Assembly (NCBI RefSeq): GCF_010550675.1
Contig: NZ_JAAGOA010000018.1
Coordinates: 62,001 to 126,000 of the forward strand
Origin: Phytoactinopolyspora halotolerans
GTDB taxonomy: Bacteria > Actinomycetota > Actinomycetes > Jiangellales > Jiangellaceae
Length of the DNA: 64,000 bases
Reading direction: 5' to 3'
Below, one piece after another: positions 1-64,000 of the stretch. The notes below the pieces were generated by a model. That model was given only the letters and a program-made list of their open reading frames with translations, was not told the origin of the DNA and ran no database searches. The translations under genes and the position numbers were made by a program. Every line of letters starts with the position of its first letter. The stretch's first letter is position 1.

Positions 1-750
1 GCGATGGTCCAATCGCCGCGCTGGCCGGATGCCGACCTGTCGTCCGTGCGGACCCTGATGTGTGGTGGGGCTCCCGTCCCGGAGGCGTTGATCCGGACCT
101 ACCAGGACCGAGGATTGGTGTTCCTCCAGGGTTACGGCCTCACCGAGACCTCACCGGGGGCGCTCTTCCTGCGCGCCGCCGAAAGCACGGAGAAGATCGG
201 TTCGGCCGGCACGGCATGCTTCTTCACCGATGTCCGGGTTGTCCGTCCCGACCTGTCCGACGTCAGCGCCGGATCCGGCGAGGTGGGGGAGATCTTGGTC
301 CAGGGCCCCAACGTCATGGCCGGCTATTGGGGTCTTCCCGAAGCGACCAGTGCGGCCTTCGCTGAGGGGGACTGGCTGCGCACCGGCGACGCCGCGACGG
401 TGGACGACGACGGGCACACCTACGTGGTGGACCGGGTGAAGGACATGTTCATCTCCGGCGGAGAGAACGTCTATCCGGCCGAGGTGGAGCAGGTGCTCTA
501 CCAGTATCCGGCGGTCGCGGAGTGTGCGGTGATCGGCGTCGCCGACGAACGCTGGGGTGAGGTCGGCCGCGCCGTCGTGGTACTCCGTGCCGGGCGGGAG
601 GCGACGGAGCGAGAGATCCTGGACTTCCTGGACGGCAAGCTCGCTCGGTACAAGTTGCCCAAGTCGGTCGTTTTCGCCGATGGGCTGCCGCGCAACGCGG
701 CCGGCAAGCTGCTCAAACGGCGCTTGCGCGAAACGTACACACGGCCCTGA
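1..750 (+). CDS. Acyl-CoA synthetase / AMP-dependent ligase, C-terminal part (5' end outside window)
   Basis: The frame is open from base 1, so this is the last ~249 residues of a larger protein (family usually 500-560 aa). Class I adenylate-forming enzymes activate a carboxylic acid with ATP and transfer it to CoA or a carrier. Visible hallmarks: GYGLTET (adenine-binding core), the GDAATVDDDGHTYVVDR hinge segment, KDMFISGGENVYPAEVE, and the C-terminal catalytic lysine region LPRNAAGKLLKRRLRE. The pattern is closest to FadD-type fatty acyl-CoA synthetases. Substrate cannot be read from this part. A nicotianamine-synthase-like gene follows after 338 bp on the same strand, so a biosynthetic role is possible but not shown. 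Confidence 0.9.
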   Translation, partial: AMVQSPRWPDADLSSVRTLMCGGAPVPEALIRTYQDRGLVFLQGYGLTETSPGALFLRAAESTEKIGSAGTACFFTDVRVVRPDLSDVSAGSGEVGEILVQGPNVMAGYWGLPEATSAAFAEGDWLRTGDAATVDDDGHTYVVDRVKDMFISGGENVYPAEVEQVLYQYPAVAECAVIGVADERWGEVGRAVVVLRAGREATEREILDFLDGKLARYKLPKSVVFADGLPRNAAGKLLKRRLRETYTRP

Positions 751-1088
751 CCTTACCGGGCTTTCTCGTGCACCAACAGGTCTGCAGGCATGGTAGAGCA
801 CGCGAAAACCCACTTCACATGATCATTTAGGACTTGGGGGGGCGGTCGGGGGCCGCGCAGATGCGAAAAGGATCATCGTGAAGTGCGCGAAACCACGGCA
901 AGCAGCTGCGCTGATGTGGCACGATGATCCGCGATGAACATGAATCTCATAACCAAAATTGAACTGAATTGCCTGCTTCGTTCCAGATATGCCGCGGATT
1001 CGATGGCCACCCTGCACCGACAGTGTGCCGGTGCGGGTGCCCGCCACGTCTGCCGTGAGCACCGCTCGGTGCGGAACGGGGTGCTCCG
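751..1088 (+). promoter_or_regulatory. Intergenic region with an imperfect hairpin and an AT-rich leader
   Basis: No convincing gene here. An imperfect inverted repeat (811-826 against 870-885, CACTTCACATGATCAT against its complement with one extra base) follows the upstream gene and could act as a terminator. Bases 935-990 are conspicuously AT-rich for this genome and probably hold the promoter of the 1089 gene. I could not fit a clean Zur, IdeR or -35/-10 consensus. Confidence 0.4.
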
Positions 1089-1976
1089 ATGACCCTGCTC
1101 GACACCCGGATTCCCGCCACGACGGATGCCGACGTCGCGGCCGCGGTGTGCTCGATCTACCGAGCCCTGGACAGTTGCCCCGACCTGACGCCCGGTCCGC
1201 ATGTCGACGGCCTCTTCGGCCGGCTGGTCCAGCTCGTGCTCAACACGCCGGAGCCGGTCGCGCTCAGCGTTCTCGAGGATCCGGCGGTGCGGGCATCGAC
1301 CCCTCATCTACGCCGCCTATGCGCGCGCGGGGAGACCGAGCTGGAACGCCGCTGGGCCGAACGCATATGCCGTAGCGCCGACCCGCAGGGTGAGCTGCAC
1401 CGCTTCCCTTACCTGGACAATTACCGGCGGCTGATCCGGATGGAGGCCGCGGCGCTCGACCATGCATGGTTCCGTGCGGCACGCGCGGACCAGCGAGCTC
1501 CGCGCACCGTGGCCTTCGTCGGCTCCGGGCCGCTTCCGCTGAGCTCGTTCTTTCTCGCGGATCATCTCGAGGTTCCGGTGCACAACATCGACCGCGACGC
1601 CGACGTGGTCGCCGGCTCGCGCATGCTGGCGGAGGCCCTGGGCCGGACGGATGTCCGCTTCCGCCACGCCGACGCGGCGTCGGTGGATCTGCGCGGCTAC
1701 GACGTGGTGGTACTCGCCGCCCTGGTCGGAGAGACGGCCGCGGACAAGGATGCGTTGCTGTGTCACCTGGCCACGGCGATGGATCCGGGCGCGCTGTTGT
1801 TGTTGCGCAGTGCGCGCGGCATGCGGACGTTGCTCTACCCGGAGGTGACCCCGAGCGCCTCCGCGGGGTTCGAGGTGCTGGCCACCGTGCATCCGGACGA
1901 CGAGGTGATCAACTCGGCGATCGTGCTGCGCGCCGATGGCGTCGGACGCCGTCGTGACCAGGGTGAGGAGGGCTGA
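1089..1976 (+). CDS. Nicotianamine-synthase-like protein
   Basis: This 295-aa protein matches the nicotianamine synthase family along its length: FPYLDNYRRLIRMEA, then the SAM-binding block VAFVGSGPLPLSSFFLADHL, NIDRDADVVAGSRM, YDVVVLAALVG, MDPGALLLLRSARGMRTLLYP, GFEVLATVHPDDEVINS near the end. Family members transfer aminocarboxypropyl (aminobutyrate) groups from S-adenosylmethionine to an amine; plant enzymes make nicotianamine and bacterial relatives such as CntL make the first step of opine metallophores. The size is close to plant enzymes (~320 aa). It is followed after 1 base by an ATP-grasp gene rather than the opine dehydrogenase typical of staphylopine-type clusters. The product is therefore unknown; metal chelation is inferred. 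Confidence 0.85.
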   Translation: MTLLDTRIPATTDADVAAAVCSIYRALDSCPDLTPGPHVDGLFGRLVQLVLNTPEPVALSVLEDPAVRASTPHLRRLCARGETELERRWAERICRSADPQGELHRFPYLDNYRRLIRMEAAALDHAWFRAARADQRAPRTVAFVGSGPLPLSSFFLADHLEVPVHNIDRDADVVAGSRMLAEALGRTDVRFRHADAASVDLRGYDVVVLAALVGETAADKDALLCHLATAMDPGALLLLRSARGMRTLLYPEVTPSASAGFEVLATVHPDDEVINSAIVLRADGVGRRRDQGEEG

Positions 1977-1977
1977 C

Positions 1978-3327
1978 ATGGCGACCTTGCTCATGGTGGA
2001 GAGCTGGCTGCATTCGACCGGCCTCTGTCTGCCCCCGATCATCCGCCGGCTCGGGCACGAGTACGTCCTGCTGACCCGAGATCCCGCGCTCTACCCGCCG
2101 ACCGCCGATGGGCGGCCGCATCCGGTCGTGGCCGAGGCGGACGAGATCGTGGTGGCGGATACCAACAGCCCGGAGGCCGTGGTCGAAGCCGCGTCCGCGC
2201 TCGCGTCCCGGCGACCCGTCGACGGCGTGCTGAGCACGTGCGACTACTACCTGGACACCGTCGCCGCCGTGGCCGCGGCACTCGGGCTGCCCGGAGCGCG
2301 GCCGGAGGTGATGCGCCGTGCGAACCAGAAACATCTGGTCCGGGCGGCCCTCGACGACGCCGGGCTGCCGAACCCGCGGTTCGCGGTCGTGGCCGACTGG
2401 AAGCATGCACGTGCGGCGGCCCAGCGGATCGGAACACCGTTGGTCGCCAAGCCGGTCGATCTGAACGCCGGTACGGCCGTCGAGATCATCAGGGACGAGG
2501 CCGCCCTGAAGGACGCCTTCTGGGCCGTCGCCGGCTTGGAGCGGAACACCCGTGGTCAGCCGCTGCGGCGCCTGCTTCTGCTGGAGGAGCGGTTGCGGGG
2601 CCAGGAGGTCAGCGTCGAGGCGGTGACCTACGGCGGAACGACGACCGTCATCGGCATCACGGACAAGAGTGTCACCGCTCCACCCGCATGCGTGGAATCG
2701 GGACACATGTTCCCGGCGCGCCTTGACCCGGGTGTCGCCCGGGAGGTCGAGGACTTCGTCCGGGACGTGCTGGCCGCGATCGGATACACACACGGTCTGA
2801 GCCACACCGAGGTGATGATCACGCCGGACGGACCACGGCTGGTGGAGGTGAACCCGCGGCAGGGCGGCGGGTACATCTTCGACCTGGTGGATGTGGTGAC
2901 CGGGACGCATCCGCTCGAGATGCTGGTCGACCTGGCGCTCGGCCGGATGCCCCGGCTCGGCACGGAGACGATCCGTTCCCGCCGGGCGACCGCGCGGAGT
3001 GCCGCCGTCGTCTTCGTGATGTCTCCCCGGCAGGGAACCGTGCGGCGAATCTCGGGCCTGGAGGCGCTCGAGGCGGACCCGCGAGTCCACCGCTGGACCA
3101 TGACACCGGCGCCGGTGACGGCCCACCGTCCGCGCGACAACGACGCCTACATCGGTCACGTGCTGGTCGCCGATCCAGACGGCGACGCCGCACGGGCGCA
3201 TGCGGAGACGTTGGTCGGCGGTCTCCGGCTGCATTTCGACGACGGCGAGACGGCGCAGCCTCTGGGTATCCCGAGCGGGCTTGTCATGACACCGCCACCC
3301 GCGACGGCGGTGTCTCACCTCCGGTAG
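1978..3327 (+). CDS. ATP-grasp ligase partner of the nicotianamine-synthase-like protein
   Basis: The protein has 449 aa. The ATG at 1978 is preceded by AGGAGG at 1966-1971 and starts 2 bases after the upstream TGA, so the two genes are surely co-translated. The fold reads as ATP-grasp: an N-terminal nucleotide-like preATP domain (residues ~1-105), the lysine-containing strand TPLVAKPVDLNAGTAVEII, LLLLEERLRGQEVSVEA, and the metal-binding triad region HTEVMITPDGPRLVEVNPR with a glycine-rich RQGGGY. Such enzymes form amide bonds through an acyl-phosphate. By context it may join an amino acid or other carboxylate to the aminobutyrate-containing product of the upstream enzyme. Substrate is inference. 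Confidence 0.85.
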   Translation: MATLLMVESWLHSTGLCLPPIIRRLGHEYVLLTRDPALYPPTADGRPHPVVAEADEIVVADTNSPEAVVEAASALASRRPVDGVLSTCDYYLDTVAAVAAALGLPGARPEVMRRANQKHLVRAALDDAGLPNPRFAVVADWKHARAAAQRIGTPLVAKPVDLNAGTAVEIIRDEAALKDAFWAVAGLERNTRGQPLRRLLLLEERLRGQEVSVEAVTYGGTTTVIGITDKSVTAPPACVESGHMFPARLDPGVAREVEDFVRDVLAAIGYTHGLSHTEVMITPDGPRLVEVNPRQGGGYIFDLVDVVTGTHPLEMLVDLALGRMPRLGTETIRSRRATARSAAVVFVMSPRQGTVRRISGLEALEADPRVHRWTMTPAPVTAHRPRDNDAYIGHVLVADPDGDAARAHAETLVGGLRLHFDDGETAQPLGIPSGLVMTPPPATAVSHLR

Positions 3328-3344
3328 CTGTCCAGCGCCGGCGC

Positions 3345-3386
3345 GCCATCGCGGACGGCGGTGCCGCCATCGCGGACGGCGGTGCC
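3345..3386. repeat. Perfect 21-bp tandem duplication
   Basis: The unit GCCATCGCGGACGGCGGTGCC occurs twice back to back (3345-3365 and 3366-3386) just after the ATP-grasp stop codon. Probably a replication-slippage product with no function. Confidence 0.9.
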
Positions 3387-3412
3387 GGCGGGGTGTGGCA
3401 CGCTTGTTCACC

Positions 3413-4114
3413 ATGGGACGGGACTCCACCCGAGAGCGTGACACCTCCGTGCTGACGGCGGCGGCGCGTGGCCTCGGCCAGGTGCTCTGGATGCTCATAC
3501 CCGTGATCAGCCTGAGCTTCCTGGCTTTCGTTCCGGCGACGCAGACCTACTGGCGAGCGCGGACCGCGGGATGGCTCGCCGCGGCTGCGTCGCTGGCGGC
3601 GATCTCAGCGGTGACGATCGGCCTGACCGCCGCAGACGTGGACGGTTCCGCGCTCGGGGCGCCGGTGATCGTGGGTGCCGTCGGCGGAGTGGTCGCGGCG
3701 GCGGTCGGCCGGAAGATCGTCTTCGGCACCGAACGGCCCCGCGTCGACCCGGCTGTGCAGCGCGTGCTGGACGAGCGCGAACGCCGCCAGGCGGCCCGCG
3801 AGATCGCCGAACACGACCCGGCCATGGCGCTCGAGCTCGGTATCGGCCGACCGGACATACCGACGACGTACGACGACGGCGGGCTGGTGGATCTCAACAA
3901 CGCCCCCGCCTCCGTGATCGTGCACGGGCTGGGCTGGCCGCCTGCCGTGGTGGAGACGTTCGTCGCCGAGCGGGATGCCCGGCACGGGTACGCCTCTGCC
4001 ACCGAGATAGGTGCGCTGTCCGGTATCGATCCCGTCCTGCTGGAGCGGGGAGCGGACCGGATCGTCGTGCTGCCGTTCCTGCCGTCCCGGGGCGGGCGTG
4101 GTGTCACGCCCTAG
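3413..4114 (+). CDS. Membrane protein with C-terminal helix-hairpin-helix domain
   Basis: About 233 aa from the ATG at 3413; a GTG at 3395 would add six residues. Two hydrophobic segments near the N-terminus (IPVISLSFLAFVPA; WLAAAASLAAISAVTIGL) and a third (VIVGAVGGVVAAAVG) are followed by a charged linker and a helix-hairpin-helix unit, GLVDLNNAPASVIVHGLGW, as in ComEA-like proteins. HhH domains usually contact DNA or nucleic acid backbones without sequence preference. Here the domain lies on one side of a membrane anchor. The specific role is unknown. Confidence 0.7.
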   Translation: MGRDSTRERDTSVLTAAARGLGQVLWMLIPVISLSFLAFVPATQTYWRARTAGWLAAAASLAAISAVTIGLTAADVDGSALGAPVIVGAVGGVVAAAVGRKIVFGTERPRVDPAVQRVLDERERRQAAREIAEHDPAMALELGIGRPDIPTTYDDGGLVDLNNAPASVIVHGLGWPPAVVETFVAERDARHGYASATEIGALSGIDPVLLERGADRIVVLPFLPSRGGRGVTP

Positions 4115-4988
4115 TGCGCAGCCGCTCGGCAAGCTGCCGGATCGGTGCCGGCCATGAGCGCAGGGCCAGGTCCGCGTGGTCCTTGGTCTCCGCACCGCCC
4201 GATTGGGTGACGACGAGCCGGGCGCCGTGCCCCGTACCGTTCTCGTCACGCATCTCCCAGCGCACGTGTCCCGCGGGGCCGCCGTCGGCCTGCCACGTGT
4301 ACTCCAGCAGGTTCGGTGCCTCCACCGTCGTCACGCGGGCCGGCGGCGCTGCGTCGGCGGTGAACGACGACGGCGGCGGCGCAGCGCCCACGTCGACCGC
4401 GTCGCCGGTGAGCACTGACCAGGCGACGTGCGCGGGCGCGGTCAGCTGGCGCTCGAAGCGGACCTGCCAGCCGTCCTCGGTGGTGTCGATCGTGCCGACG
4501 TCGAGACCGAAGGTGTCCACGTAGGCGTCGTGCAGCTCGGCCGACGGCTGAGCGTCCGGGATGGGTTCGCCGTCGAGCACGTTCTCCATCGCGTCGATGC
4601 ACACCTCCCAGCCGGAGGCGAAGCTGGCGGCGCCCGCCCTGTCATCGAAGGTGTGGGTGAACACCAGCAGGCAGCCTTCGTCGGCGGGCGTCAGTTCCCA
4701 GCGCAGCACCTCACCCTGCCAGTTGAACTCGAACAGCTGGGGCGGATCCACCTCGGTGATCGGCAGGTCGTCGAACGAATCACCGGGGACATGCGGGTCG
4801 GTGCCGAGATCCAGGCGCAGGGCGCCGCCGACGCGTAGGTCGATCGCCACGACCGTCATCGGAAACCACCGGCTGAGGTGGTCGGGCTCGGTGATCGCTC
4901 GCCAGACCTTGGCGGGCGGGTGGGCCAGCCGTCGTTCCATCCGCAGCATGGCGCGGCCGTCGGAGGTGGTGGTCAGGGATTCACTCAT
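4104..4988 (-). CDS. Double AHSA1/SRPBCC (START-like) domain protein
   Basis: The 294-aa protein carries two copies of the AHSA1 helix-grip fold: first at ~10-140 (LAHPPAKVWRAITEPDHLSRWFP, FEFNWQGEVLRWEL), second at ~165-285 (LTAPAHVAWSVLTG, LLEYTWQADG, VRWEM). These cavities bind hydrophobic ligands or act as Hsp90-activator-like folds; the ligand is not known. The ATG at 4988 overlaps the end of the ArsR gene by 8 bp (ATGAGTGA), so the two form one translationally coupled operon. The 3' end overlaps the convergent HhH gene by 11 bp. Confidence 0.8.
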   Translation of the reverse strand: MSESLTTTSDGRAMLRMERRLAHPPAKVWRAITEPDHLSRWFPMTVVAIDLRVGGALRLDLGTDPHVPGDSFDDLPITEVDPPQLFEFNWQGEVLRWELTPADEGCLLVFTHTFDDRAGAASFASGWEVCIDAMENVLDGEPIPDAQPSAELHDAYVDTFGLDVGTIDTTEDGWQVRFERQLTAPAHVAWSVLTGDAVDVGAAPPPSSFTADAAPPARVTTVEAPNLLEYTWQADGGPAGHVRWEMRDENGTGHGARLVVTQSGGAETKDHADLALRSWPAPIRQLAERLRTRA

Positions 4989-5337
4989 GAGGGTCTCTCT
5001 GGTCGTCACCCGAATGCTCGGGTTCGTCGGGCATGGTGTCCAAATGCCGTTCCAGCGCGTCAAGGCGCGAGTCCCACATCCACCGGTACGGCGTCAACCA
5101 CTCGTCGATGTGCCGCAGCGGCTCCGGGTTCAGCTCGTACCAGCGACGTTGCGCATCCCGCCGGACCCGGACCAGGCCCGCGTCGCGGAGCACTCTGAGG
5201 TGTTTCGATGTGCCCGGCTGGCTCAGGCCCAGCGTCTCGGTCAGCTCGCCGACCATGCGTGGGCGTTCCCGCAGCAGGTCGAGGATCTGTCGCCGGACAG
5301 GTTCGGCGAGTACGTCGAACGGCATGACAGCGAACAT
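4981..5337 (-). CDS. ArsR-family winged-helix repressor
   Basis: About 118 aa. The core FDVLAEPVRRQILDLLRERP, GLSQPGTSKHLRVLRDAGLV and RRDAQRRWYELNPEPL is the standard ArsR/SmtB winged helix. No cysteine-rich metal site is visible, and this subgroup typically sits next to an AHSA1 gene as here. The ATG at 5337 is preferred; another in-frame ATG lies at 5325. A perfect palindrome lies 9 bp upstream. Confidence 0.85.
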   Translation of the reverse strand: MFAVMPFDVLAEPVRRQILDLLRERPRMVGELTETLGLSQPGTSKHLRVLRDAGLVRVRRDAQRRWYELNPEPLRHIDEWLTPYRWMWDSRLDALERHLDTMPDEPEHSGDDQRDPHE

Positions 5338-5345
5338 ACTATATG

Positions 5346-5357
5346 GGTTATATAACC
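5346..5357. promoter_or_regulatory. Palindrome GGTTATATAACC, likely ArsR operator/promoter
   Basis: A perfect 12-bp AT-rich palindrome immediately upstream of the ArsR start. Its TATA core could also serve as a -10 element. Autorepression of the ArsR-AHSA1 operon is inferred. Confidence 0.5.
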
Positions 5358-5416
5358 GCAAGAGAATGTAGCGCCCGCGCGCGGTCGGCTAGCTCACTTT
5401 GGAATGATGACCTGCT

Positions 5417-6313
5417 GTGGATACCCCAGCCGCCGAGGTCTCGATCGACGCCGGCCTCGTCCAACGCCTGGTCGCCGCACAGCATCCGGACCTGGCGGGA
5501 CCGCTGAAGCTGGTCGCGCACGGCTGGGACAACGCCATCTACCGGCTCGGCGACGACCTGTGCGTGCGGTTGCCGCGTCGTCAGGTGGCGGTGGAGCTGA
5601 CCCGACATGAGCAGCGGTGGCTACCGATGCTGGCCGAGCAGCTCAGTACACCCATCCCCGCCCCGGTGCGCGTCGGCGTTCCAGGTGACGGGTATCCCTG
5701 GCCGTGGACGATCGGGCCGTGGATCGATGGGACGCCGGCCGCCGAACTGCCGCCGCATCGGCGCGCTTCGGCGGCGCGTGACGTGGCCGAGTTCATGGCC
5801 GAACTGCACGTACCCGCGCCGGACGACGCGCCGGCCAACCCGGTGCGTGGTGTGGCGCTGCGGTCGCGCACGGACGCGGTGCGTCAACGGTTGGACACCG
5901 GCACCATCGCGGAGGCGGACACGGTGTGGGCGCTCTGGAGCGGGTTCGTCGAGGCCGACCCATGGCCGGGCCCCACGGTCTGGGTCCACGGCGATCCGCA
6001 TCCGGCTAACCTGCTGCTGCGGGAGGATCCGCACAGCGGCGCCTTGCGCCTTGCGGCCGTTCTCGACTTCGGAGACCTGACCAGCGGCGATCCCGCCACC
6101 GATCTGGCGGCTGCGTGGATGGTCTTCGATGCCGCGGGGCGCGCGGCCTTCCGGGCGACGCTCGACGAACTGGCCGGTGTCGATCAGTCGACGTGGACGC
6201 GCGCCCGTGGCTGGGCGCTGAACATGGGTACCGCTATTGCGGTGCACTCCGATGACAACCCACGGATGGCGGAGATCGGTCGACACGTACTCGATCAGGT
6301 CATGCACGGCTGA
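5417..6313 (+). CDS. Aminoglycoside phosphotransferase-family (APH) kinase-like protein
   Basis: Starts at GTG 5417; 298 aa. The Brenner-type motif HGDPHPANLLL (catalytic Asp ~193) and LDFGDLTSGDPATDLA (metal-binding Asp ~217) identify the APH/choline kinase fold. Such proteins phosphorylate small molecules with ATP; only some are antibiotic-resistance enzymes. Nothing in the neighbourhood points to a substrate, so resistance should not be assumed. It is divergent from the ArsR operon. Confidence 0.85.
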   Translation: MDTPAAEVSIDAGLVQRLVAAQHPDLAGPLKLVAHGWDNAIYRLGDDLCVRLPRRQVAVELTRHEQRWLPMLAEQLSTPIPAPVRVGVPGDGYPWPWTIGPWIDGTPAAELPPHRRASAARDVAEFMAELHVPAPDDAPANPVRGVALRSRTDAVRQRLDTGTIAEADTVWALWSGFVEADPWPGPTVWVHGDPHPANLLLREDPHSGALRLAAVLDFGDLTSGDPATDLAAAWMVFDAAGRAAFRATLDELAGVDQSTWTRARGWALNMGTAIAVHSDDNPRMAEIGRHVLDQVMHG

Positions 6314-6342
6314 GTGGGCCGTGCCCTCGGGGCACGGATGGT

Positions 6343-6534
6343 CTACCCGCGTCGGTTTCGGCGGCGTCGGCGGCGCCCGACCGTCCCGAGTAGCAGCCAG
6401 GCGGCGCCGGCTGCGAGGCCGCTGGTCACGCCGACGACGGGTGAGACGCGTATCCAGAAGCCGATGCCGAAGATCAAGGCGACGATGATGGCGCCGCCCC
6501 AGAAGAACGCGCGGTCACTCTCGCTCGCCGCCAC
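6343..6534 (-). CDS. Small two-helix membrane protein
   Basis: 63 aa from the GTG at 6534, which has GGAGG seven bases upstream. Two hydrophobic helices (FFWGGAIIVALIFGIGFWI and VVGVTSGLAAGAAWLLLGTV) are followed by an arginine-rich tail RRRRRRNRRG. No family recognised. Orientation would place the basic tail in the cytoplasm. Confidence 0.6.
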   Translation of the reverse strand: MAASESDRAFFWGGAIIVALIFGIGFWIRVSPVVGVTSGLAAGAAWLLLGTVGRRRRRRNRRG

Positions 6535-6684
6535 GACGCACCTCCAACGGGGTCTGCTCTGTTCTCGTCTCAGATACCCGCTCGTGCCCTCGCTCACCGT
6601 GCGACGCGGAAGCCGACGTCGTCGATGCGATCGTCCGGGTGGCTGCGACGCCGTACCGAGGCGCGGCGCCTGGTGGACGAGAGA

Positions 6685-7125
6685 TCAGCCGCGTTCGAGG
6701 ATCGCGCGGAGCTGGTCGAGATCCTTGCGGTTCGCGCGCCGTATCGCCGCCGCCAGGAACGGCGTCAGCACGGCTGAGAAGCCTGCGGGCATCCCCCGGT
6801 TCCGTAGCGTCATCCGCGTGGTGTCCGCGCCGAGGGCTTCCCAGGTGTAGGTCGTCTCCATCGGGAACGGCCCGTCGGCGGTCCGCATGATCAGACTCTT
6901 GCGCGGCGTCAGCTCGACGATCTCGTATGTGTATGCGAGACGACGGCCCAAGAACCTGGCGACGAAGTCCATCTGCGACCCCACGCCGATGGGAGGCGTC
7001 GTCCGCCACTGGACCGATTCGATGTTGACGTACCAGTCCGGCGCATTGGTCGGATCGGCAGCGTAGGAGGCCACCACGTCACGGGGTCGGCGGATGATGA
7101 CGTCCGTCGACACGTCTACGGGCAT
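6685..7125 (-). CDS. SRPBCC-family (polyketide cyclase/dehydrase-like) protein
   Basis: 146 aa. DVIIRRPRDVVASYAADPTNAPDWYVNI, SQMDFVARFLGRRLAYTYEIVEL and TYTWEALGADTTRMTLRNRG follow the START-like helix-grip fold used by lipid carriers and polyketide cyclases. No catalytic residues can be assigned. It lies 35 bp upstream, in transcription order, of the VOC gene on the same strand. Confidence 0.75.
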   Translation of the reverse strand: MPVDVSTDVIIRRPRDVVASYAADPTNAPDWYVNIESVQWRTTPPIGVGSQMDFVARFLGRRLAYTYEIVELTPRKSLIMRTADGPFPMETTYTWEALGADTTRMTLRNRGMPAGFSAVLTPFLAAAIRRANRKDLDQLRAILERG

Positions 7126-7160
7126 GAGGCATTATGACCACTTATGCCACCTTTGAGCAC

Positions 7161-7622
7161 CTAGGTGATGCAGAATTCGTTGCCCTCGACATCCTGTAGC
7201 ACCAGATGCGAGCCGCCGTCGTCCTGATGCACCCGTCTGACCACGGTGGCTCCGGCGTCGACCAGTCGCTTGGCCTCAGCGTCCTGCCGCGCGCGGCCCT
7301 CCTCCGGGCTGAGGCCGCGCGACGCCCTGATGTCCAGGTGCACCCGGTTCTTCACCACCTTGTCCTCAGGGACGGCCATGAAGAAGATGTCCGGCCGCGT
7401 TCCGGTGGTGTCGATGATGGTGCGCGACTGGTAGCGCAGGTGCTCGGGGATACCGTTCGCGTCTGCCCAGTCTTCCCAGGTGGCGAAGCCGGCCGGCGGA
7501 GCCCCGGGCGGACCGTCCGGATCGCTGCCCGGCAAGTCGTAGCCTTCGAGCGCGGCGAGCCAGAACGTCGCCATCCGATCGACATCCTGGCAGTCGAATA
7601 CGAAACTCACGGCGTAGACCAT
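7161..7622 (-). CDS. VOC (glyoxalase/bleomycin resistance-like) protein
   Basis: 153 aa from ATG 7622, chosen because GAGGGAG precedes it. The pattern YAVSFVFDCQDVDRMATFW, then VHLDIRAS and LVDAGATVVRRVHQDDGGSHLVLQDVEGNEFCI, matches the glyoxalase-like VOC repeats with metal-ligand-type positions (His in VHLDI, Glu in EGNEFCI). Substrate unknown. Divergent from the WYL regulator, which may control it. Confidence 0.8.
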   Translation of the reverse strand: MVYAVSFVFDCQDVDRMATFWLAALEGYDLPGSDPDGPPGAPPAGFATWEDWADANGIPEHLRYQSRTIIDTTGTRPDIFFMAVPEDKVVKNRVHLDIRASRGLSPEEGRARQDAEAKRLVDAGATVVRRVHQDDGGSHLVLQDVEGNEFCIT

Positions 7623-7725
7623 GTGGGCTCCCTCGTGCGTGCCGGCTGTGTCCCGGACGTGTCCGGCTGCCGACGTCGTTGTCATGCGTGTGAAACGTGC
7701 AAGATGTCATTCTCGACCGTGCACA

Positions 7726-7743
7726 GTGACACCAGCATGTCAC
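7726..7743. promoter_or_regulatory. Inverted repeat GTGACA-N6-TGTCAC, likely operator
   Basis: Perfect 6-bp arms with a 6-bp spacer in the divergent region between the VOC gene and the WYL regulator; a further TGTCAT half-site lies at 7705-7710. Probably the WYL protein's own site. Inference from position. Confidence 0.5.
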
Positions 7744-7780
7744 CATTGCTCGAAAGCGTCGCTCGCTCGGAGGACAGGTG

Positions 7781-8503
7781 ATGAACCGCACGGACCGGCT
7801 CTACGCGTTGACCGAGGAACTCCGCCGGGCGGCCACTCGCGGCCGCACCGCGGCACGGCTCGCGGCGCTGTTCGAAGTCAGTCCGCGGACGATCAAGCGT
7901 GATGTGCTGGCCCTGCAGGAGTCCGGCCTGCCCATCTGGGCGCAGCCAGGCCCCGGCGGCGGGTATGTATTGGACCCCGCGGCCACCCTCCCGCCGGTCA
8001 ACTTCACCCCGGCCCAGGCGGTCGCCGTCGCCGTCGCGCTGGCTTCGGTCAGGGACGCCCCGTTCGCTGCGGATGGCGCCAGTGCGCTGGCGAAGGTCTT
8101 CGATGTGCTCGACGACGAGTCTCGCCGACGCGCGGACGACCTGGGGGCGTTGGTCTGGGTCAACGACGATCCCGTTCAGCCGCCGCCGGGCGCCACCCGT
8201 GGCCCGGCATCCGGCGGCCGGGCCATCGAGGAGGCGCTACGGCGGCGCGTCGTGGTCGTCCTCGATTACATCGATGCACAGGGAACGCCGACGCGGCGCC
8301 GCGTCGAACCGATGATGATGGCGCTCACCTACGGCCACTGGTATCTCATCGGCTGGTGCCGCCGGCGTGACGCGGTGCGCTGGTTCCGCTGGGATCGGAT
8401 CCGCGACGCGCACGCCACGCCGGAACGAGTTGTGGAGCGGGATCTGTCCGTCATCGGCGAGTTCCCGGCGACGGCACGCTCCATCGCATGGCGCGCCGAG
8501 TGA
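7781..8503 (+). CDS. YafY-type HTH-WYL transcriptional regulator
   Basis: 240 aa from ATG 7781 (CGGAGG at 7768-7773; a GTG three bases earlier has worse spacing). An N-terminal HTH_11 domain, LAALFEVSPRTIKRDVLALQESGLPI, is followed by a WYL domain: VVVVLDYIDAQGTPTRRRVEP and LTYGHWYLIGWCRRRDAVRWFRWDRI. WYL domains sense ligands, often nucleic-acid fragments or nucleotides. It probably controls the divergent VOC gene. Confidence 0.85.
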   Translation: MNRTDRLYALTEELRRAATRGRTAARLAALFEVSPRTIKRDVLALQESGLPIWAQPGPGGGYVLDPAATLPPVNFTPAQAVAVAVALASVRDAPFAADGASALAKVFDVLDDESRRRADDLGALVWVNDDPVQPPPGATRGPASGGRAIEEALRRRVVVVLDYIDAQGTPTRRRVEPMMMALTYGHWYLIGWCRRRDAVRWFRWDRIRDAHATPERVVERDLSVIGEFPATARSIAWRAE

Positions 8504-8513
8504 GGTACGACGG

Positions 8514-9140
8514 TCAGAAGACCTTGGCGAGTTCGCGTGCCCGGGCCTGTGCGGCTCGGCGATCCGCCTCCGGCTCGGCTGTCACCAGGTCGGGACGGAA
8601 CTCGATGGCACTGATGTCGTCGATGCCCGCCCAGCGCAGCCACGTGTCGAGGTAGGGCGCCTGGTAATCGCTGCCGAAGCCCGGACCCCGTCCGCTCCCG
8701 TACACGCCGCTGGTGTAGACGACGGTGGCCTTCTTGTTTCGTAGCAGACCGGTGTATCCGTGCTCGGGGTCGAAGGAGAACGCCATCCCCGGCTGGCTGA
8801 CGACGTCGATGAACTGCTTGAGGATGTAGGGAACATGGTGATTCCACATCGGCACGCTGAACAGGTACTTCTCGGCGCTGTCGAATCGCTGGAAGGCAGC
8901 CTCGACGGTCTCCCAGGCCGTGGCCTGTGCGTCATCGAACTCGTCGCCGCCGAACACGGCCATCTTGGCGCCGGCCTCGGTGGGGCCGAAGGGCGGCAGT
9001 GTTCCATCCCACAGGTCCCAATGGACCACCCGGTCGTGGGGGTGCGAATCGCGGTAGGCGTCGAGAAAGACCTCCGCGAGCGCCAGGGACTCGGAGCCGG
9101 TCCCGCGTGGTGATGCGGAGATGTGCAGCAGTGTGGTCAT
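8514..9140 (-). CDS. FMN-dependent NADH:quinone oxidoreductase / azoreductase (AzoR-like)
   Basis: 208 aa flavodoxin-fold protein. It shows the N-terminal phosphate-binding segment LLHISASPRGTGSESLAL, the central VPMWNHHVPYILKQFIDVVSQPGMAF, and TGLLRNKKATVVYTSGVYG. These enzymes use NADH and FMN for two-electron reduction of quinones and azo compounds, protecting against electrophiles. GGGAAGG lies just before the ATG. The divergent TetR gene begins 83 bp away and is the likely regulator. Confidence 0.85.
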   Translation of the reverse strand: MTTLLHISASPRGTGSESLALAEVFLDAYRDSHPHDRVVHWDLWDGTLPPFGPTEAGAKMAVFGGDEFDDAQATAWETVEAAFQRFDSAEKYLFSVPMWNHHVPYILKQFIDVVSQPGMAFSFDPEHGYTGLLRNKKATVVYTSGVYGSGRGPGFGSDYQAPYLDTWLRWAGIDDISAIEFRPDLVTAEPEADRRAAQARARELAKVF

Positions 9141-9159
9141 CTGACCTTCCCTTCGATGG

Positions 9160-9263
9160 AGTCCGGTCTGGTAGACGGGCCGCGGGGTCGCGCCCGGCCA
9201 GCCATCTGGACTACAGTCCGCTTATGTCTGCGAGTGACCTTACCGGACCGCAGTCCGGTTATG
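9160..9263. promoter_or_regulatory. Repeated TetR-type operator half-sites
   Basis: The motif (C)AGTCCG recurs: AGTCCGGT at 9160-9167, GGAC-TACA-GTCC at 9208-9219, and ACCGGAC-CGCA-GTCCGGT (7-bp perfect arms) at 9242-9259. CAGTCCGNTTATG appears twice, at 9214-9226 and 9251-9263. The last palindrome is inside the TetR coding region. Probable binding sites for the TetR protein controlling itself and azoR. Confidence 0.55.
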
Positions 9264-9895
9264 CCAGTGCCCCGGACGAACTCCTCATCCTGCGGACGTC
9301 GCCGCCGAAAGAGCGGGCCGATGCGGCGCGCAACCGGTCAGCCGTGCTGGAAGCCGCCGCGCGTCTATTCGGCAGCCGTGGAGTGGAGGACGTGTCGATG
9401 GACGCGATCGCGGCCGAGGCAGGCGTGGGCAAGGGCACGCTCTTCCGGCGTTTCGGCGATAAGGCCGGCCTGGCGACGGCGCTCCTCGACGAACGCGAGC
9501 GAGAGCTGCAGGAGCGGATCCTGTTCGGGCCGGCGCCGCTCGGTCCGGGTCAGATCGACGACGCGCCGTCGCCCGGCGACCGGCTGCGCGCGTTCGTCGA
9601 GGCGTACCTGGATTACGCACTCGAGCACCTCGGCCTGGTCCGCATGTCCGAAACCGCGTCGCCCGGCGCGCGCTATCGCATCGGTGCGTACCGCTTCTGG
9701 CATAGACACGTGGCGTTGTTGCTGGCCGAGGCGTCGAATGGGGGCACGCTCGACGCCGACGCGATCGCGCATGCCGTGCTGGCGCCGTTGGCGGCCGAAC
9801 ACCTGCACGCTGTGGTGTCGGAGCATGGCGAGGACAGAGTGCGAGCTGCCACGCTGACTGTGGTCACCACGCTCCTTGCCGCCGTTGCGGCGTGA
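9224..9895 (+). CDS. TetR-family repressor, probable regulator of the azoreductase
   Basis: 223 aa from ATG 9224. HTH: RSAVLEAAARLFGSRGVEDVSMDAIAAEAGVGKGTLFRRFGDKAGLATALL. The C-terminal ligand-binding half has the DUF-like DRLRAFVEAYLDYALEHL pattern found in many TetR proteins next to NAD(P)H reductases. The start codon follows one operator repeat closely and is followed by another within the first 36 bases of the gene. Confidence 0.85.
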   Translation: MSASDLTGPQSGYASAPDELLILRTSPPKERADAARNRSAVLEAAARLFGSRGVEDVSMDAIAAEAGVGKGTLFRRFGDKAGLATALLDERERELQERILFGPAPLGPGQIDDAPSPGDRLRAFVEAYLDYALEHLGLVRMSETASPGARYRIGAYRFWHRHVALLLAEASNGGTLDADAIAHAVLAPLAAEHLHAVVSEHGEDRVRAATLTVVTTLLAAVAA

Positions 9896-10003
9896 AGGTC
9901 AGTCCCGCGTCCCTGATGCCGGCCCGGAAGCGACCACGCCTTCACATGTAGGGCGCTCGACAGATGATCTTTATAACGATATAGACGTGTTCGTCGCATT
10001 TCG

Positions 10004-10032
10004 TTGACGCGTTCGACGGCCGCCGATACGTT
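10004..10032 (+). promoter_or_regulatory. Predicted promoter TTGACG-N17-TACGTT
   Basis: -35 at 10004-10009 and -10 at 10027-10032 with ideal 17-bp spacing, ~158 bp before the lipoprotein start. The 9896-10189 gap otherwise contains an AT-rich stretch (TTTATAACGATATAGAC at 9970-9986) and no gene. Confidence 0.45.
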
Positions 10033-10189
10033 GCCCGGCAACCAAGATCAGACTGCGTCTCGCACGTGGCCGCCAGGAGGGCCTCGTCCGACCCGTTCGA
10101 GTTCGCCCCATCCATGGGGTGCCAGGTCGATCGCGCGGATGAGGGCGCGGCCGGGCGCCGCAGTGCTCGACCGGAGGGGGCGGATACAC

Positions 10190-10882
10190 ATGTTCACCAT
10201 CGCATCGCCACGCCGGCGTGCCCTCGTGCATGCGGCGGTTTCGATCGGCATCGCGGCTGGGGTTGTCGCTGGTGCGACGGCTTGCGGAAGCGACGACACC
10301 CCGGCGGCAGACCGGGTGGAGACCACGGAGACCAGCACACCGACGCCGACATCCAGCGCCGCACCGACGCGGTCCGCGCCGACTCCGACCAAGACTCCTA
10401 CCCGGACGAAGACTTCCACCCCGACCCCCGTGATCACGGTGACGACCGAGACGGAGACCGAAGCCATCCCGTTCAAGACGGTGGAGACGGATGATCCGGA
10501 TATGCCGAAGGGGGAGAGCGCCGTCGTCACGGAAGGGGTCGAGGGGGAAAAGACTCTGACCTACGAGGTGACGGCCACCGATGGCGAGGAGACATCCCGT
10601 GAGCTGGTCGACGAGGAGATCACGACTCAACCGGTGGACGAGGTCATCGCCGTGGGCACCTACGTGGAGCCTGAACCGGAACCAGAGCCGGAGCCGGAAT
10701 CAGAGCCGGAGGGCGATTGCGATCCCAATTATGCGGGGGCGTGCGTCCCCATCGACAGCGATGTGGACTGCGCAGGTGGGAGCGGCGACGGCCCGTCATA
10801 CGTGCGAGGGCCGGTGACCGTCATCGGCACCGATGTCTACCGGCTGGACGCGGACGGGGACGGTATCGCCTGCGAGCAGTGA
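10190..10882 (+). CDS. Secreted lipoprotein with G5 and excalibur calcium-binding domains
   Basis: 230 aa from ATG 10190 (GGAGGGGG upstream). A basic n-region and hydrophobic h-region end in a lipobox-like GATAC with Cys28, followed by a long Thr/Pro-rich spacer. A G5 domain (EAIPFKTVETDD ... TTQPVDEVIAVGTY, ~90-160) binds cell-wall N-acetylglucosamine in known cases. Next comes a (PE)n linker and an excalibur domain (DCDPNYAGACVP ... YRLDADGDGIACEQ), whose DxDxDGxxCE loop binds Ca2+. This is a cell-wall-associated envelope protein. Enzymatic activity is not evident. Confidence 0.85.
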   Translation: MFTIASPRRRALVHAAVSIGIAAGVVAGATACGSDDTPAADRVETTETSTPTPTSSAAPTRSAPTPTKTPTRTKTSTPTPVITVTTETETEAIPFKTVETDDPDMPKGESAVVTEGVEGEKTLTYEVTATDGEETSRELVDEEITTQPVDEVIAVGTYVEPEPEPEPEPESEPEGDCDPNYAGACVPIDSDVDCAGGSGDGPSYVRGPVTVIGTDVYRLDADGDGIACEQ

Positions 10883-10924
10883 CCTCTGGCGACGGCTAGG
10901 CCGGGCCAGGCCGCCGACGATGCC

Positions 10925-10976
10925 GGAAACGGCATGCATTGTGGTCGCCCGAACGACCACGATGCATGCCATTTCC
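10925..10976. terminator. Bidirectional terminator-like hairpin
   Basis: A 23-bp stem (GGAAACGGCATGCATTGTGGTCG paired with 10954-10976, two mismatches) with a 6-base loop, placed between the convergent lipoprotein and repressor genes. No T-tract. Confidence 0.6.
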
Positions 10977-10994
10977 GCAGCGCGAGCGCTCAGC

Positions 10995-12203
10995 TCATGT
11001 GGGCGGCGCGGTGGACTCGCGGACGACCAACTGCGGTCCGATCACGACGCGATGCTTCGGCCGATCCTCCGAGGGGTCCTGTAGGCGCGCCATGAGCAGG
11101 TCGAACGCCGCCCGGCCGATCGCCTCGCGGTGTGGGCGTACCGCTGTCAGGGGCGGATCGCACAGGGCGGCCACCTGGTCGTCGTAGGCGAGGACCGCGA
11201 GGTCCCCGGGTACCTTGATGCCGCGCTCCTGGCACCGCTCCACCAGGGAGATCGCCTCGGGATCGGAATGTACCAGCAGCGCGGTGGTCCCGCTGTCCAG
11301 GCAGGCGTCCAGGATCTCCTCCACGGTCGCCGGCCAGCCGCTCTCCCGGTGATCGACGGTCTCCCTGTCCGGTGCCTCCGTGTGGTTGAGCTCGAGCTCG
11401 TCGCACGCAGCCCGCCAGCCGCGGCGGATGCGTGGCGCGTGCGGACTGCCCAGCGTCGTGAGCAGCCCCACCTTGTGGTGCCCCAACGCGGCCAAGTGCC
11501 GCACCGCGACGGCTGCGCCGAGCTCGTGATCACTGACCACGGACTCCATCGGCTCCAGGTACGGGCCGATGGCGGCCGATCGCTCGACCAGCACCACGGG
11601 CACGGTCGCGGACCGCAGCCACCGCACCAGTTCCTCGCCTTCGGTGCCCGTCGTCGTGGGTGCGACGAGGAGACCGTCCACGCCGACGCCCTCGACCAGC
11701 CGGTCGAGTTGTCGTCGCTCATCAGCCGCCTCATAGGTGGCGCCGCGCAGGACAATTCGGACCTCCGCCTGCGCGGCGGCCTCGCGCACGCCGCGGATGA
11801 CGTCAGGCCAGTAGTAGTCCAGCGAAGGCACGACCATGCCGACCGTGGCGTGCGGGGACTCCGGGCCGTTCGGGCCGGAAGACCCGTCCGTGTGCCCGGT
11901 CGCCGTGTGCCCGACCGCCGTGTGCCCGGCCGCCGCGTGCCCGGCGACCGTGTGGGAGTCCGGCAGTTCAGCTGCGGGTCCGCCGTCGGATGCGGCCTCG
12001 TCGCGCAACGTCGCTCCCCCGTGGACTCGGCGAAGCAGGCCTTGGCTGGCGAGCAGCGCGATGTCCCGGCGGACGGTGATGGGTGTGACCCCCAATGTAT
12101 CCGCCAGATCGTTGACGCGGACCGTTCCCCGCCGGTGCAGCTCGTTCAGGACGCGCTCGCGTCGTTCCTCCGGCAGGAGCACCGGCGGCTCGGACGACGT
12201 CAT
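10995..12203 (-). CDS. Chimeric DeoR-HTH / LacI-type sugar-binding repressor
   Basis: 402 aa. The N-terminus is a DeoR winged helix (LPEERRERVLNELHRRGTVRVNDLADTLGVTPITVRRDI, GLLRRVHGGATL). From ~130 onward it is a LacI/GalR periplasmic-binding-like domain (VGMVVPSLDYYWPDVIRGV, GLLVAPT, HLAALGHHKVGLLT, LAVLAYDDQVAAL, PPLTAVRPHREAIGRAAFDLL). The two are joined by a linker of GHTAV/GHTAT pentapeptide repeats. ATG overlaps the lyase stop (ATGA), so it is co-translated with the lyase. It is the obvious regulator of the carbohydrate locus, relieved by a breakdown sugar; the sugar is unknown. Confidence 0.9.
   Translation of the reverse strand: MTSSEPPVLLPEERRERVLNELHRRGTVRVNDLADTLGVTPITVRRDIALLASQGLLRRVHGGATLRDEAASDGGPAAELPDSHTVAGHAAAGHTAVGHTATGHTDGSSGPNGPESPHATVGMVVPSLDYYWPDVIRGVREAAAQAEVRIVLRGATYEAADERRQLDRLVEGVGVDGLLVAPTTTGTEGEELVRWLRSATVPVVLVERSAAIGPYLEPMESVVSDHELGAAVAVRHLAALGHHKVGLLTTLGSPHAPRIRRGWRAACDELELNHTEAPDRETVDHRESGWPATVEEILDACLDSGTTALLVHSDPEAISLVERCQERGIKVPGDLAVLAYDDQVAALCDPPLTAVRPHREAIGRAAFDLLMARLQDPSEDRPKHRVVIGPQLVVRESTAPPT
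11889..11948. repeat. 15-bp tandem repeats coding the repressor linker
   Basis: Four 15-bp units of consensus CGTGTGCCCGGCCGC (plus a partial fifth) inside the DeoR-LacI gene. They encode the (G-H-T-A-x) pentapeptide series of the interdomain linker, so copy number changes would keep frame and alter linker length. Confidence 0.85.
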
Positions 12204-14152
12204 GCCGCCACCTCCACGGTCAGAGTGAAGCTGCCGCGGGCCCGACCGGGTAGATGCAGGTCGAGCCGGGTCAACCGCGGTCCCCACACGTCGGAGAGCA
12301 TCGGATCGTCCAGCTCACGCGGAGTCAGCGTGGCCGACACCACGCCCGGGTCCCAGCGCAGAGCGACCGGCCGGGCGTCGTCCAGGGGGCGGACGACGAT
12401 CCGGCCGTCGCCGGTCGGTGTGACCTGCCCGGCCAGCAGGTAACGGATCGTGGTGGGTGCGTCGTCCCGGTCGTCCTCGGCGACGTCCGCCGTGAGGCCC
12501 GCTGCGACGTCCGCCGCGAACAGCCAGGCGTCGTCGATGGTGACCTGACGCCGGGTGCGGTCCAGCGTGGCCGTCCGATACCACGACTGCAGGCCTGCCA
12601 CCGGATAGGCGGTGGCCAGGTCGAGCCGGACCTCGAAACGGGATTCATCGGCGGTGGCCACGACGTCGCGTGCGCGGTAGCGCGAGCCCTGACCCTGTGC
12701 TGCGCCGCGGATCTCCGGCACGTTGTGCCAGCTGCTCTGCATCGTCCATATCGAGTATCGGTCGGGGCCGAATGTCTGCGCCGTATATGTGGGACGTCCG
12801 GGGTCCACGAGCGCCGGCACGCCGTCCACAGCCACGACCACGGAGCCGACGTCGTTGTGGTTGTGGTGCTCGTCGTTGTGGCCACCCTTGATCGCGAGCG
12901 CGAGGCCGTCGGCGGTCCCGCCCTTCTCCCGGGCGAGACCGACCTGCGTGCCCGGCAGCCACACCTGGGCGAGCAGTGGTGGCGTGGCGGGTTCGGCTGC
13001 CAGCCACGCCGGATCGTTCAGCGCCATCAGCAACCGGCCCAAGCCGTTCTCGTCCGTGGCCGCAGGGCTTCCGGGGGTGCGATGTGCGGCGGCGTGCCGG
13101 GCGGCGTCGTCGTCGCCGACGCGCGTCGCCCACCGGTGCAGTGCGTGCCAGGGTTGTTCGCTCGGCGGCCGGGCACGGGCGTCAGCGACGTTGAGGTACC
13201 AGCCCGCACCCAGGTGCATCCGGTGCGGGAACGCCACCGTCTCCCGGACCACGGGCACCTCGGCGGCGTCCAGCGCGCCCCCGGTGACGTGCGCCAGGAC
13301 GTCCAGCGCCTCCAGCGCGCGGCATGCCCCGTTCCACCAGTATTCGTAGCCTTCGTCGATCGAGCCGTCAGCGGGCAACGCGTCGAGGAACCGGTCCAAT
13401 CCCTCGACGGCCTTCGCCACGGTGCGGGCCTTCCGCTCCTCGTCGTCCAGCAGCTGCACCGCGGCGACCAGAACGTTGCCGCAGATCCACGGGCACCAGT
13501 TGTGCACGTTGCCGTCGAGTCCGAGCCAGTGCCAGTCGTTGCGGTCCAGGAACGGGTCGAGGACGCGATTGCGGGTCTCCCAGCGTATCCGGTCGCGCAG
13601 GCCGGGGTAGCGCTCGTCGAGCATCGGCCCGAGGGCGTGGTCGGTCCAGGCCAGTTGGGCGGCGACCTCGCCGGCCCCGAGATCGACGTGAGGCATGCGG
13701 ACGTCCGGAACGACCGTGCCCGTGGCGCGGGGCGTGGGATCGTGCGCGGCCCAGCACCAGGAGGACTGCTCGCAGAGCACCGCGATGCCGTCGGCCGCCT
13801 CGTCCAGCCAGGCGGCACCGTCGGCGGCGGCCAGGACGACCGCACGGGTGAGTCGCCGCTGCCTGGCGCCGACCTGATCCTCATACGCGGTGCGGTTGCC
13901 GTCGCGCAGGAAACGTGCGTACTGCGAGATCAGCGGCTGCGGCCAAGGCGTCGTGCGCTCGGCCTCGGCGGCGACGCGCAGATGCTGCACTGTTGCCGCG
14001 GCTTCGCCGGCGGACCGTCCCAGCGAGGCAGCCGTAGCTCCGGGCAACGCCTCCGGACGGGAACGCAGCGTGTGAGCCAGGGCCTCGGCCCTCGCCGCCG
14101 ACCCCCACCTGGACAGCAGAGGGCCAGGCTGATCGGGCGGCGACGGTGCCAT
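12200..14152 (-). CDS. Heparinase II/III-family protein (putative polysaccharide lyase)
   Basis: 650 aa. The N-terminal half is an alpha/alpha toroid with aromatic- and histidine-containing motifs (NDWHWLGLDGNVHNWCPWICGNVL, GSIDEGYEYWWNG). The C-terminal heparinase II/III beta-sandwich begins with AIKGGHNDEHHNHNDVGSVV and VDGVPALVDPGRPTYTA, the family's signature with catalytic-type His/Tyr residues. No signal peptide, so it acts in the cytoplasm, probably on imported uronic-acid oligosaccharides. It is divergent from the dehydrogenase-DUF2264-ABC operon. The true substrate could be heparin-like, alginate-like or a plant uronide. Confidence 0.85.
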   Translation of the reverse strand: MAPSPPDQPGPLLSRWGSAARAEALAHTLRSRPEALPGATAASLGRSAGEAAATVQHLRVAAEAERTTPWPQPLISQYARFLRDGNRTAYEDQVGARQRRLTRAVVLAAADGAAWLDEAADGIAVLCEQSSWCWAAHDPTPRATGTVVPDVRMPHVDLGAGEVAAQLAWTDHALGPMLDERYPGLRDRIRWETRNRVLDPFLDRNDWHWLGLDGNVHNWCPWICGNVLVAAVQLLDDEERKARTVAKAVEGLDRFLDALPADGSIDEGYEYWWNGACRALEALDVLAHVTGGALDAAEVPVVRETVAFPHRMHLGAGWYLNVADARARPPSEQPWHALHRWATRVGDDDAARHAAAHRTPGSPAATDENGLGRLLMALNDPAWLAAEPATPPLLAQVWLPGTQVGLAREKGGTADGLALAIKGGHNDEHHNHNDVGSVVVAVDGVPALVDPGRPTYTAQTFGPDRYSIWTMQSSWHNVPEIRGAAQGQGSRYRARDVVATADESRFEVRLDLATAYPVAGLQSWYRTATLDRTRRQVTIDDAWLFAADVAAGLTADVAEDDRDDAPTTIRYLLAGQVTPTGDGRIVVRPLDDARPVALRWDPGVVSATLTPRELDDPMLSDVWGPRLTRLDLHLPGRARGSFTLTVEVAA

Positions 14153-14191
14153 GTGTCCCTCCGGTCTGTGAGTCGGTTACCCGATCATCTC

Positions 14192-14283
14192 TGATCGATA
14201 TTGTTTATTTCAAGGTCTTGACGGCAACGTGTCGGCGGAGTTTACTGTTCAGCCACGCCCAAATGAACATAAATGATCGATCG
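14192..14283. promoter_or_regulatory. Divergent promoter with facing TGATCGAT...TTTAT sites
   Basis: AT-rich gap between the lyase and dehydrogenase genes. TGATCGATATTGTTTATTT (14192-14210) faces AAATGAACATAAATGATCGAT (14261-14281), which reads as a similar site on the other strand. The pair is the best candidate operator for the DeoR-LacI repressor, controlling both operons. Confidence 0.5.
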
Positions 14284-14367
14284 CGAACGCTGCGGCGATC
14301 ACCGTCGCTCATGCCGGAAGGTCATGCCGGAAGGTGCGAGCCGACAACGACCGGAGAGAGGCGATAC

Positions 14368-15381
14368 GTGACAAGCCGACGGCCGAATGCGCTGCTCCTC
14401 ATGGATGACCGGACCTTCGAGCTGCAGTTCCGTGAGCCTCAGCTGCGCCGGGTCCGCTCGCTGGTCGAGCTCGGCGAACCGATGCGTGCCGACGATCTTG
14501 ATTCGCCCGAGGTCCGGCAGCGACTGCAGGAGGTGGAGGTCCTGTTGACGTCCTGGGGCTGTCCCGAGCTGACCGAGGAACGGTTGGCCGGCATGCCCGG
14601 CCTGCGGGCCGTCTTCCATTGCGCGGGCAGTGTGCGTTCGTTCGTCACCGATGCGGTGTGGCGGCGCCACCTACTGGTGACCAATGCTGCGGACGAGAAC
14701 GCGATCCCGGTCGCCGAGTTCACCTTCGCCGCGGTCGTCTTCGCCGGCAAGAAGGTGCCGTTCCTGGGGAGCGAGGCGCGCGAGCATCGCGGGGCATGGG
14801 AATTCGTGCGGTTCCGCGAGGATCTGTCGAACCGCGGCCGTGTGGTGGGTGTGGTCGGATTCTCCCGGGTCGGGCAGCGCGTGGTGGAGCGGCTGCGCAG
14901 CCTCGATGTGGAGATCCTGGTAGCGGACCCGTACGCGGACAAGAGCGCGGTCGCCGACGCCGGCGCGCGCCTGGTCGAGTTGCCCGAGCTGCTCCAGGCG
15001 TGCGATGTGCTGACCCTGCATGTGCCGGAGCTGCCGACGACGCGCCACCTGATCGGTGCGGAGGAGCTGGCGCTGCTGCGCGACGGCGCGACCGTGATCA
15101 ACACGGCCCGCGGGTCGGTGATCGATACTGCCGCCCTGACCCGGGAATGCGCTTACCGGCGTCTGTACGCGATGCTCGACGTGACCGACCCCGACCCGCT
15201 GCCCGCCGACTCGCCCCTCTTCGATCTGCCGAACGTGCTGATCACACCGCACGTCGCCGGTTCGCTCGGCTCGGAGGCGCAGCGGATGAGCGACAGCGCG
15301 CTCGACGAGCTCGAGCGCTACGTGACCGGTCGGCCGCCGCGCGCGGCCGTCACCCCCGACGAGTTGGCGGTGAGCGCATGA
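14368..15381 (+). CDS. D-isomer-specific 2-hydroxyacid dehydrogenase family protein
   Basis: 337 aa from GTG 14368 (GGAGAGAG upstream). The NAD-binding core has VVGVVGFSRVGQRVVERL (a GxSxxG variant of GxGxxG), LLQACDVLTLHVPELPTTRHLI, LRDGATVINTARGSVIDTAAL (catalytic Arg region), and TPHVAGSLG with the catalytic His. Family members reduce 2-keto acids or oxidise D-2-hydroxyacids. In this operon it may handle a uronate-derived keto acid. Its stop overlaps the DUF2264 start (ATGA). Confidence 0.85.
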   Translation: MTSRRPNALLLMDDRTFELQFREPQLRRVRSLVELGEPMRADDLDSPEVRQRLQEVEVLLTSWGCPELTEERLAGMPGLRAVFHCAGSVRSFVTDAVWRRHLLVTNAADENAIPVAEFTFAAVVFAGKKVPFLGSEAREHRGAWEFVRFREDLSNRGRVVGVVGFSRVGQRVVERLRSLDVEILVADPYADKSAVADAGARLVELPELLQACDVLTLHVPELPTTRHLIGAEELALLRDGATVINTARGSVIDTAALTRECAYRRLYAMLDVTDPDPLPADSPLFDLPNVLITPHVAGSLGSEAQRMSDSALDELERYVTGRPPRAAVTPDELAVSA

Positions 15382-17432
15382 CCACAGAGGCCACGACCCC
15401 GGAGGCCGGTGCCGGCCCCCCGATGGAGACGGTGTCGCCGATCACGGGATGGACTCGTGAGCACTGGACCGAGCTGGCCGATCGGATGCTGCTTGCCGTG
15501 CGCCCGTACGCGTCGCCCGGCCATGCACTGATCGTGCCGCCAGGCGCCGTCGGCGGGTACGGCCACAGAGCCGACGGGTTGGAAGGCTTCGCCCGCACGT
15601 TCCTGCTCGCCGGGTTCCGGCTGGCCGGATCGGACGGCGCGGATCCCGACGATATTCCCGGCCTGGCCGAGTGGTATGCCGAGGGCATCGCGGCCGGTAC
15701 CGACCCGGCGTCTCCCGAGCGGTGGATACGGCCGGACGAGCACGGCCAGGCCAAGGTGGAGGCGGCGTCGATCGCGCTGATCCTGGATATGACCCGGCCC
15801 TGGATCTGGGACCGGCTCTCTCCGAGCGTGCAGGAACGGGTGGTCGCGTACCTGGCGACGGTCGTCGGCGACGACGGTTATCCACGCTGCAACTGGGTGT
15901 GGTTCCGGATCGTCGTGGAGACCTTCCTCCGTTCCGTCGGCGGCCCCTGGTCGTCGGCGGATATCGAGGCCGACCTCGCCGCACACGATTCCTTCTACCG
16001 GCAGGACGGCTGGTTCGCCGACGGCGACGAGCGGTCCTTCGACCACTACGTCGGCTGGGCGCTGCACCTGTACCCGATCCTCTGGTCCCGGATGCGCGGC
16101 GCCGACGGGACGTCGTCCGACGTCGGGCTCGACCTCGCCGCCGACCGACGGGAGACCGACCGGCAGCGCCTGAGCCGGTTCCTGACCGACTACGTGCGCA
16201 TGATCGGGGCCGACGGCTCGCCGCTCATCCAGGGACGCAGCCTCATCTATCGGTTCGCGGCCGCGGCCCCGCTGTGGGCCGGAGCGATCGCCGGAGTGGA
16301 TACCGCCTCGCCCGGCCGGCTGCGTCGCGCGGCGTCCGGGATCGTCCGGCATTTCGCCGAGAACGGAGCTCCTGACAAGCGCGGGCTGCTCACCATGGGA
16401 TGGCACCACGAGTGGCGACGTCTGGCACAGAGCTACTCGGGCCCGTCGTCGCCGTATTGGGCCGCCAAGGGCATGCTCGGCCTCGCTCTGCCGGCAGACC
16501 ACCCGGTGTGGACGTCGGAGGAGGAAGAGCTACCGGTCGAGCGGGACGACGAGGTGTGGGCGGCGCCGGCACCGGGATGGCTGGCCAACGGTACCCGCGG
16601 CGACGGAATCGTCCGGGTGATCAACCACGGCACCGACCACGCCGTCGTCGGAGCCCAGGCCGGCGACTCGCCGCTGTACGCCCGGCTGGGCTACTCCACG
16701 GCGACGGCGCCGCTGATGTCCGAGCATGCCTGGCAGAACCCGGTCGATCAGACAGCCGGCCTGCTGGACGCCGACGGCCGCGCCACCCACCGGGCCGGTA
16801 TGCGCACGTTGCGGACCGAGGTGCTGGACACCCCGGACGGGTCCCGGACTGCGGTCGGTGCGTCGGTGGCCCGGGCGCGCTGGATCACACCACCCGACGG
16901 TCCGGTGCGTGACCACGGATCCGGACGCGCCGGATCCGTCCGGGACGCCGCGGCCGTGACCACGGTCTCGATCGTGCGCGACGGCTGGGAGGTGCGGTGC
17001 GTCCGGGTGGACCCGCTGCCCGACGCCCCGGACGCCATCACCGCGGCGGTGCGGCTGCGTATCGGCGGCTGGCCGCTCGTCGTCGCGGACGGGGCGGACG
17101 TCGCGGACGGCACCGCCACGGTGCGCGCGCCACGGGCGGTGTCGACCGTGCTTGCGGTCCGCGGGTTCGACGATGCGGGTGTCCACCGCGAGGACGACGC
17201 CAGCATGCTCGGCTCGCGCGCCGCCGTCCCGTGGGTCTCCGGGCCGGTACGCGCCGGCCGGTGGAGCGTCGTCGTCGTCGGTCTGCACGGCGAGGTGCCT
17301 GAACCGCCCGTCGTCGTGCTCCTGGACGACACGATCCCGAAGGTACGGATCACCTGGTCGGAGGGTCATGACGACGAGATCGAACTCGAACGTGCGCCGG
17401 CCGCGCAGGCTCCGGAACGACCGGCCGGTTGA
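15378..17432 (+). CDS. DUF2264 protein of the carbohydrate locus
   Basis: 684 aa. The N-terminal ~400 residues form the DUF2264 alpha-barrel-like region (GGYGHRADGLEGFARTFLLAGFRL, GDDGYPRCNWVWFRIVVETFLRSVGG, SFDHYVGWALHLYPILWSR, GSPLIQGRSLIYRFAAAAPLWAGAIAG); the rest is beta-rich. Proteins of this family recur in polysaccharide-use operons with heparinase-like lyases, but the activity has not been settled to my knowledge. The barrel architecture resembles glycoside hydrolases/lyases. No signal peptide. Start ATG 15378 overlaps the previous TGA. Confidence 0.8.
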   Translation: MTTEATTPEAGAGPPMETVSPITGWTREHWTELADRMLLAVRPYASPGHALIVPPGAVGGYGHRADGLEGFARTFLLAGFRLAGSDGADPDDIPGLAEWYAEGIAAGTDPASPERWIRPDEHGQAKVEAASIALILDMTRPWIWDRLSPSVQERVVAYLATVVGDDGYPRCNWVWFRIVVETFLRSVGGPWSSADIEADLAAHDSFYRQDGWFADGDERSFDHYVGWALHLYPILWSRMRGADGTSSDVGLDLAADRRETDRQRLSRFLTDYVRMIGADGSPLIQGRSLIYRFAAAAPLWAGAIAGVDTASPGRLRRAASGIVRHFAENGAPDKRGLLTMGWHHEWRRLAQSYSGPSSPYWAAKGMLGLALPADHPVWTSEEEELPVERDDEVWAAPAPGWLANGTRGDGIVRVINHGTDHAVVGAQAGDSPLYARLGYSTATAPLMSEHAWQNPVDQTAGLLDADGRATHRAGMRTLRTEVLDTPDGSRTAVGASVARARWITPPDGPVRDHGSGRAGSVRDAAAVTTVSIVRDGWEVRCVRVDPLPDAPDAITAAVRLRIGGWPLVVADGADVADGTATVRAPRAVSTVLAVRGFDDAGVHREDDASMLGSRAAVPWVSGPVRAGRWSVVVVGLHGEVPEPPVVVLLDDTIPKVRITWSEGHDDEIELERAPAAQAPERPAG

Positions 17433-17495
17433 GGAGTTTCAACGGGGGACAGGCGACAGGACTCGACGACGAGACCTGAGGAGAGGAGAACGGAA

Positions 17496-18788
17496 ATGCG
17501 AGCACGGTTAGACAGAAACGCCCGGCTGGGCAAGGTCGTCGCCTCGGCCGCGGCGGTGGCGTTCGTGGTGACCGCATGCGGTGGCGACGACGGCGGTGAC
17601 AGCGCGTCCAGCGGCGACGGCGATGTCACCCTGTCGGTCTCGGTGTGGAACTACGACACCACACCGGAGTTCCAGGCTCTGTTCGAGGCCTTCGAGGAAG
17701 CCAACCCGAACATCACCATCGAACCGGTGGACATCCTCGCCGATGATTACGACGACAAGCTCACCGCGATGCTGGCGGGCGGCGACGAGACCGACGTGCT
17801 CACCATGAAGAACGTCATCGGCTACTCGCGCTACGCCAACCGCGGTCAGCTCGCGGACATCAGCGACGTGGTCGAGTCCGCGGACACCGAGAACCTCGCC
17901 GGTCTGGAGTCGTACGACATCGACGGCTCGTATTACGCGATGCCGTATCGGCAGGACTTCTGGCTGCTGTACTACAACAAGGGCCTGTTCGACGAGGCAG
18001 GGCTGGACTACCCGGAGAACGTCACCTGGGACGAGTACGCCGACCTCGCCGAGCAGCTCACCTCGGGTGACGGCGGTGAGAAGGTCTACGGCACGTACCA
18101 CCACACCTGGCGGTCGGTGATCCAGGCGATCTCCGCGGCGCAGACCGGCGGCGACCAGTTGGGCGGTGACTACGCGTTCTTCACCGATCAGTACGAGATG
18201 GCCGTCGGCCTGCAGGACTCCGGGTTCGCGCTCGATTACGGCACCGCATCCGCGCAGCAGGCGGACTACCGGAACATGTTCGAGACCGAGGCCACCGCGA
18301 TGATGCCGATGGGCACCTGGTACATCTCCGGGATCCTCGCCGCGAAGGCGAACGGTGACACCGAGGTGGACTGGGGACTGGCCCCGATGCCGCAGCGCCC
18401 GGACTCCGACGAGGTGGTGACCTTCGGCTCGCCGACCGCCTTCGCCGTCAACGAGAACGCCCAGAACGCCGACGCCGCGAAGCGGTTCGTGGAGTTCGCC
18501 TCGGGCGTGGAAGGTGCGACGGCGATCGCCGACGTCGGCGTGGTGCCGGCGCTGCAGTCCCCGGAGATCACGGACGCGTACTTCGCGCTCGACGGCATGC
18601 CGGAGGACGAGCTCTCCCGGACGGCGTTCGAACCGGACGTCGTCGAGCTGGAGATGCCGGTGAGCGAGACCACGTCGGACGTCGACACCATCCTCAACGA
18701 GGAACATGAGCTGATCATGGTCGGCGAGAAGTCGATCGCGGACGGCATCGCGACCATGGGAGACCGGGTCAACAACGAGGTCCGCTAG
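17496..18788 (+). CDS. ABC sugar transporter, extracellular solute-binding lipoprotein
   Basis: 430 aa. Signal peptide with lipobox VVTAC (Cys28), then the family 1 solute-binding fold: LSVSVWNYDTTPEFQALFEAFEEANPNITIE, DVLTMKN, YYAMPYRQDFWLLYYNKGLFDEAGLDYPENVTWDEY, and MMPMGTWYISGI. It captures an oligosaccharide outside the cell for the permeases encoded downstream. No ATPase gene is present here, so a shared MsiK-like ATPase elsewhere is expected. Strong RBS GAGGAGAGGAG. Confidence 0.92.
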   Translation: MRARLDRNARLGKVVASAAAVAFVVTACGGDDGGDSASSGDGDVTLSVSVWNYDTTPEFQALFEAFEEANPNITIEPVDILADDYDDKLTAMLAGGDETDVLTMKNVIGYSRYANRGQLADISDVVESADTENLAGLESYDIDGSYYAMPYRQDFWLLYYNKGLFDEAGLDYPENVTWDEYADLAEQLTSGDGGEKVYGTYHHTWRSVIQAISAAQTGGDQLGGDYAFFTDQYEMAVGLQDSGFALDYGTASAQQADYRNMFETEATAMMPMGTWYISGILAAKANGDTEVDWGLAPMPQRPDSDEVVTFGSPTAFAVNENAQNADAAKRFVEFASGVEGATAIADVGVVPALQSPEITDAYFALDGMPEDELSRTAFEPDVVELEMPVSETTSDVDTILNEEHELIMVGEKSIADGIATMGDRVNNEVR

Positions 18789-18789
18789 A

Positions 18790-18834
18790 CCGAGGCCTGC
18801 TCATCCGAGGCCCGCTCGTCCGAGGCCCGCTCGT
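18790..18834. repeat. Three 15-bp tandem repeats
   Basis: CCGAGGCCTGCTCAT, then two perfect CCGAGGCCCGCTCGT copies, directly after the solute-binding gene. Function unknown; they precede the hairpin at 18855. Confidence 0.85.
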
Positions 18835-18854
18835 CCGCATCGCACCACGTTCTA

Positions 18855-18920
18855 CCCGCTGATCATCAACGAGGAGCCATCCGCCCCTTTCGTGGAGGTC
18901 ATCCGTTGATGATCAGCGGG
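18855..18920 (+). terminator. 17-bp perfect hairpin between binding protein and permease genes
   Basis: CCCGCTGATCATCAACG (18855-18871) pairs perfectly with 18904-18920 across a 32-base loop. Hairpins at this place commonly let the binding-protein message be made in excess over the permeases, by partial termination or by blocking 3' decay. Expression ratio is inference. Confidence 0.6.
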
Positions 18921-18939
18921 GCAAGCCGGAGAGGACACC

Positions 18940-19926
18940 ATGTCTCACGTCACGACCCAGCCGGGTACACCTGGCACGGCGTCGCCGCCCACGGGGCCGC
19001 CGCCCACGGGGCAGTCGCCCACGGGGCGGTCGTCGGGCAGCCGCGGCGGCCGACGACGTCTGATCAAACGCAGCACGCTCGTCGGCTGGAGCTTCATCCT
19101 GCCGAACTTCATCGGCTTCGCCCTGTTCACGCTCGTTCCGGTGATCGCGGCGTTCGTGCTGGCGTTCATGGAGTGGAACTCGTACAGCTCACCGTCATGG
19201 GTCGGGCTGGACAACTTCGAGCGCATGTTCAGCGACGAGAACTTCCGGGTCGCGTTCGTCAACACACTGTTCTACGCGGGCGGCCACATCCCGCTGACGC
19301 TCGTGGCCGCGCTGACGCTGGCGGTGGTGCTCAACCGGAAGATCCGCGGCGTGCAGTTCTTCCGGACCGCGGCCTTCTTCCCGTACATCACGTCGCTGGT
19401 CGCCGTCGCCGTGGTGTGGAACATGCTGTTCGACCCCACCATGGGCCCGGTCAACCAGTTCCTGGAGACGCTCGGGATCTCCAACCCGCCGCGCTGGACG
19501 GCCAGCACGGACTGGTCCATGCCCGCCGTCATCATCACCAGCGTGTGGCGGGACATGGGGTACTACATGGTGCTCTATCTGGCCGGGCTGCAGACCATCC
19601 CGGAGGAGTACTACGAGGCCGCCCGGGTGGACGGGGCCAACGCATGGCAGCGTTTCTGGCACGTCACCCTTCCAGGGCTGCGGCCGGTGACGTTCTTCGT
19701 CGTCGTGATGCTGACCATCCAGAGCTTCAAGATCCTCGATCTCATCGTGGTGATGACCGACGGCGGACCGGGCCGCAGCACGCTGGTGCTCGCCCAGCTC
19801 ATCTACCGCGAGGGCATCCGCGAGGGCCGGTTCGGCTACTCGTCGGCGATCGCCCTGGTGTTGTTCTTCATCGTCTTGACCATCACGGTCCTCCAGTTCC
19901 GCCTCAATGAACGGAGGAAGGCCTGA
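18940..19926 (+). CDS. ABC sugar transporter permease (MalF-like)
   Basis: 328 aa with six predicted membrane helices. The N-terminal tail is rich in Pro/Gly/Thr with TGPPPTGQSPTGR repeats. The EAA loop EEYYEAARVDGANAWQRFWHVTLPGL, which docks onto the ATPase, is complete. Start ATG 18940 follows GGAGAGGA. Ends in a TGATG overlap with the second permease. Confidence 0.92.
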   Translation: MSHVTTQPGTPGTASPPTGPPPTGQSPTGRSSGSRGGRRRLIKRSTLVGWSFILPNFIGFALFTLVPVIAAFVLAFMEWNSYSSPSWVGLDNFERMFSDENFRVAFVNTLFYAGGHIPLTLVAALTLAVVLNRKIRGVQFFRTAAFFPYITSLVAVAVVWNMLFDPTMGPVNQFLETLGISNPPRWTASTDWSMPAVIITSVWRDMGYYMVLYLAGLQTIPEEYYEAARVDGANAWQRFWHVTLPGLRPVTFFVVVMLTIQSFKILDLIVVMTDGGPGRSTLVLAQLIYREGIREGRFGYSSAIALVLFFIVLTITVLQFRLNERRKA

Positions 19927-20822
19927 TGTCCGCGTTGCCTGACGTCGTCTCGCCCGACACGCCGCCGCGGCAGCTCAACGCGTCCGTGCAGGCGCGGCGG
20001 CGTAAGAGTTTGCTGCGCAAGGCACTGACCTACCTGGTCATGACCGCCGTCGCGCTGCTGGTGCTGGTGCCGTTCGCGTGGATGATCTCGTCGTCGCTGA
20101 AGCGCAACAACGAGGTCTTCACCGTTCCGATCCAGTGGATACCGGAGGAGTTCCGCTGGTCGAACTTCGTCGACATCTGGGACCGGATCCCGATGGTGAC
20201 CTACCTGCGGAACTCGGCGTTCCTCTCCGTCACGATCACGTTCCTGCAGGTGCTCACCGGAAGCTTCGCGGCGTATGGCTTCGCCAAGGTGCGGTTCCCG
20301 GGACGGGACGCGCTGTTCCTGGCGTATATCGGGACGATCGCCGTGCCGTGGCAGGCGTACATGGTGCCGCAGTACATCATGATGCAGGAGGCGGGGCTGA
20401 CCAACACGTTCTGGTCGATCATCTTTCTGCAGGCGTTCAGCGCGTTCGGCGTGTTCCTGATGCGGCAGTACTACATGTCGATCCCGGACGAGCTCGTCGA
20501 GGCGGCCCGGATCGACGGCCTGAGCGAGTACGGCATCTACCGGCGGATCATGCTGCCACTGTCCAAGCCGGCCCTGGCCAGCCTCGCGCTGTTGACCTTC
20601 GTCAACACGTGGAACGATTACATGGGGCCGTTCATCTACCTGACCAGCAACGATCTGTGGACGGTCCAGCTGGGTCTGCGATCGTTCATCGGCCAGTACA
20701 GCGCCGACTACGCGATGATCATGACCGGTGCGGTGATCTCGGTGTTGCCGATCGTCGTGATCTTCCTGCTCGGCCAGCGCTACTTCATCCGTGGCATCGC
20801 GACGACGGGGCTGAAGGGGTGA
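19926..20822 (+). CDS. ABC sugar transporter permease (MalG-like)
   Basis: 298 aa, six membrane helices, EAA motif DELVEAARIDGLSEYGIYRRIMLPLSKPAL. Pairs with the preceding permease to form the channel. One-base overlap with that gene. The C-terminal GQRYFIRGIATTGLKG is typical of carbohydrate-importing MalG homologues. Confidence 0.92.
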   Translation: MSALPDVVSPDTPPRQLNASVQARRRKSLLRKALTYLVMTAVALLVLVPFAWMISSSLKRNNEVFTVPIQWIPEEFRWSNFVDIWDRIPMVTYLRNSAFLSVTITFLQVLTGSFAAYGFAKVRFPGRDALFLAYIGTIAVPWQAYMVPQYIMMQEAGLTNTFWSIIFLQAFSAFGVFLMRQYYMSIPDELVEAARIDGLSEYGIYRRIMLPLSKPALASLALLTFVNTWNDYMGPFIYLTSNDLWTVQLGLRSFIGQYSADYAMIMTGAVISVLPIVVIFLLGQRYFIRGIATTGLKG

Positions 20823-20827
20823 GCGCC

Positions 20828-21562
20828 ATGGACGTGCGGGTGAACGCCGGTTCCCGGGGCGGCGTCGTGCGCGTTCTGCTCCGCCCGGCGGCACAGAGCA
20901 CCTACGAGAACATCTTCGGCACCGTCTACGTGGGCCTGATGGTCAACCTGCTGGTGGCGGTGGCCTGCTCGCCACTGCTGGTGGCGCTGGGCGTGGTGCG
21001 CAACCCGTTCGCGTCGTGGCCGTTCTTCCTGGCCCTCTCGGTGGTGTGCGCACCCGCGCTGGCCGGTGCGTTCGGCTGTTTCCGAGCGCTGACGGAGGGC
21101 GCTGGAACCGTGGTGCTGCGCCCGTTCTGGACGGCCTACCGCCGCGCCGCCCGGCGGTCGCTGACCGCGTGGGCCGTCGGCGCTGCGGTCGTGGCCGTGC
21201 TGGTGGCGGACGGCATCGTCGTTGCGCGCACGTCGTGGGGCGGGGCGTTGGTGCCGTTCTTCGTGACGACGTCGGCGCTGGTGGTGGCGGTTGTCGTGGG
21301 CGTCGTCGTGCTGACTGTCGAGCGGCCCGACGCCCGGCTGCGCGAGCTGGTGCGCCCGTGCGTCTACCTGCTGGTGCGTCGGTGGTACCTGGTGGCGATG
21401 AACCTGGTGGTACTCGCGCTGGCGGTGACGATCGCGCTGGTCAAGCCCGCTGTCGGGCTCCTGGTGGCGTGTTCGCCACTGCTCTACGTGGTGTGGGCGA
21501 ACACCCGCTACGCCCTCACCCCGCTCCTATCCCCCCAATCCTCCCATGATCATGAACACTAA
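20828..21562 (+). CDS. YesL-like (DUF624) membrane protein
   Basis: About 244 aa. Several hydrophobic segments and the DUF624 pattern YENIFGTVYVGLMVNLLVAVACSPLL and TEGAGTVVLRPFWTAYRRAARRSL. YesL homologues accompany sugar ABC importers in Gram-positive bacteria; their job is not established. An in-frame GTG at 20819, overlapping the permease stop as GTGA, is an alternative start. The last residues HDHEH and the stop codon are encoded by the left arm of a palindromic repeat (21543-21561). Confidence 0.75.
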   Translation: MDVRVNAGSRGGVVRVLLRPAAQSTYENIFGTVYVGLMVNLLVAVACSPLLVALGVVRNPFASWPFFLALSVVCAPALAGAFGCFRALTEGAGTVVLRPFWTAYRRAARRSLTAWAVGAAVVAVLVADGIVVARTSWGGALVPFFVTTSALVVAVVVGVVVLTVERPDARLRELVRPCVYLLVRRWYLVAMNLVVLALAVTIALVKPAVGLLVACSPLLYVVWANTRYALTPLLSPQSSHDHEH

Positions 21563-21600
21563 CCGCTGTTATATGCACGCCTAGTGTTCATGATCATGGG
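21543..21600. repeat. Perfect 19-bp palindromic repeat overlapping a stop codon (copy 1)
   Basis: CCCATGATCATGAACACTA (21543-21561) and its exact complement at 21582-21600, loop 20 bases. It encodes the end of the YesL-like protein and should also terminate transcription before the GH30 gene. The left arm resembles the left arm of the element at 57860 (ATGATCATGAACASTAACCG), so both look like copies of one dispersed family. Confidence 0.8.
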
Positions 21601-21633
21601 GATGTCCGGTCGCAGTGTAGCGAGAGGAGTGCC

Positions 21634-24600
21634 ATGCCCAGAGCAGAGCAAGCGTTTTCCGACGACGGTGGCCCGCCGCGCTTTCCGACCCGCGCACCAC
21701 GCCGGTCGGCAGCCGCGACGGTGGCGGTCGGCACCGTGACGGCGCTGGGAGCGAGCGTCATCGCCGCTCCCGGCGTCTCCGCGGCGGATGCGGTCACGGC
21801 CGCCGCCGACGCACCCGGCAGCGCGGTGACCGTGCAGATCGACCCGTCGTACCAGCAGCAGGAGTTCGAAGGTTGGGGTGCCAGTCTCGTCTGGTCCGCC
21901 AACATCACCGGCGGCTATCCGGACGAGATCCGCCAGAAGCTCGTCGACATGGTCTTCGGTGAGGACGGCCTGCGGCTCAACATCGCCCGGTACAACATCG
22001 GCGGCGGTAACGCGCCCGACGTCCGCGACGACTACATGAAGGTCGGCGCCACCATGGAGGGGTTCTGGAACGCCCCGGAAGGCACCACCCGGGAAGACAT
22101 GGACTGGTGGGATCCGGACAACCCGGACCATTGGAACTTCGACGCCGACGCCAACCAGCGCTGGTGGATCGATGCGATCAAGGACCGGGTCGACCACTGG
22201 GAGGCGTTCAGCAACTCGCCGCCGTGGTTCCAGACCATCAACGGCTACGTCTCCGGACCGTTCACCGCCGGGCAGGACTCGATCCGCGAGGACACCCTCG
22301 ACGACTTCGGCACCTACCTTGTGCGCGTCATGGAGCACATCGAGGACGCGCACGGCATCGAGTTCGACACGGTCGACCCGCTCAACGAACCGAACACCAC
22401 GTACTGGACCACCACGCTCGGCCCGGACGGCCAGCCCGTCGGCGGCCGTCAGGAGGGCGTGCACGCCGGGCCGGAGCTGCAGCAGAAGGTGATCCACGCG
22501 CTGCGGGACGCCCTGGCAGGCGCGGACACCGACGCCGTCATCTCCGCGATGGACGAGACGAACCCCGGGATCTTCCTGCAGAACTGGAACGCCTACTCGG
22601 CCGAGTCCAAGGCCGCCGTCGAGCAGATGAACGTGCACACGTACGGCACCGGCCAGCGCACCGCCGTCCGCGACCTCGCCAAGGGCGATCACAAGACGCT
22701 GTGGCAGAGCGAGGTCGAAGGGTCGTTCCACTCGCCGACGGACTACACCACCATGGAGACCGGCCTGGGGATCGCGAACCGGATCGTGAACGACCTGCGC
22801 GAGCTGGAGCCGTCGGCGTGGGTGCTCTGGCAGCCGATCGAGGACACCAACCCGCAGGTGGCCGGCGGCGGCAACTGGGGCAGCATCCACATCCCGTTCG
22901 ACTGCACCGATGAGGACACGCTCGAATCCTGCCCGATCCAGACCAACACGAAGTACGACACGATCCGCAACTTCACCCACCACATCGAGCCCGGTGACCG
23001 GGTGGTCAAGGTCGACGACACCTCCAGCATCGCCGCGCTGAAGGCGTTCGGCGAGGGCGCCACGGTGGTGCACGTCAACGACACCGGCTCGTCCCGCGAG
23101 GTGACTCTCGATCTCTCACGGTTCAAGAAGGTGGACCGGCGCGCCACGGTGACCCCGATCGTCAGCAGCGCCGACGGCGGCCTCGTCGAGGGCGATCCGG
23201 TCTGGGTGGACGGCGACTCGGCCTCCGTCGTGGTTCCGGCCAAGTCGGTGACGACGTTCGTGGTAGACGGTGTGAGCGGCGTGGCGAAGGACGCCGCGCT
23301 GGTGCAGCCGGAGCACGTCTACCGGCTGGAGGGTGTGCAGAGCGGGCACTCGCTGGCGCCGTCCGACGACGGCAGCGGCGTCGTCATCCGCGCCACCGAC
23401 GCCGGCCGCACCGACCAGCTGTGGTCGGTGCAGAAGCTGACCGACGGTCTCAGCAACCGGGAACGGTACGAGATCACCAACGTCGGATCCGGCCAGCGGC
23501 TCGCCGTTCGCGACGGCAGCCTGGTGCTGGAAGAGCCTGATGCGGGCGGCGGCGACGCGGCGCAGTGGATCATGTCGACGACGGGCGACGGCACGTACAC
23601 GCTGGTGAACGCCGCAACCGGTCGGGTGCTCGATGTCTCCGGGCATGCCACGGGCGACGGCAGCTCCGTCGGCACGTGGACGCCCACGGCAGGCAACAAC
23701 CAGCGCTGGACGGTGACGGACGAGACGGTCCTGGAAACCCATACCGCCGAGCTGTTCACCGTGCCGGGCGTGGCGCCGGAGCTGCCGGAGACGGTCGCCG
23801 GCGTGTATCGGGACGGCATCCGCGGCGAGTTGCCGGTGACCTGGGAGCCGCTGCCCGACGAGCGGTGGAAGAAGCCGGGGACGGTGCTGGTGCCCGGCGA
23901 GGCGACCGATGCGCTGGGGAGGACGTTCCCTGCGAAGGCCGTGGTCACCGTCGACGCGATCACGTCGACGCAGCCCGGCCGGGCAAAGACCTATGTCGGT
24001 GCCGCCCCCGCCGACCTGCCGGAGACCGTCGTCGGCGTCGGTGAGCATGGCAGCGAGGTGGACCTTCCGGTCACGTGGGAGCCAGCGCCAGACGGTGCGT
24101 TCGACGACGCCGGGGTGGCGACCCTGGAGGGGTTCGCCGAGGTGATCGACGGCAGCATGGTCGAGGCGACGCTGCGGGTGCAAGTGACCGAGCCGGTGGA
24201 GGCGAACGCTGCGCTCGACGACGGCGTCGTCGCGAGTGCGACGTTCACCGAGGGCGGCTACTCGGCGGATCGGCTGCGCAACGGCAACACCACGGAGAAG
24301 GCGTGGTCGAACTGGAAGTCGGGGGACACCAAGAACCCGTCCGACACGATCACCTACGAGTTGCCGACCAAGCGCGACGTGACGCGGGTGGTCACCCACT
24401 TCTACCGGGACGGGAACAACCCGAGCGTCGCGGAGAGCCTGCGGGTCGAGGTGCGCGACGACGACGGCGGTTGGGTCGACGTGAGCGGCGAGGTCGAGAT
24501 CGAATGGGACGGCGGCGCCGCGCCCGCGGTGGACGTCCCGGTGTCGGCCGACTCGACGGATGCGGTGCGGGTGGTGATGACGGCCCGGCCGTCGGGCTAC

Positions 24601-24906
24601 ATGACGCTCAGCGAGATCGAGGTGTTCGCCGACGCACCAGGTGTCTCGTCGAACGCCGATGCGGCGTCGATCGAGGTGGACGGTGTGCCGATCGACGGGT
24701 TCGACCCGGGCACCACATCGTATGAGGCATCGGTCCGCAGTCCGCGCCGCAGCGTCGTCACGGCTAGCGCGACCGACCCGTACGCCACGGTGCGTGTCGA
24801 CGCGTCGGACGCTGGTGACCAGCTCGAACGCACCGTCGTGGTCACTGTGGAGAGCGAGGACGGCTCGCAGACGCGGGAGTACGAAGTCCGGCTGGCACGC
24901 GGCTGA
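21634..24906 (+). CDS. Secreted multidomain GH30 glycoside hydrolase (likely endo-beta-1,6-galactanase)
   Basis: 1090 aa. Residues 1-50 are a secretion signal (Tat-like RR then long hydrophobic stretch). The GH30 barrel spans ~65-430 (FEGWGASLVWSANITGGYP; acid/base Glu252 in DPLNEPNTTYW; nucleophile Glu360 in LWQSEVEGSF), followed by its beta-domain. Then ricin-type lectin (~560-700, LVNAATGRVLDVSG, NNQRWTV), two Ig-like domains of the LPxTVxGVYxDG type (~705-850), an F5/8C-like sandwich (~865-1005) and a cadherin-like beta domain at the end. The GH30 motifs resemble the subfamily acting on beta-1,6-galactan side chains of arabinogalactan; substrate assignment is inference. It would feed the adjacent ABC importer. 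Confidence 0.88.
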   Translation: MPRAEQAFSDDGGPPRFPTRAPRRSAAATVAVGTVTALGASVIAAPGVSAADAVTAAADAPGSAVTVQIDPSYQQQEFEGWGASLVWSANITGGYPDEIRQKLVDMVFGEDGLRLNIARYNIGGGNAPDVRDDYMKVGATMEGFWNAPEGTTREDMDWWDPDNPDHWNFDADANQRWWIDAIKDRVDHWEAFSNSPPWFQTINGYVSGPFTAGQDSIREDTLDDFGTYLVRVMEHIEDAHGIEFDTVDPLNEPNTTYWTTTLGPDGQPVGGRQEGVHAGPELQQKVIHALRDALAGADTDAVISAMDETNPGIFLQNWNAYSAESKAAVEQMNVHTYGTGQRTAVRDLAKGDHKTLWQSEVEGSFHSPTDYTTMETGLGIANRIVNDLRELEPSAWVLWQPIEDTNPQVAGGGNWGSIHIPFDCTDEDTLESCPIQTNTKYDTIRNFTHHIEPGDRVVKVDDTSSIAALKAFGEGATVVHVNDTGSSREVTLDLSRFKKVDRRATVTPIVSSADGGLVEGDPVWVDGDSASVVVPAKSVTTFVVDGVSGVAKDAALVQPEHVYRLEGVQSGHSLAPSDDGSGVVIRATDAGRTDQLWSVQKLTDGLSNRERYEITNVGSGQRLAVRDGSLVLEEPDAGGGDAAQWIMSTTGDGTYTLVNAATGRVLDVSGHATGDGSSVGTWTPTAGNNQRWTVTDETVLETHTAELFTVPGVAPELPETVAGVYRDGIRGELPVTWEPLPDERWKKPGTVLVPGEATDALGRTFPAKAVVTVDAITSTQPGRAKTYVGAAPADLPETVVGVGEHGSEVDLPVTWEPAPDGAFDDAGVATLEGFAEVIDGSMVEATLRVQVTEPVEANAALDDGVVASATFTEGGYSADRLRNGNTTEKAWSNWKSGDTKNPSDTITYELPTKRDVTRVVTHFYRDGNNPSVAESLRVEVRDDDGGWVDVSGEVEIEWDGGAAPAVDVPVSADSTDAVRVVMTARPSGYMTLSEIEVFADAPGVSSNADAASIEVDGVPIDGFDPGTTSYEASVRSPRRSVVTASATDPYATVRVDASDAGDQLERTVVVTVESEDGSQTREYEVRLARG

Positions 24907-24916
24907 CGGCTGATTG

Positions 24917-25000
24917 ACGGTGGACGGATGTGCGCGGAAGGTGCAAGGTTCTACGTCGTTGCTCGCAGGACCTTCCACATCTCGGACAACCGTCCACCGT
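24917..25000. terminator. Terminator-like bulged hairpin after the GH30 gene
   Basis: ACGGTGGACGG (24917-24927) pairs with 24990-25000 and GGAAGGT (24936-24942) with ACCTTCC (24970-24976), giving a two-part stem. It starts 11 bp after the GH30 stop. Bases 24907-25245 contain no gene. Confidence 0.55.
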
Positions 25001-25175
25001 TGATCGGTGGCATGCTCGGGGGCGGTTACGTGAACTCGTCCCCGCGACGCCGCCGCGAAAGCGCCGGTGACGGCACAACACATCGACGGTCACGGTAGGG
25101 ATACTCTTGATGCCGCTCTCGTGAATCTCATCGTTCACTGGACGTCCTACTCTGTGGTCGATATAGTGAATGCCG

Positions 25176-25195
25176 CAAGCAGCAATAGCTGCTTG
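25176..25195. terminator. Short hairpin CAAGCAGC-AATA-GCTGCTTG
   Basis: Perfect 8-bp arms and a 4-base loop, 50 bp beyond the original stop of the minus-strand pseudogene. A plausible terminator for that gene. Confidence 0.45.
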
Positions 25196-25245
25196 AAGTA
25201 GACCCGGCAGTCTTCCGGACGGTGGACGAGCCGGGTTCGCGCATT

Positions 25246-25801
25246 TTATGGGTCGACCTCGATGATCTCCGCAATGAGCGGCTGGGCCTGTCGTCGCCAT
25301 TCGCCGCCATTCGCCGCCACGTTGCCAGCACCATGCTGCCGCGTCGCTAACCCACAGTAGGGGTTCGCTCTTTGCTCGCATGTGTGTATAGGCCGGTGCA
25401 CGCGTGGCTTCGGCGCCGTGGAGTCGGGCAGCGATGAGCTGGCGATCACGGCTCATCAGTGAGTCATCTTGTTCGAGGACTAAGCGGTGTGCGCCATGTT
25501 TGACAACGTCATCGAGCAATGCATTCAGGCATTCTTCGCGCCCTCGCTTATGTGATTTATTGGCTGATATGTACAGAATCACGGCGAGATTCAGCCGGCC
25601 CAGAGTGCTGAGGATGGTTCGACGTCGTGAATCGCCCTCTTTCGCGAAGTGTAGCCTCGTCTGTCCTGGTAAAGGGAGCCGCCGTACAGCGGATCGTGTG
25701 GTGGCGAGGTTGACCGATGCCACTATCGTTGCGGCTACGACATAGCCCTTCGACTTGCCTTCGTCGAGGAAGACGTGTGCATCTTGGCCAAACATGATCA
25801 C
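25246..25801 (-). pseudogene. DUF3800-like protein, frameshifted by a 10-bp tandem duplication
   Basis: Reads from 25801 (GTG; ATG at 25795): FLDEGKSKGYVVAATIV, LPGQTRLHFAKEGDSRRRTIL, EPLLWVSDAAAWCWQRGGEWRR. This resembles small actinobacterial proteins with a DUF3800/RNase-H-like start. After GGEWRR the frame runs on into nonsense. If one of the two tandem ATTCGCCGCC units is removed, the reading continues GGEWRRQAQPLIAEIIEVDP and stops at 25246, giving a normal-looking end. So the intact gene would encode ~182 aa from the GTG. The current sequence instead reads 319 aa into unrelated frame. A sequencing error is possible but less likely for a clean 10-bp duplication. Confidence 0.75.
25299..25318. 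repeat. 10-bp tandem duplication causing the frameshift
   Basis: ATTCGCCGCC at 25299-25308 and again at 25309-25318. Ten bases shift the frame of the minus-strand gene by one. Confidence 0.9.
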
Positions 25802-25884
25802 CAGGGTAGCGACCCCCTTTGTGGTCGCGAAATATCCGAATTCGCGGCTCAGTAAGGCTGGAGCGTTCCGATATCAGTGGAGGG

Positions 25885-25906
25885 TTTACACGTCACAGCG
25901 TGTAAA
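25885..25906. promoter_or_regulatory. Inverted repeat TTTACACG-N6-CGTGTAAA, likely LacI-type operator
   Basis: Perfect 8-bp arms with a 6-bp spacer, 60 bp before the beta-galactosidase gene. The spacing and CG-flanked AT arms fit LacI/GalR-type sites. The regulator is unknown; no LacI gene is adjacent. Confidence 0.55.
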
Positions 25907-25965
25907 ATCTCCACCTATTTTCGAAATACACGTCGACGGTCTCCGTACAGATACGCTTGGTCCTC

Positions 25966-28350
25966 GTGTCGCGGAATCGATATGCCCTCCGAGTTCCGCC
26001 GCCGTGTTCCGTCCGGCGAGGTCATCTCGCGCTCGGCGAGCCGGCCGGCGTCTCCGATCGTGTCGAGGTGACCAGCCGATGGATCGAACGCGCCGGGAAG
26101 CCGTGGTTTCCCGTGACGGGCGAAATCCACTACGCGCGCATACCGCGGGAGCGCTGGTCTGCCGTCCTCGGCCATGCCCGCGCGGGCGGGCTCGACTCGG
26201 TGGCCACCTACGTCTTCTGGCATGCACACGAGCCGGAACCCGGCGACTTTCGCTGGGACGGCGACCTCGACCTGAGAGCCTTCATCGAGGAGGCGGCGGC
26301 GCACGGACTCGACGTCGTCGTGCGGATGGGTCCGTGGGCGCACGGCGAGGCACGCTACGGCGGATTCCCGGACTGGCTTATGCAGCTCGGGCTGAAGACC
26401 CGCACCAACGATCCCGCGTACCTCGAACTGGTTCGCGTTCTGTACGCCGAGACGGCCGCACAGCTCGCCGGGCTGACTCACGCCGAGGGCGGTCCTGTCG
26501 TCGCGGCCCAGGTGGACAACGAGCTCTACGATCAGCCGGAGCATCTGTCGGCGCTGCGTGAGATCGCCGAGGAGGCCGGTATCCAGGTGCCTGTCTGGAC
26601 GGCCACGGGCTGGGGCGGTGCCCAGGTGCCCGAGACATTCCTGCCGGTCTACAGCGCCTACGCCGAGGGATTCTGGGAGGACTCCACTGTCGACTGGCCG
26701 GAGTTCGCGCCGTTTCACTTCCGGTACAGCGAGGTCCGCGATGACCTGTCCGTCGGGGCGGATCTGCGCGAGGCCCTCGACGGCATCGTTCTCGGCGCGG
26801 ACGCCGTGCCGCTGAGGGACGATGCTGCCGTCCCGTTCGTGACCTGTGAGCTCGGCGGCGGCATGCACGTCGCTTACCACCGCCGTCCGCTGGTCTCGGC
26901 CCAGGACGTCGAGGCACTGGCACTGGCGAAGATCGGCAGCGGATCGATCTGGCAGGGCTACTACATGTACAGCGGCGGGACACAGCGCGTGGACGGGCGC
27001 GGCACCTTGCAGGAGTCGCACGCCACCGGCTATCCCAACGACGTTCCGTGCCTGAGCTATGACTTCTACGCCCCCATCGGCGAGCACGGGCAGATCCGGC
27101 CGCACTACCACCTGCTGCGACGCCAGCATCTGTGGCTACGCGAAGACGGACACCGGCTCGCGATGATGGCGACGACGGTGGGCGGCGGCAGCGAGGACCC
27201 GGACGAGCTGCGATGGGCCGTGCGCTCCGACGGGCACAGCGGCTACCTGTTCCTGACCACTTACCAGCCGCCGAAGCAGCCACTGGCCGCACAGAACGGC
27301 GTCCAGATCACGGTCGGATTCGACGACGCCGACGTGACGGTGCCGACCGAGCCGGTCGACATCCCCGCCGGTCTGTCGCTTGTCTGGCCATTGCGGTATC
27401 CGCTGGCGACGGGTCTCGTGTTGCGCAGCGCCACGGCGCAGGTGCTGACGCGCATCACCGATGACGAGGGCGAGATCCTCGTCCTCGCGGCTGCCGAGGG
27501 CATCCCCGTGGAACTCGTGCTCGACGCGGAGGTGGACGTCAGCGGAAGCGGTCGCGGCCGCCCTGGCGACGGCGGAACCGTGGTGAGCCTCGCCAGTGCG
27601 CCGGGCCCGGACTGCGTCGTGGAGCTTCCTGGCATCCGGATCCTGGTCTTGGACCCGGTGAGCGCCAACCGCCTGTACCGGATGGAGGTCGCGGGGCGCG
27701 AGCGCCTGGTGCTGACGGACACGCCGATCTATGCCGACCGTGGGGACCTTGTCCTGCACCCCGAGCACACCCAGTGCCACGTGTCGTTGTTACCGGCACC
27801 GGCTACCCTCGTGGCGGAGGGCGCGGAGCTGGGCGCCGCGTCGGATCGGGGCCGGTGGCGCAGATGGACGCTCGCGGTGCCGACCGCGGGCGCTCGCCGG
27901 CTGGTCGCCGGTGTGCGCGCCGCGGACGTAGCGGCGCCGAAACCGGTGCATGGCGGGCCGATGAACCGGCTCAGCGCGCCGACGGACTTCTCATCGGCGG
28001 CGCCGGTACACATCGACGTGCCGCGCGACGTGTTCGCCGGCGCTGTGGCCGGCGCGGGCCGGGTGCTGCTGCGGGTCACCTGGACCGGCGACGTCGGCAG
28101 GGCGTTCGTCGGGGACCGGCTCGTCAGTGATCATTTCTGGCACGGGCGGGCCTGGGACATCGACCTCACACCCGTCGCCGACGAGGCCGCCGAGCACGGC
28201 GTGCGGCTGGAGTTGCTGCCGTGGCGGCGCGACACCGGCGTGTGGGTCGACCCTGCTGTTCGGGGCGTACGCGATGGTGTGGTCGTCGAGTCGGTGGACG
28301 TAGTACGCGTGGGCCGGGTCCGCCTGAGCGTGGGAGACGCGGAACGGTAG
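25966..28350 (+). CDS. GH35 beta-galactosidase
   Basis: About 794 aa; the start is uncertain (TTG 25957 or GTG 25966; GTG 26068 would cut into conserved sequence). Characteristic GH35 N-terminus VTSRWIERAGKPWFPVTGEIHYARIPRERW, then DSVATYVFWHAHEPEPGDFRWDG, RMGPWAHGEARYGGFPDWL, VVAAQVDNELYD (acid/base Glu) and VPFVTCELGGGMHVAY (nucleophile Glu). C-terminal beta domains follow. No signal peptide, so it hydrolyses imported galacto-oligosaccharides in the cytoplasm. It fits as the downstream step to the secreted GH30 galactanase. Confidence 0.88.
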   Translation: MSRNRYALRVPPPCSVRRGHLALGEPAGVSDRVEVTSRWIERAGKPWFPVTGEIHYARIPRERWSAVLGHARAGGLDSVATYVFWHAHEPEPGDFRWDGDLDLRAFIEEAAAHGLDVVVRMGPWAHGEARYGGFPDWLMQLGLKTRTNDPAYLELVRVLYAETAAQLAGLTHAEGGPVVAAQVDNELYDQPEHLSALREIAEEAGIQVPVWTATGWGGAQVPETFLPVYSAYAEGFWEDSTVDWPEFAPFHFRYSEVRDDLSVGADLREALDGIVLGADAVPLRDDAAVPFVTCELGGGMHVAYHRRPLVSAQDVEALALAKIGSGSIWQGYYMYSGGTQRVDGRGTLQESHATGYPNDVPCLSYDFYAPIGEHGQIRPHYHLLRRQHLWLREDGHRLAMMATTVGGGSEDPDELRWAVRSDGHSGYLFLTTYQPPKQPLAAQNGVQITVGFDDADVTVPTEPVDIPAGLSLVWPLRYPLATGLVLRSATAQVLTRITDDEGEILVLAAAEGIPVELVLDAEVDVSGSGRGRPGDGGTVVSLASAPGPDCVVELPGIRILVLDPVSANRLYRMEVAGRERLVLTDTPIYADRGDLVLHPEHTQCHVSLLPAPATLVAEGAELGAASDRGRWRRWTLAVPTAGARRLVAGVRAADVAAPKPVHGGPMNRLSAPTDFSSAAPVHIDVPRDVFAGAVAGAGRVLLRVTWTGDVGRAFVGDRLVSDHFWHGRAWDIDLTPVADEAAEHGVRLELLPWRRDTGVWVDPAVRGVRDGVVVESVDVVRVGRVRLSVGDAER

Positions 28351-28368
28351 CCCGTGTCTCGGCGGGCA

Positions 28369-29310
28369 TCACACACGCGCAGGGTCCGGCGTGCCGTGGC
28401 GTGCGGACCGGCGTGCCCGGAGGCGGCGCAGCATCCGAGCGTCGTCGAAGCCGACGGCTCGTGCCGCCGCCTCCATGGTGGCGCCATGCCCGAGGAGATA
28501 TTCGGCACGTTCCATCCGCAGCGTCTGCTGGTAGCGCAGCGGCGTCATCCCGGTGGCGCGGGTGAACAACCTGGTCACCGTGCGCTCACTGCATCCGGCC
28601 ACGTCAGCGAGGTCAGCCAGGAGCACGCGTTCGGTGAATCGGGCGTCGATGTGGTCCTGCACCCGGTGCACGGCCTCGTTGAGGTGTGACCGGTGCCGGA
28701 GCATGGCGCTGGCCTGCGGCTCGTCGCCGTTGCGGCGGGCGTACACCACCATGGATCGGGCGACCTGCGCCGCCGCGCCGGGGCCGTGACGGGTGGCGAT
28801 CAGGTACAGCGCGAGGTCGATACCGCTGGCGATGCCCGCCGAGGTGACGACGCGGTCGTCGACCACGTAGAGAACATCGCGGACGACGGACGCCGCTCGA
28901 TGACGACGGGCCAGCTCGTCCTGCAACTCGTGATGCGTCGTGCAACGACGCCGATCCAGGAGTCCCGCCGCTCCGAGTCCGAAGGCGCCACTGCATACGC
29001 TGGCGACGGTTCCGCCGGCGGCATGGTGTGCGCGTAGGCGCTCCAGGCTGGGTTCGGCGAGTGATGGGATGCGGGTCCGCAGCGGCGAGCGCCAGCCCGG
29101 CACCATGATCAGATCCCGGTCGGTCAGCGTCGGCCAGGTTGTTTCCGCCCGGATGCGCGCACCCTGTGCGGTGACGATCTCCTCGGTCTCGGCGACGTAA
29201 CTGAGCGTGTAGTCGTCACCGTGATCACCCGCGGTGGAGAACACCTGCGCGGGACCGGCCAGGTCCAGCAGGTGCAGATTCGGTACGAGCAGAAAGACGA
29301 CACGGGTCAC
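28369..29310 (-). CDS. GlxA-family AraC-type regulator (DJ-1/PfpI domain + HTH)
   Basis: 313 aa from GTG 29310. N-terminal DJ-1/PfpI amidotransferase-like domain (VVFLLVPNLHLLDLAGPAQVF, GGTVASVCSGAFGLGAAGLLDRRRCTTHH) with a nucleophile-elbow-like Cys in SVCSGAF. C-terminal double AraC HTH (RFTERVLLADLADVAGCSERTVTRLFTRATGMTPLRYQQTLRMERAEYLL). It lies 12 bp behind the isochorismatase-like gene on the same strand, so it is co-transcribed. Confidence 0.88.
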   Translation of the reverse strand: MTRVVFLLVPNLHLLDLAGPAQVFSTAGDHGDDYTLSYVAETEEIVTAQGARIRAETTWPTLTDRDLIMVPGWRSPLRTRIPSLAEPSLERLRAHHAAGGTVASVCSGAFGLGAAGLLDRRRCTTHHELQDELARRHRAASVVRDVLYVVDDRVVTSAGIASGIDLALYLIATRHGPGAAAQVARSMVVYARRNGDEPQASAMLRHRSHLNEAVHRVQDHIDARFTERVLLADLADVAGCSERTVTRLFTRATGMTPLRYQQTLRMERAEYLLGHGATMEAAARAVGFDDARMLRRLRARRSARHGTPDPARV

Positions 29311-29322
29311 GATCTGGTCAGG

Positions 29323-29910
29323 CTAGCGCGTTCCGGTCAGTTCGGCCACGGTGCGGATGGTCGCGAAGCGGCCGGCTAGCGCATACTCGGTCCGGGCGAT
29401 GATCTCATGCGTACCGAGGGTCCGCGGGTCGGTGAGGATCTGCTCGGGCGTCAGTGTGGCCGGGGCGTCGCGGTGTGCGATCGGGTTCGTCGCCGTCGCC
29501 TCGGTGACGAACGTCACCTCGTAGCCGAGATCCGAGGCGAGCCGTGCGGTGGTCTCGCAGCACTGCTCGGTCCGGATGCCGCAGACGGTCAACTCGCGCA
29601 CGCCCCGAGACGTCAGCAGTTGCTGCAGGTTCGTTGTGGTGAACGCGTTGTGCGACGTTTTGGCCAGGACCGACTCGCCGGCTTGGGGAACCAGGCCTTC
29701 CATCAGCCGGACATGGCCGCTCGCAGGGTCGAAGGGCCCGCCGCTGCCCGGTTCGGTGTGCAGTATCCAGGCGACGAGATCGCCCTGGTCCCGGGCGAGT
29801 TCGGCCAGCTCGCCGACCGGCTTGGCGATCTCCGGATTCGAGATGAGCTTCCACAGCGGACGCTGCCGGAACGACTCCTGGACGTCGAGGACGATGAGGG
29901 CACGGTTCAT
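29323..29910 (-). CDS. Isochorismatase-family cysteine hydrolase
   Basis: 195 aa from ATG 29910. Catalytic triad visible: Asp9 (IVLDVQESF), Lys84 (VLAKTSHNAF) and Cys117 in GIRTEQCCETT, with the adjacent cis-peptide region. Such enzymes hydrolyse amides or nicotinamide-like compounds, not necessarily isochorismate. The partner GlxA-type regulator suggests an inducible nitrogen or amide catabolic function. Confidence 0.85.
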   Translation of the reverse strand: MNRALIVLDVQESFRQRPLWKLISNPEIAKPVGELAELARDQGDLVAWILHTEPGSGGPFDPASGHVRLMEGLVPQAGESVLAKTSHNAFTTTNLQQLLTSRGVRELTVCGIRTEQCCETTARLASDLGYEVTFVTEATATNPIAHRDAPATLTPEQILTDPRTLGTHEIIARTEYALAGRFATIRTVAELTGTR

Positions 29911-30047
29911 GACCCCGATTCTGCGCCGCGCACCCGGCGGCGCATAAGGCCACTTCAAGCCGTCGAGCGGAACGATCCGGTCACCGGCTTGGGGAGATCC
30001 GGGAGATGTGCCATCGTGGCCGTAGTTGCCGTTGTGGAGGTGCACAC

Positions 30048-30215
30048 ATGTCGACGGGCCCGGCCGGATGGCGGCCGAGTGTGGCTGAGCCGCACGACAC
30101 GGGTGGTGAATCGGTGTGCTGGCTGCCGCAGGTCTGCGAGGATTGTGGGCGCCTTGCCGACGACGAGCCGCCGACCGTCTGTGCGGCCTGCGGCGCCAGT
30201 ATCGACGTTCCCTGA
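30048..30215 (+). CDS. 55-aa zinc-ribbon miniprotein
   Basis: ATG 30048 with GGAGG at 30036-30040. Two CxxC knuckles (VCEDCGRL and VCAACGAS, 17 residues apart) form a likely single zinc ribbon. An upstream CW pair is present. No family identified. Runs divergently from the isochorismatase gene and converges on the XRE gene. Confidence 0.6.
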   Translation: MSTGPAGWRPSVAEPHDTGGESVCWLPQVCEDCGRLADDEPPTVCAACGASIDVP

Positions 30216-30275
30216 ACCCACGCCGCACCACAGCGGCGAACGCGGACGATGCCCGACGCTGCGGGTGCCCGCATG

Positions 30276-30515
30276 TCACGCGGAGCGTTCAGCGGAGCCG
30301 AGGCGGGGAAACTCAGTGGTCGAGAAGATGACTTCGACGGGGACCTCGAAGTACTCGGCGATCTTCAGCGCGAGGTAGAGGCTGGGGCTGTATTCACCGC
30401 GTTCGAGATAGCCGACCGTCTGGTAGTGGACGCCCAGCGCGTCGGCGAGCTCACGCCGGGAGATGCCGCGCTCCGCCCTGAGCATGGCGATCCTGTTGTA
30501 GACGGTCTCGCTCAA
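30276..30515 (-). CDS. Small XRE-family HTH regulator
   Basis: 79 aa, nearly all HTH_3: YNRIAMLRAERGISRRELADALGVHYQTVGYLERGEYSPSLYLALKIAEYFEVPVEVIF. This short type often accompanies an ABC exporter in Gram-positive bacteria. It lies 30 bp after the ABC permease in the same operon and is the probable regulator. Confidence 0.88.
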   Translation of the reverse strand: MSETVYNRIAMLRAERGISRRELADALGVHYQTVGYLERGEYSPSLYLALKIAEYFEVPVEVIFSTTEFPRLGSAERSA

Positions 30516-30545
30516 GGTCGTCCTTTCTCCGGCTTGGCCGATCCA

Positions 30546-31403
30546 CTACATCCCATACCGTTGCATGGCCTGCTGGCGTCGTTCCTCCAGGGCGGACCCG
30601 GACTCGCGCCGGGCCATCCGGCGCAGCACGGGCGGCGCGAGCAGCAGCCCGACGACGGCCCACGCGCTGAGCACGCCGACGGCCTCCCACAGCCTCCATG
30701 CCTCGCCGATCTCAGCGCCGGCGGCGTCATCGGGTAGCAGTGCCCAGCGGATGCCGTGTCCGAGCCAGTACATCGGAAAGACCTGCGCGACGACCTGCAA
30801 CCACTCCGCCAGCGCGGTGATCGGGTAGAAGATGCCGGATATGGCGCTCAGCGTGGCGATGGGCAGCATGGACAGCCCGAACGACGCCTGCGGATTGCTG
30901 ACCTGCGAGCCGATGAGCGCTCCCCACGGGAGGGTCGCCAGTAGACCGAGTGCGGCGAATCCGAGCAGACCGAGCCAGCCCGTGACGGGCGTGTCGAGCA
31001 GCTCGGTGACGAAGATCAACCCGGCCGCCAGGATGATCGCAAGCATGACGGCCGTGGCCAGAGCTATGACGACGAGCTTGGCCACCACATAACCGACCAT
31101 GCCGTGCGGGGTCGCCTTGGCACGCAGCAAGGTGCCGTCTTCTCGCTCGACGGTCAGCATGCCGCTCGGACCGAGGATGCCGCTCCAGGCCACCATCATG
31201 CCGAGGATGCTGGGCAGGACCACGCTCGCGAGTGACTGCGTTGTGCCCTCGACGGTGGAGTCGCGCTGGAAGAAGAGCACCACGGCGAACACCAGCGCGA
31301 CGGCGACGTACCAGCCCCACTCGTCGACCGTCCTGGTGTTGTTCTTGGTCTCGATCCAGCCTCGGGAGAGCCCGAGGCGGCAGGCGTAGATCGTCGGGTT
31401 CAT
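30546..31403 (-). CDS. ABC-2 type transporter permease
   Basis: 285 aa, about six membrane helices. Features LASVVLPSILGMMVAWSGILGPSGMLTVEREDGTLLRAKATPHGMVGYVVAKL and IFYPITALAEWLQVVAQVFPMYWLGHGIRWALLP are typical of ABC-2 efflux permeases (drug, lipid or antibiotic export). One-base TGATG overlap with the ATPase gene. Cargo unknown. Confidence 0.88.
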   Translation of the reverse strand: MNPTIYACRLGLSRGWIETKNNTRTVDEWGWYVAVALVFAVVLFFQRDSTVEGTTQSLASVVLPSILGMMVAWSGILGPSGMLTVEREDGTLLRAKATPHGMVGYVVAKLVVIALATAVMLAIILAAGLIFVTELLDTPVTGWLGLLGFAALGLLATLPWGALIGSQVSNPQASFGLSMLPIATLSAISGIFYPITALAEWLQVVAQVFPMYWLGHGIRWALLPDDAAGAEIGEAWRLWEAVGVLSAWAVVGLLLAPPVLRRMARRESGSALEERRQQAMQRYGM

Positions 31404-32392
31404 CAGCGTGCCCTCTTCAGGTTCGTCAGCGCGGTGGCAGCGCCCGGACTCGGGTTCTGGTCCTGGTCCAGCCCCGTTTCGTATCTGTGCACCAGCGCCA
31501 TGTAGGTGTCTTCGAGGCTCGCCCGGCGCACTTCCAGGTCTCGAACCTCGTCGCGCTCGGTCAGCAGAAGGTCGCGGACGAATTCGGTGGCGTCGTCCGT
31601 GGCGTGCACGAAGTGCTGGCCCCCGACGCTCCAGCGCACCTCGGCCTGGCTGGAGACGTTGCGGGCGAGCTGGTCGGCACTTCCGTCGGCGACGATCCGA
31701 CCGCCGGCGAGGATGAGGATGCGGTCGGTGAGCTTCTCGGCCTCGTCGAGATCATGAGTGGTGAGCACGACGGTGGTCCCCTCCAGGTCGGACAGGCGAT
31801 GGACGAGGTCGTGGAAGTCACGCCGGGCGTGCGGATCCAGCCCGGCGGTCGGTTCGTCGAGGAAGAGCAGTTCCGGACGGCCGACGACACCGATGGCGAC
31901 GTCGAGCCTGCGTCGCTGGCCTCCGGACAGTTGTCCCAAGCACCGGCTTGCCTGTTCCCGAAGCCCGACCATGTCCATCAGTTCGTCGACCTGGATCGGG
32001 CGCTGCCGATCCGGTGCCGAATACGGCGCGTAGTAGCGGCCGAGGTGATCGAGCAGATCGCGTACCTTCCATCTGACGTGGTCGCGCCAGGATTGCAGCA
32101 CGATGCCGATCCGGGCGCGCCAGTCCTCGCCGCCGTTGAGGGGATCGACGCCGAGTACGGTGACGTCCCCGGCCGAACGGGCCCGGAAGCCCTCGAGGAT
32201 CTCGACTGTGGTGGTCTTGCCCGCACCATTGGGGCCGAGCAGGGCGATCACCTCGCCACGGTGGACCGTGAAGTCCACGCCATCCAGCACGTCCGTGGAC
32301 CCGTAGCGCATGCGCAGGTCGCGGACGTCGATGACGGTGTCGCCCTCGCCGCTGGGACCGCCCGGCTGGCGCGCGTCGAGCTGGCTCAACAC
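31403..32392 (-). CDS. ABC transporter ATP-binding protein (exporter)
   Basis: 329 aa from GTG 32392. Walker A GPNGAGKTTT, signature LSGGQRRRLDVAI, Walker B ELLFLDEPTAGLD, H-loop TTHDLDEAEKL. The C-terminal extension (HFVHATDDATEFVRDLLL, ~230-310) is that of DrrA/CcmA-type exporter ATPases. First gene of the ATPase-permease-XRE operon. Confidence 0.92.
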   Translation of the reverse strand: MLSQLDARQPGGPSGEGDTVIDVRDLRMRYGSTDVLDGVDFTVHRGEVIALLGPNGAGKTTTVEILEGFRARSAGDVTVLGVDPLNGGEDWRARIGIVLQSWRDHVRWKVRDLLDHLGRYYAPYSAPDRQRPIQVDELMDMVGLREQASRCLGQLSGGQRRRLDVAIGVVGRPELLFLDEPTAGLDPHARRDFHDLVHRLSDLEGTTVVLTTHDLDEAEKLTDRILILAGGRIVADGSADQLARNVSSQAEVRWSVGGQHFVHATDDATEFVRDLLLTERDEVRDLEVRRASLEDTYMALVHRYETGLDQDQNPSPGAATALTNLKRAR

Positions 32393-32412
32393 AGGGATCT
32401 ACCTCATTCTGC

Positions 32413-32458
32413 GTAGTGTCTATCTGATGGTTGATAGTACATCTACTACATAGTGATA
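32413..32458 (-). promoter_or_regulatory. AT-rich promoter region of the ABC-XRE operon
   Basis: Bases 32413-32458 contain CTATC-N8-GATAG (32421-32438) and repeated TAGT/ACTA elements in an otherwise GC-rich region just upstream of the ATPase start. Likely promoter and XRE operator. The rest of 32393-32621 shows nothing else. Confidence 0.4.
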
Positions 32459-32621
32459 TACAGGTGCACACCGACCGGAGTCCGACTCGATGCTTTCCTC
32501 GGGATCCACGTGTCGGGTACAAGCCGCGCGGAGGTCGTGGAGCTCCTGCTTTGCGAGGCGTCGGTGCCGAGGCGTTGCCGTCGCGACCGGCGCGCCATGT
32601 CTCAGGTAGCCTGTTCCTGCA

Positions 32622-32694
32622 GGGCCTCTAGCTCAATTGGCAGAGCTGCGGACTTTTAATCCGTAGGTTCCGGGTTCGAGCCCCGGGGGGCCCA
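32622..32694 (+). tRNA. tRNA-Lys (anticodon UUU)
   Basis: 73 nt. Acceptor arms GGGCCTC/GGGGCCC pair with one G-U; D-arm GCTC...GAGC; anticodon loop CTTTTAA with anticodon UUU at 32655-32657; T-arm CCGGG-TTCGAGC-CCCGG. CCA is not encoded. Confidence 0.95.
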
Positions 32695-32942
32695 CTCCTC
32701 GCGGCGCCGAATGGCTTCCTTCGACGGGTAGTTGGCGGCCGTCGCCGTGGTTGGACAGCAGACCGAGATGTTGCCGCGGCCACGGCCGAACTGTTGCGCC
32801 AGAGCCACGGTCATGATGCCGTGCATGTCTTCGACGTCGGCCTGCACCAGCCGAGGATGCCCAGGTCGCCGCGCTCGCCCGCGGCGGACTTGAGCCGCCA
32901 GCGGTACGGGTGAGCTGTACACCTCGCGCAGGTGTTGACAGG
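32695..32942. other. Region without a convincing gene after tRNA-Lys
   Basis: A minus-strand frame here (MTCQHLREVYSS ... HGIMTVALAQQFGRGRGN) has no recognised family and runs straight into the tRNA, so I do not call it. It could be a remnant next to a tRNA integration site, but no att repeat was found. Confidence 0.4.
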
Positions 32943-33974
32943 TCATGCGAGTGGAAATGGCGGCTGCCACCACGCCGGCGACCGCTGCAGCTCGACCCGG
33001 TCGACCCACTTGACCCACCAGTAACCTCGGCGGCCCGGTGCGACCAGCCGTAGCGGGAATCCGTGCCGGCGGGCGAGTGGTACGCCGCCCATCGCCGTCG
33101 CAAGGAGCAGCCGATCGATCTCATCAACCGGGAACCGGATCCAATAGCCGGTAACGGAATGCACGAGCAGGCTCCGCGCCTCGCCAACGTCCCGTATGAG
33201 GGACGAGACTGGGACGCCCGTCCAGTCCTGATGCGCGTACCACCCAGACGTACAGTCCAGCGTCGCCCGGAGCGGCGTCGTGTGTGCCGCCACCTCGGGC
33301 AGAGTCAGCTCGTACGCACCGTGGCCGTCAACGACGCTGAGCCGCCATTCATCGAGGTCGACCTCGGGGGCGGTGTCGTTGAGCCAGATGGTGCTCGGCA
33401 TCGAGGGCGGATCGAACGAGCCGATCTCGTGTGAACCGGTGAATCGCCGCTCTCCGCCGGGCAACCCAGCGAGCCGGACGGTTGAGTCGGTGATGAGGTA
33501 CAGCGCCGTCGCCGCGGCGCTGAGCAGGCCCGCTCGAAGCGCAACCCGGCGGGAAAGGTCTGTCTTGCGGGGCCGGCTCCTTCTGGCGACCGCGTGCCAG
33601 ATGAGCAGTGGAACGAGCGCCAGCGCGGCGGCAATGTGGACCCACAAACCGTGCTGCCCACCGATCGAGCGGATCAGCCCGGTGGAAGAGCCCAAGCCGG
33701 CCACCACGGTCATGACAGCGAGCATGGCGAGAAGCAGGGACGCCCACCTACTGCGACGGGCCCGACCCAGCCCACGACGGACGACGCGACCCTTCCATGG
33801 GATCAGCAAGATAACCGCCATGGCCGCGACACCATGCCCGATGACCACCCACCGGCCGTGTGATGAACCGGTCGCCACCGCCCCGGTGCCGGTGGCGAAG
33901 GCCAGCAACAACGCGATGAACAGCGCCACGTTCGTCTGCCGAGGCGACAGCATCTGCTTGATCTTCGGGTGCAC
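32943..33974 (-). CDS. Molybdopterin-dependent oxidoreductase fused to a cytochrome b561-like membrane domain
   Basis: 343 aa. About four membrane helices (residues ~15-130), with His47, His113 and His127 placed as possible heme ligands (VVIGHGVAAM, WVHIAAALALVPLLIWHAVARR). The C-terminal ~170 residues have the sulfite-oxidase molybdopterin fold: LPEVAAHTTPLRATLDCTSGWY with Cys241 as the molybdenum ligand, then WTGVPVSSLI and GFPLRLVAPGRRGYWWVKWVDRVEL. It may move electrons between a periplasmic-side substrate and the quinone pool. No separate cytochrome partner gene is adjacent. Confidence 0.8.
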   Translation of the reverse strand: MHPKIKQMLSPRQTNVALFIALLLAFATGTGAVATGSSHGRWVVIGHGVAAMAVILLIPWKGRVVRRGLGRARRSRWASLLLAMLAVMTVVAGLGSSTGLIRSIGGQHGLWVHIAAALALVPLLIWHAVARRSRPRKTDLSRRVALRAGLLSAAATALYLITDSTVRLAGLPGGERRFTGSHEIGSFDPPSMPSTIWLNDTAPEVDLDEWRLSVVDGHGAYELTLPEVAAHTTPLRATLDCTSGWYAHQDWTGVPVSSLIRDVGEARSLLVHSVTGYWIRFPVDEIDRLLLATAMGGVPLARRHGFPLRLVAPGRRGYWWVKWVDRVELQRSPAWWQPPFPLA

Positions 33975-34062
33975 GGCCGCTCCTCGCCCCGTTCACTCAA
34001 TCGTCGATCACTGCGATCTTCTGGTTGGGTTTGATGCAGAGCCGGCAGCGGATCGAACTGCC

Positions 34063-34644
34063 CTACGCCGCTACGTGATCCGGAGTCTTGGTGCGAGCGG
34101 TCTCGTGCAACGCCGCTGACAGCCACACCAGCGCTATCCCTGTGACGATGTGGGTCGCGCTGATCAACGGACTGTCCGGAAGCGGAGCGAGGAGGGCGAT
34201 CAGGGGGAACGCGAGGACGTAGGCGACAGCTGGGATTCTGGGATAGACCCGTGCGCGCACCATAGAGAGCCCGAACAGCACAACACCGACGCTGAACACG
34301 AGGGCGCTGACGAGAAGGGCGATCCGGGAGATGCCGGCCAGGTCATCGACTTCGATCACTTCCTCGATCGGGAAGAGGACCAGGTTCAGGGTGTAGCCGG
34401 CGCCACCGAACAGGCCGAGCCCGACCAGGTTGACAGCGAAGCCGACGATGCCCAGCCGACCACTCGCGCGAAGCTGGCCCAGATGCAGGCCGACCACCAG
34501 GGGGAGTCCCAGGGCGGGAGAGAGCCCGAGCGCGGCACTTGTCGCCGTCGTCTCGCCGGCAAAGATCTCGAACACGCTGGCTAGCGCGATGAACAGCCCG
34601 GCGAAGATGCCGCTGATGGCGCCGAAGCGCAGCAAAGATGTCAT
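34063..34644 (-). CDS. Six-helix membrane protein, unknown function
   Basis: 193 aa with about six hydrophobic helices (GAISGIFAGLFIALASVFEIF, FAVNLVGLGLFGGAGYTLNLVLF, IALLVSALVFSVGVVLFGL, VAYVLAFPLIALLAPLP, ISATHIVTGIALVWLSAAL). No family recognised. Divergent from the two-component genes with a palindrome between them, so it is a likely target of that system. Confidence 0.65.
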   Translation of the reverse strand: MTSLLRFGAISGIFAGLFIALASVFEIFAGETTATSAALGLSPALGLPLVVGLHLGQLRASGRLGIVGFAVNLVGLGLFGGAGYTLNLVLFPIEEVIEVDDLAGISRIALLVSALVFSVGVVLFGLSMVRARVYPRIPAVAYVLAFPLIALLAPLPDSPLISATHIVTGIALVWLSAALHETARTKTPDHVAA

Positions 34645-34723
34645 GCGGCGACCGTAGGAGCCGCGGACCGGGCTCGGACAGTGCCTGATTGCCGCACTTG
34701 TAGCCGCCTTTCACCCCGGCACT

Positions 34724-34737
34724 GTGCCGATCGGCAC
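34724..34737. promoter_or_regulatory. Palindrome GTGCCGATCGGCAC
   Basis: Perfect 14-bp palindrome in the divergent region upstream of the histidine kinase. A candidate site for the NarL-type response regulator encoded downstream. Confidence 0.45.
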
Positions 34738-34787
34738 CTGTCTGCTGGTCCATCGACCGGACCCACACAAGGCCGTACGCTCTATGC

Positions 34788-35978
34788 ATGTCGCCAGCCG
34801 CGTTGGATGCCAGACTCCATGCGGGTTTCCCCGCCAGACCGGTGCCGTGGATTTCACCGGTGCTCTACGGCGTCGTCGTGGTCGCCGGGGCATTCGCCGG
34901 AGTCACCGGCCTCGGGGACACCAGGTATGTGCCGTTCGTGACCGGCTTGACCCTGCTCATGGCGCTGGATGTCGCTGAGCGCCGCCGGTACCCGGCGATG
35001 ACGCCGACCGTCCCGGCGATCACGCTGCTCGTCGCTCGGCTGGTCCTCTTCGTTGCGGTGGCCGCCGCCGACGGCTCCGGCCTGTCCCGGGTGCTGTTCC
35101 TGCTGTTGCCGTTCACCGCGTACTTCGCGTTCGGCTGGAAGGTGAGTATCGCCCTCGGCCTCGTCAGTCTCGGATTGCTCGTGATCGGCTTCGAGTTGAC
35201 CGTCCCGCAGTGGTACGGCGAAGTCGAGCAGGTCTCCGATCTGCTGATGTTCGTCGTCGGGCTGGCATTGACCATCGCGATGGCCTCGGTCGCCGTGGAA
35301 GAGCAGCGCGGCAGGGCGCGGTTGGAGCAGTCCCATGCCCAGCTGCGCACCTACGCCTCACGAGTCTCTGAGCTGTCTGCGGCGGCCGAGCGGAGCCGGG
35401 TGTCACGCGACATCCACGACGGGCTCGGACACCACCTGACGGCCATCACCCTCCTGCTGGAGAAGGCCACGACGTTCCTCGACCTCGATCGCGCCGCCGC
35501 GCGGCAAGCCCTTGACGACGCCAGCCGCTCGGCACGGCGCGCGCTCGAGGACGTACGGCACTCGGTGCGCACGCTACGCGCCTCGACCGAGCCGTTCCAC
35601 CTCTCGGCGGCGCTGAACGACCTGGTTCGCGAGGCTGACGGCGGTGAGCTGTCGGTCAGCCTCGACTTCTCCGGAGATGAGAGCCGGTGTGATCCAGCCG
35701 CCCTGATCACGCTCTACCGGGCCGCTCAAGAGGGCATCACCAATGCCCGCCGCCACGCCCACGCGTCCCACGTGTGGGTGACCGCCAGCTGTGACGACGA
35801 GAATGCACACCTGGTAGTCGCCGATGACGGGTGCGGATTTCCGCCCGAGCGTGAAGGCTACGGCCTACTCGGAATGCGTGAGCGTGCGCAGCTCGTGGGC
35901 GGTTCGGTCGAGGTGGTCAGCGGGCCGGATGCAGGCACGCAGGTGATCGTGACCATCCCGCACAAGGTGGCCGTGTGA
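34788..35978 (+). CDS. NarL-type sensor histidine kinase (HisKA_3)
   Basis: 396 aa. Five or so membrane helices in residues 20-175, a coiled segment (EQRGRARLEQSHAQLRTYASRVSELSAAAERSR), then the HisKA_3 box SRVSRDIHDGLGHHLTAI with phospho-acceptor His210, and an ATPase domain (AAQEGITNARRHAHASHVWV, VADDGCGFPPEREGYGLLGMRERAQLVGGSVEV). GTGA overlap with the response regulator. No extracellular sensor domain of note, so it may sense the membrane. Confidence 0.92.
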   Translation: MSPAALDARLHAGFPARPVPWISPVLYGVVVVAGAFAGVTGLGDTRYVPFVTGLTLLMALDVAERRRYPAMTPTVPAITLLVARLVLFVAVAAADGSGLSRVLFLLLPFTAYFAFGWKVSIALGLVSLGLLVIGFELTVPQWYGEVEQVSDLLMFVVGLALTIAMASVAVEEQRGRARLEQSHAQLRTYASRVSELSAAAERSRVSRDIHDGLGHHLTAITLLLEKATTFLDLDRAAARQALDDASRSARRALEDVRHSVRTLRASTEPFHLSAALNDLVREADGGELSVSLDFSGDESRCDPAALITLYRAAQEGITNARRHAHASHVWVTASCDDENAHLVVADDGCGFPPEREGYGLLGMRERAQLVGGSVEVVSGPDAGTQVIVTIPHKVAV

Positions 35979-36655
35979 CCGACGAGGCAGAACGTGTCCC
36001 ACCGCCCGTGCGCGACATCCGCGTTGTTGTCGTCGACGACCAGAGGCTGATCCGGGAGAGCATCGAGTCCTTGCTGGACATACAGCCTGGCATCGCGGTG
36101 GTCGGTACCGCCGCCGACGGCAGGCAGGCAATTGACGCCGTGCTCACTTTGGAGCCGGACGTCGCCTTGATGGACGTGCGGATGCCCACCATGGACGGCA
36201 TCGAAGCGGTCGCCGTCCTGCGTGGGCGGGCTCCGAACTGTCGGGTGGTCATGCTGACCACGTTCGACGACGAGGAGTACGTCGTGCAGGCGCTCCGGGC
36301 CGGCGCCAGCGGATACCTGCTCAAAGACCGTCCGGCGCAGGAACTTGCCGATGCGGTACGAACGGCGCACGCCGGCGTCGTCCAGTTCGATCCGGCCGCA
36401 GCCGCCCGGCTCACGGTGGCGCTCGACCGTCCCGGCAACTCGCCGAGCCGAGAACCGGCCGGCCATCCGCTGACCGCAAGGGAGGTCGACGTACTACGCC
36501 TCGTAGCCACCGGCTCGACCAACCGTGAGATCGCCGAGCGCCTCTACCTCAGCGAAGGGACCGTCAAGAACCATATCTCCAGGATCCTGAACCGGCTGGG
36601 TTTGCGCGATCGCACTCAGGCCGCGCTCTATGCGCGCGATCAAGGCTTGGTCTGA
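35975..36655 (+). CDS. NarL/LuxR-family response regulator
   Basis: 226 aa from GTG 35975, overlapping the kinase by 4 bp. Receiver domain with acidic pair (VVVVDDQRL), phospho-acceptor Asp67 (VALMDVRMP) and Lys in SGYLLKDRP; LuxR HTH PLTAREVDVLRLVATGSTNREIAERLYLSEGTVKNHISRILNRLGLRDR. Activated by the adjacent kinase. Confidence 0.93.
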   Translation: MTDEAERVPPPVRDIRVVVVDDQRLIRESIESLLDIQPGIAVVGTAADGRQAIDAVLTLEPDVALMDVRMPTMDGIEAVAVLRGRAPNCRVVMLTTFDDEEYVVQALRAGASGYLLKDRPAQELADAVRTAHAGVVQFDPAAAARLTVALDRPGNSPSREPAGHPLTAREVDVLRLVATGSTNREIAERLYLSEGTVKNHISRILNRLGLRDRTQAALYARDQGLV

Positions 36656-36866
36656 CCCTTTCGGAATTTGCTCCCCCGCCGCCTGACCTTCGTGTCCGCT
36701 TCCGGAGAATCTGGCGCAGCATACCTGGACGTCCGCCCGCATCCTTCCTACCGTGACTCCGGGTCAGAGAGCATGAGCAGCCCTCACACGGCTTTTCACA
36801 CGTCTCAAGGCGAGGGTTTGTCGCTAGGTCCGCCGACCGCGGAACTCCGAAGGAGAGGGGACAGCC

Positions 36867-37094
36867 ATGCCGTTGATCCAGGTGAAATTGATCGAGGGTG
36901 TCTTCGACGAGGCGCAGAAGCGAACGATCGTGGAACGGCTCACCGACACGATGGTCGACATCGAAGGGGAGAACATGCGCCAGGTGACCTGGGTGCTCGT
37001 CGAGGAGGTCAAGAGTGGGCACTGGGCCATCGGCGGCCAGCCGCTTGCCACGGCCGACGTGAAAGCCCTAGCTGCGGGCGTGCCTGCAGGCTGA
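36867..37094 (+). CDS. 4-oxalocrotonate tautomerase-family protein
   Basis: 75 aa. Starts MPLIQVKLIEGVFDEAQKRTIVERLTDTMV, so processing exposes catalytic Pro1, the hallmark of the family. Later residues VTWVLVEEVKSGHWAIGGQPL match the usual hexamer-forming strands. RBS AAGGAGAGGG precedes. Tautomerises enol/keto pairs; substrate unknown. Confidence 0.85.
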   Translation: MPLIQVKLIEGVFDEAQKRTIVERLTDTMVDIEGENMRQVTWVLVEEVKSGHWAIGGQPLATADVKALAAGVPAG

Positions 37095-37123
37095 CACCCG
37101 AAGAGCCGTGCGTCTGCAATCCG

Positions 37124-37159
37124 CCGGTGCGTCTCAACAAACGCGTTGAGACGCACCGG
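37124..37159. terminator. Perfect 15-bp hairpin after the tautomerase gene
   Basis: CCGGTGCGTCTCAAC (37124-37138) and its exact complement (37145-37159) around AAACGC. Thirty bases past the stop codon; no T-tract. A regulatory palindrome for the downstream operon is an alternative. Confidence 0.6.
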
Positions 37160-37255
37160 TGGCCGTTTGCGCGCGCCCAGGCTGATCCACTCGGGGTCAC
37201 ACGCTTTCTCACACGGTCCCACGAGACCGTGGTGCCACTGACGAGGGAGGTCACC

Positions 37256-37672
37256 ATGACAATCACGATGAGCCGCATCGAGACGCAGCCGTACCCGGCC
37301 AGCAACAGTGACGCGGACGGCGTGCTGGGCACCCTGCATGACACCCTTGACACCGTCTCGGAGCTGGACCCCGATCTATTGCACTCTGACACCCTCGCCG
37401 GCCACGCGATCGTGACTCTCGCCGGGGCGGCGCGGGCGGCTGTCACAGCCCTGGGTACCGCGTCCGGAACCGCCCTGCGTGAAGCGTCCGGTGTGGTTGT
37501 CGTCCGTGACCTGGTCGCCGCCGTGTCCCTTCTGGAGCTCGCGGTGTCACGACGCGGTGGTCCTTCGGACCCCCGTGCGCTGGAGCAGATCGCGCGCAGA
37601 GCGAACACCGCGTACGGCCGGCTTCTGCTTGCGGCTCCGTCGGCGACCAAATCGGGCGTACCATGCAGGTGA
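37256..37672 (+). CDS. Uncharacterised 138-aa protein preceding the SARP regulator
   Basis: ATG 37256 with GAGGGAGG seven bases upstream. Predicted mainly helical (AIVTLAGAARAAVTALGTASGTALREA, VVRDLVAAVSLLELAVSRRGG). No signal peptide or recognised motif. The SARP-BTAD regulator starts 14 bp after its stop, so they are very likely one operon. Confidence 0.65.
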   Translation: MTITMSRIETQPYPASNSDADGVLGTLHDTLDTVSELDPDLLHSDTLAGHAIVTLAGAARAAVTALGTASGTALREASGVVVVRDLVAAVSLLELAVSRRGGPSDPRALEQIARRANTAYGRLLLAAPSATKSGVPCR

Positions 37673-37686
37673 ACGGGAGGGCGCCC

Positions 37687-39519
37687 ATGGTGACGATCAA
37701 GTTGCTCGGGCGTCCGGCAGTCTTCGGCGACGGAGTCGAGCTGGACGGGCCACGCGGCAAGAAGGGCTGGGGCCTCCTCACGTACTTGGTGAGCAACGGC
37801 GCCGCCGTCCCGCGTGAGCGCCTCGTCAGGCTCCTGTTTCCGGACGCCCAGGATGGCCTGGGTTCCTTGCGCTGGAACCTTGCGGAACTTCGCCGCATCA
37901 CGCGAGAGCCCCACACGTTCGCCGGGGACCCGGTGACGCTGTCCTTGACGCGCGACGTGCAGGTCGACATACACCTTCTGGCGGCGGCCCCGTGGTATGA
38001 GGTGATCGACCAGATCGACCTGTCCGCACCGCTCCTCGAAGGGCTCGCGTTCCCGTCGTGCGCGGGCTTCGAACTGTGGCTCGAGGGGGAGCGGCAACGT
38101 GTCGTCGCGCTTGCCGCGGCAGCTCTCCGGGAGGCCGCACGCGACGAGATCGCCTCTGCCCGGGCGGACGAAGCGGTGGGGCACGCCCGGAGGCTGGTCG
38201 CGCTCCAGCCATGGGACGAGAACTGCCATGAGCTTCTCGTTCGTGCGCTCGCCCAGTCTGGCGATGTCGCCGGAGCCCGTGCGCATGTCGAACTGGTCAC
38301 TGAGTCGTTCCTTGACGAGCTCGGTGTTGCTCCGTCCCGTTCGGTGAGTGCCGCAGCGGAGCCGCTGATGGCCCGTCCTGCACAGGCCAGCCGGACGCGC
38401 ACGGAAGCACAGCTGCAGGCGGGCATGACCGCCGTATCGGCCGGCGCGTCGGACGCCGGGATTGGGTCGCTGCGGCGCGCGGTGGCCGGCGCGAGGGCAG
38501 TAGCGGACCCCGAGCTCCTGGTGAGGGCACTGATCCACCTAGGCAGCGCCCAGGTTCACGCCGTCCGCGGCACCGACGAGGCAGGCGGGGCGGCACTCAG
38601 AGAGGCCGTCGCCGTCGCGGAACGCGTCGGACGTCCTGGCCTCGCAACCGGCGCCTGCCGGGAACTGGCGTGGGTGGAGTTCCTCCGCTGCCGCTTCGAA
38701 CCGGCCGAGCGTTGGCTGGACCGTGCCATGGCAACCGTGGGCGCCGACGATTCGGAGCGAGCCTGGATCCTGCTCACGAAAGGCTCTCTGCGCAGCGACG
38801 CCGGACGTTACGAGGAGGCGATACCGCTGTTCCTCGACGCCGTGCGGCACGCCGAGTATGGCGGTGATCTGCGGGCGCGCGCGATGGCATTGACCCACCT
38901 CGGGCGACTGCGGCTGCTGCGCGGTGAGGACGATCTGGCGTCCGAACACCTGGAGCAGGCCCGAGCACTGGCGGATCAGGCAGGGTGGCTCACGTTCGCG
39001 TCGTACCCGCTGTCCTGGAGCGCCGAATTGGCCATGCACGCTGGTCGTATAGATGAAGCAGCGGAATTGTTCAGCAGTGCCCATGCCCTGGCTGTGGAGG
39101 TCGGCGACCCGTGCTGGGAGAGCCTGGCCTGTCGGGGTCTCGGGCTGGTCGCGGCCGAGCGCGGGGAGCACGCCACTGCCGCTCGTCTGTTGTACGACTC
39201 CCGCATGGCATGCCGACGCGTCAACGACGCATACGTCTGGCTGGAGGCATACGGGCTCGCAGCTCAGGTGGCCCATGCGGTGGCAAACGGACTGGGTGGA
39301 GTCGAGGCACTGATGGACGACCTGGATCAGCTGGCGTCGAAGCACGGCATGCGGGAGCTCCAGGCGGAAGCCGCGATGTTCCGGGTCTCCGCGGGCATGA
39401 CCGACGCGTTGGAGGCGGCCCGGAGCCACGTCGCTTGCGTCGACAACCCGGTGCTCTCCGCACGGCTCGTTCGGCTGGAGGCCACTCTGGCCGAATCCAC
39501 CGCCAAGGTGCCGTCGTAG
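37687..39519 (+). CDS. SARP/BTAD-type transcriptional regulator with TPR-like repeats
   Basis: 610 aa from ATG 37687 (GGGAGGG upstream; ATG 37663 is a weaker alternative overlapping the previous gene). N-terminal OmpR-like winged helix (IKLLGRPAVFGDGVELDGPRGKKGWGLLTYLVSNGAAVPRERLVRLLFPD ... LRWNLAELRR), then BTAD (ALQPWDENCHELLVRALAQSGDVAGARAHVELV) and a long helical repeat array (~270-560, e.g. GRYEEAIPLFLDAVRHAEYGGDLRARAMALTHLGRLRLLRG). No NB-ARC ATPase domain. SARP proteins usually activate secondary-metabolite or stress genes; the target is not evident. Confidence 0.87.
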   Translation: MVTIKLLGRPAVFGDGVELDGPRGKKGWGLLTYLVSNGAAVPRERLVRLLFPDAQDGLGSLRWNLAELRRITREPHTFAGDPVTLSLTRDVQVDIHLLAAAPWYEVIDQIDLSAPLLEGLAFPSCAGFELWLEGERQRVVALAAAALREAARDEIASARADEAVGHARRLVALQPWDENCHELLVRALAQSGDVAGARAHVELVTESFLDELGVAPSRSVSAAAEPLMARPAQASRTRTEAQLQAGMTAVSAGASDAGIGSLRRAVAGARAVADPELLVRALIHLGSAQVHAVRGTDEAGGAALREAVAVAERVGRPGLATGACRELAWVEFLRCRFEPAERWLDRAMATVGADDSERAWILLTKGSLRSDAGRYEEAIPLFLDAVRHAEYGGDLRARAMALTHLGRLRLLRGEDDLASEHLEQARALADQAGWLTFASYPLSWSAELAMHAGRIDEAAELFSSAHALAVEVGDPCWESLACRGLGLVAAERGEHATAARLLYDSRMACRRVNDAYVWLEAYGLAAQVAHAVANGLGGVEALMDDLDQLASKHGMRELQAEAAMFRVSAGMTDALEAARSHVACVDNPVLSARLVRLEATLAESTAKVPS

Positions 39520-39647
39520 CGCTCCCGTGCCGGTGCCACATGGCGGTGAGCGCGTCAGCCGGTCCGAGGTGTCGGAGCCTGCACGGTATGAGGGCAGGCT
39601 CCCGAGTGCCTGGCCGCCCTGGGTTGTCCAGCCGACGGCGAGTTCGG

Positions 39648-39675
39648 AGTTGACTTCAGGTTGACCTGAAGTGCC
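39648..39675 (+). promoter_or_regulatory. MerR-type operator-promoter upstream of the methyltransferase gene
   Basis: ACTTCAGGT-TG-ACCTGAAGT (39653-39672) is a perfect 9-bp-arm palindrome starting inside a TTGACT -35 (39650-39655). Spacing to the -10-like CAGGCT at 39675-39680 is 19 bp, the over-long spacer typical of MerR-regulated promoters. The MerR gene at 40436 is the obvious regulator. Confidence 0.7.
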
Positions 39676-39724
39676 AGGCTGGCGGTGCTGTTCTGAGTGA
39701 TGCTGTTCAGGAAGGGATGTCCCC

Positions 39725-40363
39725 GTGTCGAATCGCCTTTTCGGTGTCTTGAACGGCTTGGTGCATCGCCACCGTGATGAGGACTTCGGAGGTAGCGCCA
39801 GTGAGTCTTATGACCGGTTGGCCCGGCGTACTCTCGGTAGCCTGTACCGGCGGGTCTGTAGCGACGTCGTCGGCATGGCGCCGCCTGGCGGGGTGATCGC
39901 GGACGTCGGTGCCGGTACTGGCAGGCTTTCCTCCCTGGTGGCCCAGGGCCGTGAGGACCTGGACGTGCATGTAGTCGATCCGTCGGCCGACATGGTGACC
40001 GTGGCGGAGCGGGTGGCCCGCGACGCCGACGTGGCCGACCGTGTCCACCTGCACGTCGCCGACGTGGCCGGGTTGCCGTTGCCGGCCGACAGCGTTGACG
40101 TGATCGTCTCTACCCTGAGCATGCATCACTGGCCCGATGTTCCAGCCGCGGCGGCTCAGCTTCGGCGGGTGCTACGGCCGGGCGGCAGGCTCCTCGTGGT
40201 CGATTTCCGTTTCGCGCCGTTCCGCGACCTCGACGACGCATTGCGGACGGCTGAGAATCCGGAGTGGACGGAGATCACGATGGCGAAGGTCCGGCTACCG
40301 TGGTATCCGTTCGCGCCCTATGCGCGGCTGCTGGCCCGAAGTGCGGGGCCCGCGGCGTCTTGA
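39725..40363 (+). CDS. Class I SAM-dependent methyltransferase
   Basis: 212 aa from GTG 39725 (AGGAAGGGA upstream). SAM-binding motif I VIADVGAGTGRLSSLVA, motif II DVHVVDPSADMV, and post-motifs VSTLSMHHWPDVPAAAAQLRRVLRPGGRLLVVDF. Acceptor unknown. Followed after 72 bp by the MerR gene that likely controls both. Confidence 0.85.
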   Translation: MSNRLFGVLNGLVHRHRDEDFGGSASESYDRLARRTLGSLYRRVCSDVVGMAPPGGVIADVGAGTGRLSSLVAQGREDLDVHVVDPSADMVTVAERVARDADVADRVHLHVADVAGLPLPADSVDVIVSTLSMHHWPDVPAAAAQLRRVLRPGGRLLVVDFRFAPFRDLDDALRTAENPEWTEITMAKVRLPWYPFAPYARLLARSAGPAAS

Positions 40364-40435
40364 GTTGTTCGGCGGTGTTCGGCGGCGACGTGGGTGAGTG
40401 GCCACGGGCTCGCTCGTGGCGGTAATGAGAGCGTG

Positions 40436-40852
40436 ATGCGCAACAGCGACGTAGACGAATTGAGCATCGGCGAGTTGGCCGACCGGTTCGGGTTGGCCAC
40501 CCATGTGCTGCGGCATTGGGAGGACGTGGGCGTCCTGATTCCGGCTCGGCGGCAGGCTGGGCGACGTCGGTACTTCACGGACCAGGTCGCCGATGTTGCG
40601 ATGATCTTGCTTGGCCGGGACTGCGGCCTCAGCCTGGGCCAACTGCGCCGGTTGATGACGGTCGCCAGCCGGGATGAGCAGCGCGCTATCCTGCTCGACC
40701 ACGTCGCGCTGCTGCAACGACGCGTCGCGGCCGCGCAGACCGCGCTCGATCTCGTAGGGCATGCACTCACGTGCGACGCGGACGACGTGACGCGATGTCC
40801 CGACTTCCGTCGAAAGCTGGATGGCTACGGGGCCGGCCCCCGGTGCACCTAG
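40436..40852 (+). CDS. MerR-family regulator
   Basis: 138 aa from ATG 40436. Winged HTH at the N-terminus: LSIGELADRFGLATHVLRHWEDVGVLIPARRQAGRRRYF, then the dimerisation helix and a C-terminal tail LTCDADDVTRCPDFR with two cysteines that might sense a metal or thiol. It should bind the TTGACTTCAGGT site at 39648 and possibly the sister site at 42695. 3' end overlaps the convergent hydrolase gene by 4 bp. Confidence 0.88.
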   Translation: MRNSDVDELSIGELADRFGLATHVLRHWEDVGVLIPARRQAGRRRYFTDQVADVAMILLGRDCGLSLGQLRRLMTVASRDEQRAILLDHVALLQRRVAAAQTALDLVGHALTCDADDVTRCPDFRRKLDGYGAGPRCT

Positions 40853-41886
40853 CCATGGGCGGCGGCGAGAAGTGCTCGTATCGCGTCGTCGAGCACTGGT
40901 CCGGTGGGGAGGGGATCGTTCGGGTCGTTCCACATCGCTATGACGGCCCGATCGTGCGAGTCGTCGATGAGCCGGTATGTGAGGGCGAGGACTCCCGGTT
41001 CCGAGCCGCCCTTGAACCAGGCGTGGTTCCATGTGTCCGACAGGTCCTGCGGTATGCCGGGGTTCGCGGACAGGATGGCGTCGATCGGCTCCAGTCCCGG
41101 GGTGTCGGCCAACGCCGCGAGTTCGCGGATGGTGGTGCACAGATCCGTCGGGGTAGCGAACCACTCGACGGACTGCACCAGCCGAGGGCTCGAGAGGTCG
41201 AGGTTCGCCACGGCCGTTGGGTCTTCCTGCCATGGGAACGGTGCTCGGTCGGCGAGATCGGTGAGGAAACGACGGCGTTCGCCGACTCCGTCGAGCGCCT
41301 CGTACTCGGCGCCGAGCTCGGGTGCGACGAACTTCAGGCGAGCCATGTCGGCCGTGGTGAGCAGTGGGATGTTCTGCTCCGAGGACGCCGGCGCGACCTC
41401 GGCGATGACGGCTTCGACCGTCTGGGCGCCAATGAGTGAGATCAGATGGTCGGTCGCGCTGTTGTCGGAGATCGAGATCATCAGCTCGGCCGCGTGCCGC
41501 ACCGTCACGGTGGATCCGTCCGGGACGGTGTACAGCTCGCCACTGGGATCGCTGCGTAGCTCGTCGCGTACGACCAGGTCGTCGTCCCATGACAGTCGCC
41601 CGCCGGCGATCGCGTGGCCGAGCGCGATGAGCACCCACAGCTTGAACGCCGACGCGATCGGGAGCGCCTGCTCGTGAGCGACGCCGTCGACGAGTCGGCA
41701 GCGACCGTCGTCGAGATCGAAGACGGCATACGCGACGTTGGGTGCGAGCGCCATGATCGGGCCGTCGGCTGCCGCGGCCGATATCGGGGGCGGTCCGTCA
41801 GGGGTGTCGACGTGGCTGGAGGCGCAACTGCCGGCGACCAGGATCGTTGCGATCACAGTACAGCCGAGGAGCCGTCTGGAGATCAT
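40849..41886 (-). CDS. Lipoprotein serine hydrolase with class A beta-lactamase fold
   Basis: 345 aa from ATG 41886. Lipobox VAGSC (Cys21). Beta-lactamase/transpeptidase-type motifs: SxxK as Ser79-A-F-Lys82, SDN at 140-142 (ISDNSATDHL) and a KGG box WFKGGSEPGVL in place of KTG. The omega-loop Glu is not obvious. Could be a divergent class A-like enzyme, a D-Ala-D-Ala-type peptidase or an esterase; antibiotic hydrolysis is not established. Appears leaderless: its ATG is 7 nt after a -10 hexamer. Confidence 0.85.
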   Translation of the reverse strand: MISRRLLGCTVIATILVAGSCASSHVDTPDGPPPISAAAADGPIMALAPNVAYAVFDLDDGRCRLVDGVAHEQALPIASAFKLWVLIALGHAIAGGRLSWDDDLVVRDELRSDPSGELYTVPDGSTVTVRHAAELMISISDNSATDHLISLIGAQTVEAVIAEVAPASSEQNIPLLTTADMARLKFVAPELGAEYEALDGVGERRRFLTDLADRAPFPWQEDPTAVANLDLSSPRLVQSVEWFATPTDLCTTIRELAALADTPGLEPIDAILSANPGIPQDLSDTWNHAWFKGGSEPGVLALTYRLIDDSHDRAVIAMWNDPNDPLPTGPVLDDAIRALLAAAHG

Positions 41887-41888
41887 GC

Positions 41889-41936
41889 CTGCCAACCTAG
41901 GTTGACAGTCGGTCGCCTGTCAACCTAGGTTGGCAG
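41889..41936. promoter_or_regulatory. Perfect symmetric divergent promoter/operator
   Basis: Two 20-bp arms (41889-41908 and 41917-41936) are exact reverse complements around an 8-bp spacer. On the plus strand: -35 TTGACA (41902-41907), 18-bp spacer, -10 TAGGTT (41926-41931), ATG at 41938. On the minus strand the same elements lie at 41918-41923 and 41894-41899, with ATG at 41886. Each -35/-10 region also contains the palindrome CAACCTAGGTTG (41893-41904 and 41921-41932), so one repressor could silence both genes. Both transcripts should be leaderless or nearly so. Confidence 0.75.
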
Positions 41937-41937
41937 T

Positions 41938-42150
41938 ATGCAGGAGGCGCCCATTCGCATCCCCGACCCGACGGACCCCGCCGCCACGCTGGCGACCGTG
42001 GTCTCGCTCCGCCGGCTCGCCGACAGGCTCGAGTTGGCCGGTGCCCAAGCCGCGATCGATCAGGGCTGGTCGTGGACGGACGTCGCCGAAGCCCTCGGTG
42101 TCAGCAGGCAGGCCGCCCACAAGAAGCTCGCCCGCCGCATCACCCAATGA
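41938..42150 (+). CDS. Small helix-turn-helix protein
   Basis: 70 aa, ATG immediately after the symmetric promoter. The C-terminal HTH IDQGWSWTDVAEALGVSRQAAHKKLARRI is clear. It commonly precedes a ClpN-domain gene in actinomycetes. The likely repressor at CAACCTAGGTTG sites. Confidence 0.8.
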   Translation: MQEAPIRIPDPTDPAATLATVVSLRRLADRLELAGAQAAIDQGWSWTDVAEALGVSRQAAHKKLARRITQ

Positions 42151-42175
42151 CGAACAGACCCAGCAAGGAGGACCC

Positions 42176-42700
42176 ATGTTCAACCGACTGCGCCGGCGAA
42201 CCGGTGATATGCGCACAATCAAGCACCTACTCGCTGACGCGGAGAACGTGGCGCGAGAACAGGGCGCGGACAAGCCCGGCGCCGAACACCTCGTGATCGC
42301 CGCGCTGGCCTTGCCGGACGGCACGGCCCGCCGGGCCTTCGAACGCATCGGCGCCGACCCGGACGCCTTCGGGACGGCCGTCACCGAACAGCACGCCGAG
42401 GCGCTGCGGGACATCGGCATCGATCACGACGACGCCGCGCTCAGTGCACAACTCCCCGAACCGCAGCCGGCAGGCGGCGTCTATCGCAGCGAGGTGTCCA
42501 TGCAACAGCTCTTCCAGCGTGTGACCGACGACGTCAAGAGCGATGGATCCAGCCTGGTCGGCGCCCACGTCATCCGGGCGGCCGCCCGCATGGAGTACGG
42601 AACGACGGCCCGCGCGCTCGATCACATGGGAATCGACCGCATGGACCTCGCCCAGGCGGCCGGGGCCGAGATCGCCGGACGGCACGCCGATGCGAGTTGA
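42176..42700 (+). CDS. Clp repeat (ClpN) domain protein
   Basis: 174 aa from ATG 42176 with AAGGAGG before it. Contains two Clp N-terminal-type repeats: KHLLADAENVAREQGADKPGAEHLVIAALALPDGTARRAFERIG and LFQRVTDDVKSDGSSLVGAHVIRAAARMEYGTTARALDHMGID. No AAA ATPase. It may be an adaptor for Clp protease or sequester substrates. 25 bp after the HTH gene, same operon. Confidence 0.85.
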   Translation: MFNRLRRRTGDMRTIKHLLADAENVAREQGADKPGAEHLVIAALALPDGTARRAFERIGADPDAFGTAVTEQHAEALRDIGIDHDDAALSAQLPEPQPAGGVYRSEVSMQQLFQRVTDDVKSDGSSLVGAHVIRAAARMEYGTTARALDHMGIDRMDLAQAAGAEIAGRHADAS

Positions 42701-42722
42701 CGTCAGGCTGATCTGAAGCGCC
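42695..42722 (+). promoter_or_regulatory. Second, degenerate copy of the MerR-type site
   Basis: AGTTGACGTCAGGCTGATCTGAAGCGCC matches the site at 39648 in 24 of 28 positions. It overlaps the ClpN stop codon and faces a 126-bp gap before the convergent TetR gene. Could drive a small transcript, or be a relic. 42723-42848 shows no gene. Confidence 0.5.
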
Positions 42723-42848
42723 CGGCCGGCGGCGGCTCGTTCCCGGTCCTTCCCGCGGCCGGCGGCGAGGATCGTGCTCACACGACTGCACGCCACGGCT
42801 CTCACGTCCGGTCTGACCATCACCGTGTGGTGGACAGCGTGCGGGCGA

Positions 42849-43589
42849 TCAGCTGTGCTGATGGGTCAGGCCGAGGGGTGCGGCCGACTTCGTGGCGAGT
42901 CGGTCGAGGTAGTCGTCGAGAGACGTGAGGACGTCGGCGTAGTGCCCGAAGAGCTCGAAGCTGACCGCTCCGAACAACATGGTCCATGCGTCGAGCACGT
43001 GCAGGACTCCGGACGCCGGCATCTCTGCCAGTGCTGCGGCGATCTCATCATCCTGAGAGACGGCGGGGTGCGTCTTCAGAATCTCGACGTCCGTGGCTAA
43101 TGCGTCGGTCACCGGGTCGTCTCCCGGCGTTCCAGTGCGACGGGCCACCGCGGCCTCGATCGCGATCTGCGCCAGCAATATGACCACTTCGCCGGCCGGA
43201 ATCGCCGTGTGCTCCGGTGCGGCGTATCCGGGCACCGGAGAGCCGTAGACGAGGGCGTACTCGTGCGGATGCTCGCGTGCCCACTCACGGACCGACCGGA
43301 ACACCGCCTTCCAGCGACCGAGGTGATCCTCCCGGGCCACCTGCGACTCCGCTCGGCGTGCAGCCTGGCCGAGCCCCACGTACGCGTCGGTGATCAGAGC
43401 CGTCAGCAGGGCGTCGCGGCTGGGAAAGTACCGGTAGACCGCCGACGACGCCATGCCCAGTTCACGCGTGACGGCTCGCACCGACAACCCGCCCGCGCCG
43501 ACCTGCGCCAGCTGCCGGCGAGCGACGTCCTTGATCTCGCGGGTCAGCTCGTCCCGTACCCGCTGCCGGAACCCACGTGTCGAAGCCAT
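42849..43589 (-). CDS. TetR-family regulator (TetR_C_25-like), divergent from the epimerase gene
   Basis: 246 aa from ATG 43589. HTH: RQLAQVGAGGLSVRAVTRELGMASSAVYRYFPSRDALLTALI. The C-terminal portion (VREWAREHPHEYALVYGSPVPGYAAPEHT) is typical of the WHG-type TetR_C_25 group. Probable controller of the adjacent NAD-dependent epimerase. Confidence 0.87.
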   Translation of the reverse strand: MASTRGFRQRVRDELTREIKDVARRQLAQVGAGGLSVRAVTRELGMASSAVYRYFPSRDALLTALITDAYVGLGQAARRAESQVAREDHLGRWKAVFRSVREWAREHPHEYALVYGSPVPGYAAPEHTAIPAGEVVILLAQIAIEAAVARRTGTPGDDPVTDALATDVEILKTHPAVSQDDEIAAALAEMPASGVLHVLDAWTMLFGAVSFELFGHYADVLTSLDDYLDRLATKSAAPLGLTHQHS

Positions 43590-43631
43590 GCCGCCATTCT
43601 TGCACATAGCGCGAGCAGTAAACGTAAACGA

Positions 43632-43694
43632 GAGCACTGCTCTTGACAAGGCATACGAGACCAGCAACACTGATCTTTAAGGAGAGCAGTGCTC
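43632..43694. promoter_or_regulatory. Two TetR operators GAGCACTGCTC / GAGCAGTGCTC
   Basis: 11-bp palindromes at 43632-43642 and 43684-43694, 52 bp apart and reverse complements of each other. They lie just upstream of the TetR and epimerase genes respectively, so each would block one promoter. Confidence 0.65.
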
Positions 43695-43708
43695 ACAAAG
43701 GAGAACCC

Positions 43709-44638
43709 ATGTCCCACCACCTCGTCCTCGGCGCCGGCACCATAGGCTCCGTCCTGGCCATACAACTGGCGAACGACGGGCACGAGGTCCGCGTCGTGAC
43801 GCGTTCTGGTACCGGCCCATCGCACCCCGGCATTGCCCTCGTCAAGGCTGATGTGCTGGATCGCGATGCGCTTCGTCCGCACGCCGCGGGCGCCGCCGCC
43901 GTCTACAACACCCTCAGCCCGCCGAGCTACCAGCAGTGGTCCTCCATGTGGCCGCCGCTGGCAGCGGCCGTGCTCGACGTCGCCGAGTCTTCCGGAGCGG
44001 TTCTGGTGACCATCAGCAACCTCTACGGGTACGGCCCCGTCGTAGGGCCGATCAGCCGCGACCTTCCGCTCGCTGCCACGGAGCACAAGGGCAGGCTGCG
44101 AGCTCGGCTGTGGCAGGATGCGCTCGCGGCCCACCAGGCAGGGCGAGTGCGTGTCACCGAGGCACGGGCGTCGGACTTCCTCGGTCCCGGCGTCGGACTG
44201 CACGCGGGATTGATCACCCGTTACGGGCAGGCAGCGATGGCCGGCAAACCCGTGCGCGTGCTCGGGGACCCGGACGCGCCGCACAGTTTCACCTACGTCG
44301 ACGACGTTGCACGCACCCTGGCCGTCCTCGGCACGGACGAGCGTGCATGGGGACATCCATGGCACGTCCCTTCGTCCCCGCCGGTGTCCGTGCGAAACCT
44401 CCTCGAGTCGGCCACCCAGCGCGGCGGCATCCAGGCCCCCCGAATCCGCCGGATCCCCAGGAGTGCCCTCACGCTGCTCTCACCCTTCTCGCCGACGCTC
44501 CGTGAGGTACGCGGTGTGCTGTACCAATGGGAGGCGCCCTTCGAGATCGACGCGACGGCTACCACGACCGTCTTCGGGCTGGAACACACGCCATGGGATG
44601 ACGTGATGCGCAGAACGACCGCTGATTGGCAGCAGTAG
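43709..44638 (+). CDS. NAD-dependent epimerase/dehydratase family protein
   Basis: 309 aa from ATG 43709 (AAAGGAG upstream). Rossmann start HHLVLGAGTIGSVLAIQLANDGHEVRVVTR and later SFTYVDDVARTLAVLG and PWHVPSSPPVSVRNLL. The usual YxxxK is not clear, so it may belong to the atypical NmrA/extended SDR sub-branch. Substrate unknown; induced through the TetR protein. Confidence 0.8.
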   Translation: MSHHLVLGAGTIGSVLAIQLANDGHEVRVVTRSGTGPSHPGIALVKADVLDRDALRPHAAGAAAVYNTLSPPSYQQWSSMWPPLAAAVLDVAESSGAVLVTISNLYGYGPVVGPISRDLPLAATEHKGRLRARLWQDALAAHQAGRVRVTEARASDFLGPGVGLHAGLITRYGQAAMAGKPVRVLGDPDAPHSFTYVDDVARTLAVLGTDERAWGHPWHVPSSPPVSVRNLLESATQRGGIQAPRIRRIPRSALTLLSPFSPTLREVRGVLYQWEAPFEIDATATTTVFGLEHTPWDDVMRRTTADWQQ

Positions 44639-44758
44639 AGCCGGCGACCGGAGAAACACAGTCGGGCGAAGCGGGCGACGTGATTGCCGCGGATCGGTTC
44701 AACGCGCTCTCACTTCTGTGCGCCGGTCGACCAGGAACTGCGTCCGAGACCGTGCTGA

Positions 44759-45625
44759 CTATGCCCTGGCTGTGTCCGCGGCCGGAGCCGGAATCGGGGT
44801 GGCGGCGCCGCTGACCGTCACCCGGGGATCGTCCGGCGTCACATCGACGATGAGCTCGCTGCGTCGTCCCATGTCCTCGCCTTGCAGGATGGTCAGGCGC
44901 GTGGCTTTGGTGACGCGATCAAGCTGGCGGAGGTAGCCCCCGAAAGCGGCGGCCGCGGCGCCGGTGGCCGGATCCTCGATGACGCCGCCCACGGGGAATG
45001 GGTCGCGGGCGTGGATCGTGCGCTTGTTCTCCGGCCAGAACAGCTGCACGGTGGTCCATCCGCACTCTCGCATCAGGCTCTGCAGGGCGTCGAAGTCGTA
45101 GTTGAGGTCGGCGAGACGGTCCCTGGAATCCGCTGCCAGAATGGGGTGTTCGTTTCCGGCAAAGGCGACGTGCGGCGGCCAATCGGGGTCGAGCTCGTCG
45201 GGTGACCATCGCAGTGCGGCGAGCAGCCGCGCGAGTTCCTCGTCGGAAGTCGGCCGCGACCGCGTCGGCACGCTGGTGAGACTCGCGATGACGGCTTTGC
45301 GCTTCTCGGTGTGTATCGGAACCGTGCCCGCCTGGGTCTCGAAGGTGAACGCCCCGACGCCGTCCCGTTCGGCCAGCACGACCGCGGTGGCGATCGTGGC
45401 GTGGCCGCAGAACGCTACCTCTGCCAGCGGGCTGAAGTAGCGCAGCCGGAAGTGTCTCTCGTCCGAGTCGATCGTGCTGACGAAGGCGGTCTCGGAGTAG
45501 CCGACATCGAGCGCCGCCCGTTGCATGTCGACGTCGCTGAGTTCGTCGGAGTCGAGGACGACGCCGGCCGGATTGCCGCCGGACGGATCCGAGGTGAACG
45601 CGGCGTAGCGGAGTATCTCAAGCAT
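44759..45625 (-). CDS. PhzF-family epimerase/isomerase
   Basis: 288 aa. YAAFTSDPSGGNPAGVVLD, catalytic Glu45 in DVGYSETAFV, SPLAEVAFCGHATIATA, and DPFPVGGVIEDPATGAAAAAFGGYL. The two-lobed PhzF fold catalyses isomerisation of small acids; the well-known member works in phenazine synthesis, but no phenazine genes are here, so that name should not be transferred. Ends convergent with the epimerase gene; the TetR gene lies 9 bp upstream. Confidence 0.87.
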   Translation of the reverse strand: MLEILRYAAFTSDPSGGNPAGVVLDSDELSDVDMQRAALDVGYSETAFVSTIDSDERHFRLRYFSPLAEVAFCGHATIATAVVLAERDGVGAFTFETQAGTVPIHTEKRKAVIASLTSVPTRSRPTSDEELARLLAALRWSPDELDPDWPPHVAFAGNEHPILAADSRDRLADLNYDFDALQSLMRECGWTTVQLFWPENKRTIHARDPFPVGGVIEDPATGAAAAAFGGYLRQLDRVTKATRLTILQGEDMGRRSELIVDVTPDDPRVTVSGAATPIPAPAADTARA

Positions 45626-45634
45626 TCGAGTCTC

Positions 45635-46213
45635 TTACCCATTCCTCGTCGGCCGGATGGCGTCGAGGAGCAACGAGTGTGCGCGGTTGATCCGTTCGGT
45701 GGCGGACGCCGCACCCGAGCTGTGGGCCGCGCCGCCGAGCATGTCCACCAGTAGCGTCGTGTCCTCCAGAGTCAGGTCGGACCGCACCCGCCCCGCCGCC
45801 TGTGCTCGGCGGAGTGGTTCCTCGACGATGGCCAGGAACCGGGTGGAGATCTCCTTGCGGGTGTCGTCGGACACGGCGCGACTGTTGAATACGTCGACCA
45901 GGCCGACATCTTTGACCAGCATCTTCAGTGTCGCGGCGAGGATGTCGAGGTAGGCGTCGGCGCTGTCGGCCGCCGTGAGGCTGACTCGCTCCAACTCGCT
46001 GATGTTGTCCAGGAAGACGGTCTTCACCAGGCTTTCCCGGGTCGGGAACCGGCGGTGCATCGTCGCTCGGCCCACGCCCGCTTCCTGGGCGATCACCTCG
46101 AGCGGCGTGTCCAAGCCACGTTCTGCGAACAGCCTTCGGGCCGCGGAGATCACGGCTTCTCGGTTGCGGCGCGCGTCAGCACGTAGCGTCGTCGTGCTCG
46201 ACTGGACGGTCAT
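45635..46213 (-). CDS. TetR-family regulator
   Basis: 192 aa from ATG 46213. HTH REAVISAARRLFAERGLDTPLEVIAQEAGVGRATMHRRFPTRESLVKTVF. The C-terminal half (RFLAIVEEPLRRAQAAGRVRSDLTLEDTTLLVDMLGGAAHS) is the common SbtR-like pattern. Nine bp upstream of the phzF-like gene, hence co-transcribed. Confidence 0.87.
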   Translation of the reverse strand: MTVQSSTTTLRADARRNREAVISAARRLFAERGLDTPLEVIAQEAGVGRATMHRRFPTRESLVKTVFLDNISELERVSLTAADSADAYLDILAATLKMLVKDVGLVDVFNSRAVSDDTRKEISTRFLAIVEEPLRRAQAAGRVRSDLTLEDTTLLVDMLGGAAHSSGAASATERINRAHSLLLDAIRPTRNG

Positions 46214-46253
46214 CTCTGTGAGTATAGGGAGGTTTGCCCGTCTGCTCAGGAAC

Positions 46254-46271
46254 AGATGTACGCACGTATCT
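46254..46271. promoter_or_regulatory. Imperfect palindrome AGATGTACG-CA-CGTATCT
   Basis: TACG/CGTA arms flanked by AGAT/TCT with a single-base bulge, ~41 bp upstream of the TetR start. Candidate TetR operator. Confidence 0.35.
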
Positions 46272-46370
46272 GGGCTTAAGTGCCCACTTCGGGTTAGCAT
46301 GGTCAGCACTCCGGAAGCAGGCATGCTGCGGATCGGAACGGTGTCTCGTTCAAGGGCGAAGGAGGGCACG

Positions 46371-46619
46371 ATGTTCCAGTTCGGTGCGGCTGCGTACGCA
46401 CACATGACATCGGTGCTGGTGACCATGCTCGCCGTCATCTTCGTGACCGGCCTTGCGCTGGTGCTTCTTCCTGCTCTCGGACAGGCTCTCCGGGTGGTCG
46501 TCTCGGCGGTCGTCCGCCGTCGCCAGGAACGACGTTCGGCGGCCTGGCAACATGCCGAGGCGGTGCGTGGCATCGCACAGCTGGAGTGGTACCTCGGCCG
46601 CCGCGACGCCCGGCACTGA
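46371..46619 (+). CDS. Small single-helix membrane protein
   Basis: 82 aa from ATG 46371 (AAGGAGGGCACG before it). One strong membrane helix (VLVTMLAVIFVTGLALVLLPALGQAL) then a basic, helical C-terminus (VVRRRQERRSAAWQHAEAVRGIAQLEWYLGRRD). Not recognised. Divergent from the TetR gene and possibly regulated by it. Confidence 0.65.
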   Translation: MFQFGAAAYAHMTSVLVTMLAVIFVTGLALVLLPALGQALRVVVSAVVRRRQERRSAAWQHAEAVRGIAQLEWYLGRRDARH

Positions 46620-46800
46620 TCTCTCACGCACCCGGCTGTAACCCTGTGCGCAGGGGATATACTGCTCACAACGCGGGTACGGCCGTCCGCCGCGCCGTCG
46701 GCTGCCCGTGGCGGGGTCCATGTGAAGCCGTGATACCGAGGCGTTCGTGCGAACGCCGGCGGTGGTCGTGCCCATCACGTGTCGAGTGAAAGGGACGGGA

Positions 46801-47652
46801 GTGGGTACGCCAGATCGGCTGCATGAGAACCAGCAGGGAGTCGAGCTGTCCGCCGTGGAGTGGTTGCTCGACCATTTCCGGGCGAAGGAAACGGACCGCC
46901 GACGGATGGTCGATGAGCTCGACGTCGGTCCGTCCGATCAGGTGCTGGACGCGGGCTGCGGCCCGGGCATGTGGACGAGGTTGTTCGCCGAGAAGGTCGC
47001 ATCCGGCGGCGGCAAGGTAACCGGTCTCGACTTCGCGTCGGACATTCTGGACTACGCCCGCGCCAGTTTCGACGGCGACCCGCTCGGCAGCGCGGTGGAG
47101 TTCGTCCGTGGTGACCTGCACGAGGTGCCGTTTCCACCGGAGACCTTCGATCTGACGTTTCTGGGCAACTGCCTGTGTTACATCCGCGACGCCTATGACG
47201 TGCTGGAGAAGCACAAGAAGGTGACGCGCAGCGGCGGGCGCATGGTGTCCAAGGAGTTCGACGGCTCCGCGATGATCTTCCACCCGGTCTCGCCGGTACT
47301 GACCTTGAAGGTCGTCACGGCCGCCGCTCAGGCGCTCGAAGAGAACGCTGCCTCCGCGTGGTTCGACAACTTCATCGGGCGCCGGACGTACGGAATGTTC
47401 CGTGACCTGGGGCTGAACGACGTGTGGACCCGGAGCTACGCGATCCAAAAGGTGGCGCCGCTGACCGAGGAGGCCAAGCGGTACATCATCGGCAATGCGA
47501 CCTGGTACGGCCGGACCGCCGCGCCGTACCTCTCGGAGGACGAGCGGCAGGAGTGGGCCGAGTCGTTCGACCCGGAGTCCGAGCGATACGTACTTGACCG
47601 GGACGATTTCTACTTCTGCATGATCGAGACCATGACCGTAGGCACCGTCTAG
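46801..47652 (+). CDS. SAM-dependent methyltransferase
   Basis: 283 aa from GTG 46801 (AAAGGGACGGGA upstream). Motif I VLDAGCGPGMWTRLFAE, GLDFASDILDYARASF, and DLTFLGNCLCYIRDAYDVLEKHKKVTRSGGRMV. A C-terminal region (RTYGMFRDLGLNDVWTRSYAI) may bind the acceptor. Substrate unknown; isolated transcription unit. Confidence 0.82.
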   Translation: MGTPDRLHENQQGVELSAVEWLLDHFRAKETDRRRMVDELDVGPSDQVLDAGCGPGMWTRLFAEKVASGGGKVTGLDFASDILDYARASFDGDPLGSAVEFVRGDLHEVPFPPETFDLTFLGNCLCYIRDAYDVLEKHKKVTRSGGRMVSKEFDGSAMIFHPVSPVLTLKVVTAAAQALEENAASAWFDNFIGRRTYGMFRDLGLNDVWTRSYAIQKVAPLTEEAKRYIIGNATWYGRTAAPYLSEDERQEWAESFDPESERYVLDRDDFYFCMIETMTVGTV

Positions 47653-47713
47653 TGTCCTGTGCCGCAGGTCACTGGCGTGTCGAGGGTGTTTCCCGGAGCT
47701 GGCTGCGCCGTCG

Positions 47714-49009
47714 TCAGGCGGCGTGGCCGGCGTCGCGCTCCGGAGCCCGGACCGGGAGTATCGCGAGCAGTCCGGCCAGCAGAACCAACACGATCCCGGC
47801 CATCCCGGCCCGCTGACTCCCGAACAGCGCGATGAAACCGGTGAATGCCGCCGGACCGAGGAAGCTGACCGCCCGGCCCGTGGTGGCGTAGAGCCCGAAC
47901 GCCTCCGCCTCGCGCTTCGGGCTGACGATGCGGGCCAGGAACGTCCGGCTGGCCGACTGCGCCGGCCCGACGAAGATCGCGAGTGTCAATCCGCCCGCCC
48001 AGAACACCGCTTGCCCGGGCAGCGCGGTGATGAGTGTGCCCACGGCGACAAGTGAGGCCAGCGAGCCGACGATCACCGTCTTCGGACCGAGCCTGTCGTC
48101 GAGCCGCCCGCCGAGCACCGCGCCGAGGCCGGCGGTGAGGTTCGCGGCGATCGCGAAGATCACCACCTGGGTGTCGCTGAACCCGAACGTGCCCGCCGCG
48201 ATGACGCCGCCGAAGGTGAAAACCGCGGCCAAGCCGTCCCGGTAGATGGCGCTGGTGATGAGAAACCACAGCGTGCGGCGCTCCTCCCGCCACATCCGGG
48301 CCAGCCGCTTGGCCAGCACCACGTAGCTGGCGAAGAAGTTCTGCTTCAGCCGCTCACCGGATGGCGGCACCTCCGGGACGTTGAAGAAGACCGGCAGCGC
48401 GAACAGGGCGAACCACGCCGCGGAGAAGAGCGCGACCGCACGGATGTTCATCCCGTCGTCGTCGGTCACGCCGAACAAGCCGACGTCCGGCATGATGAAC
48501 GCCACCAGGACGATGGTCAGCGCGACCAGCCCGCCGAAGTAGCCCATGCCCCAGCCGAACCCCGACACACGGCCGATGGTCTCCTTGGTGGAGACGCGGA
48601 TCAGCATGGCGTTGTAGTTGACGCCGGCGAATTCCGAGAACACGCTGCCGGCCGCCACCAGGGCCAGGCCGAGGACCAGGTACGACGGGTCGTCGCGGAC
48701 GAAGAACAGGCCGGCCGTGCACAGCACTACCAGCCCGGTGTGGACGCCGAGCCACAGCTTGCGCCGGCCCGCGGCGTCGCTGCGTTGCCCGGTGACGGGG
48801 GCGAGCAGCGCGATCAGCACCCCGGCGATGGTCAGTGCGATGCCGAGCGCCTGGGAACCGCTGTCTTCGTCGCTCGCCACGCTGTCGGTGAGATAGACGG
48901 TGAAGACGAAGGTGACGATGATCGCGTTGAACGCCGCGGAACCCCAGTCCCACAACGCCCAGCTGATCACCTGGCGCCGGTTCGGACTCGTGTCGTTCTG
49001 CGTCGTCAT
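47714..49009 (-). CDS. UMF1-family MFS transporter
   Basis: 431 aa from ATG 49009, 12 membrane helices. The start SWALWDWGSAAFNAIIVTFVFTVYLTDSVA and FLARIVSPKREAEAFGLYATTGRAVSFLGPAAFTGFIALFGSQRAGM identify the UMF1/Atg22-like (vacuole-efflux-like) MFS group. Cargo unknown, perhaps amino acids or other small metabolites. Confidence 0.88.
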   Translation of the reverse strand: MTTQNDTSPNRRQVISWALWDWGSAAFNAIIVTFVFTVYLTDSVASDEDSGSQALGIALTIAGVLIALLAPVTGQRSDAAGRRKLWLGVHTGLVVLCTAGLFFVRDDPSYLVLGLALVAAGSVFSEFAGVNYNAMLIRVSTKETIGRVSGFGWGMGYFGGLVALTIVLVAFIMPDVGLFGVTDDDGMNIRAVALFSAAWFALFALPVFFNVPEVPPSGERLKQNFFASYVVLAKRLARMWREERRTLWFLITSAIYRDGLAAVFTFGGVIAAGTFGFSDTQVVIFAIAANLTAGLGAVLGGRLDDRLGPKTVIVGSLASLVAVGTLITALPGQAVFWAGGLTLAIFVGPAQSASRTFLARIVSPKREAEAFGLYATTGRAVSFLGPAAFTGFIALFGSQRAGMAGIVLVLLAGLLAILPVRAPERDAGHAA

Positions 49010-49120
49010 GGCTGGGGTCACGGAAGAATGAGACCAGATTTCCACGGGATCCGACACCACGGGCCGGCGAATACGTGAGAAACACGCTCGTCGCGCTCTC
49101 CGAGCCGCGGTTCGACGACG

Positions 49121-50032
49121 TCAGAGCTGGCGCAGCAGAGCCTGCTTGGCAGCGGCGAACTCATCGTCGGTCAGGATGCCGTCGCGGTGCAGGTCGCCGA
49201 GCTCGCGCAGGCGTCGCAATACGGTGTCGTGGTCCGCCCCGCCGCCGGCGCCGCCAGACCCGTCGGGGCCGCTCGCCTCGGCCGACCCTGCGACCTGGGG
49301 CAACTGGCGGGCCGTCGCCGCGTCGGTCGGCGCCCCCGACGGATGCGGGAGCCTCGCCACCACAGCGGCGCCCACCAGCGAGATCGTGCCACCCTCGCGA
49401 CGCCAACCCCAGGTGATGCAGTTCGGGTCGTGCTTGGGGAGCAGCGCCGACGCCCCGGTGACGCGGAAGCGGAGAAAGCCGTTGGTGAGCCCCACGATCG
49501 GCACCCATTCCACGCCGTGGACGTCGCCGAGTGAGATCTCCCGCGCTCCGCTCGCCTTCTTGACCTGCTCGGCCCATTCGGTCCACTCGATCCGGATCAC
49601 CGAACCGTCGAAGGTGACCGTGCCGTCGCCGGCTGTGGCCGTCAGAGGTACACCCGGGCCGCTGAGCAGATAACGCTCACACGCTCCCGGCGGTACCTGT
49701 TCGACGGTGAGGGCGTTGCGCACCTCGTCGACGAAGTACTCGGCCACGCCGGCGCTGTCCTTGTCGACGGCGAGCCGGTACGGGTCCACGTCGTCAGCCA
49801 GCTTGCCGGCCGTCACCTGTAGAAACGGATCGGCGCCGTCGCGCAGCCGGAGCCGCAGCCGACCGCCCTTACGTGCCGACTCGTAGGTGATCCCGGAGAT
49901 GGCCGCCAGCGGGATCGCCCGTTCACCGAGTGCCTGTCGCAGCGCGTGAACCCGACGGTCGCCGCCGGGCACGATCCGGACGATCTCCCCGTCGAACGTC
50001 CACGTACCGTCCCGTACGATCACCTCGGCCAT
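49121..50032 (-). CDS. DUF4429 protein with C-terminal SHOCT domain
   Basis: 303 aa from ATG 50032. Two DUF4429 beta domains (VRDGTWTFDGEIVRIVPGG ... VEYFVDEVRNAL and GTVTFDGSVIRIEWTEWAEQVKKASGAREISLGDVHGVEW), a Gly/Ala linker, and a SHOCT helix pair DTVLRRLRELGDLHRDGILTDDEFAAAKQALLRQL. SHOCT suggests oligomerisation. Function unknown. Confidence 0.82.
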   Translation of the reverse strand: MAEVIVRDGTWTFDGEIVRIVPGGDRRVHALRQALGERAIPLAAISGITYESARKGGRLRLRLRDGADPFLQVTAGKLADDVDPYRLAVDKDSAGVAEYFVDEVRNALTVEQVPPGACERYLLSGPGVPLTATAGDGTVTFDGSVIRIEWTEWAEQVKKASGAREISLGDVHGVEWVPIVGLTNGFLRFRVTGASALLPKHDPNCITWGWRREGGTISLVGAAVVARLPHPSGAPTDAATARQLPQVAGSAEASGPDGSGGAGGGADHDTVLRRLRELGDLHRDGILTDDEFAAAKQALLRQL

Positions 50033-50101
50033 ACGAATAGATGGTAATGATCGTGGAGCCCGTCCGATCACCCGGCGTCGTCACCCGCCGGTGCTGTGGA
50101 G

Positions 50102-50695
50102 CTACCGGTTCGCCGGGGCCGCCGAGATGTCCGCGAGGGCGGAATCCGGCTCGCGGGCGAGTGCCACGTCGCCCAGGGTCACCACGCCCACCGGCCGCAG
50201 ATCCTCGTCGACGACGGGTAGCCGGCGGATCGCGTACTCCCGCATCAGATTCACCGCGTCGTCGATCGGCGTGCCGGGAACCACGGTGGTGACATCGCTG
50301 CTGCACACGTCGTCCACCGAGGTGTCGTCCGGTGGCCGGCCCTCGGCCGCCGCCCGCACGACGAGGTCGCGGTCGGTGAGCACGCCGCGGACCATGCCGT
50401 TCTCAAGAACGAGCACGTCGCCGACGTCGTTGTTGCGCATCGCCACGGCCGCGTCGGCGAGGGAGGCGTCGATGTTCACCGAGATCACCCGTCCCGTCAT
50501 CGCGTCCGCCACGGTCTGCGGCGTCACGCCAGGCTCTTGGCCGGTGAAGACGTCCGGATCGTCGTCGGCGGGCGGCTCCGGGTCGCGCCACTCCTCCACG
50601 CGGACGGGCCGGTCCGCCTGCTCCATCCCGTGCAACTCGTGCTTGAGTTCGTCGTCCTGCCGCGGACCGTGTTTATCGCTGCCGCGCTCCACCAT
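50102..50695 (-). CDS. CBS-domain pair protein
   Basis: 197 aa. An acidic N-terminal region, then two CBS domains: TVADAMTGRVISVNIDASLADAAVAMRNNDVGDVLVLENGMVRGVLTDRDLVVR and VDDVCSSDVTTVVPGTPIDDAVNLMREYAIRRLPVVDEDLRPVGVVTLGDVAL. CBS pairs bind adenosyl nucleotides and report energy state. Stand-alone CBS proteins are often dormancy- or stress-linked in actinomycetes. Confidence 0.88.
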   Translation of the reverse strand: MVERGSDKHGPRQDDELKHELHGMEQADRPVRVEEWRDPEPPADDDPDVFTGQEPGVTPQTVADAMTGRVISVNIDASLADAAVAMRNNDVGDVLVLENGMVRGVLTDRDLVVRAAAEGRPPDDTSVDDVCSSDVTTVVPGTPIDDAVNLMREYAIRRLPVVDEDLRPVGVVTLGDVALAREPDSALADISAAPANR

Positions 50696-50857
50696 GGGGG
50701 CCTCCTCCCGACACGGGGCTTTCGCCTATCCGCCTCGGCGTTCGCAGGTGGGGCCGCCTTCTCGCTGCGCGGCGTCCTCCTGCGAGCCGGTATCTGCTTG
50801 CTGGTACCAAGCTCGGTACCCGGACCGGATACGTTCAATCGCGGTGGGTGTGGCGGT

Positions 50858-50905
50858 ATGGGATGCGCGTTCAGGGCGCTATGACCCACCGAACGCGCAT
50901 CCCAT
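50858..50905. terminator. Perfect 15-bp hairpin in the 50696-51154 gap
   Basis: ATGGGATGCGCGTTC (50858-50872) with its exact complement at 50891-50905, loop of 18 bases. The 459-bp gap otherwise contains only the leader of the 51155 gene; an in-frame upstream extension of that gene from 50924 is not well supported. Confidence 0.55.
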
Positions 50906-51154
50906 CCCTGCTGGCGGTGTGTCATGGCGAGTCGTAGGCGTGCCCCGCGCGGCAGAGACGCGCTCCACCTCGGTGAAGCCGGCGTCGCAGGCAGCACCGT
51001 CACCGTGATCCACTCCGAGCCGTCGTGGCGCAGGTTGGCCATAGATCGGCCGTTACGCTCCTGGCCCAGTCCACTACTTGCGAACTGGCTCTACAGATGG
51101 GCCAGACGTCGCGCTGAAGATGGAGTGAACATCTTCTCAGGAGTGCGATCGAAC

Positions 51155-51514
51155 ATGTCGAACCGCGGAGCCGAGCTGCGAGAACTAGCCCATCGGCTGA
51201 ACGACGCCGGTCCGGAAGCGGTCGAAGACGAACTTTCGGAGCTCGCGAGGATGGCGGCCGCCGTCGGCGTGGAGCCCGCGCTGCTCGCTGCGCTCTGCGA
51301 CCGTGCGGCGCCCGCTGTCGTCCGGCAGCGCGCATTCGCCCGGGTCGCCGCCCGCGTCGACGCGCGGCTCGACGCGCTGACCGTCCGCACGTCGTCCGAT
51401 CGACAGGACTCGCCGGAGGCGGGGTACATCGAGCCTCGCCCCGGGGTGTATCCAGGAGGCGAATCGCAGACGCGCCCGACGAGGAACGTCGTCCATCGGA
51501 GTCCATCGCGCTGA
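51155..51514 (+). CDS. Uncharacterised 119-aa helical protein
   Basis: ATG 51155 with AGGAG about 11 bases upstream; an in-frame GTG at 51143 lacks spacing. Strongly helical (ELRELAHRLNDAGPEAVEDELSELARMAAAVGVEPALLAALC, PAVVRQRAFARVAARVDARLDAL), ending in a basic Pro/Arg-rich tail. No family recognised. Confidence 0.55.
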   Translation: MSNRGAELRELAHRLNDAGPEAVEDELSELARMAAAVGVEPALLAALCDRAAPAVVRQRAFARVAARVDARLDALTVRTSSDRQDSPEAGYIEPRPGVYPGGESQTRPTRNVVHRSPSR

Positions 51515-51661
51515 CGCATCGACGGCAGCGGCCGTCGCTGCGTCAGGTGAATCGCCGGCCTACATAGCCGAGCCGGTTCTGATGTGCTCATCACACATGT
51601 CCGTGTCCGCCACCAACCGGCAGAATCGCCGCCATCACTCGTCAACGATGGGGTTGGAGTC

Positions 51662-52993
51662 ATGCGTAGGCGTGCAACGAACAGCAGGCAATCGGCGTTG
51701 ATACGCGTGGCGGTGGCTGCCGTCGCCGTTGTCGTGGCTGTGCCGCTGGCCGTCACCTCCGCCGTCGCGACGTCCACGGACAGCACGACGACGACGCTGA
51801 CGCTGACGCAGACGGCGACGCCGACCCATCTGCAGCTGCTCGGGCAGCACACATCGGTCGCCAACGGCTGGGAACTGGTGGAGCACTTCCGCGACACCAG
51901 AGCTGGATTCTCCCAGGAGCAGTTCCCACCCGACGGACGCGGCGATCAGGACGGCCAGCGGGTGACCTTCTTCGGCGGCGACGCAAAACCGCACTCGTCT
52001 GAGTTCCTGCTCTACCACGCTCCCGGCTGGAATGCGCAGACCAGCCGCCGGCCGGTGCTGCTGGTGCACGGCGCCAACGACACCCCGGATCGTGCATGGG
52101 CCAACCCCGGCGAGTCCGGCGATTACGGATGTGGTCGATCGTCGTGCCCGGGTACCGGCCTGATGCAGCAGCTGGTGGCGGAGGGCGTGCCGGTCTTCGC
52201 CGTCGGATTCGCCCACAAACAGGGCGACAATCTCATGCAGGCGCAGCACGTGGGGAACGCGATCGCGATGATCCGGGAGAAGCTGGGTGTCGGCACCGTG
52301 GACGTGATCGGCTGGAGTAAGGGGATGATGTCCGCTCGGATGTACGTCTCCTCCGTCCGCCCGCCCGGGGGCTCGGATTACGCCGGGGACGTCGGGAAAC
52401 TCATCCTGCTCGGCGGGCCGAACGGCGGGTACGACTACCCGTACGCGCATGGCTGGGCGCACAACGTCTCGATCTGGCCCGAGTGCGGCGGATCCATCAA
52501 CGCGCCGTCCCCGCATACCCGCATGACCTGCTACGGCCTGTATACCTACCATCCCGAGTTCTCCTTCGTGCCGGAGTCCGGCTGGGACGCGTACCCGGGG
52601 CAGCGCCAGATGCTGGCCCGCTGGGACGGCGTCTACGGTGTCAACACCGCCGCCCAAGACTGGTACACCACGTACTACGGCGGGCAAGGCTTCTACACGC
52701 GTGGTCAGGGTATCCAGGCGGCCATCGACGCCGGCTCGCTGATCGCACAGATCCAGGCAGCCGGTACGCCGGCCAGCGTCGAGGTGTATCTGCTCGCCGG
52801 CGGGTCACCGACCGTCACCGGCATCTGGAATGAGACGCGCGGGCCGAGCGACGGTGTGGTCTTCGTCGACAGCGCGCTGGACACCACCGGTGTCGGTAAC
52901 GTCGCGGGTACCCGGCTCGCCGGATCCGTCAACCATCTCGAGCTCGGCTGGCATCCGACCGTCCGTGACCAGGTCATCTCCTGGCTGTCATGA
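51662..52993 (+). CDS. Secreted alpha/beta hydrolase (lipase/esterase or polyester depolymerase-like)
   Basis: 443 aa from ATG 51662. Signal peptide (RRRATNSRQSALIRVAVAAVAVVVAVPLAVTSAVA). Oxyanion strand RRPVLLVHGANDTP; nucleophile elbow VIGWSKGMMSARMYV (G-W-S-K-G, catalytic Ser); C-terminal SVNHLELGWHP provides the probable His. Cys pairs (YGCGRSSCPG, PECGGS) suit an extracellular enzyme. Could act on triglycerides, polyesters or polyhydroxybutyrate; the presence of 3-hydroxybutyrate dehydrogenase nearby favours the last but does not prove it. Confidence 0.8.
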   Translation: MRRRATNSRQSALIRVAVAAVAVVVAVPLAVTSAVATSTDSTTTTLTLTQTATPTHLQLLGQHTSVANGWELVEHFRDTRAGFSQEQFPPDGRGDQDGQRVTFFGGDAKPHSSEFLLYHAPGWNAQTSRRPVLLVHGANDTPDRAWANPGESGDYGCGRSSCPGTGLMQQLVAEGVPVFAVGFAHKQGDNLMQAQHVGNAIAMIREKLGVGTVDVIGWSKGMMSARMYVSSVRPPGGSDYAGDVGKLILLGGPNGGYDYPYAHGWAHNVSIWPECGGSINAPSPHTRMTCYGLYTYHPEFSFVPESGWDAYPGQRQMLARWDGVYGVNTAAQDWYTTYYGGQGFYTRGQGIQAAIDAGSLIAQIQAAGTPASVEVYLLAGGSPTVTGIWNETRGPSDGVVFVDSALDTTGVGNVAGTRLAGSVNHLELGWHPTVRDQVISWLS

Positions 52994-53007
52994 AAGGGAT
53001 ACCGACG

Positions 53008-54087
53008 ATGACTTCTCGGCTCTGGCCAGGCGTGGTCTCCGAGCACCTGCCGACCGCCCGGCTCGACGTGCACATGCTGCATTTAGGGCGCACTACCGGC
53101 GAGCCGGTTCTGCTCCTGCATGGCAACGTGTCGTCAGCCCTGTTCTGGCAGCGGACCATGCTCGATCTTCCGGAGCGATACCGGCCGATCGCGGTCGACC
53201 TGCGAGGGTTCGGCGATACCGAGTCCAAGGAGGTTAACGCCCGGCGTGGCTTGTCCGATTACGCGGACGACGTGGCCGCCGTGGTGGACGCCCTCGATCT
53301 GACGTCGGCACATCTGGTCGGCTGGAGCATGGGCGGCGGGGTGGCACTTCAAGCGCTGCGGGATCGGCCGGGACGGGTGGCATCCGTGACGCTGGTCAAC
53401 CCGGTGTCGCCCTATGGCTTCGGTGGTACGCACGGCGTCGACGGCCAGCTCAACGATCCCGCCGGAGCGGGCTCCGGCGGCGGGTGCGCCAACCCGGACT
53501 TCGTCTCCCGGCTGGCGTCCGGTGACCGCTCCGGTGACGTGCCCACCGCGCCCCGGCAGGTCTTCCTCGGTGCGTACGTGCAGGCCGGTTTCACCATCGA
53601 CGACGAAGCCGAACTGGACACCTACCTCGACTCGATGCTGTCGACCCGGACCGGCGAGGGACATTACCCGGGCGACGTGCACACGGTCGACACCTGGCCC
53701 GGCGTCGCTCCGGGCGACCGCGGCGTGCTGAACGCGATGGCGCCAACTCACTTCCGCATCGACGACCTGCCCGACATCGACCCCAAGCCGCCGATCGGAT
53801 GGATCCGTGGCGAGGGCGACGTCATCGTCTCCGACACCTCACTGTTCGACCTGGCGCATCTCGGCGCGATCGGAGCGGTCGACGGCTGGCCGGGGGACGA
53901 CGTCGCTCCCGCGCAGCCGATGATCGCCCAGACGCGGCACGTGCTCGACCGGTACGCGGCGGCCGGCGGCTCGTATACCGAGACGGTGATCGCAGGAGCT
54001 GGGCACAGCCCGCACATCGAGCAGCCGAAGGAGTTCGCGAACGCGCTGCTCGCAACCCTGACGGCAGGACGCATAAGTGGCAGCTGA
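53008..54087 (+). CDS. Alpha/beta hydrolase
   Basis: 359 aa from ATG 53008 (AAAGGGA 8 bases upstream; ATG 52990, overlapping the previous stop as ATGA, is an alternative). EPVLLLHGNVSSALFWQRTMLDLPERYRPIAVDLRGFGDTE, nucleophile GWSMGGG, and AGAGHSPHIEQPKEF with the catalytic His. Cytoplasmic, no signal. 11-bp overlap with the next hydrolase gene, so operonic. An unusual ~60-residue insert (GSGGGCANPDFVSRLASG, residues ~150-210) may form a lid. Confidence 0.85.
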   Translation: MTSRLWPGVVSEHLPTARLDVHMLHLGRTTGEPVLLLHGNVSSALFWQRTMLDLPERYRPIAVDLRGFGDTESKEVNARRGLSDYADDVAAVVDALDLTSAHLVGWSMGGGVALQALRDRPGRVASVTLVNPVSPYGFGGTHGVDGQLNDPAGAGSGGGCANPDFVSRLASGDRSGDVPTAPRQVFLGAYVQAGFTIDDEAELDTYLDSMLSTRTGEGHYPGDVHTVDTWPGVAPGDRGVLNAMAPTHFRIDDLPDIDPKPPIGWIRGEGDVIVSDTSLFDLAHLGAIGAVDGWPGDDVAPAQPMIAQTRHVLDRYAAAGGSYTETVIAGAGHSPHIEQPKEFANALLATLTAGRISGS

Positions 54088-55039
54088 TGCCATGCGTGAG
54101 CTGACGGTTCCGGTCGACGGCGGCGAGCTGGCCGCCCTGGAATGGTGGACCGCCGAGGCACAGACAGCTGGATGGGAGCTGCCTGAGCCAGTGCGAGCCG
54201 GATCTGAGAAGCCGGACGATGCGGAACCGGCTCGCGAGGCGGCACTCCCCGTCGTCGGGGTGCATGGCATCACCGCGAACGCAGCGGCGTTCGGGCGGAT
54301 CGGTCACGAGCTGGGTGGCCGACGTCGAATGATCGCGCCTGACCTGCGCGGGCGTGCCCGCAGCGCCGACGTGTCCGGCCCGTATGGGCTTGATCGGCAC
54401 GCGGAAGATCTCATCGCGCTCCTGGACCACCTGGGCATCGACCGGGCGGTTCTCCTCGGTCATTCGATGGGTGCCTTTGTCTCCTGTCTGACCGCGGTCC
54501 GGCATCCCGAGCGGGTCGCCGCCGTGGTGCTCGTCGACGGCGGCCTCGCGTTGCCGGTGCCGCCGGACACGGAAATCGAGGCTGTCCTCGGCCCTGCCAT
54601 GACGAGGCTGAGCATGACGTTCGCCGACCTCGACGAGTGCAGGGGATTCTGGCAGGCACATCCGGCATTCGCCGGCCGCTGGAACTCCTACGTCGAGAAC
54701 TACATCCGGCGGGATCTTGTCGGCCCCCCGCCGCTACTGCGATCGGCGTGCCGGGCGGACGCCGTGCGGATCGACGGCGCTCAGGTATTGCAGGACACCG
54801 AGACCCTCGCCGCCGTGACAAATTTGCCGTGCCCGGCCCGCCTCCTCTGGGCGTCCCGCGGGTTGATGGATGAGAGCCCAGGGCTGTACACGGCCGAGCT
54901 GCTGGCCGGCCTGGAAACCGTGACGGCGCGGGAACTCGTCGGCGAGAACCACTACTCAGTGATGTTCTCCTCAGCGGCCGCCGAGATCGCCGCCGAGGTC
55001 GACGCCGTGGCGGAGCAGGCCGTGGACGCGGAGCGCTAG
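54077..55039 (+). CDS. Alpha/beta hydrolase
   Basis: 320 aa from GTG 54077. VVGVHGITANAAAFGRIGHELGGRRRMIAPDLRGRARS, nucleophile VLLGHSMGAFVS (Ser in GHSMG), later GENHYSVMFS with a possible catalytic His. No signal peptide. The last 69 bp overlap the 3' end of the convergent PucR gene. Acts with the preceding hydrolase on an ester. Confidence 0.83.
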   Translation: MAADAMRELTVPVDGGELAALEWWTAEAQTAGWELPEPVRAGSEKPDDAEPAREAALPVVGVHGITANAAAFGRIGHELGGRRRMIAPDLRGRARSADVSGPYGLDRHAEDLIALLDHLGIDRAVLLGHSMGAFVSCLTAVRHPERVAAVVLVDGGLALPVPPDTEIEAVLGPAMTRLSMTFADLDECRGFWQAHPAFAGRWNSYVENYIRRDLVGPPPLLRSACRADAVRIDGAQVLQDTETLAAVTNLPCPARLLWASRGLMDESPGLYTAELLAGLETVTARELVGENHYSVMFSSAAAEIAAEVDAVAEQAVDAER

Positions 55040-57001
55040 CTGCAGCTCCAGCGCGCGGTCGGGCTGCTGCCATTCGGTGCCGAGCAGCTGGGAGATGCGC
55101 TCCAGACGCTGCGACACCGTGTTGACGTGCACGTGCAACGTCGCTTTGGCGCGGGTCAGACTTCCACCTGCCGCGAAGTAGGCGGCCAGCGTCTCCACCA
55201 GGGTCGTGCCCCGCTCGGCGTCGTAGTCGATCAATGGACCGATCGCATCCGCGACGAACGACTCGAGCGAGCGGCTCTCGGCGAGCAGCAGCCCGACGAA
55301 GCCGAGCTCCTCCGACACCCCGGCCTCGTCCTCGCGGCCCAGCGCCTGCAGAGCCTGCAGGCAGCGCAGCGCCTCGCGGTATGTGGGCGGGAAGGTCGCG
55401 AGCCCGTCGGTGGGCCCGGCAGCGCCGGCAGTGACGGGGTGGCCGACAGCACCGCGCAGATCGGCCCTGACCTGGCGGGCGATCTCGGCGGCCCCGTCGC
55501 CGGGGACCGTGATCACCGTGTAGTGATCCCGGACCCCGGCCAGCCCGTGGCGGACCTCGGCGATGTGCCGCGCGGCGGCGCGTAGCCGGTGCGGGTCGGC
55601 CTGCGGTGCGTCGGCCACGATGACGACGTGCGGTCGCCCGAGGTCGGTGGCTACCTTCCTGGCGCGCTGGCGAAGTGTCTCGGGATCGCGCCCGGGGTCC
55701 GCCAGCACCTCGTCCAGCAGTTCTCCACGGACACGATGCTCCGCGTCGCTCACCGATCTGCGCAGCAGTAGCAGCAACGCCGCGACGACGGCGGCCCGCT
55801 CCAGGATGCGCTGCTCGGCCGGCCCCAGGTCGGTCGGACGGCGAACCACCAGGGCACCCAAGGGCTCATTGCCCGCCGCCGACGCGGCCACCCACACCCC
55901 GTTCCGGCTGGCGGCACGCCCCTTGGTCAGGGATTCGGCAACGGCCGCCGGCACGCTATCCGCGGCCGGCTCCGTACCCTCCCGTTCCGTGCGGTCGGCG
56001 GTCTCGATGCGCCGGGACTGCTGCGCGTCGTCGCCGGCCAGGTCGAGCAGTTCGACGTCCCCGCCGATGAGCTCGGCGACGGCGGCGGTGATGTCGTCTG
56101 TGCCGGCTCCACGCAGCAATAGGTCGGTCAGCTTGTCGTGAGCGTCGGCCGCCCGTTCCACCTCTTCGGTGCGAGCCGTCAATTCTGCGTTGGCGGCGTT
56201 CAGCTCTGCCAGCGCGGTCCTGGTGCGGTCGATCAGGTTGGCCGTGTCGATGGCGATCGCGGCGTGCGTCGCGAGCGAGCGTAACAGCGCGATCTCTGCC
56301 TGTGTGAACGGCCTCTCTCGCCGGTTCGCAGCGAACAGAACGCCGATGACCTGCCCGTTCAGTTCCAGTGGAACACCCAGGATGGCAACGAGCCCTTCTT
56401 CGGCGACGGCGCTGTCGATGGGTTCGGTATGCAGGAATCTATCGTCGGCGGAGTAGTTCGCGGTGACGTACGGATGCGCCGTGGTCGCCACCAGCCCGCC
56501 GAGCCCTTCCCCCGGGCCGAGCCTGACTTGCTGGAACCGCGCGGAGACCGAGCCGGACGTGACCCGCATCGTGGTGTCCGCCGACTCTGCCTCGCGCAGG
56601 GTCAGATACGCGATGTCGGTGCCGAGCAACACCCGGGCGCGGTGCACGATAGCCCTGAGTACCTGGTCCAGGTTGCGCATGCCGGCGAGGTCATTGGCGG
56701 TCTCGTAGAGCGCGGTGAGCTCGGACTCGCGTCGTCGGTAGTCGTGCAGGACACCACGCACGCGCAGTGCCGCGATCTTGGCCTGTTCGAGCGCGGCGAC
56801 CGTGCGGTCGTCGGCGCCGACGCCGCGCGCTTCGACCACGGGACGTTCGTACTCGACGGCGGGCGCGTCGCGCAGCAGCATGTCGAAGTAGTGCCCGGCA
56901 GCGGTCTCCGCGTCGACGGCTGCACCGCCGCCGTTGCCGCCGCCGTCGTCGTGGGCGTCGTCGCGGTGGGCGTCGTCGGGATGGTCGAGGTCGCCGGTCA
57001 T
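54971..57001 (-). CDS. GAF-PucR/CdaR-type transcriptional regulator
   Basis: 676 aa from ATG 57001. A low-complexity N-terminus (His/Asp/Gly-rich), an N-terminal GAF domain (~95-260, DLAGMRNLDQVLRAIVHRARVLLGTDIAYLTLREAE, VAILGVPLELNGQVIGVLFAANR), a coiled segment (ELNAANAELTARTEEVERAADAHDKLTDLLLRG), then the PucR-like GGDEF-related domain and C-terminal HTH_30 (LTRAKATLHVHVNTVSQRLERISQLL). Likely activates the following 3-hydroxybutyrate dehydrogenase or neighbours. The 3' end overlaps the convergent hydrolase gene by 69 bp. Confidence 0.85.
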   Translation of the reverse strand: MTGDLDHPDDAHRDDAHDDGGGNGGGAAVDAETAAGHYFDMLLRDAPAVEYERPVVEARGVGADDRTVAALEQAKIAALRVRGVLHDYRRRESELTALYETANDLAGMRNLDQVLRAIVHRARVLLGTDIAYLTLREAESADTTMRVTSGSVSARFQQVRLGPGEGLGGLVATTAHPYVTANYSADDRFLHTEPIDSAVAEEGLVAILGVPLELNGQVIGVLFAANRRERPFTQAEIALLRSLATHAAIAIDTANLIDRTRTALAELNAANAELTARTEEVERAADAHDKLTDLLLRGAGTDDITAAVAELIGGDVELLDLAGDDAQQSRRIETADRTEREGTEPAADSVPAAVAESLTKGRAASRNGVWVAASAAGNEPLGALVVRRPTDLGPAEQRILERAAVVAALLLLLRRSVSDAEHRVRGELLDEVLADPGRDPETLRQRARKVATDLGRPHVVIVADAPQADPHRLRAAARHIAEVRHGLAGVRDHYTVITVPGDGAAEIARQVRADLRGAVGHPVTAGAAGPTDGLATFPPTYREALRCLQALQALGREDEAGVSEELGFVGLLLAESRSLESFVADAIGPLIDYDAERGTTLVETLAAYFAAGGSLTRAKATLHVHVNTVSQRLERISQLLGTEWQQPDRALELQLALRVHGLLRHGVDLGGDLGGR

Positions 57002-57003
57002 GA

Positions 57004-57774
57004 TCAGCTGGCCGTCCACGCTCCGTCGATGGTGAGCGACGATCCGTTGATGAACGTTGCCTCCGGCCCGCACAGATACGTGACTGCGGCGGCCACCTCC
57101 TCCGGCTCGATCAGCCGCTTGATGGGGCTGCGTGCCAGGAGCACGTGTTTGATCACCTCGTCCGCGGAGATCCCGTGGTTCTCCGCTTGCGCCGCGATCT
57201 GGTTCTCCACCAGCGGTGTGCGGACGTATCCAGGATTGACGCAGTTCGACGTGACCCCTCGTGGTCCGCCCTCGACCGCGGTGACCTTGGAGAAGCCCTC
57301 CAGCGCGTGTTTGGCGGTGACGTAGGCGCTCTTGTATGCCGATGCGCGCAGGCCGTGCACCGAGGAGATGTTGACGACGCGTCCCCAGCCGTTCGCATAC
57401 ATGTGCGGCAGAGCCGCCCGCACCAGCCGGAACGGCGCCTCCACCATCAGCCGCAGCATCATGGAGAACTTCTCCGGCGGGAACTCCTCGATGGGGCTCA
57501 CGGTCTGCACGCCAGCGTTGTTGACGACGACGTCCGCGTCCGCGCCCAGCGACTCCGCGAGTTCGAGGTCGGTGAGGTCTACCGCTCGTGCCTCGCCGCC
57601 GACCTCACCGGCGACGGCCTCGGCGGCGTCCTTGTCGATATCGACGACGCGCACCCGCGCTCCGGCTCGCGCCAGTCGCCGCGCGCATGCCCGGCCGATT
57701 CCGCTGCCAGCCCCGGTGACCACGGCCAGCTTGCCGGAGAGGTCCGAGTCGGACGCCTCTGGTGCCGAGTTCAT
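57004..57774 (-). CDS. 3-hydroxybutyrate dehydrogenase (SDR)
   Basis: 256 aa from ATG 57774 (a GTG two codons earlier is possible). SDR features: TGAGSGIGRACARRLA, NNAGVQTVSPIEEF, NISSVHGLRASAYKSAYVTAKHAL with Ser/Tyr/Lys, and CVNPGYVRTPLVENQI followed by KHVLLARSPIKRLIEPEEVA, typical of 3-hydroxybutyrate dehydrogenases. Reaction: (R)-3-hydroxybutyrate + NAD+ to acetoacetate. It lies 2 bp upstream of the PucR regulator, same operon. The PHB-related reading of the locus rests on this gene. Confidence 0.85.
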   Translation of the reverse strand: MNSAPEASDSDLSGKLAVVTGAGSGIGRACARRLARAGARVRVVDIDKDAAEAVAGEVGGEARAVDLTDLELAESLGADADVVVNNAGVQTVSPIEEFPPEKFSMMLRLMVEAPFRLVRAALPHMYANGWGRVVNISSVHGLRASAYKSAYVTAKHALEGFSKVTAVEGGPRGVTSNCVNPGYVRTPLVENQIAAQAENHGISADEVIKHVLLARSPIKRLIEPEEVAAAVTYLCGPEATFINGSSLTIDGAWTAS

Positions 57775-57859
57775 GCACACACACTAGGCGCTGTGGACGT
57801 CGCAGGCATATGTCGAGCATCGCCACCCCACCGAGGCCATGCATATGCTGCACACACAC

Positions 57860-57910
57860 ATGATCATGAACAGTAACCGTTCACATAGCACGGTTACTGT
57901 TCATGATCAT
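57860..57910. repeat. Perfect 20-bp palindromic repeat overlapping a stop codon (copy 2)
   Basis: ATGATCATGAACAGTAACCG (57860-57879) and its complement at 57891-57910, loop of 11 bases (one more pair may close it). The right arm encodes the last residues DDHEQ and stop of the nucleoside hydrolase. Left arm nearly identical to the copy at 21543. Confidence 0.8.
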
Positions 57911-58835
57911 CGCGGAGGGTGGAGCGGAGGATGTCGTAGAACCGGGCGGCGTCGGCGCTCGTCGCGAACCAGGCGTTCGGGTCGTCCCCGCCCTGGCTGC
58001 GCACGTCGACGATGGTGCGGCCGAAGCTCTGATATCCGGTCGTGTCGACGGCGACGTGGTAGCGCGTGAGCCGCACCACGTCAGGATCGAGCAGATAGGC
58101 GATGCACAGCGCGTCGTGCACCGGTCTGACACTCGGCGCGCCGGCCACGCCACCACTGACGTACCCGGCGAGGACTGCTGCCGCGCCGGTGCCGCCGGGG
58201 GTTCCGAGCGCGTCCAGCTCTCGGATCTGCTCATCGGAGACCAGCGCCTGCAGCGTCGCGTCGAGCGGGATCAGCACCAGACGTTCGAACCCGGCCTGGA
58301 GCACGACGTCGGCGGCGACGGGATCGTAGTAGATGTTGAACTCCGCCGAGACGGTGCGGTTGCCGAACGCGTGGCCACCGCCCATGATGACGATCTCGTC
58401 GACGGCATCGCGGATCTCCGGCGCCACGGTCAGCGCCGCCGCGATATTCGTCAGCGGCGCGACCGGCACCAGAGTGATCCGTTCGGTGGTGGTGCGCAGC
58501 GTCTCGATCAACCACTCGACCGCGGGCGTCGTGCGGGCCCGGCTGCGCGGTTCGGCGAGCGGGAGCGTGGGCTCGTGGATCGGCTCCAGTTCCGTGAACG
58601 GGAACGGGCGCGGCGCGAACGGCTTGGCCAACCCTCGATAGACAGGCACGTCCGAGCATCCGACATGGTCGAGCACCCGCAGGGTGTTGTCCGTGGTCTG
58701 GTCGATCGTCAGATTCCCGGCGGCCGTCGTGCAACCGACGAGATCGATGGCAGGGTGCAGGGCGGCGATCATGAGGGCGACCGCGTCGTCGTTCCCGGTG
58801 TCGACATCGAGGATGACTCTGCGCGTACCGGTCAT
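57894..58835 (-). CDS. Inosine/uridine-preferring nucleoside hydrolase-like protein
   Basis: 313 aa. N-terminal Ca2+-binding motif VILDVDTGNDDAVALMIA (Asp10, Asp12, Asp16/17), IVIMGGGHAFGNRTVSAEFNIYYDPVAAD, and late Asp in PVHDALCIAYLLDP. Such enzymes hydrolyse the N-glycosidic bond of nucleosides (purine/pyrimidine salvage). Its C-terminus is supplied by a palindromic repeat. Cytoplasmic. Confidence 0.9.
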   Translation of the reverse strand: MTGTRRVILDVDTGNDDAVALMIAALHPAIDLVGCTTAAGNLTIDQTTDNTLRVLDHVGCSDVPVYRGLAKPFAPRPFPFTELEPIHEPTLPLAEPRSRARTTPAVEWLIETLRTTTERITLVPVAPLTNIAAALTVAPEIRDAVDEIVIMGGGHAFGNRTVSAEFNIYYDPVAADVVLQAGFERLVLIPLDATLQALVSDEQIRELDALGTPGGTGAAAVLAGYVSGGVAGAPSVRPVHDALCIAYLLDPDVVRLTRYHVAVDTTGYQSFGRTIVDVRSQGGDDPNAWFATSADAARFYDILRSTLRDDHEQ

Positions 58836-58935
58836 GGCCCGCCTCTCTCTTCGTGCACTTGGTGGTTCGCATTCTGCCGCCCTGGCCGCGTCGCGCGTGT
58901 GCCGGGAGGTGCGGGCGCGGCCGAGAGGGTGTCCG

Positions 58936-60321
58936 TCAACGGTGGCGTCGCATCGACACGAGGGTCAGGAGGAGCAGGGTCGCGGCCACCGAGGTCATGA
59001 CGTAGCCGACATGGTGCATGCCGCGGGTGGAGAGATCCTGCTCGAGCACGACGCCGAGCACGCTCGTCGCCGAGATGGCGCCCAGGTAGCGGAAGGTCTG
59101 GAACAGCCCAGCCGATGCACCCACCCGGTCTGCGGGTGCGGCCTCGTACAGAGCCGTCTGCAGGCCGAGGTTGTTCAGCCCGTTGGGCACCCCGAGCAGT
59201 ACGACGATGGTGAGCAGCAGCGCGACGGAGGCGTCCTCGTCCAGCAGTTGAACCGCCGACGTGGCGATCAGCAAGACGCTGAACCCGGTGACCAGGACCC
59301 GCCGCGAGCCGTACCGGGGCAGCACCCGGGCGGTCAGCGGAATCACGAGCAGCCCGACCACGGTGACGGGCAGGAGCATCAGGCCCACCGAATCGGGTGT
59401 GAGGCCGCGGACGTGTTCGAGCCACATCGGCATGCCGAAGAAGACGCAGTAGAAGACCAGATTCACCCCGCCTTGCTGTGCGAGCACAGTGGTCAGGGAC
59501 CGTTGGTTGATGAGGCCGCGAATGTCCAGGAACGGCTGGGCGACGCGAAGCTCGCGCCGGACGAGCAGGCCGAACGTCACGATGACGACCGGCACCAACC
59601 ACCATGTGGGGTCGTCCGCGAACGACAGCACGAGCACGATGAGAGCGCTCAGCGTACCGGCGAACAGGGCGATTCCCGGCACGTCGATGTCGCGCAGCCC
59701 CCAGGACCGGCCGTAGCGCGGCGGCGTTCGCGGCAGGACACGGAGGGCGATGACGATGCCGACGGCTGTGAGCGGGACGTTCACGCCGAAGACGGCCTGC
59801 CACCCGGCAACCGCCACCAGTAGGCCACCCAACGCGGGCCCGAGCGCGGCGCTGACGGATCCGGCGACCGCCAATGTGGCCAGGGCGCGTGCGGGCGGTG
59901 CGCCGGACCGCCGTTGCGTGCTCGGACCGGCGGCGTGCCGGATGAGGATCAGGGCGCTCGGATACGCCGTCGACGTCGCCACCGCTTGGAACACGCGGGC
60001 GACCAGCAGCCATCCGAACGTCGGCGCCAGCGGGGCCAGCGCCGATGTCGCTGCCATCAGCGCGAGCCCGGCGATGAATAGCCTGCGGGCACCGAACTGG
60101 TCCGCGAACCGGCCCATCAGCGGCTGGCAGACCGATGCCGTCAGGTAGAAACTCGACGCCAGCCAGGTGGATGTGGCGATCCCTACCGAGAAATCGCGCT
60201 GCAGGCTGACCAGGGCGACCGCGATCATCGACGAGTTCAGCGGATTGAGCACCGTGCCCAGGGCCAAGGCCAGTAGCAGCCGGACCGGGACCTCCGGGGC
60301 AGGACTTCTCACCAGAGCCAT
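58936..60321 (-). CDS. DHA2-type MFS transporter (14 helices)
   Basis: 461 aa from ATG 60321. ALGTVLNPLNSSMIAVALVSLQRDFSVGIATSTWLASSFYLTASVCQPLMGRFADQFGARRLFIAGLALM and about 14 membrane segments fit the DHA2 drug:H+ antiporter family. Substrate unknown; drug export is only a family expectation. Divergent from the ECF sigma gene. Confidence 0.86.
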   Translation of the reverse strand: MALVRSPAPEVPVRLLLALALGTVLNPLNSSMIAVALVSLQRDFSVGIATSTWLASSFYLTASVCQPLMGRFADQFGARRLFIAGLALMAATSALAPLAPTFGWLLVARVFQAVATSTAYPSALILIRHAAGPSTQRRSGAPPARALATLAVAGSVSAALGPALGGLLVAVAGWQAVFGVNVPLTAVGIVIALRVLPRTPPRYGRSWGLRDIDVPGIALFAGTLSALIVLVLSFADDPTWWLVPVVIVTFGLLVRRELRVAQPFLDIRGLINQRSLTTVLAQQGGVNLVFYCVFFGMPMWLEHVRGLTPDSVGLMLLPVTVVGLLVIPLTARVLPRYGSRRVLVTGFSVLLIATSAVQLLDEDASVALLLTIVVLLGVPNGLNNLGLQTALYEAAPADRVGASAGLFQTFRYLGAISATSVLGVVLEQDLSTRGMHHVGYVMTSVAATLLLLTLVSMRRHR

Positions 60322-60394
60322 TCTTCCCGGTGTGAAACGCGCACGGTGACGCCGGACATGTGAAAGCGTCAGCGTCAACGGAAGGGAAGGAAGC

Positions 60395-61120
60395 GTGTCG
60401 ATCCTGACGGGAGCACGCACACAGCGAGATGCACACGTGTTGCAGGGGGAGACCTCGGTCGAAGACGAAGCATCGGGCCAGGGAGATGATCATCTGACCA
60501 TTCGCCGGGCGAGGTTTGAGGAGTTGTTCACCGCCGAGTCCCGCGCCGTTCTCGGATATGCGCTGCGACGGGTCGACGTCCCCGACGACGCGGCCGACAT
60601 CGTTGCCGAGACGTTCCTGGTGGCGTGGCGACGCATCGACGACGTACCGACGGGGCGGGGAGGACGGCTCTGGCTCTACGGCGTGGCGCGTCGGGTGTGC
60701 GCCAATCATGCCCGGGGCGACCGCCGCCGGCATCGCCTCGCCGAACGACTCCGGGCAGATCTGCTCACACATGCCGGCCCAAGCGGTGACGGTGGCCGCG
60801 GCGGGGTCGACGGTGGCCGCGGCGAAGTCATCGACGTGGTCCGCGCGGCGATGAGCGAACTCGATGAGCACGATCGGGAGCTGTTGCGGCTCACCAGCTG
60901 GGAAGGGTTGAGCCCGACCGAGATCGCCGAGGTCATGTCGTTGCCGCCGGCGACAGTGCGCACCCGGCTGCACCGTGCCCGGAGACGCCTGAGGGCGCGG
61001 TTGGAGGTCCAGGGCTGGAGGGCCGAGCGACGTGATGGGTCGGGCGCCGAACGCAGTGCGAGATCCGGACATGTAGAGGGCGACGGGCCAACGCCCGTCC
61101 GGCAGAAGGAGGAGTTGTGA
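60395..61120 (+). CDS. ECF-type RNA polymerase sigma factor
   Basis: 241 aa from GTG 60395 (GAAGGGAAGG upstream). Sigma region 2 FEELFTAESRAVLGYALRRVDVPDDAADIVAETFLVAWRRIDDVP, and region 4 SELDEHDRELLRLTSWEGLSPTEIAEVMSLPPATVRTRLHRARRRLRARL. A Gly/Asp-rich insert made of a duplicated 21-bp unit lies between the regions. GTGA overlap with the next gene, whose product probably restrains or accompanies it. Confidence 0.87.
   Translation: MSILTGARTQRDAHVLQGETSVEDEASGQGDDHLTIRRARFEELFTAESRAVLGYALRRVDVPDDAADIVAETFLVAWRRIDDVPTGRGGRLWLYGVARRVCANHARGDRRRHRLAERLRADLLTHAGPSGDGGRGGVDGGRGEVIDVVRAAMSELDEHDRELLRLTSWEGLSPTEIAEVMSLPPATVRTRLHRARRRLRARLEVQGWRAERRDGSGAERSARSGHVEGDGPTPVRQKEEL
60788..60829. repeat. 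21-bp tandem repeat inside the sigma factor
   Basis: GACGGTGGCCGCGGCGGGGTC and GACGGTGGCCGCGGCGAAGTC in tandem, in frame; encodes DGGRGGV-DGGRGEV in the interdomain linker. Confidence 0.85.
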
Positions 61121-62256
61121 GAGACGAGATGGATGCGTTGGTGGGTGCGACCGCCCGGGTGTCCGATGCGGAGGTCCAGGCGCTTCCCCTCCAGCAGGCC
61201 GAGGCCGACCTCATGGAGGAGATCATGTCCACACCAGTACTCGAGACGGTGCCCGCAGCCGGGCCCTCTGGCCACCCGCCACGGCGCTGGGTCACCGGCC
61301 GGCGTCTTGCCGCCGTCGCCGGCATCGCCGCGGTGGCGACTGCGGCGATGTTCGCCGTCCAAACCGGTAGCGACGGCGGTTCCGTCTGGGCCAACGGCGC
61401 GCGGAAGGTGGCGGAGTCCGTGCCGCGCCTGGTGGTCGACGACCCCGATTGGCGGATCAGTGACGCCGAACAGTTCACCTCCGACGAGGGCTATATGACC
61501 GTGTCTGACGGCATTGACGACCTCCGTGTGGAATGGAACAGCGCGTGGGACTACGGGGAGATCGTCGATCACTATCGCAACGGGGAAGGCAACGAAACGT
61601 CGCTGACAGTTGTCGGCCACGAGGCGCTGGTGTTCGCGTACCCGGACTCTGCCGACATACTGGCGGTGTGGCAGCAAGGCGGCCACGTCGTCAAGGTGGC
61701 CGCGTATGGCTTGACGGATGCGGACGGCCGACTTGCGCACGGAGAGTTCGAAGATGTGCTCGCGACCTTTACCCAGGTCGACATCGAGACCTGGCTGGAC
61801 GCGATGCCAGGGGACGTGGTCCAGCCCGACGAGATCGAGAGCGCCGTCGCGGAGATGCTATCCGACATTCCCGTGCCAGAGGGCTTCGAGCCCACGGATC
61901 TGGCGGACTCCGTCGGCGTGCGCGACCAGTACCATCTCGGTGCCGACGTCACGGGCGCGGTTACCTGCTCGTGGATCGACCATTGGGTGGAGGGTACGAA
62001 GCGTGGCGACGACACTGCGGTAGAGGCGGCGGAGTCGGCGCTGGCATCCTCGCATGACTGGTCGATCCTGCAGACGATGGCGCCGGAGGGAGGATTCCCG
62101 GACGCGATCTGGGAGTACGCCGATGCCATCGTCGGCGAGGGTACGCGTCCGAACGGTGGTCCCGTAGACGAGGCCATACCTGCCGGGACGGTCGTCGGCG
62201 ACACTGTTCTCGAGGAGCCCGTTGTGGTGTATCGGGAAGAGCTGGGGTGCAGCTGA
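61117..62256 (+). CDS. Single-pass membrane protein partner of the ECF sigma factor
   Basis: 379 aa from GTG 61117, overlapping the sigma stop by 4 bp with AAGGAGG before it. N-terminal cytoplasmic segment (MDALVGATARVSDAEVQALPLQQAEADLMEEIM), one membrane helix (RLAAVAGIAAVATAAMFAV) and an exported ~270-aa domain. No zinc-type anti-sigma HxxxCxxC is present. It behaves like the CU044-type membrane proteins that follow ECF sigmas; an anti-sigma role is plausible but unproven. Confidence 0.75.
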   Translation: MRDEMDALVGATARVSDAEVQALPLQQAEADLMEEIMSTPVLETVPAAGPSGHPPRRWVTGRRLAAVAGIAAVATAAMFAVQTGSDGGSVWANGARKVAESVPRLVVDDPDWRISDAEQFTSDEGYMTVSDGIDDLRVEWNSAWDYGEIVDHYRNGEGNETSLTVVGHEALVFAYPDSADILAVWQQGGHVVKVAAYGLTDADGRLAHGEFEDVLATFTQVDIETWLDAMPGDVVQPDEIESAVAEMLSDIPVPEGFEPTDLADSVGVRDQYHLGADVTGAVTCSWIDHWVEGTKRGDDTAVEAAESALASSHDWSILQTMAPEGGFPDAIWEYADAIVGEGTRPNGGPVDEAIPAGTVVGDTVLEEPVVVYREELGCS

Positions 62257-62282
62257 CTGATCGAGAGCATGGATCCGGCCAG

Positions 62283-62325
62283 AGTCCTGCGAGGTGTGAA
62301 GCCCCAACTGACACCTCGCAGGACT
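62283..62325. terminator. Perfect 15-bp bidirectional hairpin
   Basis: AGTCCTGCGAGGTGT (62283-62297) pairs exactly with 62311-62325 across 13 bases, in the gap between convergent genes. Confidence 0.7.
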
Positions 62326-62379
62326 TCCGAATGCGGGTGGCTGGGCACGATGTTGTCGCGCACGGTGTATATGGCGGCG

Positions 62380-63582
62380 TCACTCGGGCGCATCAGGGAG
62401 GATCGGGACCGGTTGCCCGACCCGGCGCCCAACGACGGACGCCCGCGTCACGGCGCTGCTGCCGTACCGGTCCCGAAGCTCGTCCAGGGCGGCATCGAGC
62501 GTTGCTTCCGGCCGTGGCTCCATGGGCAGCGCCAGCTGCACGGCGTCCGCATCATCGAGATTGCTGACCGCCACGCCTAGTAGGGTCAGTCCGTTGCGCT
62601 CGATCAGCGGATTCGCATCGGCGAGCAGGCGGCGCGCCGTGGCCAGGACGAGCCGGGTCTCATCCGTCGCCTCCGGCAGCGTGTGTGAGCGGGTCGCCCG
62701 GGTGAAGTCGTCGAATCGGAGCCGGATGGTCACCGTGTGGCAGACCCGTCTTCCCGCCCGCAGCCGTCGGGTGACCCGGTCCACCAGGGCCGCCAGGATG
62801 GCTTCCCGCTCGTCCGGCGTCCGCCGCCGGCGGCCCAATGCGCTCTGCGACCCGACCGATCGGCGGCGCCGGCCAACCTCGACGGGGCGCGGGTCGAGCC
62901 CATTGGCCAGCGCATAAAGGTGGTGGCCCGCCGCCCTGCCCACGATCGCGGTCAGAGCCCGGCGGGGAAGCTCCGCCACATCGCCGACGGTGTACACGCC
63001 CTTGTCGCGGAGCTTACGTGAGGTGACAGGTCCCACACCCCAGAGCCGTTCCACCGGCAGCGGGTGCAGGAATTCCAGCTCCGCGTCGGGTGGGACCAGG
63101 AGCAGCCCGTCCGGTTTGGCGACGCCACTGGCGACCTTGGCCAGAAACTTGGTGCGGGCCACCCCGACGGTGATCGGGAGCCCGACTCGGTCGCGGATGT
63201 CACAGCGCAGCCCGCGGGCGATGTCGATTGGCGGACCTGCGATCCGCCGCAACCCGCCTACACCGAGGAACGCCTCGTCGATAGAGAGCCCTTCCACCAC
63301 AGGCGTGGTCTGCTTGAAGATGTCGAAGACCGCCTTGCTCGCCTCTGTGTACGCGGAGAACCGGGGTTCGACCACCACCGCACGTGGACACAGCCGGCGG
63401 GCTTCGCGACCGCTCATCGCCGTGCGCACCCCACAGGCTTTCGCCTCGTAGCTCGCTGCGAGCACGACGCCACCACCAACGATGACGGGCTTCCCGCGCA
63501 GGCGCGGATCGTCCCGCTGCTCAACCGACGCGTAGAACGAGTCGAGGTCCGCATGCAGGATAGTGGCATCGCTCACGAACAT
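62380..63582 (-). CDS. dinB: DNA polymerase IV (DinB)
   Basis: 400 aa. Y-family catalytic motifs: HADLDSFYASVEQRDDPRLRGKPVIVGG, AASYEAKACGVRTAM, LSIDEAFLGVGGL, VGVARTKFLAKVASGVAKPDGLLLV and the helix-hairpin-helix LWGVGPVTSRKLRDKGVYTVGDVA, then the little-finger domain with RRRSVGSQSALGRRR. Error-prone translesion synthesis. No obvious beta-clamp QLxLF box, but VQLALPM (residues ~358-364) is a candidate. The start codon lies inside a LexA box; a GTG at 63576 is an alternative start. Confidence 0.92.
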   Translation of the reverse strand: MFVSDATILHADLDSFYASVEQRDDPRLRGKPVIVGGGVVLAASYEAKACGVRTAMSGREARRLCPRAVVVEPRFSAYTEASKAVFDIFKQTTPVVEGLSIDEAFLGVGGLRRIAGPPIDIARGLRCDIRDRVGLPITVGVARTKFLAKVASGVAKPDGLLLVPPDAELEFLHPLPVERLWGVGPVTSRKLRDKGVYTVGDVAELPRRALTAIVGRAAGHHLYALANGLDPRPVEVGRRRRSVGSQSALGRRRRTPDEREAILAALVDRVTRRLRAGRRVCHTVTIRLRFDDFTRATRSHTLPEATDETRLVLATARRLLADANPLIERNGLTLLGVAVSNLDDADAVQLALPMEPRPEATLDAALDELRDRYGSSAVTRASVVGRRVGQPVPILPDAPE

Positions 63583-63589
63583 ATGTTCG
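63576..63589. promoter_or_regulatory. SOS (LexA) box CGAACATATGTTCG
   Basis: Perfect 14-bp palindrome of the actinobacterial GAAC-N4-GTTC type. It overlaps the ATG of dinB (63582), so repression would sit exactly at transcription/translation start. Implies a leaderless mRNA or a downstream GTG start at 63576. Confidence 0.75.
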
Positions 63590-63664
63590 CACCGTTCGGT
63601 CGCGAAGGCTAGGCATACACGGCCTTCGGAGGCGACGTGACTGCGGTGTGATCAGCCTGCGTCA

Positions 63665-64000
63665 TCAGAAGGGCGGTATCTCGTCGTCTTCGGGACGGAC
63701 GCTGAGTCGTTCCTCGCTGGGACTTGTCGTCGTGTTCTCCTCTGCGGTGCCACTCCTCATGTCATCGGGTCCTGTGCTGTTTCCGGGCTCCGTCGTTTCT
63801 CCCGTGTGATCGGCGCCATCCGCGTTGCGGCTGCGTTGGTCGGCCGTGGCAGTGGCGTGGCGGATGCGGCGTAGTTTCTCGGCCACACGCGCCTTACTGC
63901 CGTGCCCAGCATCGCCGTCGCTTGCTCCGTCGCTGCCGCCGGCTTGGTCGGCGTGGCTGCTGTCCTGGCTGTCTTCGTCAGTTGCCGGGTGGGGGTTGGG
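63665..64000 (-). CDS. C-terminal fragment of an unidentified protein (N-terminus outside window)
   Basis: The frame stays open to base 64000. The visible ~111 residues are hydrophilic and low-complexity (DEDSQDSSHADQAGGSDGASDGDAGHG, then KARVAEKLRRIRHATATADQRSRN), ending RPEDDEIPPF. The acidic DDEIPPF tip is like the C-terminus of single-stranded-DNA-binding proteins or DUF222/HNH-type proteins, but no domain is visible. Identity undetermined. Confidence 0.45.
   Translation of the reverse strand, partial: PNPHPATDEDSQDSSHADQAGGSDGASDGDAGHGSKARVAEKLRRIRHATATADQRSRNADGADHTGETTEPGNSTGPDDMRSGTAEENTTTSPSEERLSVRPEDDEIPPF

Follow-up and report, generated by a model that had tools for sequence, protein, structure and literature searches.

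Closest described systems

The mycobacterial protein ClpC2 binds a pseudo-palindrome (CGTCAAC-n5-GTTGACG) that lies 1 to 2 nt before its own ORF and is often doubled (Taylor 2023, PMC10030653). These operators overlap the putative -35 and -10 elements and both are bound at once (PMC10030653). The protein is an autorepressor, cyclomarin A lifts the repression, and leaderless transcripts were suggested, so that a one-way twin operator with a suggested leaderless start is already known (Taylor 2023, PMC10030653). DNA recognition was placed in the C-terminal domain of the fused protein (helix 174-189), and the crystal fragments comprise residues 4-72 and 94-252. Residues F2, F80, and E89 of ClpC1 were named as critical for cyclomarin (PMC10030653). 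Ecumicin and ilamycin, also ligands of ClpC1, bind ClpC2 without inducing it (PMC12913811).

Two other systems share features with the locus studied here. RelI, of the RelS-RelI toxin-antitoxin system (PMC13284704), is an HTH protein related to our 70-aa HTH protein (profile E value of 1.2e-6), whereas the partner here is a Clp N-domain (ClpN) protein and no such toxin gene was found among the scanned neighbors. An HTH region in ClpC2 was already noted in that source. In the bidirectional promoters of Warman 2026 (PMC12825309), one shared symmetric -10 is read both ways. The likeness to our locus is that sequence symmetry leads to divergent transcription and to mutually exclusive polymerase binding, both of which are predicted here. 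In contrast, their starts lie by or within the shared -10, with 18 bp as the most common distance, while the starts predicted here are 52 bp apart and are both start codons, and each -35 lies in the operator holding the other direction's -10.

We analyzed a control region of Phytoactinopolyspora halotolerans within a stretch of 64,000 nucleotides (the window). Our main reading, to which we give a probability of about 0.7, is that this region controls an autoregulated cassette of the ClpC2 type, split into two proteins, and has become a two-way switch, in which dimers of the HTH protein shut two leaderless promoters and the ClpN protein lifts the repression. The features are listed in Table 1.

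Table 1. Features of the control region and of its flanking genes (positions in the window)
Feature	Position	Strand	Basis
Operator copy 1, the one farther from the HTH gene (distal); includes the -35 of the plus strand and the -10 of the minus strand	41889..41908	.	Family pattern
Operator copy 2, the one nearer to the HTH gene (proximal); includes the -10 of the plus strand and the -35 of the minus strand	41917..41936	.	Family pattern
Predicted -35 TTGACA, HTH-ClpN operon	41902..41907	+	TTGA at the same place in 169/173 four-spacer twins
Predicted -10 TAGGTT (TANNNT), HTH-ClpN operon	41926..41931	+	Central TA in 160/173 four-spacer twins
Predicted -35 TTGACA, serine hydrolase gene	41918..41923	-	Sequence pattern
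Predicted -10 TAGGTT, serine hydrolase gene	41894..41899	-	Sequence pattern; the Phycicoccus relative has TACGGT
Exported beta-lactamase-fold serine hydrolase (345 aa), possible lipoprotein	40849..41886	-	Pfam Beta-lactamase2 (PF13354), 3.2e-21
HTH protein (70 aa), putative repressor	41938..42150	+	Pfam HTH_23 at curated cut-off; relative of the ClpC2 N-terminal domain
Shine-Dalgarno AAGGAGG before the ClpN gene	42165..42171	+	Sequence read
Clp N-domain protein (174 aa), putative ligand sensor or sponge	42176..42700	+	Pfam Clp_N, 7.8e-10

Two palindromic operators and two predicted promoters

The first-pass annotation had described an exact inverted repeat, and this was confirmed by reading the sequence. 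The arms, which are the two operator copies, are reverse-complementary at 20 of 20 positions around an 8-bp spacer (41909-41916), and they reach 23 nt at 96% complementarity. Each arm alone is a near-perfect palindrome with one outer mismatch, CTGyCAACCTAGGTTGrCAG, around CAACCTAGGTTG. Since each arm is itself palindromic, the large mirror amounts to one palindromic site present twice, in nearly identical form, at a distance of 28 bp. The 51 bp between the two ATGs (41938 on the plus strand and 41886 on the minus strand) hold these two operators and a few more bases.

The mirrored promoters of that annotation were also found. On both strands, TTGACA is followed after 18 bp by TAGGTT; the ATG comes 6 nt later on the plus strand and 7 nt later on the minus strand. 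The patterns TTGACA-N18-TANNNT-N6-ATG and -N7-ATG each had one match in the 64-kb window, as did a pair of CAACCTAGGTTG, and 0 of 100 shuffles matched in either case. When CAACCTAGGTTG was searched at up to one mismatch in the 7.30-Mb assembly, only these two places were recovered. The mirror arrangement is not a product of chance. A sigma-70 scan of positions 40000 to 44000 found no promoter (0.3 expected), because it requires 9 of 12 consensus matches. In actinobacteria, the -10 has the form TANNNT, and it is on this form and on conservation that the promoter claim rests.

Leaderless actinobacterial genes have their -10 about 6 to 7 nt before the start codon and lack a Shine-Dalgarno sequence. 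By sequence, this is what both sides present: the -10-to-ATG distances fall in that range, and a clear Shine-Dalgarno is missing before the first gene of either side. A reading of the repeat as a terminator or RNA hairpin was dropped, since it lies upstream of both inferred starts. The label of one bidirectional promoter, given at first, does not hold in the strict sense of Warman 2026, as the two -10 hexamers are separate and none is shared. The region is, by prediction, a pair of fully overlapping divergent promoters.

A split relative of ClpC2

The model of the HTH protein (pLDDT of 90.8) has helices at residues 14-41, 46-53, and 57-69. A fold search with this model gave generic matches and none at an E value of 0.001 or lower, with the ClpC2 structure 8ADA (Rv2667) absent among the best 50 of 643. 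Searches with the single sequences had neither 8ADA nor 8AD9 among the matches listed; the HTH family profile matches 8ADA at 0.0011, and the ClpN family profile matches ClpC1 N-domains and ClpC2 8AD9 (4.4e-21). We found eight fused ClpC2 relatives for comparison, all of one genus (L144, L146-L152), and the HTH profile aligned to their N-terminal part with a probability of 97.1% (hhalign, E value of 6.7e-11). Judged by these profiles, both domains are kin to ClpC2. A plasmid search with the HTH protein returned four records, all distant matches.

The likeness to ClpC2 (Rv2667 and M. smegmatis clpC2) extends to the DNA. In both systems, twin GTCAAC..GTTGAC pseudo-palindromes stand by the start codon over the -35 and -10, and an HTH-like N-terminal part goes with a Clp N-domain part. 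Three differences separate them, as far as the published account of ClpC2 goes. ClpC2 is one polypeptide, whereas here the proteins are separate, the ClpN gene starting (42176) 25 nt past the stop of the HTH gene (42150). The gap between half-sites is 5 in ClpC2 and 4 here. Finally, the distal operator here also carries a predicted promoter for a divergent exported hydrolase.

The ligand may differ as well. In the ClpN protein of P. halotolerans, F2 is kept and the residues aligned to F80 and E89, positions placed by the F-N8-E spacing of F172/E181 (PMC10030653), are S and Q. As two of the three critical residues differ, the ligand is probably not cyclomarin. Both F80 and E89 are kept in 10 of 18 rows of the ClpN alignment, as counted by eye.

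Conservation of the twin operator

HTH relatives occur in 41 of 60 genomes and in 258 of 393 genomes of the class, counts that include the P. halotolerans genome, fused ClpC2, and matches without a ClpN partner. The loci compared came from 80 named loci and 80 further stretches, which were the best matches of each search and not a random sample. Related species are repeated among them, and the counts therefore measure conservation and not independent events.

In a first set, scored for GTCAAC only (at least 9 of 12 positions), the palindrome GTCAACNNNNGTTGAC ended 2 to 5 nt before the start codon in 122 of 131 unique loci. A second copy lay upstream in 119 of the 131, at 27, 28, or 29 bp in 48, 58, and 13 loci, respectively. 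This spacing of the palindromes corresponds to a promoter spacer of 17 to 19 bp. The set was then enlarged and scored with a relaxed rule (10 of 12 positions, the two outer ones being A or G and T or G), by which the P. halotolerans core ends 3 nt before the HTH ATG. Under this rule, 200 of 218 HTH loci had the proximal palindrome and 181 had the twin, again at a spacing of 27 to 29 bp, with GTCAAC-type half-sites 4 or 5 bp apart. Most of the 18 loci that failed carry variants such as GTCAGTCnnnnACTGAC at the same place; on inspection, L143 and L145 had nothing similar to the operator. A ClpN partner was present in 201 of the 207 loci scoring at least 80 bits.

The twin arrangement in 181 of 218 related loci supports the earlier proposal that the palindromes serve as operators of the HTH-ClpN operon. 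The predicted leaderless start also gained support, since every one of the 181 twin loci has its start codon 2 to 5 nt past the proximal palindrome and the geometry on the hydrolase side is kept in the Phycicoccus relative described below (L063). Among the 173 twins with a 4-bp gap (four-spacer twins), TTGA stands at the end of the distal copy, as a -35, in 169, and TA in the center of the proximal copy, as a -10, in 160. The distal copy has the central TA in only 16, from which we infer that a one-way promoter is the usual state and the two-way form is rare. From these comparisons, the conserved unit is the twin operator and not the mirror, and the twin tracks the HTH-ClpN pair across the class.

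Two loci stand apart from this set. L073, from a record of Ensifer sp. LC11, is a twin-operator HTH locus on a contig labeled as proteobacterial, which reflects either contamination or transfer. At another P. halotolerans locus (L184 2225-2283; G000:C26:25224-25282), two GCCAACN4GTTGAC palindromes lie 43 bp apart, next to genes that read by eye like a TetR regulator and a monooxygenase-like gene. It was set aside as probably a different operator.

The divergent hydrolase and the second direction

The divergent gene encodes a protein with a class-A-like PF13354 domain and with the marks of serine beta-lactamases or PBP-like proteins, namely SAFK, SDN, and KGG, all shared with the L063 protein. 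We take these to be its SxxK, SDN, and KTG-like motifs. A lipobox-like stretch is weak in the P. halotolerans protein (AGSC) and good in that of L063 (LAGC). The best solved relative is ORF12 (PDB 2XEP, 6.2e-27), which has the beta-lactamase fold and belongs to the clavulanic acid cluster; the P. halotolerans hydrolase is shorter than ORF12 and has a signal-peptide-like start. None of the eight proteins scanned around the hydrolase indicated clavulanate genes. In this neighborhood, a MerR-family regulator gene (40394-40852) converges on the hydrolase gene, and a large BTAD/TPR regulator-like protein (37663-39519) is encoded upstream of a methyltransferase gene (39725-40363). The P. halotolerans genome also has a second PF13354-type relative of the hydrolase (G000:C65:206797-207534; 41% identity, in an open frame of 489 aa).

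Is the hydrolase direction real? The two closest relatives found resemble the P. halotolerans locus to about the same degree: L004 (68% identity for HTH and 45% for ClpN) and L063 (66% and 43%), a Phycicoccus metagenome-assembled genome. The divergent hydrolase recurs in L063 (49% identity); its ATG lies 4 nt from the distal palindrome, and the center of that palindrome reads TACGGT on the hydrolase strand. The letters of the mirror have thus changed and the layout has been kept, which makes L063 the main evidence that the hydrolase direction may be functional. In L004, on the other hand, the distal copy is GTCAACCTTGGTTGAC, without a -10; there is no hydrolase, and the ORF of a different protein starts 18 nt away. 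Of this closest pair, one relative therefore retains the divergent hydrolase with its predicted promoter and the other does not. The first-pass annotation had named a loss of symmetry in close relatives as what would speak against it. This has partly come about: the letters of the mirror differ in L063 while the layout survives, and a conserved mirror has to be given up, given the changed letters in L063, the missing distal -10 in L004, and the 157 of 173 four-spacer twins that lack TA there.

The wider searches placed the hydrolase next to an HTH gene in the same two genomes. Relatives of the hydrolase were found in 63 of 393 genomes of the class, P. halotolerans included, the others at no more than 43% identity. 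From that search, 30 hydrolase loci were fetched, including four other genomes of the genus, and only the P. halotolerans locus had the HTH gene in the stretch. A search of the Phycicoccus family matched 31 of 186 genomes, and among the 31 further hydrolase loci the HTH gene was in the stretch only in the Phycicoccus metagenome-assembled genome. A plasmid search with the hydrolase gave 14 records, all below 60% identity.

These data allow an alternative in which only the HTH-ClpN direction is real and the hydrolase is expressed weakly or from elsewhere. The distal CCTAGG center would then be incidental, near-perfect palindromes being those that bind best. The 157 distal copies without a -10 fit this view, as does L004, which is as close as L063. 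In addition, a gene starting at the distal copy was identified in only 2 of the 16 twins with a distal TA (P. halotolerans and Phycicoccus); of the other 14, 9 have no ORF of at least 60 aa within 15 nt and 5 have unassigned ORFs, so that a central TA can be present without a divergent promoter. However, the hydrolase ATG is only 7 nt from the -10, and a promoter further upstream would fall inside the HTH-ClpN genes. Moreover, L063 keeps the hydrolase, with 4 nt between palindrome and ATG and with a -10 of other letters that is still valid. We consider the one-way alternative unlikely and retain the two-way switch.

Which protein reads the operator

A second alternative is that the operator is recognized by the ClpN protein and not by the HTH protein, as Taylor 2023 placed it for fused ClpC2. 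The double change R185A/R189A does weaken binding in vitro, with expression 2.0-fold higher in vivo, yet loss of R57, a dimer salt-bridge residue in the HTH part, raised expression 4.6-fold (PMC10030653). In our comparison, the recognition helix of the HTH protein is strongly conserved, with Q58, H61, and K63 invariant in 24 sequences. The operator gap also tracks the HTH type: all 173 n4 twins go with HTH proteins that stand alone (in 168 cases a separate ClpN is present by the rule used), and the n5 operators go with the eight fused ClpC2 (8 of 8), all from one genus. In seven of the fused proteins, the counterpart of this recognition helix (TKQAAQKRF) begins at residue 73, and in one (L151) at residue 70. 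The helix is thus in neither ClpC2 structure, since the N-terminal fragment ends at residue 72 and the C-terminal one starts at residue 94. Last, the HTH stands alone in the split operon, and five HTH operons with no detectable adjoining ClpN have the same twin operators, which argues that the HTH is what reads the DNA. The ClpN protein as the reader is therefore improbable, and the HTH protein is our candidate repressor. What we add to the noted HTH region of ClpC2 is this residue argument, which puts its probable recognition helix outside both crystals.

It is hardly credible that the palindromes belong to the nearby MerR or TetR (42849-43670) protein: both regulators lie within 2 kb, and MerR and TetR sites are typically palindromes set in promoter spacers, but the operators accompany the HTH gene in 200 of the 218 loci, which were selected by this gene alone, and ClpC2 itself binds the mycobacterial version (PMC10030653).

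Third genes in related cassettes

Hydrolases recur in related cassettes. A paralogous locus of P. halotolerans (L183 2467-3751; G000:C12:331966-333250) has a twin operator GTCAACN4GTTGAC, 29 bp apart, followed after 2 nt by a 78-aa HTH gene that overlaps by 4 nt a gene for a PF00144 beta-lactamase-like hydrolase. The same pair is present in four other genomes (L299, L300, L306, and L308; hydrolases 64 to 69% identical), making 5 of the 30 loci fetched, with three of these four genomes in the same genus. An HTH-ClpN pair followed by a PF00144 (class-C-like) hydrolase was found in L065 and L066 (Nocardia), L070 (Crossiella), L238, L240, and L252, that is, 6 of 129 loci with enough sequence. Five of these six loci were checked with Pfam, together with L183, L299, and L308. 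An iterated hydrolase profile drifted into HTH-ClpN translations (113 matches) and was replaced by a trimmed profile. The 12 matches of this trimmed profile (11 distinct loci) were all downstream of the HTH gene and on the same strand, with none in any other part of the stretches.

The second type of partner is a DrrA-like ABC ATPase, about 0.5 to 0.7 kb after the HTH gene in 16 of 120 loci (among them L007, L067, L074, L084, L087, L090, L092, L098, L263, L275, and L295). The downstream gene in those 120 loci was taken by a crude longest-ORF rule, several of the resulting clusters look wrong-frame, and Pfam confirmed only the ABC and beta-lactamase members. DrrA was the best NCBIfam match in 4 of 4 proteins tested, below its cut-off, and Pfam ABC_tran matched 6 of 6. 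A profile built from 14 loci found the ABC gene downstream on the same strand in 16 of 187 loci, against 5 upstream in about equal sequence; compared with the first 16 loci, one was lost and one gained. A GTTGC-type proximal half-site is present in 15 of the 16 ABC loci, compared with 31 of 187 overall. All these third-gene counts are inflated by relatedness. The hydrolase and DrrA-like partners suggest an inducible antibiotic response.

Proposed mechanism and meaning

In the two-way switch, the -35 and -10 of a predicted promoter, which would start at the HTH start codon, are overlapped by a pair of palindromic operators spaced 28 bp from each other. As the distal operator also carries a -10, a second, fully overlapping predicted promoter faces the exported hydrolase, and one repressor for both sides would be the natural reading of this layout. 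Dimers of the 70-aa HTH protein would sit on the two operators and prevent RNA polymerase from transcribing either way. The separate ClpN protein may sense a ligand, either a peptide antibiotic, an unfolded protein, or another Clp-binding molecule, and its contact with the HTH protein, which we assume, would free the operators much as cyclomarin does on fused ClpC2. Autorepression, dual-site binding, and relief by a ligand are taken from this published relative. Both mRNAs would then start at the ATG. Because each -35 lies inside the operator with the other's -10, only one polymerase could bind at a time, and the two directions would compete once derepressed. The output would be more sensor or sponge protein inside the cell and hydrolase outside.

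A broader proposal, which we hold tentatively and at less than even odds, concerns the split HTH-ClpN pairs as a whole (201 loci, in many actinobacterial families). They could be widespread, unnamed inducible resistance cassettes in which a decoy Clp N-domain senses attackers of the Clp protease and unlocks both the decoy and an enzyme that destroys or exports the drug. This enzyme would be the exported beta-lactamase-fold hydrolase on the mirror promoter here, and elsewhere the class-C-like hydrolase or DrrA-like ABC ATPase of the same operon, with the DNA read by the HTH helix that is outside both ClpC2 crystals. Among the titles and abstract starts listed from the open-licence literature, we found nothing on the split HTH-ClpN pair or its hydrolase and exporter partners, nor any divergent leaderless promoter like the one here. 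Apparently new are therefore the separation of HTH and ClpN, the n4 and n5 gap types, the two-way layout that serves an exported hydrolase, and the third genes for hydrolases and exporters.

An odd mirror sequence has thus led to a conserved control design. Our results suggest that the mycobacterial ClpC2 decoy response is a special, fused form of a system spread more widely among actinobacteria, and that the DNA-reading part of ClpC2 lies within residues 73-93, which are missing from both published crystals. They also suggest that hydrolases and exporters were joined to this switch on more than one occasion. Peptides that target Clp serve as drug leads, and an inducible natural counter-measure linked to such enzymes would therefore be worth knowing.
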